A stretch of DNA of 64,000 bases from Utricularia gibba (taxonomy: Eukaryota > Streptophyta > Magnoliopsida > Lamiales > Lentibulariaceae), in assembly GCA_002189035.1 (NCBI GenBank), contig NEEC01000018.1, positions 1,674,001-1,738,000 on the forward strand. Direction: 5' to 3'. This document shows, piece by piece, positions 1 to 64,000 of this stretch. The notes under the pieces are model-generated. The model had not been told where the DNA came from, ran no database searches, and worked only from the letters and a program-made list of their open reading frames with translations. The position numbers and the translations under genes were made by a program. Numbering within the stretch: position 1 is the stretch's first letter; each line of letters starts with the position of its first letter.

Positions 1-1050
1 TCAGAACTATGGTATGTGGAAGAGCAAGACCTCCTGGCTCTTGCACTGAATGGCAGAATGAAGATTCGGAAGTTTCCCCTCACCTGTTCTTCCCAGACAT
101 GAAATTCCATACAATCTGTGTACTGGGTTCAAAGAGTCAACAAGTAGGCACGCCACTGCTAGTAGCCTAGTTGTAACAATCACGCATTCAGTATAATAAT
201 GTTACGTCATTTGTAGAAGTCCAACTGCCTGACTAGCAAGAACACTCATTTAAACGCTCCTGCTCTAGAATCATTGGGCAACATTTTTTGAAATAGTTTC
301 ACATCATTCAAAGAAGGCACAGCATTATGAACTTCAGCATATGAAACTTTGTACAGTACCTATTATTTATAATTATGATTCATAACAACCGAGCGAGCAG
401 AGGGGAGGCTGGCCGAGGAGGAAGCTGGGATGGAGTCAATGGCAGGAAGCGCATTGGAACACGCCACCCAATACAGTTGACAAGCAGAACACATCCATCC
501 AGTGGGTTGGGTTGCCCCGACCCTACAATACAACTGTATAAATGTGAACGCGCCAGCCTATGTACCCATTTTTCTCAGAAAACTGGAGTCCACTAAAAAA
601 ACAAGACTTACAAGAGCGATAGATTTGTCCCGTTCCCAAAACATGGGCCACGTTGCCGTCGCCGACTGCCAGTAGTATTATAAGGTTTTCACGTGCAATG
701 ATGTCGGTCCGCTCGCGTTAGGTTAGAAAGTATACAAACATTAAGAGTATAAAAATCAGTTAGTAGAATTTGGAACTAACAGGAGGCAGTCAGAAGAGGA
801 ACCGGGTCACGAGGTTGGGTAGTAGCAGTCATTCCCAAGCAATCTGAAAGGCAGATTGTGGTTAAAATGAAAGAAACCGCACAACGCCCTTTCCATTACG
901 CTCCTTGTGGCGTAGTGTGAAAAAGGAAAGCGAAAAACAAAGATATCACTTACGTTTAGAACTTGAATTTTCGTGAGTGATAGGACAGGGGTAGGGACAC
1001 ACACCATATTTGTTTATTGTCGATGAGTGAAGCTAGGAAGTAGTATATTA
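1..1050. other. Upstream flank of the NPF gene, no gene seen
   Basis: No ORF here resembles a known protein on either strand. The stretch has ordinary base composition and holds TATA-like strings near 535 and 745 that could belong to the promoter of the transporter gene that follows. A stop codon at 1024-1026, in the frame of the transporter, bounds its first exon on the left. The far left could be the untranslated end of a gene outside the window, but nothing proves this. Confidence 0.5.
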
Positions 1051-3128
1051 ATGGGAGCCAAGGCATTCAAGCCGAATACAGTTATACCAGCCAGAGTTGG
1101 CTCATCCTCCAGGATTCCTGCTGCAACCATGGAGAAGAAGGAGATCAACAGCGCAAAGAAAGAGCCGAACTACAGAGGAATCAAAGCCATGCCTTACGTT
1201 ATGGGTAAGTTTCGAAGAATCATTTTGCAGCTCCGGGAACAAGAAATGAGGATTTGATTTACCTGGGTTGTGTTTTTCTGTTCAGGGAATGAGACTTTTG
1301 AGAAGCTCGGGACAATTGGGACTTCCACAAATCTGTTGATATACCTTACCACAGTCTTCAACTTCAAGTCTATTACTGCAACTAACCTTGTCAATATCTT
1401 CAATGGAACCTGCAACTTTGGAACCTTGCTTGGTGCCTTCCTCTCTGATACTTATCTGGGTCGTTATAAGACTCTGGGTATCGCTTCAGTCTCTTCTTTC
1501 CTGGTAAGGAAACAAAGACTCTTAACTCAAACAGCAACTCGGTGGTTAGAGAAGTGAAAACCAACTCTTTTGTTACTCTGGAATTCAGGGGATGGTAGTG
1601 CTAACACTGACAGCGGTGTTCCCAAGTCTGCGTCCTCCTCCTTGTGGACTCAGCAACAACGTTGCATGCATCAGCCCTTCAGCTGGGCAGCTCACATTTC
1701 TGTTCACTGCATTCGTATTTCTTGTGATCGGTGCAAGCGGGATTCGACCATGTAATCTCGCATTTGGTGCAGATCAGTTCAATCCCAATACCGAAGAGGG
1801 AAAGCGAGGTACAAGCAGCTTCTTCAATTGGTACTACTTAACGTTCACCTTCGCCATGATGCTGTCATTGACGGTGATCGTGTACGTGCAATCTGATGTA
1901 AGCTGGGCTATAGGATTGGGAATTCCTGCCTTCTTAATGTTCCTATCCTGTTTGTTGTTCTTCCTCGGAACCAAGATTTATGTCATAGTTTTGCCTGAGG
2001 GGAGTCCCTTAACCAGCATGGTTCAAACACTAGTTGTTGCCTTCAAGAAGAGGAAGTTGGTGCTACCTGAAGAGCCAGAGACTTCATTGTTTAGACACTT
2101 CTCTCCTGATTCTATCAACACCAAGCTTCATTACACTCGTCAGCTAAGGTTAGCCAAACCCGATAATGCTTCTAATCCATAGAATCTCGCCGTTAGTGAA
2201 ATTGACGTTACCAGGCAGCAGAACTTACTGTTCTATTACCAGGTGGCTGAACAAAGCTGCAATTGTAACACCAGAAGACAAAATCGCAGATGATGGATCA
2301 GCAGTTGAGCCATGGAATCTCCGAAGTCTGCAGCAAGTGGAAGAGATAAAATGTGTGCTGAGATTGATCCCGATATGGGTCGCCTGCGTTGTCTACAACC
2401 TCATTTTAGCGCAAACACAGACTTACTTCGTATTCCAGGCGGTCCAATCCGACAGGCGCTTCGGTAGAATCAAGATACCCGCAGCTACCTACAGCATCTT
2501 CACGATGATCAGCCTAACGATATGGATCCCGATCTACGATCGATTGCTCGTCCCGTTTCTCCGTAGATTCACCGGGAAAAAAGAAGGAATCACATTTTTG
2601 CAGAGAATCGGCGTAGGCCTCGTACTAGGAATCGTGACAATGGTAATCGCAGGGGCGGTAGAAACTCATCGAAGAACACTAGCACTGACTCAACCGACAT
2701 TGGGAGAAGTACCTCACAAAGGGGCGATCTCATCCATGTCCGGCAGCTGGCTGATTCCGCCACTTGCTGTTGCTGGAATATCGGAGGCGTTCGCCATCAT
2801 CGGAGAAATGGAACTGTTCTACAATCAATTCCCTGAGAATATGCGGAGCTTCGGCGGATCACTAGCATTCTGTGGATTCGCGTTTGGGAGCTACTTAAAC
2901 ACTGTGTTGATATCGACGGTTCACAGCGCGACGGCGGTAGGGCGGCGGAGCAATTGGTTGGCGGAGGACTTAAACCAAGCTAAATTAGATTACTTTTATT
3001 ATCTGGTGGGCGGTTTGCAGGTGGTAAACTTAGGATACTTCATGGTTTGCGCGTCCAAGTACGTTTACAAGCGACGCGCGGACGACTCGGGTGACGTGTC
3101 CCTGGAGAAGATTCAGTCAGGGGTTTAA
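1051..3128 (+). CDS. NPF/NRT1/PTR family transporter, NPF2-like
   Basis: Proton-coupled MFS transporter of the plant NPF family at a cellular membrane; NPF2 members carry nitrate or glucosinolates, and the substrate here is unknown. Four exons: 1051-1204, 1286-1503, 1589-2148, 2243-3128, giving 605 residues, normal for the family. All three introns are GT-AG and the phases agree. The first transmembrane region opens with an ExxEK motif (NETFEK), as in proton-coupled members. A PTR-type FFNWYY segment lies in exon 3, and the loop after it leads into a VTPEDK stretch typical of NPF2 proteins. I chose the ATG at 1051 because an in-frame stop lies at 1024; a second in-frame ATG at 1129 is possible and would shorten the protein by 26 residues. 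The wording of the first helices is closest to the NPF2.9-2.11 group as I remember it. No damage is seen. Confidence 0.93.
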
Positions 3129-4919
3129 AGTTCCACACAAAAAAATTTGTAAAATAATTTACGATTTTAATTCTTAAAAAGGTAATTCAAATATTTTTAC
3201 AAAATATCTAATTACTATAAATATAATTCTACACAATTCATGGGTGGTAATTAAAGAAATCATCGAAATAATAATATTTTTAAATATTTTTTTAAAAAAA
3301 TTTTATAAATAAATTTAAAATAGATAAAATGAATTATTAAAATATAAAAATATTAATATGTGATTTGCTCAACTATTGTGTAGTAAATCTAGATAGATAA
3401 AATTAATGTTGCGAGTTTTAAAAGTATTATTTTAAAATATTAATATTCAATAATAATTATAAACATATCCCGTTTGTTGGGATGATTGAATCAATCACAT
3501 GTCAAGATTTATGGTTCAAATAGTTCAAATTATAATAGAATTGTTTGTTTTTTAAAAACATTAAAGCGTGATCAAATCATGATTATTTTTTTAAAAAATA
3601 TTATATCGTGATTGAATCATGATTGGTCCATATTTAATTTTTATATATATTAAAAACATTTGAATTTAATTCAAGTATTATCTTAAATGGTTTTTAATTC
3701 AATACACTTCAAAAAAAAGTTGAATCACAATTTTTAAAATATTGATTTTAACTTCTTCAATTGACATTCTTGGGTACAAATTTGGATGAAAGTGGCTTGA
3801 TACTGATATAAAATAGAATCTTCTTTCTTATATGCTCGAAGTCGATCTTATATCTTTTTTTTTTACATATATTTGAAATTCTATAATGCATGATGGTAAA
3901 AGAAAAACGTTGTAAAAAAAAATAGAATCAAAATTCAATTTAAAAATATTTAAAAAATGAAGTAAATTAATCACATATATTACTAATTTATGAAGTTACT
4001 TCTAATTAAATTCTAAAATTTAAATTTAAAAAATACTTACTTATAACAAAAATATAGTGCTTGAAAGTAAGAGGTCAAACGAGGGTAGTTGACGCCCATC
4101 GTGAGAACGTCTAGCATCTAATAATGGGTAATACGAGGCCAAATGAGCTCGTTACAAGTGGATCTCAAGTTGTTGAGATTTTGGGCTGGGCCAAATATTC
4201 TCAAACTGGCGATGTGGGATGAGGCCAGGCCATGTGTCGATTTGTTTGGTTTGGAATTTAGAAATATTAATTTCCATGAAAAATGCATGCGGATCTGGGT
4301 AAAGTGGGAGGGAGATTCAAAGCCAATGGGATAAGGAGCGAATATTACTTGGGGATGTCACACTTGGCCCCCTCTTGCTATTATAATATATACTTTTTAT
4401 TTCCCTCCTAAAAGGGCAAATTACCCAAAATATTTTAATACTAATACGATTTCTTTTTTATAAAAGTCAAAAATGTGTTCATCTTAATTTTTAATTTTTT
4501 AAAAGTATTTATCAAGAAATGTTTTTGTTGAAAAGCCGTCTTAATTAATTATGAAAAGCTATATTTATTATTTATAGTTTATATTGAAATGGAAAAAAAT
4601 GGGATATTACAACGAGATTTGACATAATTAAATATATAAAAATGGAATATTATTATCGCATTTATTTGTCGTCATTCCTTCACACACCCACCGGAGTCTG
4701 CCAAACCCTCTCGGCCCTCTCCGCTCGTCTCCCACCAACCCTTCTACTTTTTTTTTTTGTTTCTCAAGGATTTCTGGGTAAGCGTTTTGGTTTTCCATAT
4801 CCCGCGCTTGTTTTCGATTTGGAGTGTCTGCATTTCTGGTTTTGTATCTGTGTGTTAGATTCCCCTGGGAGATTTTTGATTCATGTGCGCGGGGATAAGT
4901 AGAGAGGGAGAAATTTTGT
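3129..4919. other. AT-rich intergenic region and USP-like gene leader
   Basis: 3129-4140 is very AT-rich with many poly-A/T runs and recurring TTGAATCAT-like strings, and has no credible ORF. Near 4181-4196 a TGGGCTGGGCC motif occurs, a site-II type promoter element common in housekeeping genes. 4650-4919 is pyrimidine-rich and looks like the 5' leader of the next gene, ending directly at its ATG. The 63-codon ORF at 4143-4334 is not family-like. Confidence 0.5.
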
Positions 4920-7900
4920 ATGGGGCATAAGAACAGGAAGGTTGCTCCACGGCCCAAGCTCTCAAATCCCTCATCTGGGTCGGGTGCCGAGGAATATGTC
5001 GTTGCTGACGGTGGCTTTGTGAAAAATGACGATTTGTTGAACCCTTTAGTGGAAAGTGTTGCTGATGTTGAGGTTGCGGATTCTGATACTAATAGCAGGA
5101 GTGAGGCTGATGGTTCTTCGTCGTATGGTTTAGTGAAAGTGGAATGTGAGCGTGCCCTCACAGCGCTGCGGAAGGGAAACCACACGAAAGCGTTGAGGTT
5201 GATGAAGGACTTGTGTTCGAAGCATGAGAACTCATCGCATTTGTCCTTGATATATCGGGTCCAAGGGACGGTTTCTGCGAAAGTTGCTTCGATGATTGAT
5301 GATCAGAAGGTTAAACAGCGGCACTTGAAAAATGCAATAGAGAGTGCTAGTAGGGCAGTGAGTTTGTCCCCGAACTCCATTGAGTTTTCACATTTTTATG
5401 CTAATTTGCTGTATGAGGCTGCCAATGACCGCAAGGAATATGAGGAGGTCGTGAGGCAGTGTGAGAGGGCTTTGATGATTGAAAAGCCAGTTGATCCTGC
5501 TAAGGAAAGCTTGCAAGATGAGAACCAGCAGAAATTTCCAACAGCAGAGGCTCGAATCACGCATGTTCAGAACGAACTCAGGTCACTGGTTCAGAAATCA
5601 AACATTGCGCCCATATCAACCTGGTTGAAGAATCTGGGAAATGGCGAGCAGAAGCTTCAGTTGATCCCAATTAGGAGGGTTCCTGAAGATGTGATGGAGC
5701 TGAGGCTGATTCCAGCAAGGAGGCCTAATGAGATAAAAAAGGTTACAAAAACTCCTGAGGAACGTAGAAAGGAGATCGAGGTTAAGGTAGCTGCTGCACG
5801 ACTTATGCAGCAGACATCAGAGTCACCTCAATTGAGTAGTGATGGGGATAGTACTGGTAGTCATGGCAAAGGGGGTAATTCCTCACTTGGCCTATCTCAG
5901 AAAGCTGTGGAAAGGAGGAAAAGTGCTAATATGAGGAGAACTGGGTCTTCGGATGAAATGAAGGTTTGGGTGCGATCATATTGGAACTCTATGACCACAA
6001 GTGGAAAGAAGGATTTTTTGAGGATTAGTATTTCGGATCTAAAGACACATTTAAGTTCATCAAAGGATGCATCATATATGAAGGTCATCACTGAGGCTTT
6101 ATCTTTTGGGCAAAAAAATAAACAGTGGAAGCCCTGGTTCTGCTTCTCCTGTGATATAAAATTTGCAGATGCTGGTTCTTTCACTCAACATGCCCTCCAG
6201 GAGCATATGAGCAGCGTGTTGCCCAAGATGCAGTCACTTCTTCCACAAAAAGTGGAGAGTGAATGGGCAGAAATGTTATTCAACTACACTTGGAAGCCAT
6301 TGGATTTGAGGGCTGCAGTTAGGATGTGTAAGAAACATCAAAAATCTAGTGCAGTAGATTTTCTTGAATCATTCGATGATTCAAAAGAAAATTCTCTTGA
6401 TACCTATGGTGAAGAATATGAGCAGCATTCGTCTCCCATGAACGAAAATTGTGTTGTTGATTTTGACTGCATCCCCTTGAAGAGCAACGAGTTTAAAGTT
6501 GTTGAGTGGATGGGCTGTGATGGAGATCAGAAAAAATTGCTTTTTGAGGACTGGCCATTGTCAAAGGACATGGAATGTTCGAAGCTCCTTGAGAAGATCC
6601 AAGCCATTTTTCGGGATCTTGTTTCTAACAGTTGTTTAGCTTCAAGTCATCTCAGCAAGGTTTTGCACTTTGCTGTGGAAGAACTTCAAAGAGTTACATG
6701 TATCTCTGAAATATTCAAGTCCAAGGTGAAAAAAACACCTTTATGCATCTGCCTTTTGGGTGCCCCAGAGCTTGATAAGATTCTAACCTTTTTACAAGAA
6801 ATTTCTCATGCTTGCGGGATTAGTCGGTATCCTGACAAAGGCAGTGCTGGAGGTGATCATATGGCACAAGGTGTTGAAACAATGGATAAATTTTCTTTCG
6901 GCCATGATGGTTTGCAGTTGATCCTTGATGATGATTACATTCAACTTCAGGCGTCTTGTCTCTCTGGTGATGAAAGCTTAAATATTTCTTGTGCATCTGC
7001 ATCCTTCCACACAAAGCATGAGAATGGTGGTGTGCCTGAGTCTGATCCTTTGTTGTCCTGGATATTCAAGGGTCCCTCAAGTGCAGAGCAATTTGCATCT
7101 TGGATGAACATGAGAGACGAGAAAGCTCATCAAGACCAGGAAATTCTGCAGTCACTTGACAAGGAGTCATACCATCTTCAGGGCTTATATGACCGGAAAT
7201 GTCAACATGTAAATTATCAGGAAGCATTGCAGATTGTGGAGGATCTCTGCTTGGAAGAGGGGCAGAAGAGGGACCATACCCCAGATATGAGGAATCAGAG
7301 TTATGAAATTCTTAGGAAACGACGAGAAGAGCTTACTAAAAATCCAAATGAAATCAATAGTGGTGGCAATCGATTTCAATTGGATGCTATAACAAATGTT
7401 CTGAAGAATGCAGAACCCCTGAATGTCAGCCATTTGGGTTTTGAGGAAGGTGATGGTAGCATGAATCCTCAACTTTGTGATCATTTGCGTCAGGTGGACA
7501 CTTGTGTAGAAGATGCAATTCAGAAACAAAAGGAACAAGTTTCTCTAGAGGTAAGATAACTTGGTTCTACTGTGGATTTGCTTTTTTAAATGTTCATATT
7601 GAATGCTTTGTCATGCCAAGGGAGTCTCCTGTTTAACCAGATAAGTAAGATCGATGCTAGAATCTTGCGAATACTCGCTGAGATGCATAAATTGGAAGCT
7701 AAGCTTGAGTCTACGTCCTCTCTTGATTTGGAATCCATGTTGATCCCTCTTGTGAAGTCATTTTTACGGGTAAGTGAATTTCATCTTAATCGTCAAAGGA
7801 TCCTTGTTTTCCATTTTAACACCAGCAGGTGACTCAAAACTCGATCATTCCACATATTTTAGGCACACCTAGAGGATTTGGCTGAAAAAGATGCCAGGGA

Positions 7901-10900
7901 AAAATCTGATGCTGCTAGGGAGGCATTTTTGGCTGAACTAGCTATGGATTCAAAAAAGGGAAATGGTGTGATGGCTGACAGTTCAAAACACGCTCATGAA
8001 AGAACAACGACAGATAAGAAGAAACACAAGGAAAGTAAAAGAAACAAGGATGTAAAGGTCTGAAACCTTTTTTTAAGAAACAAATTGGGAGATTGTAATG
8101 GCCTTTTAATGATTCTTCCACTGTTTCAGCAGGTCAAGCATCATGATGAGTCAATCTATCAGAGTACTGAAACGATGTATTCTCTTCTCATAATAGAATT
8201 CTTTAAGCATGAACTTTAGTTTCTGTAGACACAACTTCAAAACTTGTGCCTTTGAGATTTGCTATTAATTATGTTGTCTTTCTTACCTCTTAGTGTGCTT
8301 GAAGAAGATGCGCAAGGTCCTGAAACTGCTGCTTCTAGGAGTGATGATTGCTTATTGCTAAGGGAAGAGGAAAAGTGTAAAATTGAGCTCGAAGCTGAGG
8401 AAAGAAAGTTAGAAGAAACTCTAGAATACCAAAGAAGAATGGAAAATGAAGCGAAGCAGAAACATTTAGCTGAGCAACATAAAAGATCTTCAAAAATGGC
8501 TTTGGTGAGTGCAAAAATGTATGGAAGTTATGATGATCATTTGAGTCATGGTGATGAAGATAAATACTCCCATGGCCAATGCAGTAAAGCTGGGGTAAGT
8601 CCAGAATTTTTGTTTTTTCCAAATCTCATTGTCATCTGCTATCTTGAGGAATGGCTTTGAACATCAGAAATGTTTTTTTTTTTTGATGTTGAGAAATGAT
8701 CAATAAACACAGCAAAATGATTAAGCTCTTTGAATCATTGAGTGCAGTATGACGAATGCAATTACAATTCAGAGTTTTTGTCCAAGGAAGTTATGAATAC
8801 TGCACCGACTGCTGGTACCAGCTATGTTTTACAATGTGAAGCATCGGGTATCAAAATGAGGAGACTTAATTTTGTGTCCATTGTTCTCATACTCAACAGT
8901 GGATGTTTTGAAAGAAGGGGACTCATTTCCAGGAAGAATTTCTGGGACAAAAGGAAGGCAGCAAAAGAGTCAAACCAAATCAAATGATGGAAAGTATCAA
9001 CCTTCAGCACCACTAATGGAAAATGGTGATGGTGATCAACCTGTACATGGGCGCAATCCCTCTGGTAATGCTTGTATGGACTAAGAAAACTGAAAAATAG
9101 ATGTAAAGCTGACATTGACAGCTAATCTAATCATTTGGTCTTAACTCACCTCTCTTTAGACACTCCTGACATTTTCTCGGGGCAAGAACTAACCGGTTCT
9201 CGTAAATTTGTACTTTGATGTTAGCTCATATGTCATTTATAGCAGTTTCCCACATGTTCACGAGACACAACACTGTAGCTTACTTTGTGGATTAGGCTGT
9301 ACTTTTAACCATGAATATATATCAATGCAGATAATGGAAGAAATGCCCTTGGAGAGCTTCAGGTTGAAGAGGATGATGAAGAGAGGTTTCAAGCTGATAT
9401 GAAGAGAGCTTTGAGCCAAAGTCTAGGTGCGCACACTCTGCTTTTTCTCGTAACACTGCTCATGTGATCTTGTAGCCACTTGTTCTAGCCGTCATCTCCA
9501 TTTCAGATGTTTTTGCTTCAGTTAATGGCTGATTGGGTGCTGTAATTAACCCTTCTTGTTGCTTGTTATAAAATGCATACTTGTTTTTCCTAAGTTGTCG
9601 TAGCAGTCAGAGTGATGCAGTGCATGAACTGAGTTCATTTTAGGTAGCTTGATGATGTTATCAAAAAATTTCTGTCCAACAATGGCTGACTACTACTATC
9701 CGAGTTTTCTGATACTTCAAATGAATTGTAAATTGGTGTTATTTTTTAAATCTGAGAAGGCAATCTGTAGTGTCTTCCTTTACCAATTTTCTTTAGTAGT
9801 TGATATTTTTTTCTTGTGCTTCCTAGATACGTTCCATTCACGAAGGCAGATGCATATGATCTCAAGTTCGCCCATGCCATTTGAGGATAATCCAGAAGCT
9901 GGGGACTTGTTAACTCCCCCTAATAATGCTATGAGCGAGGCTGTTGCAGATGATGCATATGGGACAGGATTAAAAAATGAAGTTGGTGAATACAATTGTT
10001 TCCTGAATGTCATAATCCAGGTGGATGTTTCCATTTGATTCACCATTGACTTGCTGATGCCTTGATCATTTAGTATCTGTTTCCAAAGTAGGATGCTGCT
10101 TGGGACTTTCCATTCCCTATGATTAACTCGAGTCTATTTTCCCCTTATCTTCCCATCAGTCCTTGTGGCACTTAAGGCGGTTCCGAGATGAATTTCTTAG
10201 GAGGTCATTGTCAAAACACATCCACGTTGGTGATCCTTGTGTTACATGTGCATTATATGAAATCTTCATTGCTCTGAGCATGACATCAAAGGAAAACAGA
10301 AAAGAAGCTGTTTCCTCTACTTCCTTGAGAGTTTCTCTGAGCAACTTGTATCCTGATAGCAGTTTCTTCCAGGAGGTAAGTTTTAATGGTACTGCAGTCT
10401 TGTATTCTTTTTACTTGTTGCTGTGTTTTTTCTATATTCTTGCACGTGCTTGATTCATAGCATCCACGCTAACTCCCGGAGAGTAACCCTGCAGGGTCAG
10501 ATGAATGATGCCTCGGAAGTCTTGGCTGTAATATTTAACTGTCTCCATCAATCTTTTGCTGCTGCAGCAGTTGTGTCTGATATGGAATCAGTAGACAGCA
10601 GCTACACGGGAACCTGGGACTGTACGGATGTTTCATGTATTGCACATGCAATATTTGGAATGGACATATGCGAGAGGATGAACTGCCATAACTGTGGCTT
10701 GGAATCGAGATATCTAAAATATACATCCTTTTTCCATAATATCAATGCTAGTGCTATCAGAACAATGAAGGTACGCGTATATTGAATCAAAGAACTTCAT
10801 TCATGCTAACTGTTTATTTTCGTAAAATCTTCTTATGGGCTCAGCTCTCGTTTTACTACAGAACAATGTTTAAAGTGTTGCATATGCATTTTCTTTTTTT

Positions 10901-11861
10901 TATTCAGGCTATGTTCCCCGAGCACTCTTTTGATGAGCTCTTGAACCTCGTTGAGATGAATCATCAGATAGCATGTGATCCAGACGCTGGTGGCTGTGGA
11001 AAGCTCAACTATATCCACCATATCCTATCTTCTCCACCTCACGTTTTTACAACAGGTTGGTTTAAACCCCCCCCCCCCCCCCAAAAAAAAAAAACACGTG
11101 ATTTCACTCTTTTTCAGCTTGTGAGCTTTAACAATGTTAGTCACTTGCACCATGAGCATGCCCTCTCTATCTTATAGTTAATACGTTTTCTTCTTTCGCG
11201 CTTTCTATCTAGTGTTGGGCTGGCAGAATACATGTGAGAGTGTTGAGGATATAAAGGGCACATTGGCTGCCTTGTGCACAAAGATTGATGTCAGCATTCT
11301 TTATAGGGGACTTGATCCCCACCGTATACACAATCTGGTCTCAGTGGTATGATTCTTTTACGTAGTCAATTACTGCTGCCAACCATGCTCGTCTTGCTTG
11401 TACCTTGGAATTCTTTCTGAAGTTAGATTCTAACCTAGATGTTATGATATCTTATTTTGGATATGGCAATACCGTAACTAGCCAGTTGGTGTCTCGTTTT
11501 TTCTCATTTGAATGTAAAAAGAACTTGTTTTCCTTATGTTCTTGATTGTGTTGCTTCTTCAGCAGAACGATAAAAAAACCCAACTTCGTTTTCAGGTCTG
11601 CTACTACGGCCAGCACTATCACTGCTTTGCTTACAGTCGGGAACATGAACAGTGGATTATGTATGATGACAAAACCGTGAAGGTGCATGGAAATCCTGCT
11701 CTCCTGATCTCTTTCTCACCCATTCTCAATGGATCTGAATAATCCCCCTCCATGTTTCGCCATTCTCCTCACAGGTAATCGGTGGTTGGAATGATGTGCT
11801 TACCATGTGCGAAAAAGGGCGTCTCCAGCCACAAGTTCTCCTCTTCGAAGCTGCAAACTAA
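4920..11861 (+). CDS. Ubiquitin C-terminal hydrolase-related protein (DUF627/DUF629/USP-like)
   Basis: Large plant protein of the type seen at Arabidopsis AT3G47890/AT3G47910. I model fifteen exons: 4920-7550, 7641-7769, 7863-8057, 8130-8176, 8294-8594, 8748-8847, 8900-9064, 9331-9426, 9827-10020, 10160-10375, 10495-10770, 10908-11055, 11213-11346, 11596-11682, 11775-11861; every junction keeps frame and gives 1601 residues. The N-terminal half (DUF627, then DUF629) contains a C2H2 finger beginning at Cys408. Residues around 990-1120 are charged and helical. The C-terminal peptidase-like domain has a Cys box (EYNCFLN, Cys1279), a GQHYHCFAY His box (His1551) and a MYDD pair (Asp1568/1569), so the USP triad positions appear filled. 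The Cys box differs from the usual GNTC form, so activity is uncertain. The exon 3/4 border (8129 or 8132) is ambiguous by one codon. Confidence 0.9.
11067..11094 (+). repeat. C16-A12 homopolymer pair in an intron
   Basis: Sixteen C followed by twelve A, inside the intron 11056-11212 of the USP-like gene. The length is likely to vary between individuals and reads. Confidence 0.95.
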
Positions 11862-13106
11862 ACTTGATGAGACCTATGAGCACATTCTTCTGGTTGTCAA
11901 TGGCGGCAGCCTACTCCCCTGATGCAGAAGGGGGCCTCAGCTCAAATCTTACAAGAGAAACAGGGGTAGCGACGGTGTCAACGAGGCCCCGCTCTCCAAC
12001 CTTTTTGTTTACAGATACGAACGACGACGAGAAGTTGCAGATGGCAATGCCGCCGCCGATGCAGCTGATAGAGCAGAGCCACCGGAGCTTGTGGCGGTTG
12101 TTGATCCATGATGCTTCTTCCGGTGGGGTTGGGGATATCAACTCTCCATGGTTATGTACTGCTTGTATAGGATCATCATGATTATATTCCCCCATTCCTC
12201 CTCCCTCCCGGCGGAGGGAAATTTTTGTCATTTTGACAGTGAGTGGCTCTTACAGACAAACAACCCCCTTCTTATCCGCAGTCAATGCCTTTGTCTTAAA
12301 ATCATTTTTTATGTCTGAAAAATCGTGTAGGACATGATTATGCGAACTAATTTTGAATATCAATTTTTTTAAAAAATCAAGTATATAATTTAATAAATCA
12401 TGAATTTAAATTTTAAATTTTGTTCTAGTAAAAGTGATTTAAAATTAATCTATTATAAATAGAATTTATTATCAAACATTTACTTTAATTAAAATGTTTT
12501 TCAATATTATTTATCCATTATGATATTGTAAAATAGTTTCAATTATAATATAAATATTGTGAGATCTTACAAAATGTAATTACTTTTTTTATATACATTA
12601 TACTGTTTTGAGATTCATTCAAAATAGATTGCATTGAATCATGAAAAATGATCATTTGATAAAAACTTAAAACTCAAAATATGTTTTTATATTAGTTTTC
12701 AATAGATGGCTCTCATGATAAATACAATAAAAATATTGCAATGTTTTATAAATCATCATAATTCTTACACTTGAAAGATGGTATTAGGTTAGACTTCAGA
12801 GAAAAAAAAATCATGAATTTAGGTTGAATTCAATCGAATTTGGGCCGGATCTGTAAGGGGCCGCGAGGGCCTGGTCCGTGTGCAGTGCGTTGGTGGTTTT
12901 GGGCCGAGCCCAAGTAGACATTTCTTGGGTTGTCAATTAAAGAAAAAAAAGAAAAGAAAAGAAAAGAACGCCAGTAGTTTTTAGATTTTGATGTGAGAGG
13001 AGGGAAGGGAAGTAGCTGTTTCGGCGCTGTACTTTCTCTTCTAGTTTTCTGTGTAATACGAATTTAGATTTAGCTGCGCGCGCTTCGAAGAAGCTGCAGC
13101 TCAAAG
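11862..13106. other. 3' region of USP-like gene and promoter of MOS14-like gene
   Basis: 11862-12290 is probably the 3' UTR of the preceding gene; the short ORFs on both strands there look like chance. 12300-12830 is AT-rich without coding signal. From 12840 the composition changes to the promoter of the next gene, with TGGGCC at 12841 and a paired TGGGCC/GAGCCCA at 12900-12912, then an A/G-rich leader. Confidence 0.5.
12841..12912 (+). promoter_or_regulatory. Site-II type elements upstream of MOS14-like gene
   Basis: TGGGCC occurs at 12841 and again at 12900, the second forming a near palindrome with GAGCCCA. Such TGGGCC/T sites bind TCP factors and are common in promoters of growth-related housekeeping genes. 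They lie about 200-270 bp before the ATG, a fitting distance. The regulatory role is inferred. Confidence 0.45.
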
Positions 13107-16100
13107 ATGGAGCTACAGAACACGGTTAAAGAAGCCTTGAACGCGCTGTACCGTCACCCAGACGATGCCGTGAGGATGCAGGCCGATCGCTGGCTTCAGG
13201 ATTTCCAGCGGACGATTGATGCTTGGCAGGTGACTGTCCTTGAAGTGACGTGATTTTTGGGCTCCCGATTCTTGGTCCGGGGTTGGGTTTTCATTAGTGC
13301 TGAATTTGGCGTTCTTTTGTCGATTCAATGGCGTTCTGTGTGGAATTCGCTGTGTCTGATTCCAAGTTTAGTAGTATTTCTGCACTGGAATAGAGTCGAT
13401 AACTTGAATTGATGGGGCTGCTGGGAAGCTTTTTAATTGATGTTGTGTGTCATCTCTGGAAAGATCCGAGTTTTATCCATCAAGCAGGAGTAGTGTTACA
13501 GTCATTGTTCGTTTTCCTTTGCTTATGATGTTCTACATGCATCTCGATGGTGTACTTGATTTAAATTAAGCATGTGTTTTTTGCTCTGCATTCGTTTTTA
13601 ATGAAATCGTTTGTTCATTTATCTATCGCACGGGCATGATCTATATACTTTTCTCAATGTAGTGTTTAGGAACGTACATCCAAGTTCTGGGATTGAGTGT
13701 CAACCCAAGAATTGATGACTAGAAATAGTTATGGTTGTTCCATTAAGCAAACTCGTGAACGTTTCATCTTGCTGTTTTACTTTATTTCTTAGTAGAAGTT
13801 CAGGAAGCAGCACATGTTTCTCGGTTTGTAATAATTGTTCGCCTTATTGCTTAGGTGGCAGATAATATGCTCCACGATAGTTCCAGCAATATTGAAACAT
13901 TAATATTCTGTTCTCAGACTCTTCGGAGCAAGGTATATTTTCTCCAAATTTGAGATTTTTTACTTATTTCCATCAGGCATTCTGGGATATCATGTGCTTA
14001 TTGTCTCATTCCTGATTTGGACTTTGTACCGAGTCATATGTTTGGGATTTTAAATTTCTGTCCCGTGTTGAGTCTTTGGGCCTTATTTTTTGTTATCAGG
14101 TGCAGCGTGATTTTGAGGAACTACCTTCAGAAGCACTCCGGCCATTACGTGCTTCTTTGATTGTAAGGATTACTATCCTTCTGATTTCTTGAGCATCATT
14201 CTCTAATCAGATGTCGAAAAAGAGTTTCTTTTTGTCCTACTTGAAGAATGGACATTCATCAAGTTTCTTTTTACCTGTAGCTGCCTATGAGAATCTTAAA
14301 TAGTTAAAAAGAATGGAAATCAGAGATCATCCAGACGTACATTGCTTGAAATTATGTGTTTATTCATTATTCAGGCTTTATTAAAGTCATTTTACAAGGG
14401 ACCTCCTAAAGTCAGAACTCAGGTAAGGCATTTATATTTAAAATATTAATCCAAAATACTTACTTGAATGCTAAAAATTGCATATGTAGATTAGCCTTGC
14501 TGTGGCTGCATTAGCGGTCCATGTAAAAGAAGAAGACTGGGGAGATGGAGGTATTGTGGGATGGATAAGAGATGAGATGCATTCACATCCTGAATTTATA
14601 TCAAGCTTTCTGGAACTTCTGCAAGTCCTGCCTGAGGTATGGAGAAAAGTGTTGGGATTTGTGCCTTTGATACCACGAATGTGGAAGGATGCCTCTGGAA
14701 CTTCTGTATGAACTTCGATGAGGGTGTAGATGTTGATATAGTCTGTACTTTTTTTTGAAATATTTCACCAATCCTCCCCCTCCTTCCCTCCCTCCCCCCA
14801 AATGCAGGAAGTCTTCAACTACAAAATTGCTGTGCGCCCTGACAGACGTCGTGCTTTTGAAAATGAACTTGCTTCAGGAATGGATACTGCGATTAATATC
14901 TTAACGGCTTGCTTGAATATTAATGAGCTGGTGGAGCAGGTTTATGCTGCTATTTGGCAATTTATATTCCCGTTACCTCAGAAGAACCTTCAGTATGAGA
15001 TTGTTTAGGTTTTGAAAAGTGGGATGATGACTACAGTAAAATAATTGATGAGTTTCGTCTTTCATGTAAACTTTTATTGGCTGAAGGGATGCGCAGTTGT
15101 TGCTTGTGCTGAACATTGATACCTCACCTAGATGCGAGAAACATGATATTCTCTTCTATAGTGGAGTTTCATAAGTTTCATTCAAGCCTTCAGTGTTGAG
15201 GCCATTTAATCTATCTATACAAAGTGAATTTCTGGATCTTATCAGCTGAATCCCATGACGAGTTTGAAAAAGTTCCATTTTATTTTATTTTATTTTGCCA
15301 AAGAAATCGTGTTTACCAACATCCTAGTAAAACATACTTGCGCTCATTTTTAGTTTTACGATTGGGCAGGTTCTTGAAGCATTTGCCTCCTGGTTACGCA
15401 TAAGGCATAGGTACTTCAATCTTATGGATCTTTTTGTATTCGCATCTGTTTGACTCATCTTCTTTGACTGTTATTATCTACTCACTTTTATTGTATTTGT
15501 CTTTGAACCTGCTGGTTCCAGGATTCCTCCTGAAGTGCTTGCATCACATCCGTTAGTGCGCAGTGCTTTCTCCAATTTGCATTGTGACACACTCTCTGAG
15601 GCAGCTGTTAATGGTTAGTGGGAGTGCAAAAATAATATTTTGTTTTTTTATTCAGAAGAAATTCATCTGATTGTTTTCTTTTCATTTGCATTTGATTCTT
15701 TTTATTGCCTTTATTCCCATAGGAAGATAGTGTTGACGGTGTATTCTAGAATGTTTTCACCTTTGTTGTTAATTATCTTTGCTGTACACTAAATAGTGAT
15801 TCATTCAATTCTCTTCCAAGTTTCTATTTTTTCCCTTTCCACTTACAAAGATCCGCTCTGTTATCTTCTGCAGTTATTTCCGAACTAATACACTACTCTG
15901 CGGTCAGAGGCTCTGATAGCATTTCTTCTCAGATGCCCTTGATTCAAGTAATTGTGCCCCATATCATGAGTTTGAAGGCTCACCTGAGAGATACTTCGAA
16001 GGTAAAATTTCCATTGGAGATTAACGTTTTTACTTTCAGAATAATGCATGATTATTCAGCAGCTCGTTTGTTACTCAGTTTTGGATATGATTTTCACCAT

Positions 16101-19100
16101 TCAACTGAGTGATTATTGTGGAGGGTGCTTGTGCATTTGATCTTTATTCATCATGTGCTAGCATAGTAATGAAGACATATAGGAGATTGGAGTTTGGTTT
16201 GGCCGTTGATTTTGAACACAAATAATATAATATTAGTGTAGCTAATTTTGAATAGTTAGGGTACTTCCTCCCAGTGGCATCAATGATTAAGTGATTATTC
16301 ACAGACCTTAAAAGCATATCTGATGTAGCTGTATTTAGAAGCTGTATAATGCATTTCCTGCTTGGTAATGTTGGAGCACCATCAAGTGATTATTCTGGGT
16401 TTCTTTTTCTTAGGAATTTATGAATTATTTCTCACTTTTTGTTATTATATTACTTCAGGATGAGGAGGATATAAAAGCAATTGCTCGCTTATTTGCAGAC
16501 ATGGCTGATGCATATGTCGAATTGATTGCAACTGGTATGCCTCCCTTATGCGATGGAATATTCTAAGCTGTCATTTACTTTTACTTTTACATAATCTTCA
16601 TTTTTATGTTTACGGGCTGGATCAAGGTTTTGTTGTATCCTCTTCCCTTGCTATTTCGTTGAGAAAATAATGTTTCTTCTTATTTAACCCACTGCTTATA
16701 CTTCTATTTTTTTCATAAGTTGCAGACATTGCTTACCTTTGTTTTTTTCACTTCGCAAGTGAAGAAATTGAACATGATTTCTGTTAAAAATCGTTTTTTC
16801 CAAAAGCATTTCCTTGTTTTGCTTTTCCTCTTTCTTTTTTGAGCATGGAGCAGTTATTCCTGCATTACGCAATACCTTACGTGGGACACAACCTGATGCT
16901 TTTAAAGCTTAAATCACTCAACATAATTTGGGTTTTCTTGTGAGTCCTTCCGATTTGTCAGTGGAACCTTATTTTGTGGATTTTTTCTCAGGTTCTGATG
17001 AATCAGTCTTGATTGTGCAAGCTTTACTTGAAGTTGCTTCACATCCAGAGTTTGATATTGCTTCAATGACATTTAACTTTTGGCATAGTCTTCAAATTAT
17101 GCTGATTGAGAGGTGAAAATCCAGTGATCTTGAAACTTCTATGTTGCAACTTTATATTTGAGTTTGACATTTCGGGGAATCAGGGATTCTAATGTAGTAC
17201 ATGCTGCCGAGGCAACTAAAGAAGCTGACAGAACACGTAGATTACATGTGTTCAGACCGTCATACGAATCGCTTGTTTTGTTGGTGGGTCTTCATCTGGT
17301 CTTGAAGTTCAGACCAGCAGTCCCTTGACTCTATGAATTTGTTAATTAAGTCAGTTATTTTTTCCAGGTTAGTGTCAAGGTCGAATATCCGCAAGACTAT
17401 ACTGATCTTTCAAGCGAGGACCAGAAGGATTTCAAGCAGATGAGATACGGTACTCTGCCATTTTGTTTCATAAAACGTGGTCCAAGGAGCTATCACAAAT
17501 TTTGTTAATTAATCCTACTTTTGTATTCTCAATGTTGTTTTCACTGCAAGCACGGTTTTGCTTGTTCACATTTTTTTCCAATTCCTCCTAAATGTCCCAT
17601 TTCACTACACCATGTACTGAATTTTCTCCATTCTGAATAATCATATTGTATCTCTGCAATGACCTTCTGAAAAGCCTTTATGGTCTGTTCTTTCAACCAG
17701 TTGCCACATCAGATGCCAAAACTGAGTAGTGACACAATGTTCTCATTTTGCCAGCTGTTGCAGATATTCTTATTGATGCAGCTTTAATTTTGGGTAGTGA
17801 TGCGACATTGAAAATTCTTTTCATGAAGCTTATTGAGGTGTGTATTCAAATCTTAATTTTTGACTGTCTAAGAACCTCTATTTTCATTCTACAATATTTT
17901 TTTGAGAATAAATAAATCACACCAAGATTATCTCCTTCGGAATCTTAAGCTTCTTTTGCACGATGTCCCAGGCTTTTCACAACAGAGAGCATCATCTTAC
18001 TGATTGGCGTCGAGCTGAGGCTGCTTTGTACAGCATTAGGGCCATATCAGATTATGTGTCTATTGCGGAGGGAGAAATTATGCCTCAGGTTAAACAATTT
18101 TTTTCTGAAAGACTATGTTTAGCCTATCTATCTTATATTTGTTGACAATTATATTTAATTTGAACTCTCAAAAAAATTGGCTCCATGGTTTAATCTCGGT
18201 GTTTTTTTTATTTTGTCCAGATCATGTCTTTGCTTCCAAAGCTACCTCATCAGCCACAGCTTCTGCACACAGGTACTTCACTTACTACTCATGATATCAA
18301 TAGAGGAATAAACGGTGTGATTTGCTGGAGAGTTGTTCCTTTTACTCTATGAAGATGTTGTCTCATCTGTCTTTGCCCATAGTGTGCCTAACCATTGGAG
18401 CATATTCAAAGTGGCTTGATGCTGCACCCAATGGACTTTCATTCTTGCCGCCATTAGTAGATATTCTTGTGAATGGGATGAGTTTTGAGGAAACAGCAGC
18501 TGCAGCCGCGTTAGCATTTCGCCATATTTGTGATGGTAAGTTATTTTCCCAATTAACATTTTACTGTTTCCTTTTACATATAAATTGTTTTCACTGTACG
18601 CGTGATGGCTGCATTTTTGCATAATGAATAGAAGCATCTGCTTTCTAAGATATTCTTCCTCGCAACATTACCTTAGATTGCAAGAAAAAGCTGTGCCGGT
18701 CATTAGATGGACTCTTCCAGATATATCAAAGGGCAGTCTCAGGGGATGGGCCTCTAAAGGTTTCTCCTGAAGAATCATTGCATCTTGTTGAAGCCCTAAG
18801 GTAGTTCTACATTAGGGAGATTTATAACTGCCTTTTGTACTGACTTGTTTCTACAGCATGGTTGCCACAGAACTTCCTTCTGAGCATGCCAAGAAAGCAC
18901 TCGAGGCATTATGTATGCCTGTTGTGACTCCCTTACAGGTTTATATTATATTTTTGAAGTTTCCAGACACTATGTGGTGACTAATTTTTTGCTTGCTTGA
19001 AAAAATTGCAGGAGATCATTAGTCAGGGCGCTGCCGTCTTAGGCCAAAAACCTGCCCGTGACCTTACCATGCATATAGATCGACTTGCAAACATATTTAG

Positions 19101-21012
19101 GTTTGTAATTCCAAACACTTATTTTCTATTATTTTCTCACCACTGATTGGGTTTTTCGTGGCTATCATTCAGACATGTGAATCATCCCGAAGCAGTTGCT
19201 GATGCAATTCAAAGACTTTGGCCAGTCTTCAAGTCAATATTTATCACGTTAGTGTTAGACATTTTTGTTTTCTTTGCCATTCCTGCTCTGGAAAGTTGAG
19301 CTATCATTTTTTGTTGCAGTCGTCCTTGGGACACACGTACAATGGAATCTCTTTGTCGTGCGTGCAAGCATGCTGTAAGTTCATCAATGCCTTGGAGTTT
19401 TAATTCCTACAGAATTGAAAATTGTTCTGATAATAATATTATAATCATTTTCCTTACCACATCTCAAGTTATTTAGTGTACAAATTTAGAATAGAGACTT
19501 TTTTTCGTCCACAGGTTTGCCACATGTATTTGCCCTTTCCTGATTATTACTCTCAATTATTAGGTAAGGACCTCCAAAACTCTAATGGCAGTTACAGTTG
19601 GTGTAATGCTGGAGGAGATACAGGGTTTGTACAAACAGCATCAGCAGCCATGCTTCCTCTATCTTTCTAGTGAAGTGGTCAAGGTTGCCATCTCTTTTAA
19701 TTTGATGTTCGCCAGGAAACTGTTTATCTTTTCTTCAATCCTGAACCTCTTGTCCTTGCCCCTACTTTCTTAGATCTTTGGATCAGATCAGGCTTGTGCA
19801 AGCTATTTGAGAATCCTTCTTGAGTCGCTGTTCAGTCACACAACATTTTTGCTTACAAATTTTCAGGTCATTTAACTTGACAATTCACCAAATACTCTTT
19901 TTGAGATTCTTCCTTGAACAGAAACGTAATGGTAAACACCTTTTTGCAGGACTTCACATCCCGCCCTGACTTGGCAGATGACTGTTTCTTGTTAGCATCA
20001 AGGTGTATACGTTATTGTCCTCATTTGTTTTTTCAATCGTCGGTCTTTCCTTCGTTGGTGGACTGTTCAATGATAGGAGTCACAGTACAACACAGGTATC
20101 TACTCTTCCTCATGATGTCGTATATTTATATGATGTGTATCCAATGTTGATTCTCCAATGTGGCTGATTAAATCTTTACTGCTATTATTCAGGGCATTTC
20201 TTTGCTTCATGCTCTTACATACTGACGAACATAGACTTAATTTCATCATAAATCAATAGCCTGGTTCTTGATTTACTTCCCCATTTGGGTGCAACGTGTG
20301 CCTCCTTTACTTCAATGAAGTTTTCACAGCTCTTAGTTGCTATACACATAATCACCATGCTATTTCCTGCGGGATGTCTTCCTCTGAGATACTTACATGT
20401 CAATGCTCTGTGCATGGTATTCAAGACCAGTCAGTGGCCCTTCTTCCTTTTACATTACATTGTTCATGTGCAGGGAAGCCTCCAAGTCCATAATGAGCTT
20501 CTTATCAGATGTTTTCGATATTGGCAACTCCTCTCAAGGAAAGGCGTATGTATCAATTCGGGACAACGTCATCATTCCTCGAGGCCCGACTATCACCCGG
20601 ATCCTCATAGCTGCCCTCACTGGAGCTCTTCCAAGCTCCCGAATAGAAACGGTAATATCTAAGGTTCAGAAATCTTCGTCATATGAGGCATGCAAATTGC
20701 TGTTCTAAATCTCCTTTCTTACCATCGGATATCAAGGTTACATACACCCTGCTATCCCTTACTCGGGCCTATGGTGTAAAAACGTTGGAGTGGGCGAAGG
20801 ACAGCGTTTCCTTGATTCCTCCTAATGCAGCCACAGAGGCTGAAAGGACTAGATTCTTACAAGCACTATCAGATATAAACTCTGGTCTTGCCATGAACGG
20901 CGTGATTAATCCTATTGAAGAGTTATCAGAAGTATGCAGACGAAACAGATCAGTACAAGAAATAGTCCAAGGAGCTCTGCGACCTCACGAGATGAGTCTG
21001 GTTTCTATATGA
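13107..21012 (+). CDS. MOS14: Transportin-SR / MOS14-like importin-beta family protein
   Basis: Nuclear import receptor for SR splicing factors (TNPO3 class; MOS14 in Arabidopsis), acting at the nuclear pore with Ran. I model 27 exons: 13107-13229, 13855-13932, 14100-14162, 14375-14422, 14490-14636, 14808-14939, 15370-15410, 15522-15613, 15874-16001, 16459-16534, 16992-17112, 17184-17283, 17368-17449, 17755-17837, 17972-18088, 18221-18272, 18383-18535, 18677-18800, 18857-18938, 19012-19100, 19173-19247, 19320-19374, 19564-19683, 19774-19866, 19950-20095, 20474-20651, 20737-21012. All phases agree and give 957 residues, matching the roughly 958 of MOS14. The product is all-helical HEAT-type: importin-beta N-terminal part, exportin-1-like middle, and a conserved C-terminal block (CRRNRSVQEIVQ). 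The start is at the first ATG, with its MELQNTVKEAL opening. Exon 23 begins with GTAAGG directly after an AG, which is unusual but required by frame. Confidence 0.95.
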
Positions 21013-21609
21013 CACCTGATGGAAGGGCCATTTTTTACCTCGCCCTTGTCTACATCTGAGGTTACCTGTACATCATCCTTTTTTCTTTCAAGTTGTCTTT
21101 TCTACTTTACACAGGCTGCTGCATGAAAGGAATGAGCTTTTTCTCTGCTGGGGAGATGGGAAAAAAACACACCTTTTTTGTAACTATTATTTTCCTTTTT
21201 GAAAGATGAGGATTGATTTCTTTCTGTGATAGCTTGTGAGGTCTGTGTCCTGTTCAGTCAATTGGTTTTTTGCTGTAAGCACTACAACCCTTTTTGGGTT
21301 TCCCTGTCAGTTGTTCACCGTTTTGTTTTACAGAAGTGCAGAAGATGAAATCCAAATCTGTGAACAAGTAAGAATCAATGAAGCCATGATGTTGATATGT
21401 AGATAGATATTATAGAACTAGACCACTGCCATAATATTTCACTGTGCTTGGAATAAGCACTACAACAGGGACCTAGCAGAGAATGCTTACAGTTTACACC
21501 GGTGGCAGCTGCAGATGTCCGCTCCCCCTTGTTAAAACCTTTGAGGTCGGATTCTGAAGCTGCAGTGGCATGAAATTTCAGGTGATGCATTCTCAGCCGG
21601 AATGCAGAA

Positions 21610-24600
21610 TCAACGAAACAGATCTGGGAAGGACCACATTATGAACTTGAGAAAAATGTCGGATTCGAGGAACTCGATATGGGCAGCTCGTCCGATGATG
21701 GTGTTGAGGTTTCGACCTTGCAGTGTGATGTCAAAGTTCACATCACAGCGCATGAACAACCGGTGATCGGATGAAGGTGCTCGGATCTGGTCCAGCAGAT
21801 CATTGAGCATCTCAACAAAAACTTTACCCTTTTTTGACTGGTCACCAAAGGATGCGGGGCTCATTTCAATCCTAGCTGAATGATATGGAACATATCCGTC
21901 CTGCAACAGACAAGCAAGAAAAGAAAATGTATAACCAAAAGAATCCAACACCTAAAATGCAGAAAGCTCGTTCCTTCATGGGAAAACAGAGACTGTGAAG
22001 AACCTGGGGTGATGAAAACAGAACAATGTTCTTGAAATTCTCCAAAGTTCTTCGCTGCAGAATCGGATGAGAAAACAGAATCAGCAAATCGGGCATTTTG
22101 AAGAATAGGATCAACTTATCTCAGAATGCATTGTCTAGTGCTTTTTCGTAAACTGGCTTTGCAGCCAAAGTTGGATACCTTGCATAAGTTATACAGAAAC
22201 GTATTACGTAGATCAGGGTCATCCGTAAAAGTCAGTTGATGAATGCACTGCGTGCCCTTGAGCTTCTTCAGTAGCCACAGCCCCCCATTGAAAAGTGAGT
22301 TTGAGCTGTACAGATATCCAAGATGTGGACCAGAAACAGAGAGATACGTGTGGAGGAATCTCAGATACGGTTCCATTATGCTTTCTGCACAGAAGGTATA
22401 GGAGTCAAAAACATGAGCAAGTGACTGAACGGCAGTTTCCTAAAGCAAAACAAAACCTGTTAAAGCAGCCCTCAGTATGATGTTTCCAATGGAGTGCCCG
22501 ACGAAACTAAGCTTAATTGATCTCAAAAGACCAGATCTAGAAACCTTGTCCATTTTCTTTTTTAAAAAGGCGACAACTTCTTCAGCCAACCTTTGTCCCA
22601 TTTCTCTTAAATCTCCGGAAGTTTTCTCTTCGTTAGCTTCTGACATTAGAAATTCCACTTTTGGGTCTATCAAAAGCCACTGATTTCGAAAAAGTCGTAG
22701 ATCCAAGTGATGCCCCTGCATACGTAATAAATCAAGTTTTTGGTCATTTAAACCCTTCACACAAAACACAATCATGTTTTTGGTCAAGTTGAAAGAAAAG
22801 GAACTGAAACACAATCATGTTTTACCAGGAGGGGAGGTAGTTAGGCAATAAGTATACCTGGAATCCATGGACGAAAACAACAACCTTCAGAATGCGATCA
22901 TTCTGACGAGCTTTTGTAATATTTAACCTCTCCGCAAAGTTTGTGTCTGCCGCACCATTCAACAAAATTGAATCTTTCTGGTCTAGTTGGCTGAAATATG
23001 AATTCCCACTTGTTGAGCGCACAGGAGAATTGACCACACGTTCTACGATAACAATTGGGATGCGTGATGGTTCACCAAACATATGCATATCTTGGATATA
23101 GCGACTATTGATCTGCAGTGACATATATGTATATAGATATAGTCAAATAAGTGATAGATAACATGCACTAATTTACAAAGAAATCACCTTCATTTGGGCA
23201 ATACTTCTCCTGTGAAGTTGTGCTCTCATTGCTGCTGTTTGTGCTGGCTATAGTCAATGAAACTGAAGTATTAGAAAATTCCTGTAGCCAATGATTTCAA
23301 CAATACGTAGCACCAAAAGTGAGCCACTTACATCTCCCGTTAACTTCCTTAGATAACCTCCTTTACCACGTGGCATGATGCTTGAGGAATCATCAATTAC
23401 ATTGCTAATGTACTGATGAGGCATCTCAGCCTTGGTGTAAACCATCCAGATTGACCATTCGGATTTCCGATCAACAGCCCATTGGTTGAGAAGAAATTCG
23501 AGTATCTTTCTAACATTGGCCCTGGAAATTAGAAATAACAGCACTTCATTGCCTCGTTTTGTATCTCAAAGTATGAAAAACATTGAAAGCTTAGAAATTC
23601 GAGTATCTTTCTCCAGGTGAGTATGTGCTTTAATTGATGCTCAGAAGAACATAATAAAAATATATATCTCAAATCTCAGTGGCATCATCAGAGACAGTAT
23701 CAATCCAACGGGTTTTCAGATGATGACGTTGCACAAGAAGAATGTGACACAAAGAAAAAGAGAATCATAAAATAAAAGAACCTGTGAAAGTTCATAAACA
23801 CGCTCCAGAGGTAGAACATTTGTTTGCCAATCAAATCAATTGAGAAAAGTATCATATCATCAGAGATTGAGTGAAGAACATCTGTTCGCCCAAAATCTGC
23901 TTCAAGACTTGGTTTCTGTTTTGGTGATAACATTACCATGTGAGAGAGATGCAAATAATAAAAGCTATTTTATACAAGATCAGACAAAATATTTTAAGCT
24001 CAGATGACCTCTAAAATTCTCAGAAGATCGCTCGAGAGCTTTCTGGAAAGTTCATGATGAGATGCGTCCTGATTAGATTTTGTAGTGAAACCAAAGAGTT
24101 CGTTGGAAGTAAAATCTTCAACATTAATTGGCTTATTGATGGCCTTGCTGAGCCTTTGCATTTCTTCCAAAAGTAAAACTTGAGCATCGAATAACGCCCT
24201 TGCCAGCATCATCTACTCAGAGTGAGACCAAAACTTCCCATTGATAATAATAAAGCATTTCGTATGGAACAACCATACATTAATTAATGGGCATGTTCAT
24301 CATACAGAAATTAAAGAATAGAAAGATTTCCACTCAGCAGATAAAAATATCATTTTCCACATCCAAAGAAATGACAAAATAACTAATGATTTGATCATAA
24401 AGAGAAGAGAGTGGCAATGAAAATAAAAACTTCAAAGAGAAATCTACCTGCTTTGAAGCGCTGTGAGCTCTACCATCTCCACCAACTCTGATAGTAAGGA
24501 TGCATCATAATTAAGATTATTAAATAAATAGCATATTTTAAAAGAAAGGACTAAAAAGTATTTACAAAGAGTTTTGCATGTAGTAGCACACAAGCCTTGT

Positions 24601-26174
24601 TATGTTGTTATCATCTTTGAAAATGAAGACTATTAAAGAAACAATTGTCTCTTCTTTTAACTCAAAGAACATTACGAACAAAAGGGCACAGTTGTACAGA
24701 AACTATAACCAAATTTGGATGCGATATGCAGCACATCTAGAGATCAAGAAGTGACAAACCTGGATACCTTCACAGAGGAAGTGGGAAAGCCGTTTCCCAC
24801 AAGGCTGGCGTGTATTGTAGTATCTACTAAAACAGCATGAAAAACATCAAAATGAACGGGGCAGTAGGCATGGATACCCAGAAGAGCTTTAGGTGGGAGA
24901 CGAAATTCATGGACAGCAGCAGGGCAGGCATCCAAAGAAGCCTGTATATCGCTCCTAAATGGAACACAGAAAAGTATTAAGTCTATAATAACAATAAATG
25001 TACTAATATATTAATTCAGTTGTTTTCTAGCAGATAATAGGTGATTCCACTATTTGTACGAAAACGAAAACAAACACAACAAAGCTAGTGTTAAGAGCAG
25101 ACTAGCAATAAATTTAGCCAGCTAAAAATCTCCTAACCTGTTCACCAGAATTGGAGCGTATAACAACTCGAACTTCAGAATGACAGCAGACTTAGATGGA
25201 CCCTGACATACCAACACAACATACAGAATTGATATTTAACAGGTGCACAAACCATATTTAAGTGCTGGTTAAAAATTTAAAATCCGGTCCATCATGAGTC
25301 AGTAGGCTAAAACAGGCAATAAATCTACAGGAAATATAAAAATGTATTCAGCAAGAAATTCAGATATACATCTTAATTTTGCATATAAATTTTTTACAGC
25401 CTATATGAAAAATGTACACGTCACACACATCCACCACATAAAAGGCATAAACAACTTACCGCAAGCTGACTGAGATATAAATTGAAAGATACCATCATCG
25501 ACAAAAGAATATCTTGTCTTGCATATTTAATTCTGAATGGCTGTGTTGAAAAGCTATGATCTGTATCATTGATTTTCCATACTCCATATACATCACCAGA
25601 ACCCAAGTCAGGAACTGCAAAGATATACCAAGTATGTAAGTCAATCTGCCTCCAAGATTTAAGAATAGCTACTGCTCTGTGATTTAAAAAAAATTAATGA
25701 AATAACATGCTCAAAAAATGACAAAAGAGCAAATTTTGGGGATCTATCTGTAATTTCTGTTCGTGCATTGGGATGAAAACAGCTCGCTTGAGTTTATCCC
25801 AGTAATCCAAAAACTTTATAGAAACAATAGATCTACAAGCAGTTTCTATCAAATACTAGGGAACAGCTGTGAGCTCAAACTCATAAGAACCAAACATGAT
25901 TACCATCATATTGGACAACTCTTGCTGGTGTTGCACTGGAACCATATTCGCCATCCTCCCACCTCACATTGATTTTGAGTTGGTACCATCTGCAAATCAA
26001 ATACAAGTGAACGATGGGAAATGACTGCTGGTCAGCCAGCATGGACACGTTTATGACTCAGGAAAAAAACTGAAACAAACCAAAAACAACGAATTCCACT
26101 TACCCTTGCTGAAACAGATCCAGGTTGTGAAATCTATGAATGTAAATGGAGATTTCGTGTACAGCCTCCAACAT
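21610..26174 (-). CDS. FAM135-like DUF676 serine esterase
   Basis: Putative lipase/serine esterase of the plant FAM135 (DUF676) family. Fifteen exons, 5' to 3' on the minus strand: 26174-26104, 25989-25904, 25614-25460, 25202-25138, 24954-24760, 24487-24448, 24212-24009, 23915-23782, 23521-23332, 23247-23188, 23112-22858, 22715-22457, 22384-22179, 22054-22004, 21900-21610. Frame is kept throughout, giving 753 residues. The N-terminal FAM135 domain includes the YIHRFHNLDLFQQGWYQ segment. The C-terminal alpha/beta-hydrolase part has VVFVHGFQ and the nucleophile elbow GHSIG with Ser560, followed by a VSGPHLGYLYS stretch. The start is uncertain: an in-frame TAA lies nine bases before this ATG, but many relatives have about 30-50 more N-terminal residues, so an upstream coding exon may exist. 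A leader with introns probably reaches to about 27850. Substrate unknown. Confidence 0.88.
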
Positions 26175-29163
26175 TGACCCTTATGTTTGATGAGAAGTTA
26201 TATCAATTGACTTCCTCACTTGTTCTTCAATCCGGGAATGTTCTAAGAAATTGCAGAAGCAGTATCCCCCCTTACGGTTTGAAGATTGCAAATTACTGAT
26301 ACTATCAACTATCCATTCGAAATGTTGAAGTATAAAAGACAGCTGCTCAAAAGCATTAATCTTGAATGCATGTCTCCAATTACCCAGACATCAATCAGAA
26401 TCCTTGATATGTCCTGCTGCATATGGGACAAGGTAACAGCGTTTTATTTTTAAACAAAGGAGCGCTTGCAGTGGAATGCTACTTCTATGTTAAGATGCTC
26501 TACAGAAAACAGCCTTTCAGCTTGCGGATTTAAGGCAATAATTGACGTTACCCTAAATTGAGCGAACAAATTTCCTGAAGGTTTTTTGTGGTGATTGACG
26601 CCAGACTCAATCAAGCAAAAAAGAGTTGCTGAATATCTGTTGAAGACCTGGTTCAGATTTCAGAAACGGCATAAGCAAGTCATAACAATATTTTCAGAGA
26701 AGCTTATCAAGTTCAATTAGAGTCTAAAAAACGAATTTTCCAACTGAAAATGCTCCTAAGAAGCAGCCAAATGCAAGTAAAACTTAATAATCTCTAGAAC
26801 TGGAAATAAAACTTTGGAGAACTGTAGAGATATAATAATCTCTCTACTTTGAAAAATCATCTCTGGGATGTATAAAAGAAAAGTTCTTGAAAACCTACTT
26901 CACAAAAAGAGCTCAATGTTAAAACAACTTAAACAACAGGAATCCAAATCATTGAGTATAAAAGTCATCAATTTACAGCAACGAAAACTTAGTCATTTTC
27001 CCCTACTCCAGTGACGCACCAGATAATCCTCCTCAGAGTCAAAACACTACCCCAACAATAAGACTCGAGGTGTAGCGGGGGTTTCCGTCGAGTGCTTTCA
27101 GAGTTGTGCCCTAGTAAAAAAAAGCATGAAGATCAAAGAAAGATTTCTTTTTGTATTGAAATACAAAAAAAAAAAAAACCTGTCAGAAGCACAAAACACT
27201 CAAATGTAGGAAAAGCAGCCACTTTCAGAAGTGAAACAAGTGACAGTTCATGGGCACGAGGAGATCACTATCCTGATCCCCATTCTGTAAATAATTCGAA
27301 AAAGGAAAACAATGCCCTGGAATCTAGCATGAAAGAGCTGCAGTAATTCTCCTCCATTTTGCTCCCTCGTCCCTTTCCCCACTATAAACTTCCCCTTCCC
27401 CAAAATGGGTACATTTCAGTTCCTTTATTAACTCAAAACTCATAAAATTCTCCAGAAAATGCACCCAACTTCTCAAGAACGAAAAATGTTCAAATACAGG
27501 GTAAACGGACCATACCTTCCGTACCCATTACCCTACACATCGAAAAAGAAGCCAATAGGAAGAACAAGTTAACAAACCCAATCACAACAGCGAACTCACT
27601 GATACTACCAGTCACTACATTGAAATGAAGTGATGAAATCCAGGGTTCCAGACCACCAAAAAAACCCGAATGGCGCAACAACAGTTCCTCAAAAAGCACC
27701 AGCCGCCGAAGACGCGTCCCCAAACCCGTCACGGCGGCGATCGGCAACGGAAGTCGAGAGAAGAAACCGAACAAAGAGGAGAAATTCAATTATGAAGCGC
27801 TGCGGGCTTCGGGCAAATGAATTGAATCACACTTATGGGGACGTTATGGTCAAGGGGTAAATTAGGAAACAATTAATCATTTGTCTTATGTTAGTTGGGA
27901 TTTGCCACCGCCATTAAATAAACCCTCTCATTAACTCCGCCAACCTCAAATAAAGGCGACATTAAATATATATTAATCATATCCATTATTTTCATAATTA
28001 ATCATTCTTAATTTAATTATGCATCAAAATATTCGAATTTTCCAACATAAAAATATTATCATATTTACCCACTAGATTCCTCATTGAGAACGACTCGGTG
28101 GGCCCCAATTCCTAATCACTTTCATTTTAGTTATTAATAGCATTTAAATAACCAGATTTGATGACCTCCCAAATATGGAAACCCGATGGAAGTAGATTCC
28201 ACTATTCACATTCATTAATAAATATCATATTATTAAAATTAAATATTTATTTAATTCAAATATATATGATTCAAGTTCATCTTGTATCATAATATGTATT
28301 TCGAATATTTAATTCTCATGATTTCATATTACATAATCAATATGAAATACACTTATCATCTTATATATTTAATAGATGTGTCTAGAATATATCATGTATA
28401 ATAATTAATAGTAAAAGATTTAATTTTATTCATAATATTTATTAAACATTGATTGTTTAATGTAATGCACTTAGAATATGTGTTTTGAAATATTAGTTTA
28501 GAGTGTTTTATCATTGTATTACGAAATACTCGTATATGGAAAATATATTTATTTAAATATATATTTATATAGATATTTAAATACTTAAGTTTGTATAAAA
28601 GTATGTCAAAAGTGTCAAAAAATAAAAAATGTAGAAATGCACATTTGAAGTTATTTTATTGAAATGGTACCAAACATGCATTTTCGAATTATCATGACGA
28701 ACGTATATTCCAAAATATTTACTTGATAGCATGCATTATATGTTGATCTTCATGTAGATTGTTGGTGAAATTATGAAATTATTCATAATTTTTGTATGCT
28801 TTTTTTATAAAAAAAAAACATATATATAGATTTGAATTGTGGATATCATTGAATTTAATTAATATGAGGGTAAAACGGTCATTGTGCACTTGCGGTCCGT
28901 TTTTCCCTCCAAAACAGCAAACGCAAGGGTTATGCGATCTACGCGTGGGACCCACAAGGCCGGTATTTTCGGGTTCGTCCCTGGGGTCTTCGTAGTCAGC
29001 GACGCTTGCGTGGCAGACCTGTGGATGAGTATGACTTCTGGGGGTATATTTGTAAATGAACGAGAGGAAGTTTCCGTTCATAACAGAAATGGCTGAGCAA
29101 ATAAATGAAATTGGAAACCCAACGAACCCGAAAAAGCTGTGATTTTTGGGTGGGAACTTTGGA
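26175..29163. other. FAM135-like leader and AT-rich spacer
   Basis: 26175-27850 is probably the 5' untranslated part of the minus-strand esterase gene with one or more introns: read on the minus strand, 27850-27700 is pyrimidine-rich like a leader. A 99-codon minus-strand ORF at 27490-27789 lies there and is not recognisable. 27860-28880 is strongly AT-rich without coding signal. 28880-29163 is GC-richer and is likely the promoter and leader of the following plus-strand gene. Confidence 0.45.
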
Positions 29164-31410
29164 ATGGAGGCCGATGGGGTGAGTTTCTGCTCGCTTGTGC
29201 GTGGGTGATTTTTTGGTTCCCGATATTTTTTTCTGTTTGTGGGTTTTTGGTTGAAGTGCGATACCCTGCTGTACCTCAGTATCATTTCCAGTGGTGGTTG
29301 GGCGCCATTGGGTAGTTGGTTCCTTGTTCTTGATTATGTGATCTTTTTTATGATGGGTTTATTCCGGGAAGTGTCTAGGTGTGGTTGTGTGGAGGATGGT
29401 TTAGCTGCTGACTGAATTTCAATTTTGTTGGTTGGTTTTGTGAAGATTTTCTCAACTCCGGATGAGAGTTTTATGGGTTTGCTGCCTCATCTATGTTGCA
29501 TTGGTTTATGTGTTACCTAAAAAGTTGATCTTTTTGAGAGTTTCCTTCACACATTCTGGATGTACGTCATTTTGTTAATGCTTGATTCAAATATGAGTTG
29601 TAGATAATATGATGTTTTCATTGTGGTTATTCACGATATGCAGAACTTAACGGCCTTGAAGAAGGCATATGCTGATGTGATGTTGAGAATAACTAAGGAG
29701 GCCGCGGCCAGGGTTATGGCTTCAGAGAGGAATTCAATAAAATATCAGCATGATCTTAAGGTGGCGAAAGAGGAAGGGGTGCGGATGCTCCTACGCCTCA
29801 AACACATGACGGATGCGCAGGTGAAAGATGAAAGATCCAAGCTTTTTCTTTTAATGTAGTCCGTCTTTTAGATGCTCCTTTAGACTTTCTCCTGTGCATG
29901 GTTTGTTTTCCATCTTCATCTATTAGTTGTTCTGATGGTTAAGGTCCAGTGCACATATATGCTGAGGTATGGATGCTGCTCTGTGTATTATTGAAACAGT
30001 TTTAGTTTACAGTCCTATTGTTCTGTACCTGAGACGTTCTTTTGTCCATTCTTCTCTCTTCCAACTCTCCGTACCTAGCCACAAAAACAGAAACTGCTCG
30101 TTAAACTTTAGAATTGTATGGCACACCTCTTGGTCATTTGTATGTGCAGCAGTTTGAGAACACATGTTGTGCATCTACCATTTCGAATTTTGGAATAAAG
30201 AACCATGGGTTTTCCTTTTCCAGCACTGAACTCGTGCATTTTACAGCTCATGGAGGCTGAAGCAGCATCTTCAAGTCAGCAGGACAGGATTGAAGAACTT
30301 GAGACTCAACTTGAAGAGACCAAAAAAATTGTAACAGTTCTTAGACAAGAACTGGAACAAGTCCAGTCTGAGCTTGTTAGAGTAAAAAAAGAGGATCCCT
30401 GTCATGTGAATGGATTCTGCTCGAGGGAACGAGTGAGGGACGATGAGATGCATTCTTGTCAAACTGGAGAACCTGGGTTGTACAGAAAAGGGTGTACTCA
30501 AAGAATCCGTGCATGTGAATGGAATCATTCCAATAGAAATATGTGTCTCTTGGGTAAACCAGATGGGGACTGTAATACTGGAAACCGAAAAGGCGATGAG
30601 ACATCCAAAGCAGTGCCTTCAGGTGCTAAACTTGAAAAGAAACTCTTAGCTAATCCTGGTTTTGTTGGTACTTCTCCATCCTTCCTTTGTAAAAGGAAGA
30701 GAAGTGCTAGACAAAAGTATAGTGCAGTAGGATCAGGTGGGAGCCAATCTGATGATTTATTGAAACCAGAGCGATCAACCAAGGATTCAGCCATCAAAAC
30801 CACTCCATCTTTCGTTAATGTGTATGGTTCAGGACAATTGTTATGTGAAGAATACTCAGAGCGACAGGATCATATTGGAGATGCAGAAGTACAAGAAAGA
30901 AAAGATGAGGAGCATTCTGTTCTTGTGTTGGGACAAAACTGTAAGGGAGCTACGATAAAAATGTCTCCAGAAGCATACACCTTGGATTCCTCACCATCAG
31001 AAGCAGCTCAAGTGTTTACAAGCCAAATAGTAGTCAAATTTACATACCAAAGAAAGCGGAAGAAAGAACTGTCTGAAGAGCTCGAGATGGAACAGAAAAT
31101 TGGATATGCTCAAAGTGATGATAACACTTTCCAACCATCCAAGACGACCACATCAAAGGAATCTCTGCAAGAGCGACGACGACTAGCTCAAGTAGCCCGA
31201 CAGGTAAACTAGCTTCCACCCTTTTGCATCCCCCTCTTTGACAACTCAGTCTGATCATTTTTATCACATTTGGGATCCACACGAAACTCCCAAGCCTCTG
31301 GAATGCCCAGGGAGCTGACTGAGTAGCTCAATTCTTGCTGTCTATGCATCTAATCCTGTTTCAAACTTTTGCAGCTTCTGTCCTTATCGGGGAAGAGGTG
31401 GTGGGACTGA
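29164..31410 (+). CDS. Plant coiled-coil protein of unknown function
   Basis: Four exons: 29164-29178, 29644-29820, 30247-31203, 31375-31410; phase 0 at each junction, 394 residues. The first exon codes only MEADG. Exon 2 codes a basic helical block (ALKKAYADVMLRITKEAAAR). Exon 3 opens with a clear heptad coiled coil (roughly residues 65-110, EELETQLEETKKIVTVLRQE), then a long low-complexity charged middle. The C-terminus ends in a short conserved-looking ARQLLSLSGKRWWD tail split by the last intron. I recall similar uncharacterised plant proteins with this start, but no function is established. A basic KRKR stretch near the middle suggests nuclear location; this is inference. Confidence 0.82.
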
Positions 31411-31835
31411 GTGAAACGCCATGAGACGATCGGAAATCTCATCAGGTGAAGACAGGGAGCAGGCTGTTGAAATGCAATGTGTAACAGTTGCTGATAAGTT
31501 GAACTGTGAACATTTTCTCAACCTAATTTATTAGTAATGCTGCTTTTATCTGGGAGTGTAAATTATAATTTAAATTAATAAAATAATTTAATTTAATTTA
31601 TAATTTTTATTTTAAATTATTTTAATGTTCGCAATCAAACACCATAAAAATTATGTGGAGTTGGAGGGTAGATGCGTAATTAGAGCCTCATTCGTTCAAA
31701 TTGGAAGTTGTGACGACTGCCGAGGAATTGTACTTGCCGTTATCCACGAAACGATTACGATTCTCCGCTCCCAAATCTACGACAAAAATTTAGGGTTCCG
31801 CTGTCGATTCGTGCTCGTGTCGCCTCATACCAGTC
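31411..31835. other. Spacer between coiled-coil and RING genes
   Basis: About 420 bases with the 3' UTR of the preceding gene (to about 31560), a short T/A-rich stretch, then the leader of the RING gene. The 73-codon ORF at 31625-31846 overlaps that leader and is not family-like. Confidence 0.5.
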
Positions 31836-33328
31836 ATGTTTCCTGATTCACTTCCCAAGGCCTCCGTTGCCATGGCTTCATCGAATCCTAGGGATTTCTC
31901 TAAGAGAAAGAGGGCACGTTTTCGTTTTCTTAATGAATTTCTGTTTCCGATTCTTCTTTCTTGTTGATATTGTTTACTCGCTGCGGATTCTCGAAGCGTT
32001 TGGTCATTTCTTTTTAAAATTTTTAACATTTTTCATTTGAATCTTGAGATTTTTTTTGTCCGTTTCGTTGTGCGTTCGCGTGCATGATCGTGCTTTGGTT
32101 CCTTTTTGTTTTTTGCGATCTCATTTATGCAGGCGAGTCGTTTATCGAAGTTGAAGCAGTGCAAACTTGATGCTCGTCGAGAGCAGTGGCTTTCCCAGGG
32201 TATGTTAGAGATCCTATACGCTCTGTCATTTATTTGGTATTCGTGAATCGTTTTAATGGCATGAATTTCCTCTTTTGTATTTGATATTCATTTGAGGCTG
32301 CATTTGCAGTGAGAAATAAGAATGTGGCGAAGGAGGGAGGAACTAAGGGAGTGTCAGGAAGCCAGGGGTCTCCAAATCATTTGGGGAATGGGACTTGTCG
32401 GCCATTGGAAAAGCTGGAAATGGAACCAAGAAGTAAGGATAAGGATACGCCTTCAATGGACAACTGCAGTGATTCGGAGTCGTTTCCCTCCAGCAGCCCA
32501 ACCAGCCACGCTGTTAGCCTATACAGCAGCAATCAACAATCCGTGGTTGTTTTCAATGCAAGTATTAGCAGCAGTCGCAGTAGTACTAGCAGTGAAATTG
32601 ATCCCGTGATACTTTCCTCTCAGTACAACACTAGAGTGGCAAGCATTGGAAATGATTTTTGCAGTGGTCGAAGCAGTAGCAGCAGCAGTAGTGGGTTCTC
32701 TGCAGGAAACGTGAGTGAGGTTGATGAAGAGGATGACGATTGCTTGGATGACTGGGAAGCAGTGGCTGATGCCTTGGGTATATCTGATGAAAAGAAGCAA
32801 GGTTGTTGTCCCAGTGGAGAAATTTGTACTTCAGACAAGGATGATCCGGCAGAAAAAACTGTTCCTCAGATGGATCAAACCGACAAACTCCTTTCAAACG
32901 CGGTTCAGATGGTAGAGGTTACAGCTAACCATAGAGCCGTTGAGAATGGCTGTGCTTGGAGGCCAGATGATGCATTCCGCCCTCAGAGCCTGCCGACTTT
33001 GTCAAAGCAATGTGGCTTAACCATGAACCCTGAGCACACCAATGGCCGCAAACCCACTTATGGGTGCAAGAATGTTTCCCCTGTGATCACTTCTTGTCCA
33101 ATATGCTTCGAAGATTTCGACCACACCGACTCGAACTTTCTGCCCTGCCCATGTGGCTTTAGGATCTGCCTCTTCTGTCACAAGAGAATCATGGAAGAAG
33201 ACGGGCGTTGCCCCGGGTGTAGGAAGCCGTACGAGAGAAAACTGACGGTGGGAGAGCCAGCCGCCGTGAACGGTGGATGCCTGAGGTTCCATGGCGCTCG
33301 CGCCTGGCGCATGCTCACACAGTGCTAG
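31836..33328 (+). CDS. CNOT4-like C4C4 RING finger protein
   Basis: Probable E3 ubiquitin ligase. Three exons: 31872-31913 (or from the in-frame ATG at 31836, adding 12 residues), 32133-32199, 32310-33328; 375 residues from the second ATG. The N-terminus is basic (SKRKR, then KLKQCKLDARREQWLSQ). A long Ser-rich stretch follows (about residues 80-135), then an acidic patch. The RING lies at residues 299-340: CPIC, then PCPCGFRICLFC, then CPGC, the C4C4 pattern of NOT4/CNOT4 proteins. Unlike NOT4 the RING is at the C-terminus and there is no RRM. The first intron is odd: frame needs the exon to end at AAGAGG with the next bases GC, so it would be a GC-AG intron. Exon 1 is therefore less certain than the rest. 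Confidence 0.82.
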
Positions 33329-34099
33329 ACCGTGGGTTGCCTTTCCCGCTCCATCCCTCCGCTCCTTTTGTAAATGACAAGCAAAGTAGCCAGCGGACGA
33401 AGACAACTTCTGCGGTCTACAACTGGAGATTGATTATCACCTTCGACATTCTACAAGTAACCGTCTTCTTTTGATTTGTATTTTCGATTCTAACGCATAA
33501 TTCCTCGCTGTTTAAATTTCCTCCAAAGATCTTCTCAGCGTCATGGAGCATAAGGTTAGAGGATTGTCATGGGGATTCGTTGCAGGGTAGTTCTATCAAC
33601 TTAAGGGGATGAGAAAGAATGGATTTTTTAATAGCATTATTGTAAGTCTAGGCCTAGGCATATTAAAAATGTTAGGATTAGTGGCGTAACAAATTGTGAA
33701 TCATTTATATGAAGTTTCTAATTTTGACAATTCAACCATCATTTAAATTAGAATTTAATTCAATTTTTATTAGGATTGAGGTGGTGAAAAGGAAGACATT
33801 TATGGTAATAAATTTGCAGACGGTGATAAAAAGAGTATTATAAATGACTACGTTGGAGAAATTTATTAAGAAAAAGAAAACACGGCTGCCCACGCAATTC
33901 GAGGATTTTGAAATAGTTGTTGGACACGTGTGGATATCTTATTGGTTGAACAAGCTAATAAAATTAGCCAACTATCTCTTACTAAGTCGTCTTGCTCGAT
34001 TCGAAGAGAGGGAGTGGGGGAGGAATCTGCTCTTCCCTGTAAACCTCGAGTCGTCCGTCTACGCTCTCTCTCAGATCGGATCCTCATCTGCTCTTGGAA
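33329..34099. other. 3' region of RING gene and B12D promoter
   Basis: Holds the 3' UTR of the RING gene (to about 33600), an AT-rich middle, and from about 33980 a CT-rich leader (GCTCTCTCTCAGATCGGATC) directly before the next ATG. No gene seen. Confidence 0.5.
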
Positions 34100-35094
34100 A
34101 TGGCGTCCGCTAGCCGCTGGTTGAGGCCTGAGGTTTGTCGAGTGTTCACTGTTTTGTTTTCTGCTTCTTAGCTCGCAGATCCGGATCGGTTTCTGTTGGT
34201 GTTGTTCTTTTATTTTTTTATTCGTTCTGAGGGCTGTGATGATGGTTTATAAGTGGATCTGTTGTTTGTGCAGGCGTACCCGCTGTTTGCAGCTACGGGC
34301 GTTGCCTTGGGGATCTGTGCGTTTCAGCTGGTTCGTAATATCACGATTAACCCTGAAGTCCGGTAGATGTCCCTCCTTCTCTTCGTATTATCGTTTGCTG
34401 GTGTTTAGAGGTTGAATTAGCGTTCTACTCAACTGGTTCTGGAGTCTGGAAGGGGTAGAACTAATCTCCTTAGCCTACGGGCGGAAAGTTTTCTTCTTTG
34501 TTTCAAGAATCACCTGCTATGATTCTTTCTTTTTTCTTAAGAAAGGCCCTTCCTTGTTGCCTTCTAAACATTTATTTATCCATATCTAGAAACTGAATAC
34601 TATTTGTGCTGATTTTTTCCCCCTGATCCTTACATAATTCAGATAAACTTTCTGTGGAAGGATTTATGGGATTTCACTCTGGAGGTGGGGTGGGGTGGGG
34701 TGGGGTGGGCCTTGATACAATTTCTGTGAGACCCTACCCTGTGCGATGCAATAGACTAGGTAGAAAAGGGTGTTGCTTGATGCAGAGCAATAGTCTTAGT
34801 AACCTTGTTTGGCCCTTGCCTGGTTTATCCATGTTGTTGTAATACACACTTGGGGCTGAGACTGTTGACCTATCCAACACTCTGAAGGTAGACGGCTAGC
34901 TAGTAGTGATAGATACGTAATCCCCGTTCATTTTTCACAGGGTGAGCAAGCAAGGCAGAGCTGCTGGTGTGCTGGAGAATTTCGATGAGGGGTTCAAGTA
35001 CAAGGAGCATTTCCTGAGGAAGTTCGTCCAAAACAGGAAACCTGAGATCATGCCAACTCTCAATAGCTTCTTCAGTGATCCTGCAAAGAACTAA
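34100..35094 (+). CDS. B12D / MLRQ-like small mitochondrial protein
   Basis: Small protein of the B12D family (Pfam name: NADH-ubiquinone reductase complex I MLRQ subunit), probably in the inner mitochondrial membrane. Three exons: 34100-34132, 34274-34362, 34941-35094; 91 residues, the usual size. One transmembrane helix (about residues 12-34, AYPLFAATGVALGICAFQLV) follows a short basic N-terminus, and a charged tail follows with RKFVQNRKPEIMP near the C-terminus. All junctions are GT-AG with agreeing phases. The second intron contains a GGGGT repeat. Whether plant members sit in complex I or act elsewhere is not settled. Confidence 0.9.
34684..34709 (+). repeat. GGGGT pentamer repeat in B12D intron
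   Basis: Five consecutive G3-4 tracts separated by single T bases, in the second intron of the B12D gene on the transcribed-sense strand. The pattern fits the G-quadruplex rule (four or more G-runs with short loops). Confidence 0.9.
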
Positions 35095-36015
35095 TCATCC
35101 CTACCCAAACTTGATCAGATTTTCAATTGTCTGACTTGTGAAATTTCCATTCCAAGCTGTTAAGACTTAAGCCCTGGTTGTTAAGACTTAAGCCCTGGTG
35201 ATCCCTGGGTTGATCTGTAACAGTCGTATGCTTCGTCCTGAATAACATTCTCCCAGGAAACCGCATCCTGTTGTGTTATCTTCCAAATCCATTGTTAAAA
35301 TCCTAAGATCAGGTGCTTATGGTGGTACGAGTCTCAGTCTCAATCCGAGAGTCTGTTTTTCTCTGGAAACTCCTACCCTACTACACCTCTCCACCGCAAC
35401 GGAGCAATTCCATGGCGATCGGGATTCTCGGGCCATTTCATCGGCGTTTGGGTTTCTGTTCATACTGAACAGATGAACAACCCACCTACCATATGCTCCT
35501 ATGGAACCGCCTCTGCTTCAGACAAGGAGGATCATTCCGCCGGCGGCGGGAGTTGACGTAACTCCGGTTCCCGGCGTCGGCCTCAGGGGCCCTCGTGCTC
35601 ATCTCTCTCCCAGAACACGTGGAAGCTTTTGACTGGAAATGAGCCTGGGCCATTCGTATCAGACCTTTGGGCTTAAACTTCCTTTACAAAATTGCAAATC
35701 CAGCTCAATAGGTCGTCGCAGTTTGTATATTTTGCATGAATGGGCCTGTAAAAAGGTTTTTTTTATCAATTGGCCCAAACCGTCTATCGCCAGTTGGTTG
35801 GTTATTCGGTTACTTGCATAGTCTGTCGATGAAAGAAGGGAATTAGGAGCTGTCAGCACAGTTGTTTATGAGGGTGGTGCTTTGAGTTCCCATCTTCTTT
35901 GTAGACTCCGCCGCTTCTCTCTCCGTCTCCATTCTTCTCCCATTTCTTCCTTTTCGTTGTCGGGATTAATCCCTGAAGCAAACACTCGCATTCGGCTGTT
36001 CAATTCCTGAAGAGA
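35095..36015. other. B12D 3' region and PDH E1-alpha promoter
   Basis: An imperfect tandem repeat of about 21 bases (TTAAGACTTAAGCCCTGG twice) lies at 35160-35199. 35240-35620 is GC-richer and holds small ORFs on both strands (the longest 67 codons at 35273-35476) that I cannot assign. From 35640 TGGGCC/T motifs accumulate (35646, 35668, 35740, and the inverted form near 35783), typical of the promoter of the plastid gene that follows. Confidence 0.5.
35160..35199 (+). repeat. Short tandem duplication
   Basis: Two copies of TTAAGACTTAAGCCCTGG, separated by a few bases, in the presumed 3' UTR of the B12D gene. Confidence 0.85.
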
Positions 36016-37675
36016 ATGGCCACCACCAAAATCAGCGTCATTCCTTTGTTGATGAGCTCCCCCAGATCCGCGGAGAAGTCTGATTCTTGCTCCAGAACAT
36101 TGAACCCATCTTCTTTTTTGGGGTCTGAGTCCTTCTACAAGAAACATGCCCTCGCTAACAAGACACCTACGCTCCGCAGCCGCCGATCTGCCTCTGTTTC
36201 TGCCGTTGCCTCGGATGTCGTCCAGAAGAAGAAGAAGCACACTGCCGATCCTGCGACGTCCAATTTGGTACTTTTTCCTTCCGACCGGTTTAGTTGCGGG
36301 CGATCTTGTTCTAATTTTTAGTGTTGGCGTGATTCAGTTTTCAAACAAAAGTTGGTGTTGTTTGCCTCTTGTTCGAGGAGATTTTGTTCTGATTCTCCTG
36401 GTGAATGTGATTCAGATGCTGCAGTGTTTGATTTTGAGAAAGGTGTGAAGGTTTTTAAACAATTAGTGTTCATCTTTGTGGTAAGTAAAAGCTTTTTGCA
36501 TGCAGTTGATTACTAAGGAAGAGGGGTTGGAAGTGTATGAAGACATGGTTTTGGGGAGGGCCTTTGAGGATAAGTGTGCTGAGATGTATTACCGTGGAAA
36601 AATGTTCGGATTTGTCCATTTGTACAATGGGCAAGAGGCTGTATCCACTGGCTTCATCAAACTGTTGACTAACGGAGATTCAGTGGTTAGCACATACCGT
36701 GATCATGTTCACGCATTGAGCAAAGGTGTACCTGCTCGCCAGGTTATGAGTGAGCTCTTTGGCAAAACCACCGGCTGCTGCCGAGGCCAGGGTGGGTCAA
36801 TGCACATGTTCTCCAAGGAGCACAACGTTCTGGGAGGCTTCGCTTTCATCGGTGAAGGCATCCCTGTTGCTACAGGGGCTGCTTTCTCGAGCAAATACAG
36901 AAGAGAAGTATTGAAGCAAGATTGTGATGATGTGACAGTAGCATTTTTCGGGGATGGAACTTGCAACAATGGCCAGTTCTTCGAGTGCCTGAACATGGCT
37001 GCATTGTGGAAGCTTCCCATCATCTTTGTTGTTGAGAACAATCTATGGGCAATAGGAATGTCCCATTTGAGGGCCACCTCAGATCCAGAAATTTGGAAAA
37101 AAGGTCCAGCCTTTGGGATGCCTGGTATCCATGTAGATGGTATGGATGTATTGAAGGTGAGGGAAGTTGCCAAGGAGGCTATCACAAGGGCGAGAAGGGG
37201 AGAAGGACCAACTCTGGTTGAATGTGAAACCTATAGATTCAGAGGACACTCCTTGGCTGATCCAGATGAGCTTCGTGACCCTGGTATGATTAATTCACAT
37301 TCTGAAAGCCTGATGTAGTTTCCATTTTTTGTGATTGATTCCCTGCTATGTGCACACTGATGGATGAGCATTTAACCAACATCATTTACCATGACAGCTG
37401 AGAAAGCTCACTATGCGAAGAGAGACCCCATCACAGCATTGAAGAAATATCTAATCGAAAACAACTTAGCCAGTGAAGCAGAGCTGAAGTCAATCTCCAA
37501 GAAGGTGGATGAGATTGTGGAAGATGCCGTCGAATTCGCAGACGGAAGCCCCGTCCCACCTCGAAGTCAGCTGCTGGAGAACGTATTTGCTGATCCCAGA
37601 GGATTTGGAATAGGACCCGATGGCAAGTACAGATGTGAGGACCCCAAATTCACTCAAGGCACTGCTCAGGTCTAA
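36016..37675 (+). CDS. Pyruvate dehydrogenase E1 subunit alpha, chloroplastic
   Basis: E1-alpha subunit of the plastid pyruvate dehydrogenase complex, which makes acetyl-CoA for fatty acid synthesis in the stroma; it pairs with E1-beta. Three exons: 36016-36267, 36506-37283, 37398-37675; 435 residues, close to the 428 of the Arabidopsis protein. The first 65-75 residues are Ser/Arg-rich and acidic-poor, fitting a chloroplast transit peptide. The thiamine diphosphate motif [12 protein letters not shown] is present and followed by VVENN. The GGSMHMF segment and the [10 protein letters not shown] loop are intact. The promoter side has several TGGGCC sites. Nothing is damaged. A 158-codon antisense ORF on the other strand of exon 2 is a codon-mirror shadow. 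Confidence 0.96.
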
Positions 37676-38966
37676 TCTCTCTGCTTTCAGCAACTAGTGT
37701 GTTTTACTCATAGAACAATAAGACGTCTGTGCGTTTCTTGAATTTGGGTTCATATGATTGCTTTTTTACTTGAATATGGAATCAAAATCTCCCCTTATTT
37801 TCCTTGAGCACTGTAAATGTTGATGATGAATTGAATCCTCTTTCAAATATACAACTTACATGCTCACAATCCAATAACATATTTTTTAAAGCCGTATAAA
37901 TCAAGGAATGCAACACGAGTATTTTCTAGAAGATCATTCATTTTAATATTACTCTCATCCAAGCATGCTTAATTTCGAAGTTTTGATGAAATTTGATATA
38001 TTAGTGTTAATATGATCGTACTCGAATGATGTTGCACGATCAAGTAAACCATATGTCATGCTCTTTGTCCAGTAAACATGATCCATGTGACATATAGTAT
38101 ATCGTTTCGAAGCTCTCTATGAATCCAACACACAAAAAACTGCTTGGACGATCATACGATGATGTTACGAAACTCAAAATGCACTCATAATGGGGATGAT
38201 GCGCAACAGCAACACATCGTGTCGAAAACGTAAATGTTGTCATTAGCGAACGCTACGTTAATGCGAAGGAGACCACAAGGTATGCGAGACATGCTGTCAA
38301 CTAGAAATTGCAAAAATATATGTAAAATTAAATTATATTGATTATTTAATGAATAATAATATTTTATATATTCAATTATTTAATTTTAATTTTTTATGTG
38401 AAATAATTTATTTTAATATTAAGAAAACCTTGCAATTTTGAATTGTAAGCCACACCCACGAATGATGTACGGTTTTTTTAGAATCGTAACACACTGATGT
38501 ACACAAAAAATATAAATAGAAAAATGATGTGATTAAATATTTAGCATTTAAACATAGCATTTATTTTTATTGTTTTGGGCCTGCTAATGGAATGTTGTTG
38601 TGGGCTGAGCCCATTACAGAACCCAATAAAGGGGCCTCCTCTGGATGGAAGAGTTCTATCGCGCTAGGGTTTCTTCTTGTTGCTCATCAGTCTCTTCCCT
38701 CGGATTTCATTCAGGTTTCAGTCTCACGCGGATCTTGTTCAGTATTTTGTTTTTCCGATTTCTGTTCGCGATATTGTTCTATTTTCTAAGGGCTCCGTTG
38801 GTAGATTTCTGGTACCTCGTGTCCCTTGTTTTGATTCAAGTTCCCGCAGACGTTTCTTTTGGTCTTTGACGCAGAATTCTTTATGTTTTTTGGCACTACT
38901 AATCTGCGGCATCTAACTTTATCATTATCATAGGAGGAGTTTGGTTGATTCAAATTTGCTGCAACA
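37676..38966. other. PDH 3' region, AT-rich spacer and eIF3c leader
   Basis: 37676-37860 is the likely 3' UTR of PDH. 37860-38560 is AT-rich with no gene. From 38571 the eIF3c promoter and leader begin: TGGGCC/T motifs, then a pyrimidine-rich start (CTAGGGTTTCTTC near 38663) and a probable leader intron ending before the ATG at 38967. Confidence 0.5.
38576..38613 (+). promoter_or_regulatory. Site-II type elements upstream of eIF3c
   Basis: TGGGCC at 38576, TGGGCT at 38601 and the inverted AGCCCA just after it form a cluster about 60-90 bases before the likely start of transcription. Such clusters mark plant ribosomal and translation-factor promoters. Function is inferred from position and motif only. 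Confidence 0.5.
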
Positions 38967-41900
38967 ATGGCATCAAGGTTTTGGACTCAGGTTTGTGTTC
39001 GCTATTTCTTTTTTATTGTTTTATTATGGTTTTTTTATGTAGGGTTTATTGCTTCTTCCTGGCACATGGTTTTTGCTTATTATGTCATTTACCGGGAATC
39101 TGCAACTTTGATTTTGTTTACAGTAAAAATCACATTTCATGCCAGATTGATGGTCGTTGTTTGTACGTAACACCATTTTATTTAATGGAAACAGGGTGAT
39201 AGTGAAAGCGAGGAAGAAGAGAATGATATTGAAGAGCAGGAAGATGTATCTGTGGAACCTACAGCTGCACCAGCTGCTAGCCGGTATTATTCTGGAATGG
39301 CAAGTGATAGTGATGACTCTGATGGGCAGAGGCGTGTCATTCGTCGTATCAAGGACAAACGTTTTGATGAGATGAGAGCCACTGTTGATCATATGAAAAA
39401 TGCCATGAAGATTAATGATTGGGTTAGTCTACAGGAAAGCTTTGAGAAGATCAATAAGCAATTGGGAAAGGTCATGCGCGTCTCAGAGGAAGATAAGCCT
39501 CCAAAACCCTACATTAAAGCTCTGGTGATGTTGGAGGACTATTTGAATGAGTCCTTGTCCAATAAAGAGGCAAAGAAGAAAATGAGTAGCACTAATGCAA
39601 AGGCATTGAATTCAATGAAACAGAAGTTGAAGAAGAACAATAAAGTATATGAGGATTTGATTAATCAATGCAGGGAGAAGCCTGAATTGTTCGAGGAGCA
39701 GGCTGAGCAAGAGCCAGAGCCTGATGAGGAGGATATTGAGGAAGATGATGATGAAGATGTTGACTTTGAAGATGGCTCTGATGTTGCAGCCTCTGATGAA
39801 GATAATGAGGATGAAGATGATGGTGGTGATCTTGGAGAGGTTGGATGGCAGACTATCTTGAACAAGAAAGATAAGATGATTGATAAGCAGTTTAAGGATC
39901 CCAATCAAATCACATGGGATGTAGTTAACAAAAAATTTAGGGAGAGTGTTGCTGCTAGGGTAAGAAGGGAACGGGAAGGATTGAGTTAGTGGAGCAGCTT
40001 ACCTTCCTGACTAGGGTTTCCCGGACACCTGCTCAGAAGCTTGAAATTCTTTTCAGTGTCATATCTGCACAGTTTGATGTTAATCCAAGCCTGATAGGTC
40101 ACATGCCAATCAATGTGTGGAAACAGTGTGTGAAGAACCTGCTCATCATACTTGATATACTGACACAGTATCGTAATATTGTTGTTGATGACATGGTGGA
40201 GCCCGATGAGAATGAGACTCAAAAGGGAGCAGATTTTGCTGGAACAATCAGGATCTGGGGTAATTTGGTTGCCTATGTTGAACGCATTGATGTAGAGTAT
40301 TTTAAGAGTCTTCAGGTCATTGATCCTCACACCCGTGAATATGTTGAAAGACTTAAAGACGAGCCTATGTTTTTGGTTCTCGCCCAGAACGTGCAGGAGT
40401 ATTTAGAGAATATTGGTGATTACAAGGGTGCTTCAAAGGTAGCCCTTAAACGTGTTGAACTAACATATTATAAACCGCAAGAAGTCTATGACGCTATGAG
40501 GAAATTGGCTGAGCAAAATGGAGAAGGAGATGCAGGGGAGGAAGTCAAATCAGAACAAATCATGGCATCATCTGCTTTTGTCACAACTCCCGAGCTAGTC
40601 CTTCGTAAGCCAACCTTCCCAGAGAGCAGCAGAGCTTTGATGGACATCCTTGTTTCTCTCATCTACAAATATGGTGATGAACGCACCAAGGCTCGTGCAA
40701 TGCTTTGTGATATATATCACCATGCTATTTTTGAGGAATTCTCGACAGCCCGTGATTTACTGCTGATGAGCCATCTCCAGGATAATGTTCAGCACATGGA
40801 TATTTCTACACAAATATTATTTAACAGAGCGGTTGCCCAGCTTGGTTTATGTGCTTTCAGGGCTGGGCTTATTACTGAGGGCCATAGCTGCCTTTCTGAA
40901 CTGTATTCAGCTGGAAGGGCGAAGGAACTGCTGGCGCAAGGTGTTTCTCAGAGCAGATATCATGAGAAGACACCCGAACAAGTAATTATTAATTCTTAAT
41001 CTTTTATTACGTGGTTGTTACTCTTAAGACATTAGTTTCTATCCCGCCATGGCTCTCTACTGTAGAAATTTTCTTGATGAGTTGATCTGTGCTTTCAGGA
41101 ACGGTTGGAAAGAAGGCGACAGATGCCTTACCACATGCACATAAATCTTGAGCTTCTTGAAGCTGTGCACCTGACTTGTGCAATGCTCCTGGAGGTCCCT
41201 AACATGGCAGCCAATGTTCATGACGCCAAAAGGAAGGTCTTAAGCAAAACTTTCCGAAGGCTGCTCGAAGGTAGTGATCGACAGACCTTCGTCGGCCCTC
41301 CCGAAAACGTAAGAGATCACGTGATGGCTGCAACGAGGGCCCTCATGCAGGGAGACCATGAAAAGGCCTTCTCCGTCATCAAATCCCTCGATGTCTGGAA
41401 GTTGCTGCGCAGCAAGGACAGCGTCCTGGGAATGCTCGAGGCCAAAATCAAGGAAGAAGCTCTGAGGACATATCTCTTCACCTATTCATCATCCTACGAG
41501 TCTCTCAGCCTGGACCATCTTTCCAAGACCTTCGACCTCCCCGACTCCCAGACCCGATACATCATCAGCAAGATGATGATTGATGAAGAGCTCAGTGCTA
41601 GTTGGGATCAGCCAACCGGGTGCATCGTCTTCCACGACGTCGAGCACTCCAGGCTACAGGCGCTGGCATTCCAGCTGACGGAGAAGCTCACAGTCCTTGC
41701 AGAATCAAACGAGAGAGCAATCGAGGCACGGATGGGTGGTGGCCTGGATGGACTCCCTTTCAGACGCAAAGATGGGCACGACTATGGCGCCGCCGCAGCC
41801 TCTGGCGGCGGCGGTAGATGGCAGGACTTCTCTTTCCCACAGGGCAGGCAAGGCAGCAACACCGGAAGAGGAGGAGGATACAATGTTGGTAGACCGACTG

Positions 41901-42022
41901 GCTCTGGACTCGCCGGCGGCGGCAGCTTCGCAAGGGACCGGCAGGCACGAGGCGGCGCGAGGAACCAGGATGGTTCTGGGTCGACCAGGATGGTTAACCT
42001 CAACAGGGGAGTTCGTGCATAG
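38967..42022 (+). CDS. eIF3c: Translation initiation factor eIF3 subunit c (frameshifted in this sequence)
   Basis: Core subunit of the eIF3 complex that organises the 43S preinitiation complex in the cytosol. Exons: 38967-38990, 39195-40981, 41099-42022; about 911 codons if frame were continuous. The N-terminus is acidic and Ser-rich (residues 9-60), a second acidic run lies at about 175-215, and a PCI domain follows ([18 protein letters not shown] region in exon 3). The C-terminus is Gly/Arg-rich with a NRGVRA end. The frame breaks in the GGG run at 39958-39960: before it, the expected residues read in one frame; after it, [14 protein letters not shown] reads in another, and the first frame hits TAG at 39987. 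One base appears to be missing. Both halves are otherwise clean, so a sequence error is likelier than decay. Confidence 0.93.
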
Positions 42023-43090
42023 AGGACTGAGCTTATCGTTTTGGTTCACCGGTGATGTGTTTCATGGAGTCATTTGGAAGCTTTTGAGATTGTCATCTTG
42101 TTGCTCTCTGAGTTGAACGATGTGCACTACTGTACTGCTGCTCATTTCTCATAATTATTCAAATATTTAATGACTTATTTTAAATAAATTAAAAAAACCA
42201 TGAAATTTTTAACTATTTTTTATATTTTTGAATTGAATAATTTTAGTATAGATAGCGATTAGCGAATGTATTCGGGAAGACGTCATCCATAGTCCTACGT
42301 CGTCGGGGATTTTCTCGGCGTCGTCGGAGATGCTTGGGTTTATGGATTCTTATGGTAGTGATCCACAGATGAGGTATTGTAGCTGCTGATTCCGGTTACT
42401 TTTCGAAGACGAAAGCAGGATGATTTCGGAATGTTTCTTCGCTGGTTCATTTTGTACTTGTGCCGAGTGAGGAAGATTGGAGAATTTGTTTTTTTATGGA
42501 TGTGGTGTGTGCTGAGGTATTGGTTGACGTCAATTCCTTCTTTTGGAGTTCTGTGAAGTCGAGTTTTCCTTTCTCCGAGTTCCTCTTGCAATGTGAGTTT
42601 CATTCATCTCTTGATGATGGGGTTCTCATAGAAAAGGGGATTTTCATAGGATTTGCTCTAGGTTTTGGCGTTCTTGAAGTCTCTGCATCTGATGTTGTGC
42701 AACTGGACACATGCGGTGGTATACTGCAAAATCTCGTTCCTGTTTTTCACAATGCTTTTCGTCTACCATGAATCTGCAGGTGTTTTTGTCACTAGAACAC
42801 CGTTGGCATGGACTGGCTACATATGCTCCGTCTGTTTATCTATCTTCTGCGAAAGGCAGAAGAAATGCTTTTGCTGTGGATATCCTAACATTCGGAGGCC
42901 AAGGGCCAGGTCCCCCAGGCACTCTAATCTTCTCTTTTGGAGTGCAGTTCAGTATTCTGTGAAACAAGTAAGAATGCTTTAAGGTAGTCACCCTTTGCAA
43001 GTGTTGTCCTTATTTTTATTAAAACCAAGTAAAACAAACTTATCAGCAGCACAGGATAAATACTTCTCAACTGATGAACTTGGTGGTCTC
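42023..43090. other. Unassigned region between eIF3c and CASP-like gene
   Basis: After the eIF3c 3' UTR and an AT-rich patch, 42260-42990 has a gene-like look: a GC-rich start (GACGTCATCC, CGTCGTCGG), then moderate GC and two overlapping ORFs of about 83-105 codons in different frames (42460-42771 and 42711-42962). Neither matches a family I recognise. It may be a non-coding transcript, a small lineage-specific gene, or an old gene fragment. Confidence 0.4.
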
Positions 43091-44171
43091 TCATGACCGG
43101 TCCTTGCAGAGTCGATAACCGGAAATCAGGGCAGTAATGGAGAAGGCAGCGAATGCTAGAAATGAAATGGCAATGGATGCTCCAGCCATCATCGTGAACT
43201 CATCCTCGCCCCAATTCGATATCCAATCCTCCACTCTCGTTGCTGCTGAAGATGATGCTGATATGAGGAGGTAAGCTAGAATCTGCAAAAAGTTCCCTGT
43301 GGTGTGAATTTACTCTTATATATATACACCAGTGTTAGGAAAGCACAATTCTTGGCTACTTTGACAGTATAGTTTTGGTCACTCCATTAGCCTCAGATTA
43401 CAAGAAAACCCTGAGTGTGAAATGAAGATGCCTTGCCTGATCGGCTGCAAAGTCTGAATGGCGCCGGAGAGGGTGAGAGATCACAGACTTTCCGGTGACC
43501 AATCCGTGGGCTGCATCGGAAGCTTGGAATGCAGAATATACAAATCCGATGATGTTAACTACGAGGCAGTATCTGCTGAATCAAGCAAAAATGAGGAGAG
43601 CACCATCTACGCATGGAACAAACAGTTTGTTGAACCTGTTGCAGCACCTGTATTCAATGTAGCGGTCAAAGGAATCGCCGCTCCACCCGCGAGTCTTATC
43701 GGCTGCGAGGACAGAGAAAGAAACCAAGCAAGCAATTGCCCCGAACGCCCTCAGAGCAAGGGCTGCTCTGTCCACCGCCGTATCCCTCCTCGATCTCTTC
43801 AGAATCTTCCCCAATGTCTCTGCCCGGCCGACCGTCTGCTCCTCCTTCACGAGCTTGCTGACTTCTATGACCACCGGTGGGGCACCGTGGTCAGCCGGAG
43901 GAGGAGAAGTGGACTTTCTGGGAGTGGAAAGGTGACTCTGATCGACAAGAACTAGGGCCATGCTGAATTTATCATCGGAATCATGGCTGTTTTCGTGTAG
44001 GAAAGACGGATCAGGATCGTGCGGCGACTCCGATGGGAGAGGAGAGTGCCAAGAATCAGGGTGACTGACGGTGGACTCGGCGTCGGACATGGAGGAATTC
44101 CGGCGGGGAACTGGTCTTCCATGGTCCCTAGCGCTCTTGTCTTCTTCCCCAGATTTCACTCCATCTTCCAT
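43091..44171 (-). CDS. CASP-like protein (4A-type, UPF0497)
   Basis: Four-pass plasma-membrane protein of the CASP-like family; CASPs form membrane scaffolds for Casparian strips, while the role of this subclass is unknown. Three exons on the minus strand: 44171-43648, 43572-43437, 43282-43091; 283 residues. A long hydrophilic, Ser/Pro/Asp-rich N-terminus (1-135) precedes TM1 (about 136-157), TM2 (176-196), TM3 (221-241) and TM4 (251-277). The conserved ASSSAATR segment lies in the loop after TM3. The first intron is GT-AG. The second must start with GC (CAG then GCAAGG), since frame and family wording require Gln then ILAYLLIS. The N-terminal length and the third-helix wording point to subgroup 4A. 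Confidence 0.9.
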
Positions 44172-44274
44172 TTGGCTGCAGACGGAAATGCAACGGAAAC
44201 CGAAGGCGCTTTTGAACGGGAGTGAGAGTGAGGTAAGTAAAGTGAGCTTATTTTATTTTATTTTTTTAAAAAAG

Positions 44275-44296
44275 TAATAATAATAATAATAATAAT
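44275..44296 (+). repeat. TAA trinucleotide microsatellite
   Basis: About seven uninterrupted TAA units just upstream of the CASP-like gene. Confidence 0.95.
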
Positions 44297-44468
44297 TGTG
44301 ATGAAGAGGAAAAGCACTAATTTATCCGACTAAAAGAATAAGAATATTAAACAATTCCTTACGTGTGTTTATCCGCTTTGAATGGAATAAATGACAAAGA
44401 GTGGAGTTCCAAGGACCGTTTTTTGTGTTGTGTGATTTGATGCTCCTAATCCCAACTAATTGCACTAA

Positions 44469-44772
44469 GGTCATGTTTGGTATAATAGATTATATAATGA
44501 GGGTTTTGGATTATTTGTAATTGATGTATATTAAATATAATAGATTATACATTTTTATGTTTGGTATGTATGATTGAGTTTATTTATGATTAGACAAATT
44601 ATATATTGGTTTTAACAATTTGATCCACCATCCCACGTTTCATTATTATTGCATATGTGAAATTATCGTGAGTTTGTTGAATCATTAGTGATATTTCAAT
44701 TATTCATATCAAACACATTAAAAATATAATCATAAGTAAAAATATCGCTTATCTTACGTACCAAACATGCCC
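44469..44772. mobile_element. Tourist-like (PIF/Harbinger type) MITE
   Basis: About 304 bp, AT-rich, non-coding. The left end reads GGTCATGTTTGGTA and the right end TACCAAACATGCCC, inverted copies with one mismatch. The left side is flanked by TAA and the right by TTA; Tourist elements duplicate a three-base TTA/TAA target, so the copies here differ by one base or belong to a longer palindrome (CTAAGG...CCTTAG). The GG(G/C)CATGTTTGG terminus is typical of Tourist-like elements. It carries no transposase. Confidence 0.7.
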
Positions 44773-45789
44773 TTAGTATGACATCTCGTATTAGATTAAA
44801 CTCGGATTAGTAAATCCTTCATGATAAGGATTGAGTTACATTTGAACTCTTTTAAAGTAGGAAATAATGAAATCGTAATTCATTTGTGGTTCAATCATAA
44901 TTGAATCATAGTTTATGATCTAGTTTTTGAATTGGATATTTTATATTTTTTATGATAAAAACATCAAAAATATTTTTAAAAAGAAACAAACGATTGAACT
45001 ATGGTTAAATAGGATATATGAGAGCAACAATGATAAAATAGGATATTTAAATGAAGTTTATACAAATTGTTTTTATTTACTGGAGAAAATTTAAAATCAT
45101 GATAATAAAATATTTAAAATAGATAATATTTGATAATTATAATAATTGAAAATTTAAAATAAAATGATAAAATGTGAAACTTTGAAAATAGGAAGGGGAT
45201 GGGATGATGATTGGGTGCGTGTGAAGGAATTGAATCCCTTGCTTTCCCTTTTCCTTTATGAGGAGGATTCGCCTTCCCGCAACTTTCCCTTTTATTCCTT
45301 GTCGCCAAGAATGACTGGTTGGACTCGTCGTGTGCTTGTTCTCAAATTTGATCCGATTTTTTACCATTGAAATTACATTTTAAGTTTTCTAGAAATATAT
45401 TCCAACGTCCGCCGTTCGACCGGAGAGTGTGACTGGATGATACGGTCTACGCCAAAAGGAAGGTGTGGTTCGTAGGAACCGCACGTGATCCGTGTTCCAG
45501 ATGGGGGTCCTCTTGATTGTTTGTGTTGGTGATTCCCAGCACCCCACATTGTTGAGGAGTGAGGGAAGTAGGTCGTTTGTCTCCAAGAACTGTAGCGCAG
45601 AAGGGTTTGTAGTGGGCAGTAATTTGTTGGGCTCGCTCTGTCCTCTCTCTCTCTATCTATTTCATTGGGAAAACGTTAACCCACTTTGGAAGCAACCGAG
45701 ATCTCTCCAAAGCTTCCTTCTTTTTCGGGTGCGCTTTCGGTTGCGGGCTGGATTCTTGATTCGGATGCTTGGTGGGCTGTGATGCGAAT

Positions 45790-47171
45790 ATGGCTGCCGG
45801 GGTTTCAAAGTTCATCAAGTGCGTCACCGTAGGCGATGGAGCCGTGGGCAAGACTTGTATGCTCATTTGCTATACCAGTAACAAGTTCCCAACCGTGAGT
45901 TCTTTCACTTCCGCATCTTTCGATCTTGGGATTGGTATCTCCAAGGGGGTTTGTCGGAATTCTCTGTCAATATGATGTCTATACAAAGAGGGTTTTTTCT
46001 TTTTGTTTCCGGGCTTTTGTTCTTTGGCATGACATTTATCTTCAACTTCGTGATCTGGGCACACTATGAGTTACTGGCCACTTTTTAGGGCTTTTAATGT
46101 GTGCTTTGATATCAGGACTATGTGCCTACTGTGTTTGATAACTTCAGCGCCAATGTAGTAGTTGATGGGACAACAGTGAACTTAGGTCTTTGGGACACTG
46201 CAGGTACATCCCATTTCTCTTACATATGCAGCAAGCACAGCTTCCATTCACTAAGTGTAACCAAATCACCAGGCCAAGAAGATTACAACAGACTAAGGCC
46301 CTTGAGTTACAGAGGCGCCGATGTCTTTGTGATAGCATTTTCGTTGGTAAGTCGGGCAAGCTACGAAAACGTACTCAAAAAGGTGAAAATTGCTTCATGG
46401 AAGCATTGTTTTTGAAACTTCTTGTATTCCTTAAAGTGAAAGTTACAGCACATATGGTGTTGATACACAAGGCATTGTTGTTTGCAGTGGATCCCTGAGC
46501 TTCAGCATTTTGCTCCTGGAATTCCAATAGTACTGGCTGGGACTAAACTTGGTGTGGTATTCCTCTGACTCTCTTGAGTTACTAAGAAGTTTATGCTAAA
46601 GAGCTTATCTTTGTGCTGCATCTCATTGATAGATCTTCGTGAAGATCGGCATTACTTAGCTGATCACCCCGGATTTGTTCCTGTTACCTCTGCACAGGTT
46701 TGATTCTCCTGCATCAAACAGCCCATCCTCATATGGTCTTAGTCATTGTACATCCTGTTTGTAAATCCATAGGGTGAGGAGCTGCGTAAGCAAATCGGTG
46801 CAGCTTATTACATCGAATGCAGCTCCAAGACTCAGCAGGTACTCCCTTACTCAGATGTCATGCTTCGTAGGCATTCTGTCCGGTTCCAATTCTTGAAATC
46901 TGGCTCGGTACTTTCCATCATCAGAATGTGAAAGCTGTTTTCGATGCGGCTATCAAGGTTGTTATCAAGCCCCCACAGAAGCAACGGGAGAAGAAGAAGA
47001 AAAAAAGCAGCAGAGGATACATCCTGTGAGTACATCTTTCTGCGCATGCTTACTTGTTCTCAGTGTTCACATTATTTTCGATGGCTTCTTCGCATTGTCA
47101 TAAAGAAAACTCAATGGGGCCTTCGTTCCTGCAGGAGCCTCTTGTGTGGAAGTTCCACTCATGATGAATGA
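45790..47171 (+). CDS. Type II ROP/RAC small GTPase
   Basis: Plant Rho GTPase (ROP9-11/RAC8 class) that directs polar growth, ABA and defence signalling at the plasma membrane. Eight exons: 45790-45894, 46116-46203, 46273-46382, 46488-46551, 46633-46697, 46773-46838, 46925-47025, 47135-47171; 211 residues. P-loop GDGAVGKT at residues 15-22, effector loop [13 protein letters not shown], switch [24 protein letters not shown], and AGTKLDLRED for base binding. A Lys-rich run (KQREKKKKK) precedes the tail. As in group II ROPs, an extra intron lies near the 3' end and no CaaX box exists; the spliced tail ends [10 protein letters not shown] with a single cysteine for acylation. The first tail cysteine usual in this group (RGC) is replaced by Tyr (RGY). 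Without the last splice the frame stops at once after RGYIL. Confidence 0.94.
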
Positions 47172-47854
47172 GACGCTGCAACTAAGATACTGACCTCTGT
47201 GGAGCCTTTGTGTTAGCAAATATTTTTTTTCCCACTTGCAGTTTTACAGCAGCAGTTCCTTCTTGCTTGTTACTCAAAAGCGGTCGAAAGTTCGCACTTA
47301 TGATTCATATATTCAGAAGCAGACAACACCGAGGGCTCTGTGCAAGAGCAAAACAACATGATTCATTCTCTGACGACACCTACACTTACATTTACTCTCA
47401 TCATTCATCATTCATGAATGAGTGTCGGCGAGATCAGCTTCTGGTGGCAGAATCCATTGTCAAGCACAAGGATCCTGCGGAGGGAACTGCTCAACTCTTC
47501 CCCAGATGCATTTCTTGACTTCGTTTTTGAACCTGAGCTCCTAATGAGATTGACGGTTGATTTAATCGGAGAAAGCCACGAGCTTCATGCATCAAAATTG
47601 AAGATTTGGAGCAACCCGAAGTAAGCATCACTTACCCAAACGTCTCAGACTGTTGGATCGGTTCTGAAACCTGAAACTGAGGAAGAAGGCGCCATTGGTA
47701 TTCCTAGGCGTTCATTCAAATCGTAGCAGAAAGGCCAACACGACGTCGTTCAATCTGCTTTTTACGAATATACCCCGGTTGTTTGCCTATTCAACACTCA
47801 TCCCCTTCGCTCTGAGTAGACGGGGACGACGGAGGAAGGAAAAACATCCGAGAA
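47172..47854. other. ROP 3' region and AUG4 promoter
   Basis: 47172-47640 looks like the ROP 3' UTR; several short ORFs (up to 102 codons at 47210-47518) are not family-like. From about 47700 the leader of the next gene begins. No separate gene is supported. Confidence 0.5.
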
Positions 47855-50419
47855 ATGGCGAGGATATTCGCCGCCCAGAGTCTTCCACTGGAGGTGTCTC
47901 AAGTGGTGGATCAATTGGAGCGGCATTGCTTGGCTCCTGATGGATCTCTTATTTCCAAATCTGCTTACTACGATCTCCAAATCGTGCTCATCTATCTATC
48001 CTCATAGTTCCAGCTTTGTTGTCTCCATTTTCTTTTATGCAGACCCTAAAATATATGTGCTTATACAGGCAAGAGAAGAAATGTGTAAGGAGAGGCAACG
48101 CTACTTGGAAGCCATGGTATTGTTTACTGTTTTGGTGGGTGATTCCTGGACATTGTTCTTACGATTTTTAATTGGGGGTTTGTTGCTTGAAATTGTACAG
48201 ACGGTCTACATAGAGGCGATAGCGATGGTGGAGGAGCATCAGCAAGCCAATGTGGGCGCTATTCGTGATGCTGATGGTCTTTATCCGCAGCTTGGGTTGA
48301 AGAACGCATCCCAGGTCTCAATTCTAGATTGCATTACTTACAAAACTTTTTCCTGTGTGGTGAGGGCGAGAAATATGTGCAAAAGATTCGTCTTTCTCAA
48401 CGTGGATCTCTGTGGATCCTAGATTTGCTGATTATAAGTTGAATAAATGAATTGGATTTGGCTTCAGTCAGTAATTGGGAGGTCACGTTTGATGAAATCT
48501 CAATTTTTAGGTATATGCGGCACTTGAGCATCGGATGGCTGTAGCGGAGGCTGCTCAGAAGTTGAGGCTTCCTTTGATATCTAAAGATGGTGAAATTGAC
48601 AAGGAAGAAATTGAAAGATGGAGTAGCTCACTTAATGGCTCAACCACGAGCATTTCGATCAACTCAAACAATAGTTCGTCATCCGTAGGAGTGAGTGATG
48701 CATCCGAACCTGAAGTTGGTGGCGTGCCAAACAGGTTCCTTGGAATAACGCATTCCTATCTTTGGAAAACGCAAATTCCACAAGCTCCCGTATCGATGGT
48801 ATGATATTTTGCATTTTTAAATATTGAATATTCGGCCATGATTTGTATTATAATGATACCTTTTCCTGAAAATGCAGGACAATTCTGAATATCAGATGTT
48901 GCTTGCTCGTGAGATTGCCAGTCGATTGGATGCTAAATGCCATAAGTTAGCAGATGCTATTGTGTCAGATGACATTGGTTAGCTTTTCTTCTTTCTTTCA
49001 TTATTTCCTCGAGTGAATACTAGCTTGTCATTTTTATGTTCTGTGGTCTGCTGCGACCTGTCTGACTATATTTTTCATCATTATTCTCCCTTGAGGTTCC
49101 TTTTGCTGCAATATTGAACAGTTATCTTCCTCATGTTGTCTGAACGGAATCCTTTTTCGCTTACTATGATATCATTCTCATATTGGTTTACCAGATTCAT
49201 CGGTCAGCCACAAGAATATGGCTTCTCGTCTTCCTGAAAGGTTACTCTCGAACTTCGACATAACTGTGACACCCCCCGTGTTTAAGTTTTACCTTTTTAA
49301 TAAAGCATGCCATAGCACGTTAGTTTTCTGAACTTAAACCAGTTTTCCAGGGTAAAGTTGATAATTGATGAGATTGAAAGAGAAGAATTAGCCTGGAGGG
49401 ATGACCTGTATTCATCTGATAGGAAATTTACTGAGTACTACAATGTAAGCTGGCTGTTTTTTTCTTGGAAACACGACTATTCATCTGGGCTTTTGTTTTT
49501 GAATTTGCTGTAACCCATCAACTTCTCTCTTAGGTACTGGAGCAGATTCTTGGAGTCCTTATCAAGCTTGTTAGGGATGTAAAACATGTGCATCAGCATA
49601 AATATGTAAGCTTCTCCAAACTAATGTGGCATAAATATCAATATTATGCATCACCATAAGTAACGATGTGTTTCCGGTCACTTTGTGCTAGGGAATTTAT
49701 TTTGTTAAGGTTTATGCGGGACTTAACTCCTATTCTTTTATAGGATGAACTTCAGAAGACGTGGCTATGCAAAAGATGTGAGACCATGAGTGCCAAACTA
49801 AGGTTGGTTTTCTAGTTGCTCGCGTTGGTACTTCTATGTTGTAATGTTTTCATATCTACTCAAAATATGGTTTATAGAAACGGGACTTTTTTCGTTGTTG
49901 TGTATGTTCAAGAGTTTTGGAACATATTCTTCTGCTTGGTACCTACACCACGGACACAGTTCCAGCACTTCACAAAATTAGGTAAGAACTTCCAAGGCAT
50001 TTTTCATTCAAGAACCAAACGTTATTCAGTAAATAATGTTACTGAATAACGTGTGCTTCTCATAGGAAATATCTAGTGGAATCAACCGAAGAAGCTTCAC
50101 TTGCGTATAACAAAGCTGTAATGCCCCTCTAGCTAACCAAATTATGTTGTTATGCCTCGTGGGTCGAGTGTGTTTGGCTTGACTGTGTTCTTTACCAGGT
50201 GACCCGACTACGAGAATATCAAGGCGTCGATCCTCATTTTGACACCATTGCCAAACAGTACCATGACATTGTGAAGGTAAAGTCCACTTGTGTCTTGAGG
50301 ATCGCCCCACCACCTCTTCGAGTTTATACTGATAAAAAAACATGGTGCAGAAACTGGAAAACATGCAATGGACCATTCAACAAGTTGAAATGGACCTCAA
50401 TCGGTCCCCTGATCAATGA
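47855..50419 (+). CDS. AUG4: Augmin complex subunit 4
   Basis: Subunit of the eight-member augmin complex, which brings gamma-tubulin rings to existing microtubules in the spindle and phragmoplast. Thirteen exons: 47855-47983, 48069-48116, 48201-48314, 48511-48798, 48878-48977, 49195-49240, 49351-49444, 49534-49605, 49744-49802, 49913-49981, 50066-50117, 50199-50276, 50351-50419; 405 residues, against about 423 in Arabidopsis. The protein is largely helical. Family landmarks include DQLERHCLAPDGSL near the N-terminus, GLYPQLGLKN, VGGVPNRFLG, LPERVKLIIDEIEREE, EYYNVLEQILGVLIKL, HKYDELQKTWLCKRCETM, and a C-terminal REYQGVDPHFDTIAKQYHDI block. Exon 10 (23 codons) starts after a weak TTCAAG acceptor but is needed by both frame and family. 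It lies tail to tail with the next gene. Confidence 0.95.
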
Positions 50420-50793
50420 TCAACCTTCCCCATCATGATTGTGATAGTTCACCAGGAGTGATTGACAAGTCAGTTGGTCGAATTGGTGCTTGCTGTTATT
50501 GAAAGACTCTGAATCATGGTTTCTTGCACGCACAGATTATTAGGAAGTACACATGCCTTCTAGTTGCTGTCTTAGTCCATTCACCATAACGGTGACGGTT
50601 TGTGTGTGTCCTATGACTTACGAAGCATTTCTTAGTGTAAAGGTGGAACTCTCAGAAGCAGATGCAAGATATTGATTACATGAGAAACAGGCACACAAAG
50701 AATGAAACATCGGACATGAGAGGAAAATGAAAGCAAGTTTGGCAACATGAATGGTCCCATGTGGGATGCGGGTAAAAACTTTGATGACATAGC
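50420..50793. other. Convergent 3' UTRs
   Basis: The gap between two genes that end toward each other: the AUG4 3' UTR on the left and that of the minus-strand fucosyltransferase-like gene on the right. No further gene is seen; the 67-codon minus ORF at 50618-50821 overlaps the end of the latter. Confidence 0.55.
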
Positions 50794-52423
50794 TTAGCAT
50801 GTATTGATACCATCTTTGCAATCCTTGGTCAGATTGTAGAATGTCTCCACTCGTGTCTTTGCTCGATACAGGACCTCTGTATCGACTTCAACTCTCATAT
50901 ACCCATCAAACTCAACAGGGCGGCCACCATTCAAGACAGAAGTTGTGTTATACCATTCACTGGTATTCCCCAGAGGTACTTGTAATCATCCAGCAAGTGA
51001 ACCTTGTAATGTGATCTCAGCTTATCAAAGTAATTGTAGAAGGGCTCATTGGTGGCAATGTACAAGTTTCTCCAAGGTGTGATTATCCCTTGAAGTTTCG
51101 CAACAAGCGCATCCGGGGATGTATCAGAATCCAAGTTCGGCCATAGCTCCTTGTTCCTTGCCTTATCCCTCGAACAACATGGACAGCATCGAAGTCCCAG
51201 TCCATACTCCCACTTATGGCAGAAACTATATCCATCAGTCTCTTGGATTTCCAAAGCACCTGCCATGGTCTCTCTATATGCTTAGCAGCAGGGCCTTCAC
51301 ATACTCTGTACCAATAATTCTCTGGCTCTGGAGCATCAAACTGCCTCCAGATAACTGTGCTCTTGTCTCTCTTCAGCTGCATTGGTGTGGTCTTATAGCT
51401 AGCAACCTTCCGGACTGATATTTTCGACTTATGATTCTTCTCTGATGTCTTCAAATCCCTCAGGAACTCACCCTCCTCCACAATGGCAGCAACTTCCTTC
51501 AAATGCTCGAAATCAAAGTAGAACCTGAAATCCTTTCCCTCCTCCTCCCTGTTGCTCTGTGTGTATGAAGAAGCCAAGCAGATGCTCAAATCCATCACGA
51601 ACGTCCTGTTCAGGTACTGTGCCTCCCCCAGAGCACACAGAAGGCTCCACATATACTGATTCATCCCTTTGCAGTAGTCTCCTCCCCTGGCGTAGTACAG
51701 ATACCTGCCATTCCTGAAAGCTTGATCAGAACCCAACACTGGGATTGTGTCGTTGATCTCATCATCTCCGACCTGAGTGACGGTTTTGGGCCGCTGTGTG
51801 CTTCGAGGGGTGCTCACTTGACCACTCGGCCTCCGAGCATTCAGACCGGAGTGCCAACGCCCCGGCCGAATTACCCTGTAGCTGCAATCATCGTTATACC
51901 CCAGTCTGAATCTCCTGAAATCCCTGTACTTTCTCCAAGATTTTTCCTTCCTGTTTCTGAATCTCCAGGCCACATCACACTCATCAGGTTTGGACCCATT
52001 AACTGGTCCCTGGTAATCTAACACCACAATTGACTTGAAAGTCCTGGAGTTGAACCTCTTGATGGTGAGCAGCACTCCAGGATCAGAACAATTCACTGCA
52101 GATTGATCTTTGCAAACCGTTTTCAGGGATGTGTTTTCCCTGTCAGGAATCTCAACTGAAGGTATTGCGGGTGGATCATTGGGAGCTGGAGAAATATCCT
52201 CCCCAGTTCTGAGAACAGAGTTGTCAGTTTGGAATGTGGCGTTCTGAACTTCAGTGAAAACCTTGGTGAGAGCTCTGGAAGACTCCCATGGATCAGGAGG
52301 TTGATATGTGACGGCAATTGCAGCGAGTATCAGCACAGACAACACGAACGCAGAGAAACACACATTGCTCACCAACTTGATGATGTTTTGCCCCACAGGA
52401 TCTGTGAAGCTGAATTCCCTCAT
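50794..52423 (-). CDS. O-fucosyltransferase-like type II membrane protein (two frameshifts in this sequence)
   Basis: Plant protein resembling the family of AT4G12700/AT2G04280, annotated as O-fucosyltransferase-like; probably a Golgi glycosyltransferase of unknown acceptor. Single exon, about 543 codons. One signal-anchor helix near the N-terminus (about residues 11-39, KLVSNVCFSAFVLSVLILAAIAV), then a luminal region with several N-x-S/T sites, then the catalytic-type part (GGDYCKGMNQYMWSLLCALGEAQYL...). Frame breaks occur at the C-run 51167-51169 and again at 50968-50971 (plus strand); at each, family-like sequence resumes in a neighbouring frame as if one G of the coding strand were missing. 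The last frame ends at TAA 50794. The start is the first ATG (52423), but coding potential without an ATG continues about 32 codons upstream, so the true N-terminus is unsettled. Confidence 0.8.
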
Positions 52424-53689
52424 CCCAGCAGCCAACCCAGTTCGCCAAACGCTCAAATGACGCTCATAAGGACAACAATCGAAAGAACCAACCTTCAGGG
52501 ATGCTCCAATTCATAACCCTCGCGGCTCCCAGAACGCCTGCAACTTCCGAAGGCGAAAGCGAAATGAGGTTTTCAAAGAGTTGGTTTTTCCGACGAATGT
52601 GCAGACAAGAGATGGGAGCGACCCAAATCCAAATTCTAAACGCCTCTGCGGGACGCGCTACTGGATCTGCTGCTCATCCATCACTTGAAACCAAACCGGA
52701 AAATTTTTATGACCCACCGACGCTTTTTTTCTCCAATAACAAGACTTACGTCTGACTCATTCCTTATTTTTTACTTATTATGCATTCTTTTAACGTTTCA
52801 AAACGCATTTTAATTATATTTAAATTTAATTTAATAATTATTGATTATTAAAAAATACAACCAATTTAAATATAGATTCTAAAATACAAGTCTTCTACAA
52901 TGCTCTAATAGCCCAAAATTCATTGAACACCCAACTAAGAAACTGCAAATGTTGTCATCAGGCTACCATTGCCTTGAAGCAAAGATGAGAATGGCGTTTT
53001 TAAGTTTTACTGTTCAAAGAGGGGGATGATATTGGAAACAGGGATGAAGATGACATGTGTTTCAGCTCACCCTCATTGATCAAAGGGAGAGCTCTCCATG
53101 GGGTGGTCTCTTTGCGGTTACAATGCTGTTCTCTTCTTCATCCATTTTCTGTGACGTTATAAAAACTCAAGCTTGGAAGAGTACAATGTTGTTCAACTCA
53201 TTCATTGCATTGTGCAAGAAAGCATTTTACTGCACACGATTTGAAATGAAAACAGCTGAAAAAACATGGATCCAACAATAAAAAAGGCCCCATCTTGTGC
53301 AGAAGACCAGATATCCAAAACTCATGGTGTGCTGGAAGTTAAAATTGTCTACAGAGTGTAAGGATGCAAACTGAATATGTACATTACTTGCTGTGAGCAT
53401 GAAGTTCCGCATGGATTACAATGGAGAACTGAAGGAGCTGGGGTGAGGTTTACATCAGCAAGACAGGGACTTCGAAAAAGAATCAGATGAAGAAGCAAAG
53501 ATGACTAACAATACACTGAGGAAACAACGGATGAGAACAAATGTTAACGAACTCACAGCTCTCAGATGGTAGTAATGTAAAAAAAAAACGAGTACAAAAC
53601 CTGATGTGATGGTTGAGTGTTGCATGTCACCGGATAAGAGAATGGGTGAGCTTCCTGCCAATGTTGTGGCGGCTTATTATGATCAAGGA
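52424..53689. other. Spacer between two minus-strand genes
   Basis: 52424-52720 is the leader and promoter side of the fucosyltransferase-like gene, GC-richer. 52760-52900 is AT-rich. 52900-53689 is probably the 3' UTR and downstream flank of the RING gene on the minus strand. Short ORFs up to 91 codons are shadows. Confidence 0.5.
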
Positions 53690-54967
53690 TCAGTTAAGTC
53701 TGATTCGCCGTGATGCTGGTGAGTCACCACTGTCAACATCTGAAATCCTCGAAGCATCACCTCTTCTTCTAGAAGATGAAGTAGAACGGGCCACCCTGGA
53801 ATCGATTTCAACGGCATTGTCAATGGTTTGGCTCTCTGAATGTATGGCAGCCGCTATGCTAGATATCGAATCCCTGTCTGGTTCTTGATTTCTTTCCAGA
53901 GGATTAAGGTTAATGTAAGACTCCACAAGGAAATTTGGCAAATCACTTCTTTGAGGATGTGCCCTGCGAATCACCACTGATCGTTGATGGCGTATTTCTC
54001 TTGTCTCAAGAGCTTGATGGTTGCTGCCCACCAAGTTGAGTGGGATATCAGGTGTCACAAAATGAGCCGGCTCAGCTCCTCCATACAAAACTTCAGTGAC
54101 ATTCATATCATCATTTGGCATGACTGGAGGGTGCTCTCTGTGTATTCCTCTAATTACTGCTCGGGGATATGGGAACCTCTCTTGTGAATCCCAATCAGAA
54201 CTTCTAGCATGTATTTCAGCTATATGTCTATTCACATCATACGTATCTTCTAGATGCCGAATCACTTCATTCATAGGAAATGCTGATGCAGATCTTGAAA
54301 TATGCCTCCGACTTTGAATGCTACAAGCCTGAGGCCGTGGAGGAATCCTGAGACCATTATCAAGTTTTGGCTCCCGCTTATCACTACCACGACCATAAAT
54401 CGGGGTCACATCTTTCATGGTCACCCCTCCTTTGCAAATAGGACATTTCTTGACGTCAGAATGATGATACAACCATCGATAAATGCAGGGCCAGCAGAAC
54501 AAATGGCCACAGCAAGTAACCACAGGGTCCATAGCCAAATCTAAGCATATATTGCAGTCAAAGAAACTGCCCTCATCGGCATTATTTTTTTCACAGTCTT
54601 TCTTTGTACCCAAATCCTTATCTTCCGCATAACTGGTGCAACTGTCACATAGTTTAGAAGCCTCAATAGTCCTTCCATCAGGTGCAACACTACCCTCTCC
54701 AATCTGTAAGTCATTTCTACTGATTAGTTCTAGTGAAACACTTTGCCTATCGGGAGAAACTGGTAGAAGCCTCCGTAGTGATCGCCACTGATGGTTTCTA
54801 AGTTGTGCAAATCCCCTTAACTGAGATGCGGCAGTATCAAACAAATCCTCCACCCTCATACTAATATGAGGATATGATCCACGCATACGTTCACCATCAT
54901 CATTACTTGGAATCTCAACAGGTCCAAGATTGAGATCAAGGTTCATAAAGTTGCTGTCTTCCGCCAT
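53690..54967 (-). CDS. RMA/RNF5-like RING-HC E3 ubiquitin ligase
   Basis: Single-exon gene of 425 residues. The C3HC4 RING spans residues 138-178 (CNIC, then TCCGHLFCWPC, then CPIC), closely like RMA1/RNF5 proteins, which are ER-membrane E3 ligases. Unlike the short RMAs (about 230-250 residues) this member is longer and has no clear C-terminal membrane helix; the end is Ser/Arg-rich (SSSRRRGDASR...). The N-terminus reads MNLDLNLGP, an LDLNL string resembling an EAR-like motif. I chose the ATG at 54967; five codons upstream are open but lack ATG. Longer plant RMA-like proteins of this type are known, with unknown substrates. Confidence 0.88.
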   Translation of the reverse strand: MAEDSNFMNLDLNLGPVEIPSNDDGERMRGSYPHISMRVEDLFDTAASQLRGFAQLRNHQWRSLRRLLPVSPDRQSVSLELISRNDLQIGEGSVAPDGRTIEASKLCDSCTSYAEDKDLGTKKDCEKNNADEGSFFDCNICLDLAMDPVVTCCGHLFCWPCIYRWLYHHSDVKKCPICKGGVTMKDVTPIYGRGSDKREPKLDNGLRIPPRPQACSIQSRRHISRSASAFPMNEVIRHLEDTYDVNRHIAEIHARSSDWDSQERFPYPRAVIRGIHREHPPVMPNDDMNVTEVLYGGAEPAHFVTPDIPLNLVGSNHQALETREIRHQRSVVIRRAHPQRSDLPNFLVESYINLNPLERNQEPDRDSISSIAAAIHSESQTIDNAVEIDSRVARSTSSSRRRGDASRISDVDSGDSPASRRIRLN

Positions 54968-57900
54968 AGCAGTATTTACCAATCCAAAACGTTACCTTAT
55001 GAGGAAAAAAATATATACAAAACAATGTATCAGATGACAGTTTCCCATCCCAAATCTCACAAGGAAAACACATTTTGGAAAATGAGACAAAGAATTCAAA
55101 GCTGTATAAGGAATCAGAGAGTATGGTAAATATCGAAGCTGATTATTGATTGATATCAGGTAAGGAAATGAATGAAGAAAATGCCCATCTGGATGGTTCC
55201 TCACACATGAAATCAGTAAATAGACGTTCCAAAAATACGACAATCAAAATAGCAAGTGCACAAGTTAACCACATCCTACTCACCACGTTTTCCAGTGAAA
55301 ATATATGAGGAATACCAAACTCAAAACATGCAGAATTCGTCCAGTATTAGTTGTATTATCCATCAAGCAAGAAATTTTCGCATTTATTCAAATACATAGG
55401 AGTGCACTCAGAAGTCGCAGTCACAGAATCGATGTCACGAACTGATGGGGGCTTCGCTAAAAGTATCAACTTTTCTCAAACTTCCAAAAGAGGAATGCTC
55501 ATCAAACAGATAGCGTTTGAATGAACACGAAAAGATCGCCAGGAGGAAAAGAAAAACTAAAAAAATTAACCAAACATCAGGGTTGCAACTGCACTATCAA
55601 CTTTCAAAAACATAATCACTATTAGGCAAAAAAAAAAAAGAGCAACTCTCGATGAAAAGAAAACGGAGGGGTGGTAAAAAGAACAGAAAAAGAAAGACAA
55701 GTACAAAAGAAACTAGAACAAAAACCAAAAAATAGAGATTTTTTTTTTCAGTAAAAGTTGAAGTACCGGCCAAAGAACTCATTGGCAATTTTAACAAAGC
55801 TCTCAGGCTCAGGATCAATTTTTGCCGAACAAGTGTCCGTACGCTCATCTCGTTTCGCTAACCTGGATTCTTCTATCGAATAAGATGCCGACTCCAGAGG
55901 CGATTAAAAATTGGTTCTTCACACGGTTTCCGTCTCCCTCGTTTCGCCCTTTACGAAGGCCTCAATCCCAAGTCACTATGATGTCACCTAGAATCCTTGT
56001 GTGAACGAAATTGGTTCCAGAATCTTGCTAACAACTGATGAAGCATCCGCAACCCTACAAGAACACTCGAATTGCGAGAAGAGGAAAAGAGAAATACTGA
56101 TTAAAATTAAGAAGGCGTCGTGTAGCTACACGAACCCTAGACTCCATGAAATTTTGCCTCCAAAACCCGCCAACCCGAACCCGAACCACACCCACAAAAA
56201 CCCATACATACGTATATCTATATGTATGTATATATGGATTTTCATTAAAATATTAAAAATTAATTATTGATAGAATATTATTTTTAATATATTATTTCTT
56301 ATTTTAATGATAAAACATATACCATAATATTTTCCTTATTTTAAAAACGAATATTTAAAATGATAAGTTTCACCAACTCTAAAACATCACCACTTTTAAT
56401 TTTAATAATTCAATTTTGCCATTATTTAATTCGACATAATTTACTTCTTCAATATGAAAATGTATATAATAACATATAAATATTATATTTTGACTTTTAC
56501 TATTATTTTTTTCCAAATAAGAAAGCAAGTAATTGAATATAATTTATCATATTATAGATAAATAATATCATATTAAATGATCGAATTTTATAACATTAAT
56601 AATAATAATAATTTCCTATCATAGTATAATACAAAATATAAATAGTTGGAACTGTAATGATATAATTCATGACGTTATTTTTAAAAATATTTTATTTTAT
56701 ATAGTACATAATTTAATAAGTTTTCCACCTACTTATGTATAGAAATTTAATGGTTAAAAAAAGGGCAAAAATATTAAAAACGTATATTAAATTATATTTT
56801 ATGAGAATTGATTCTTAATAATCATTTCAATTCAATGAAAATCATGAGATGGTAAATTTTCTATAAGAATTTTTTATAATCGATTTTAAAATTAAAGTAA
56901 TTACATAAAATATAATTCAAAAATCATATAATATTTTATTTTTATATAGAACATGCATTAATAACATTTACATCAAATTATATACGAAAATTTAATGGTT
57001 AAATAAGATAGAAAAAATAACAATTTTTTTAAATAAAAATGACATAATTGTTACATAGAAAATAAACTGTAACCAATAAGAAAAGTAGCTAATAGGAACT
57101 TTAGCAATATTTGGAAGTATCCAAAATCAATTCTATTCTGATATTTTGGCAAATTCAATTTTATGACATTTTGATAAATAGTTAGACCTAAAGGATATCA
57201 AATACTTTAATTCTACCTCATAACGTGACTTGTATATATCTTGGCACATTCAATGACACTTAAGGTCTGTTTGATGTAGCTAAAAAACACGTCTAAATAA
57301 GTGATTCTTGAAATACTTCAATTTAAAAAATTTAAAACGTTTCACTGTTTCAATTTCATGTGTAACATAAACACCACATGTTTTGTTCAAGAATCAGTTC
57401 TATTTGAGAACACCATAGTGAACTAGAGAAAATAATTGACATTGAGCATTTGATAAACACTTAGTATTGAGTGTAGGTGGAGATAGTCTCAAGTCAATCT
57501 ACAATATGTCTTAGGTTTCTTGATTGTTTCTTTTCATAATAAAAGCATTTTGTGCCCTTTTGTTTTTTTTGATGGAGTGGCATCCCTGTCAAAAGGTGAC
57601 CTTAAAAGCAGAGCCCTTATCTTCCCATGTGAATTTGGTAAAAACCCTAAACCTTCGAGGGTGGAAGCTGAGGACACAACTGCGTTGAAATGCGGACTTC
57701 AACGGGTGGAGGGAGGAAAGAAAGAGAAGGAAAGTAACTGCAAATCCAGATGAATGAGCAGGGAAAGGAATCTAATCAATGAAATAAGAAAAGAGGGACG
57801 ACGCTTCCCGAGAAACGTCACAGTGCAGTAAATCGTAATAAATATCTAAAATGAATCAAGTGTCTGTCTTCCTCTTCCTCTTCCTGCTTCTCCTCCTCTT
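54968..57900. other. RING leader, AT-rich spacer and MIR159 upstream region
   Basis: 54968-56000 is probably the 5' leader (perhaps with an intron) and promoter of the minus-strand RING gene; its ORFs are unconvincing. 56270-57500 is very AT-rich with a diverged direct repeat (about 56684-56758 against 56928-57003). A telo-box-like AAACCCTAA lies near 57644. 57850-57900 is a CTTCCT-rich stretch leading to the MIR159 TATA box. Confidence 0.5.
56684..57003. repeat. Diverged direct repeat, about 75 bp per copy
   Basis: Copies at about 56684-56758 and 56928-57003 share TATTTTATTTTTATATAG at the left and GAAATTTAATGGTTAAA at the right with differences in between. AT-rich sequence makes some similarity expected, so this is a modest claim. 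Confidence 0.4.
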
Positions 57901-57901
57901 C

Positions 57902-57908
57902 TATATAT
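57902..57908 (+). promoter_or_regulatory. TATA box of MIR159 (predicted)
   Basis: TATATAT at 57902, preceded by a pyrimidine-rich tract and followed about 30 bases later by TTCTCTAGGG, a likely start of transcription. It lies about 200 bases before the miR159 foldback, a usual distance for a Pol II microRNA gene. Confidence 0.55.
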
Positions 57909-58071
57909 CGACCTCTCGTTACCCTTCCCTGTTTGTTTTCTCTAGGGTTTTTCTCTTCTTAGCAAATCCTGGTTCTCTCCCTTAAACCCTTTTTGTTGCT
58001 GCTTACTGCTGGCTTTCTCTGCAGCTTCGTCCTAGGGTTTCCCTTCTCAGATCTGCAGCTTCTGGAGCGAA

Positions 58072-58101
58072 ATGAAGTTCCTTTATCAGATGGGGGTTTA
58101 G
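58072..58101 (+). other. First small ORF in the predicted MIR159 primary transcript
   Basis: Nine codons plus stop (MKFLYQMGV) opening with the first ATG after the predicted transcription start and ending ten bases before the hairpin stem. Some plant pri-miRNAs code regulatory peptides (miPEPs) from such ORFs. Nothing here shows translation. Confidence 0.3.
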
Positions 58102-58105
58102 GGTT

Positions 58106-58224
58106 TGAGAGTGGAGCTCCTTAAAGTCCAAAAGAGGTTCTTGCAGAGAAGACGCTGGCTGGTGTTGTCACAGCAGATGCCTCTTGTTTGAACCTCCTTT
58201 GGATTGAAGGGAGCTCTACTTTTT
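58106..58224 (+). ncRNA. MIR159: miR159 precursor
   Basis: The 3' arm at 58198-58218 is identical, as I remember it, to the 21-nt miR159a (starts TTTGGATTGAAGG, ends GAGCTCTA), which silences GAMYB-type MYB mRNAs in anther and seed tissues. The 5' arm 58111-58140 pairs with 58190-58219 in a 30-position stem with four mismatches and a few G-U pairs, as expected for a plant miRNA duplex; the star strand falls near 58113-58133. The loop is only 49 nt (58141-58189). Known MIR159 foldbacks are usually around 180 nt with a long upper stem, so this copy is compact. The related miR319 is excluded because it reads TTGGACTG. A TATA box lies about 200 bases upstream. Confidence 0.92.
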
Positions 58225-58806
58225 CCACCCTCTCCCCTGCACTTCAGATCAGCCCATCTTTCTGATTCCAACTCTTTTTTTTTTGTAGCTTGCAGAAGAA
58301 GAGCTTTTCTGGGCATGGGTTCGGATCTGGATCAGGATCTGGAACTGGGTTCACTGCAGAAGTGGCCGGTTGTCGTTATTGGGGAGGAAGATCCGATCGG
58401 ATCTGATCTGAGTTGTCGGAGAATCTAAGCCTTAGATTTATCTCTGTGTGTCTGAATGGAAAAAAAATTACTCCTGTTTCGCGTTTAGGGCAACCTCCTC
58501 CTGAATTGGGAGATTTTCAATTTTAATTTTTTATTCTGTTTCTTTTTATAATGTTTAATTTGTGTGAATAAAGATTATTCCATTTATTAATTAATTCTGA
58601 TAATTAACCACTAATTGAAGTAAAACCTGAATCAAAACTGAATTATTGGCATTAATTGTCAAAAATAAAATAAAAAAAATTTGACGGTTGGCGAGCCGCG
58701 TGGAGAGGATAAAAGCGGAAAGTACGTACTTCACGTGGTTAGCCGAGCGGCGGTTGTAAGCAATATAATAATCAGCTTTATTGTGGCGGTAGTTGTGCTC
58801 CGGCGA
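58225..58806. other. 3' part of pri-miR159 and ClpS1 promoter
   Basis: Probably the 3' part of the MIR159 primary transcript to about 58500, then a short AT-rich gap and the promoter of ClpS1. The 74-codon ORF at 58204-58428 overlaps the mature miRNA and is not family-like. Confidence 0.5.
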
Positions 58807-59901
58807 ATGGAGACGATCATCGGCTGCGGAAGAGTGGCGCTCTCTCCGAATCATGTTTTCAACTCGCCGTCTGGTAAGATTGTAGCGTTCGGAGGTTTGA
58901 TTATCGTTTTAAATTTTTTAGGTGCGGCTTTTATTTTATTTTTACACATAGTTGCAGAGTAGTTCATCTGCGGATTTAGGGAAACAAGTTATCTGACAAG
59001 CGTTTTAGGAAATTTTGGTTGTTTTGATGATTTGTGTGTGTGTGCAAATATCACTCCCGCTTAGTCATTGAAGTGAACTGTTGAACTTCTGTCTTGCGTT
59101 AGAAAATGGTAAAGCGTGCAAAGTATGCTGTTTATTCTGATCTAGTGAAGAGCAATCTAATTTTGCTAGCCAGGGTTACAAGTCTCAAGTGTTGGTAATG
59201 GAGAATTTAATGTGATGGATGATCCTTGCTGTTTTAAGTATGACAGAATAGGGCTCTCATGATGTGTGCGCAGGGGAGAGATATCCTCTTCATACACGAT
59301 TTTTGAATGGCAGCGCTTTGACAGCCAAGGCAATTACTGGTGTGGGGAAAGGTGGACTTTTGGAGAAACCTGTAACAGAGAAAGCAAGCCCAGGCCGTGA
59401 GTCTGAGTTCGATTTGAGGTATGGATGCTGGCCTTTTTCTTCACTCCCTTACACGTCATTGCAAGCTGTGGCATTTTGTGAAGCTCAAGCGTTGCTTGCT
59501 GGCATTTTCGTCACTCCCTTATGGCAGTTCCTTTGATTTGTGCATGTTATTCAGTGTGTTTGCCATTGGTTGAATCCAATATCAGCTCTACAAGTTTTGC
59601 TTTTACACAGGAGTTAATTCACTTCTTCCTTAAATGCAGGAGGTCAAGGAAAACGTCACCACCATATCGTGTGCTTCTGCACAATGACAACTACAATAAG
59701 AGGGAGTATGTTGTGCAAGTTTTGATGAAGGTTATTCCCGGGATGACACTTGACAATGCTGTGAATATCATGCAAGAAGCGCACCACAAAGGCATGTCGG
59801 TGGTGATAATCTGTGCTCAAGCCGATGCCGAAGAGCACTGTATGCAACTTAGAGGCAATGGTCTTTTGAGCTCAATTGAGCCAGCAAGCGCTGGTTGTTA
59901 A
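58807..59901 (+). CDS. CLPS1: ClpS1, plastid Clp protease adapter
   Basis: N-recognin-type adapter that delivers substrates to the stromal Clp protease. Three exons: 58807-58873, 59274-59418, 59640-59901; 157 residues, against 159 in Arabidopsis. The first 60-70 residues fit a transit peptide. The ClpS core follows: PPYRVLLHNDNYNKREYVVQVLMKVIPGMT, then AVNIMQEAHHKGMSVVIICAQADAE, including the NDN and HxxG-like features of the substrate pocket. All introns are GT-AG and in phase. An alternative AG at 59610 would insert extra residues and is less family-like. Confidence 0.94.
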
Positions 59902-60206
59902 TGACAATGAAGGATCTCTCCCACAGTGAATGTACTGGCCAACTGGATATATATGCAGACTGAAATGTTGGACAGCTGAATGCCTTCTGTGTCTCATTGT
60001 CTCAGTGATATCTGAATAATTAGGCAACTTCTCATTGTCTCAGTTCTTCAGTTTTAAACCAGACTTGGGCGTGGAGAAAATGCCATTAGCTGTGGGTTAC
60101 ACTGATTCAGAAGCAGAACCATCAAAAGCCAGTTTGTACATGATGTAAGAAACAAGAGAGGGGAAAAGGCAGTTGTTAAACCGGAAGGTCAGGCGATGCA
60201 AACTAT
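59902..60206. other. Convergent 3' UTRs of ClpS1 and Dr1
   Basis: Short gap between two convergent genes, without ORF or repeat. It should hold both polyadenylation regions. Confidence 0.6.
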
Positions 60207-61186
60207 TTATCCCTCTAATTTTGGCTGTGCGTCGGAAACCGGTGGTGGATTTACGGCCGAAGCACCTCCGTTCATCCGAGCACGAGCTTCCGCAAACATC
60301 CTTTGCTGCTGTGCTACTGCTTCTTCTTCAGTCATCTCAGCTCCATTGCTCCATTTCCCACTCTTCATGCTATCCTGCTGCCATTTCAAACACTCTATTC
60401 CCGGAATTTGCAGATAATATCTCAAATACATCCATGTAAATGATCAGAAGAAGCTTCCAGTGGCAAGGGGAAAACAGCATACCACGGTCTCCGCCCTGTG
60501 CTGTTCATATGCAGTGTAAACTTCTTCGACATATTCCCCGAATCCAAGTACCTGAAGATCATCAACCAACAGACGACTTCAGTGAATTTCACGGTGATGC
60601 TCGAAATGCCCATGAAAAAAGAGGAGGCTATTTGTAGATCAGTAACCTCCAAGGCCTTGAGTACATGCTCTGGCGCAATGGTTCTTTTCTCTTCCCTGTT
60701 ACATACTTCATTTGATTCTGATGAAATGAGATTGATGAATTCTGCAATGAAATGAAACATCTTAAACCCATGGCAATGAATGAAGTTAAACCCAACTGCA
60801 ACTCCACTTGATCCGAGATGTGATCACATACCTACACAACATTCGATTAAAAGATCTTGAGTGTCCCGTGCCACACGAACATCAGGAGGCAGCATCTCTT
60901 TTATGATTTTGGTCATGGTTGCTGCAACGTAACACAGCAACAGAAGAAATGGTCAAAGAAATGAAAGAGGTAGAGAAAGGGAAGTATCCTCCTCCTTGAA
61001 GGGATTCAATTTCAGGAAACAAACCGCTTGTTCTGAAATGATCAGTTCACAAAAGTTTTCTTTACACACTAAATCTCCTAATGTGAAGCCCAAACAACAG
61101 ATATGAGGATGGCATAATGATAAACTCATACCCTTAGGAAGGGAAGCGTCCTCCTTTGTTCTACCCACAATATCTGAAGGCTCCAT
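60207..61186 (-). CDS. DR1: Dr1 homolog, NC2-beta transcription repressor
   Basis: Histone-fold subunit that pairs with NC2-alpha (DRAP1), binds TBP on DNA and blocks TFIIA/TFIIB entry. Five exons on the minus strand: 61186-61132, 60921-60832, 60741-60647, 60551-60483, 60377-60207; 159 residues, the usual size. The histone fold runs from about residue 12 to 95 (LPKATMTKIIKEMLPP, then EFINLISSESNEVCNREEKRTI, then LKALEVLGFGEYVEEV). The C-terminal tail is KWSNGAEMTEEEA, then a QRMFAEARARMNGG helix typical of plant Dr1. A leader with an intron probably extends to about 61800. Every junction keeps phase. Confidence 0.94.
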
Positions 61187-62082
61187 TCCTCTCACAGAAG
61201 ACTGAATAAAGTTCATGTAAGAAAGAAATGAAAAACTACTACAACAAAAGAAACAAGGTAATTGAACCGTGGATACCAGTGGCCCCAGAGATCGCTATAC
61301 CAAACTTGGAGGGGCAGCAAGAGACTTAAAAGATGTAACGTTCTGCACATTAGAGATGCGATACATGATGACAGCAACAATGGGTAGTAAAATCATATAA
61401 AATTTCAGACATATGCGCATTCTGGATGCTGTGAAAGGCGTCTTTGCAGGGTCCCTAAGCATATAGGAACACGTAAAGGTGATCCCTGGAGTATGAAAAG
61501 AAAAATGATGAGGAGGCTCGATGGTTCAATGAATTTTAAACAAGAATCAATTGAATCCAAGCAGCTACCAGAAGGAAAGTCACTAAACCACCATCCGAAA
61601 TACACTTCTTTTTTTCCTTTTCCAGATACGAATCAAGACACATAAAGATGATTTGCAGCACCAGGTGCATGAATCACTGCTTTCTTGCAAAATCAAAGTT
61701 GCGTCCGTCTACCCAAACGCGAATACAGTGATCAAGGAATAAGGAACGTACCACGCAAGAAGCAATTAAGCGAAGCGGGGCGAAGAACCGGTAGACCTAG
61801 GGCTGACTGACATGGCAGAAGCTGCTGATTCCCTGAATTGCAATTCGTCGTCTCGCAGGGGAACCATGTGGATAATAATTTCAATTCCCGTTTTAATTTC
61901 TTATAGTGGATACGGCGTCGTTTCGATGGTAGGTCAACAGTTCCTGTAATCGATTATCCATCGGCGCCGGCTCAGATCTGGCTCGCTCGCTCGCTCACTG
62001 TTCAGCTTGAGCTTCAGCTAATCGGACTTCAAATCTCCCGCTATCAGTTCCTCTTTCTTCGCCTGCGTAACTCCCAAATCGT

Positions 62083-62097
62083 CCCCCCCCCCCCCCC
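62083..62097 (+). repeat. C15 homopolymer
   Basis: Fifteen C in the presumed leader of the BED/hAT-like gene. Confidence 0.95.
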
Positions 62098-62501
62098 TCT
62101 GGAGTAAGCAATCTGCGTCCCTTATTTTTCGTCATCCTTTTTTGCTTTTGGCCTCGATGGCTAGAGATCAGACGCTTGTGCAGTTTCCGGGGTGGTTGTG
62201 GAACGTTGGTGGATGTAGGCTGCGATGCATGGGTTTCTCTTGGGCGTTCTGTTCTACTTTCAATCTGGGTAAAGCATTTTTCGTAAAAATTGGCGTACTT
62301 TTTCTGCGCTTCTGATTGTAACCTTGCTTTTTGTGCCTGGATCTTGATTTGAAGTAGGCTGCTGTTGCGGGAGGAATAGCAGTAGTTGACAATGTGATGG
62401 ACTGGCCATATTATAACCACAACCTAAAAGGTATGCTGTATATTGAACTTTTTTGTTGCTGATTGTAATTCTGTGATGCTGAAAATCTTGTATGCTTCTG
62501 G

Positions 62502-62521
62502 TTTTTTTTTTTTTTTTTTTT
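62502..62521 (+). repeat. T20 homopolymer
   Basis: Twenty T in the leader intron of the BED/hAT-like gene. Confidence 0.95.
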
Positions 62522-62606
62522 GGTTTGGAGCGAAACTGGAGATTTTGCTGGAATTCTTAATCTTGCATGGAAATTGGATCATGTTTTCCGTTGCTTTGCA
62601 GTGGAC

Positions 62607-64000
62607 ATGGATCCTACTTCTAGCACAGTATTGAATTCAGCAATATTGTCACAAATTGATTCTGTGGATATCGCATTGGGCTCTATGGAAAAGGCGAATA
62701 TGTCTTTGACAACCAAACCAAGGAAAAAGACCATGACTTCAGTATATCTCAAATATTTTGAAACAGCACCGGATGGGAAATCCAGGAGATGCAAATTTTG
62801 TGGACAAAGCTATTCAATTGCGACAGCAACTGGTTTTTCCCTCTACTCTTCTTCTCAGCTGAAGATCTATATATCCTATTGTTTGTCACCTATTTCTTTT
62901 TCTGTGCTCTCTTCATTGCTGCAGGCAACTTAGGTCGCCACCTCAGCAATCGGCATCCTGGGTATGAAAAGTTAGGAGATTCTTCCAATCCTCCTACATC
63001 ACAGTCTAGTACCATAGCCAAAAAATCACAGAGTCATACTGAATCGCCTACGATGGAGCTTGAACACTTGAACTGGATAGTCATTAAGTGGCTCCTTGTA
63101 ACTTCTCTTCCCTCGTCTACTTTGGCAAATAACTGGCTTGTAAACACATTTAAGTTTCTCAATCCATCGATTGAGTTGTGGAGTGGGAAAAAGTTCCACA
63201 CCGTGCTTCATGAAATCTTCAGAAGCATGCAGGAGACGGTTAGGTTAATTGTGGAGCAGGTTTCTTCAAAGGTCTCTGTCACACTTGATTTTTGGACTTC
63301 CTATGAACAGATACTGTACATGAGCATCACTTGCCAATGGATCGATGATAACTGGTCCTTCCAAAAAGTTCTTCTTGATATCTGTCACATTCCCACCCCT
63401 TGTGGGGAGTCTGAAATCTATTATGTTTTGCTGAAAGTCCTTAGGATCTATGCTTTGGAGACGAAGATCCTTTCCTGTACTCATGATAGTAGTCCAAATG
63501 CCTTGCATGCATGTCATACACTGAAGGGTGATATGGATAGTCAGAAATCAGCTTTTTGGTATATACCATGTGCTGCTCATGCTTTAAATTCTATACTGAA
63601 CGATGGGTTGCGAACTACCAAATCACTCATTTTGAAGATCAGAGAGTTTGTTTTGGAGCTGAATGCATCAATGGAAATCTCAGGAGACTTTCTGCAACTC
63701 ACCTCAGCATTCCAAGAAGGAAATTGGAAATTCCCTCTTGATACATCACCTAGGTGGAGTGGAAGCTTCCAGATGCTGGACATCGCTTGTAAGGTAGAAC
63801 TCCCATACCTGGTATAGAAACCATGAAAAAAATTCATCATCAAACTTCTGACGTCATGTTTCTTTCCAGGCTGGTAGATCCATGGAAACTATTATTCGGA
63901 AGCATGAGGAAGTACTTGGTAGTCATCTGCTTCTAAACTCCACAGAGAAAAGTGCTGTCAATATCATGCACAAGTATCTTGAGCCCTTCTATAAGGCCAT
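62607..64000 (+). CDS. BED zinc finger / hAT transposase-derived protein (5' part, runs off the edge)
   Basis: Resembles plant zinc finger BED domain proteins of the DAYSLEEPER/RICESLEEPER kind, domesticated from hAT transposases and acting as chromatin or DNA-binding factors. Exons so far: 62607-62832, 62925-63793, 63870 to the window end (open). The BED finger is split by the first intron: CKFCG ends in exon 1, and the GNLGRHLSNRH helix with both His is in exon 2. The RNase-H-like core follows, with VTLDFWTS (first acidic residue), CTHDSSPNA (second) and PCAAHALNSIL. The final acidic residue and dimerisation region are beyond the edge. The ATG at 62607 follows a 3' splice site at 62601. No terminal inverted repeats were seen upstream, fitting a host gene rather than a live element. 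Confidence 0.82.

Follow-up and report, generated by a model that had tools for sequence, protein, structure and literature searches.

The window, a stretch of 64,000 nt from Utricularia gibba contig NEEC01000018.1, contains a MIR159 gene with a compact hairpin. The canonical miR159 sequence TTTGGATTGAAGGGAGCTCTA is present as an exact 21-nt match at 58198–58218 on the + strand, where the original prediction had read it, and a search of the window allowing ≤3 mismatches to miR159 gave one match, compared with a mean of 0.01 expected from shuffles. Folding of 58080–58240, the check proposed in that prediction, yielded a stable hairpin of −75.9 kcal/mol versus −50.4 ± 4.3 kcal/mol for dinucleotide shuffles (n = 200), with a z-score of −5.88 and 0 of the 200 shuffles as good. 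Mature miR159 sits on the 3′ arm, with 19 of its 21 nt paired with a well-paired miR*. Because miR nt 1 (58198) pairs with 58132, the predicted miR* (GAGCTCCTTAAAGTCCAAAAG) was placed at 58114–58134 on the 5′ arm with a 2-nt 3′ overhang; a star on this arm had been expected near 58113, and the pairing adjusts its position slightly.

Directly above the miR duplex, 7 continuous base pairs are predicted between 58134–58140 and 58190–58196, followed by a 4–5-nt bulge on the 5′ side and by weaker pairs (58145–58152) toward the terminal loop. The region between the arms, 58141–58189, is exactly 49 nt long, which confirmed the loop length given earlier. The gap from miR* to miR, the measure of precursor length used in the literature, is 63 nt, and the hairpin as a whole is about half the usual MIR159 length. 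Below the duplex lies an imperfect lower stem, with its predicted 5′ side at 58092–58111 (58107–58111, 58100–58104, and 58092–58096) and its 3′ side at 58219–58238 (58219–58223, 58227–58231, and 58234–58238); five pairs down from the miR duplex, this stem is broken by a 3/2-nt internal loop. When compared with the Rfam MIR159 model (RF00638), the window hairpin was matched end-to-end with an E value of 6.6e-11 and a score of 54.3 bits, under the gathering score of 74, a shortfall that most likely reflects the long hairpin assumed in the 196-position model. The MIR319 model RF03483, which has 92 positions, likewise describes a compact hairpin, and its two best matches genome-wide were the window locus and a paralogue (38.7 and 37.2 bits). 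However, its gathering score of 54 bits lies above both compact loci, and the mature sequence at these loci is miR159, not miR319. Elsewhere in the window, an isolated A+T-rich 5S rRNA-like copy was observed at 37905–38023 (−) (29% GC, with a score of 54.3 bits that exceeds the gathering score), which is probably a decayed 5S gene copy.

To place the locus in its genome, the G000 assembly (100.09 Mb, 516 contigs) was searched. The 19-nt miR159 core has exactly two perfect sites, namely the window locus and C98:1142063-1142081(-). The comparison with other MIR159 copies suggested by the original prediction thus brought one further copy, and this paralogue is also compact, with 68 nt from miR* to miR. 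A covariance search, which scores the best candidates only and was run on an assembly that may be incomplete, added only eight MIR319 loci above the cut-off among the best candidates scored. By the core and covariance searches of G000, no other miR159 locus, long or short, was found beyond the window and C98 copies, and on these searches the two compact loci appear to be the only miR159 source of the plant. The eight MIR319 hairpins span 124–143 nt from miR* to miR, and their intervening stems reach z-scores of −2.6 to −7.8, whereas the RNA between the arms of the miR159 hairpins folds at best marginally better than shuffles (z −1.6 at the window locus and −0.1 at the paralogue). This difference between −1.6 and the MIR319 values indicated that the long upper stem is truly absent from the window MIR159, in line with the earlier claim that the upper stem and its extra phased cut sites are missing.

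Two repeated sequences were encountered in the same genome. Three copies of TTTGGATCGAATGGAGCTC (G000:C1:3474067, C3:224875, and C321:1567618; L005, L007, and L015) share the context TCAACAG.CCTTTGGATCGAATGGAGCTCCAGTC and form a small repeated family in which MIR159-like folding is absent. At G000:C1:8066814-8067303 (L037, approximately 1283–1848), a 78-nt unit is repeated in tandem about seven times. Most of the copies carry ATGGGAGCTCCCTTCAGCA, within which GGGAGCTCCCTTCAG is complementary to miR319 nt 6–20 with the seed side mismatched, and the array sequence occurs nowhere else in the genome except at one 2-mismatch site. The array could be a chance minisatellite with a palindromic core or a miR319-related decoy.

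Alignment with C98 revealed that about 23 kb of the window (38.6–61.8 kb) is collinear with this contig in reverse orientation. The gene order is the same in both copies and comprises a gene of weak O-fucosyltransferase-like similarity, a RING gene, MIR159, and ClpS; the C-terminal part of the neighbouring ClpS gene, at 59482–59901 (+), also adjoins the paralogous MIR159 and serves as a synteny anchor. The neighbouring genes differ between the two copies with Ks values of 0.36–0.76. Against this background, a 48-nt block at 58101–58148 (+), covering lower stem, miR*, and upper stem, is identical in the paralogue, and a 3′ block at 58181–58221 (+), covering the upper stem and miR, shows substitutions only at 58196 and at its last base, 58221. 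The difference at 58196 (C/T) retains pairing, with G-C changed to G-U, and the mature and star sequences are identical in the two copies. In total, 3 of 89 sites differ in the conserved hairpin zones, two of these at edges, which corresponds to a binomial P ≤ 8e-10 even at the lowest synonymous divergence. The conservation reaches about 15 nt past both arms of the miR duplex and ends at a scrambled loop, the centre of which (approximately 58150–58179) is not conserved and cannot be aligned between the copies. In the lower stem it covers about 10–13 nt, and the 5′ side, GGGTTTGAGAGT, which forms 5 + 5 pairs, is identical in both copies. As judged from this alignment, both compact copies are held under strong selective constraint. 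Since both are compact and their stems have remained near-identical over a neighbour Ks of 0.36–0.76, the comparison also indicates that the compaction predates the block duplication.

Further conservation was detected upstream of the hairpin. A non-coding block at 57764–57850 (+) is common to the window and the paralogue, and its conserved parts (GAATCTAATCAAT...GGACGACG.TTCCCGAGAA...CAGTAAAT) are strongly kept upstream of both MIR159 copies; it is probably a promoter element. A TATA-like box (TATATAT) at 57902–57908 (+), from which the hairpin lies about 200 nt downstream, is also conserved in the paralogue and may function in transcription.

Sites on which the miR159 could act were sought in the same genome. 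Four loci with the antisense pattern correspond to predicted MYB-type ORFs carrying the sense site GAGCTCCCTTCACTCCAA, which in two of them reads KLELPSLQY. This LELPSLQY context at the miR159 site is the canonical one of GAMYB genes. The R3-end motif LPGRTDNEIKN(Y/F)WNTRIKR is present in three of the four ORFs, and the L003 ORF begins downstream of it. A Pfam search scored no domain in the two partial target ORFs submitted, and the MYB-type call is based on the R3-end motif and on what is known of the family. GAMYB-type miR159 target sites are present in the genome.

The structural variety of this family has been described previously. Li et al. (2011) distinguished five structural types of MIR159/319, with 46 of 277 genes departing from the standard type 1 (PMC3118147). 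Type 1 precursors such as ath-MIR159a resemble the window MIR159 in mature sequence, 3′-arm position, miR* form, and GAMYB-type target sites, but separate miR from miR* by >60 nt and carry a further conserved duplex (ACR5/ACR3) on a long stem that is processed stepwise, starting at the loop (PMC3118147). The window MIR159, with 63 nt, no ACR5/ACR3 upper duplex, and an intervening z of −1.6, is not of type 1. It shares with type 2 and with the ACR-less types 4 and 5 a short hairpin from which the upper conserved duplex is missing, a form attributed to deletion (PMC3118147). Type 2 is limited to ≤60 nt, however, and the window and paralogue hairpins, at 63 and 68 nt, lie just over this limit, so that strictly they are placed in the ACR-less classes of >60 nt. 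The possibility raised in the original prediction that short MIR159 loops are common is borne out in part, as 19 of the 277 MIR159/319 genes are shortened to ≤60 nt (PMC3118147). Literature searches returned no match to the star and flank sequences of the window precursor and nothing usable on precursor lengths of other Lamiales MIR159 genes. Short loops alone have already been described; what seems new is that compact copies are conserved in duplicate and are seemingly the sole source of miR159.

Taken together, we propose, with a probability of roughly 0.6, that the window locus is a functional MIR159 whose precursor lost its upper stem before the duplication, that it is processed by DCL1 through a short, two-cut loop-to-base route, and that the two copies supply the miR159 of the plant. 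The long upper stem would have been lost before a genome or segmental duplication that gave rise to the two compact copies. An RNA polymerase II transcript would start near the TATA box and fold into the hairpin, and the first DCL1 cut would fall at the end of the miR/miR* duplex nearest the loop, positioned by the upper stem of about 15–17 positions and the terminal loop. A second cut 21 nt farther toward the base would release miR159/miR159*, and the released miR159 would repress GAMYB-type MYB mRNAs. Transcription, cut order, and repression are parts of this explanation that we infer. The compact geometry would accommodate two cuts rather than about four and fits a processing different from that of long precursors, one of the two options in the original prediction. 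Where processing runs from loop to base, the first cut is set by a bulge or terminal loop lying 15–17 bp above the duplex (PMC8688358), and the conservation of about 15 nt above the duplex, ending at the scrambled loop, fits a short route of this kind. Precursors of the short loop-to-base kind, among them ath-MIR162a (PMC8688358), are alike in the proposed two cuts and in about 15–17 stem positions above the duplex, but belong to an unrelated family, and for the window MIR159 the two-cut route is deduced only. The Arabidopsis mir159ab mutant was not rescued by a construct carrying the miR159a.1 duplex alone, although shortened miR159a forms that retained one further segment did rescue it (PMC9201385). 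As a separate observation on the processing machinery, the Dicer_dimer domain has exactly three matches in the genome (G000:C244, C3, and C255), as would be expected if DCL3 lacks it, which has been reported for Utricularia gibba (PMC8333044).

Some features of the hairpin speak against cutting from the loop. Only 7 upper pairs are continuous, those above the bulge are weaker, and the inter-arm fold barely exceeds shuffles. A functional compact gene might instead be cut base-first by DCL1, with an internal loop some 15 nt beneath the duplex placing the first cut at 58218/58219 and a second cut releasing the terminal loop, which would reverse the usual direction of the family. A known base-to-loop route does use a bulge 15–17 bp below the duplex (PMC8688358), and base-first cutting stays a candidate because the imperfect lower stem is also partly conserved in both copies, including the identical GGGTTTGAGAGT with its 5 + 5 pairs. 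That stem, however, is broken by the 3/2-nt internal loop only five pairs down, its pairing compared with shuffles is inconsistent (z −0.8 and −2.1), and the processing mode of miR159 is conserved wherever it has been compared across species (PMC8688358). The pairing statistics of the lower and upper stems do not separate the two directions of cutting, and on balance we regard the base-first route as unlikely, though a serious competitor to loop-first cutting.

It is far less probable that the locus is a poorly processed MIR159, either decaying or a pseudo-miRNA, as has been proposed for ACR-less members generally. Li et al. (2011) suspected types 2–5 of being pseudo-miRNAs on the ground that processing requires the upper duplex (PMC3118147), and the RF00638 score of the window hairpin under the gathering cut-off points the same way. 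The low score, however, most likely follows from the 196-nt model length. Unlike suspected pseudo-miRNAs, the compact pair comprises the only miR159 loci found and is strongly conserved: the duplicates have stayed near-identical in their stems over Ks 0.36–0.76, no further miR159 locus was found in the genome, and GAMYB-type target sites are retained. The suggestion in the original prediction of a degenerate family member is not supported by the same observations, as the sole other locus found is equally compact with near-identical stems. The window MIR159 therefore looks like a working shortened form and not a decayed copy. Of the miRNA reads of U. gibba, 94% come from five families, one of which is miR159 (PMC8333044); only the two compact loci were found to supply it, and the window MIR159 is probably already within the miRNA-locus list of that study. 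The alternative that the hairpin is a product of chance or an inverted repeat derived from a target, and not a MIR159 gene, had no supporting point and was rejected as next to impossible in view of the exact 21-mer on the 3′ arm, where it is expected, the fold z-score of −5.9, the Rfam E value of 6.6e-11, and the conserved syntenic paralogue.

What maintains a long stem with a second conserved duplex in the MIR159/319 precursors of plants from moss to angiosperms is still an open question. The conserved compact pair in U. gibba suggests that the long stem can go without loss of miR159, and offers a natural minimal precursor for probing the role of the upper duplex. More broadly, a flowering plant may have swapped its entire set of long, multiply cut MIR159 precursors for compact two-cut ones, with full output kept and the phased upper-stem siblings lost, a proposal to which we give slightly less than even odds. 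If true, it would be a natural demonstration that miR159 can do without the conserved upper duplex.
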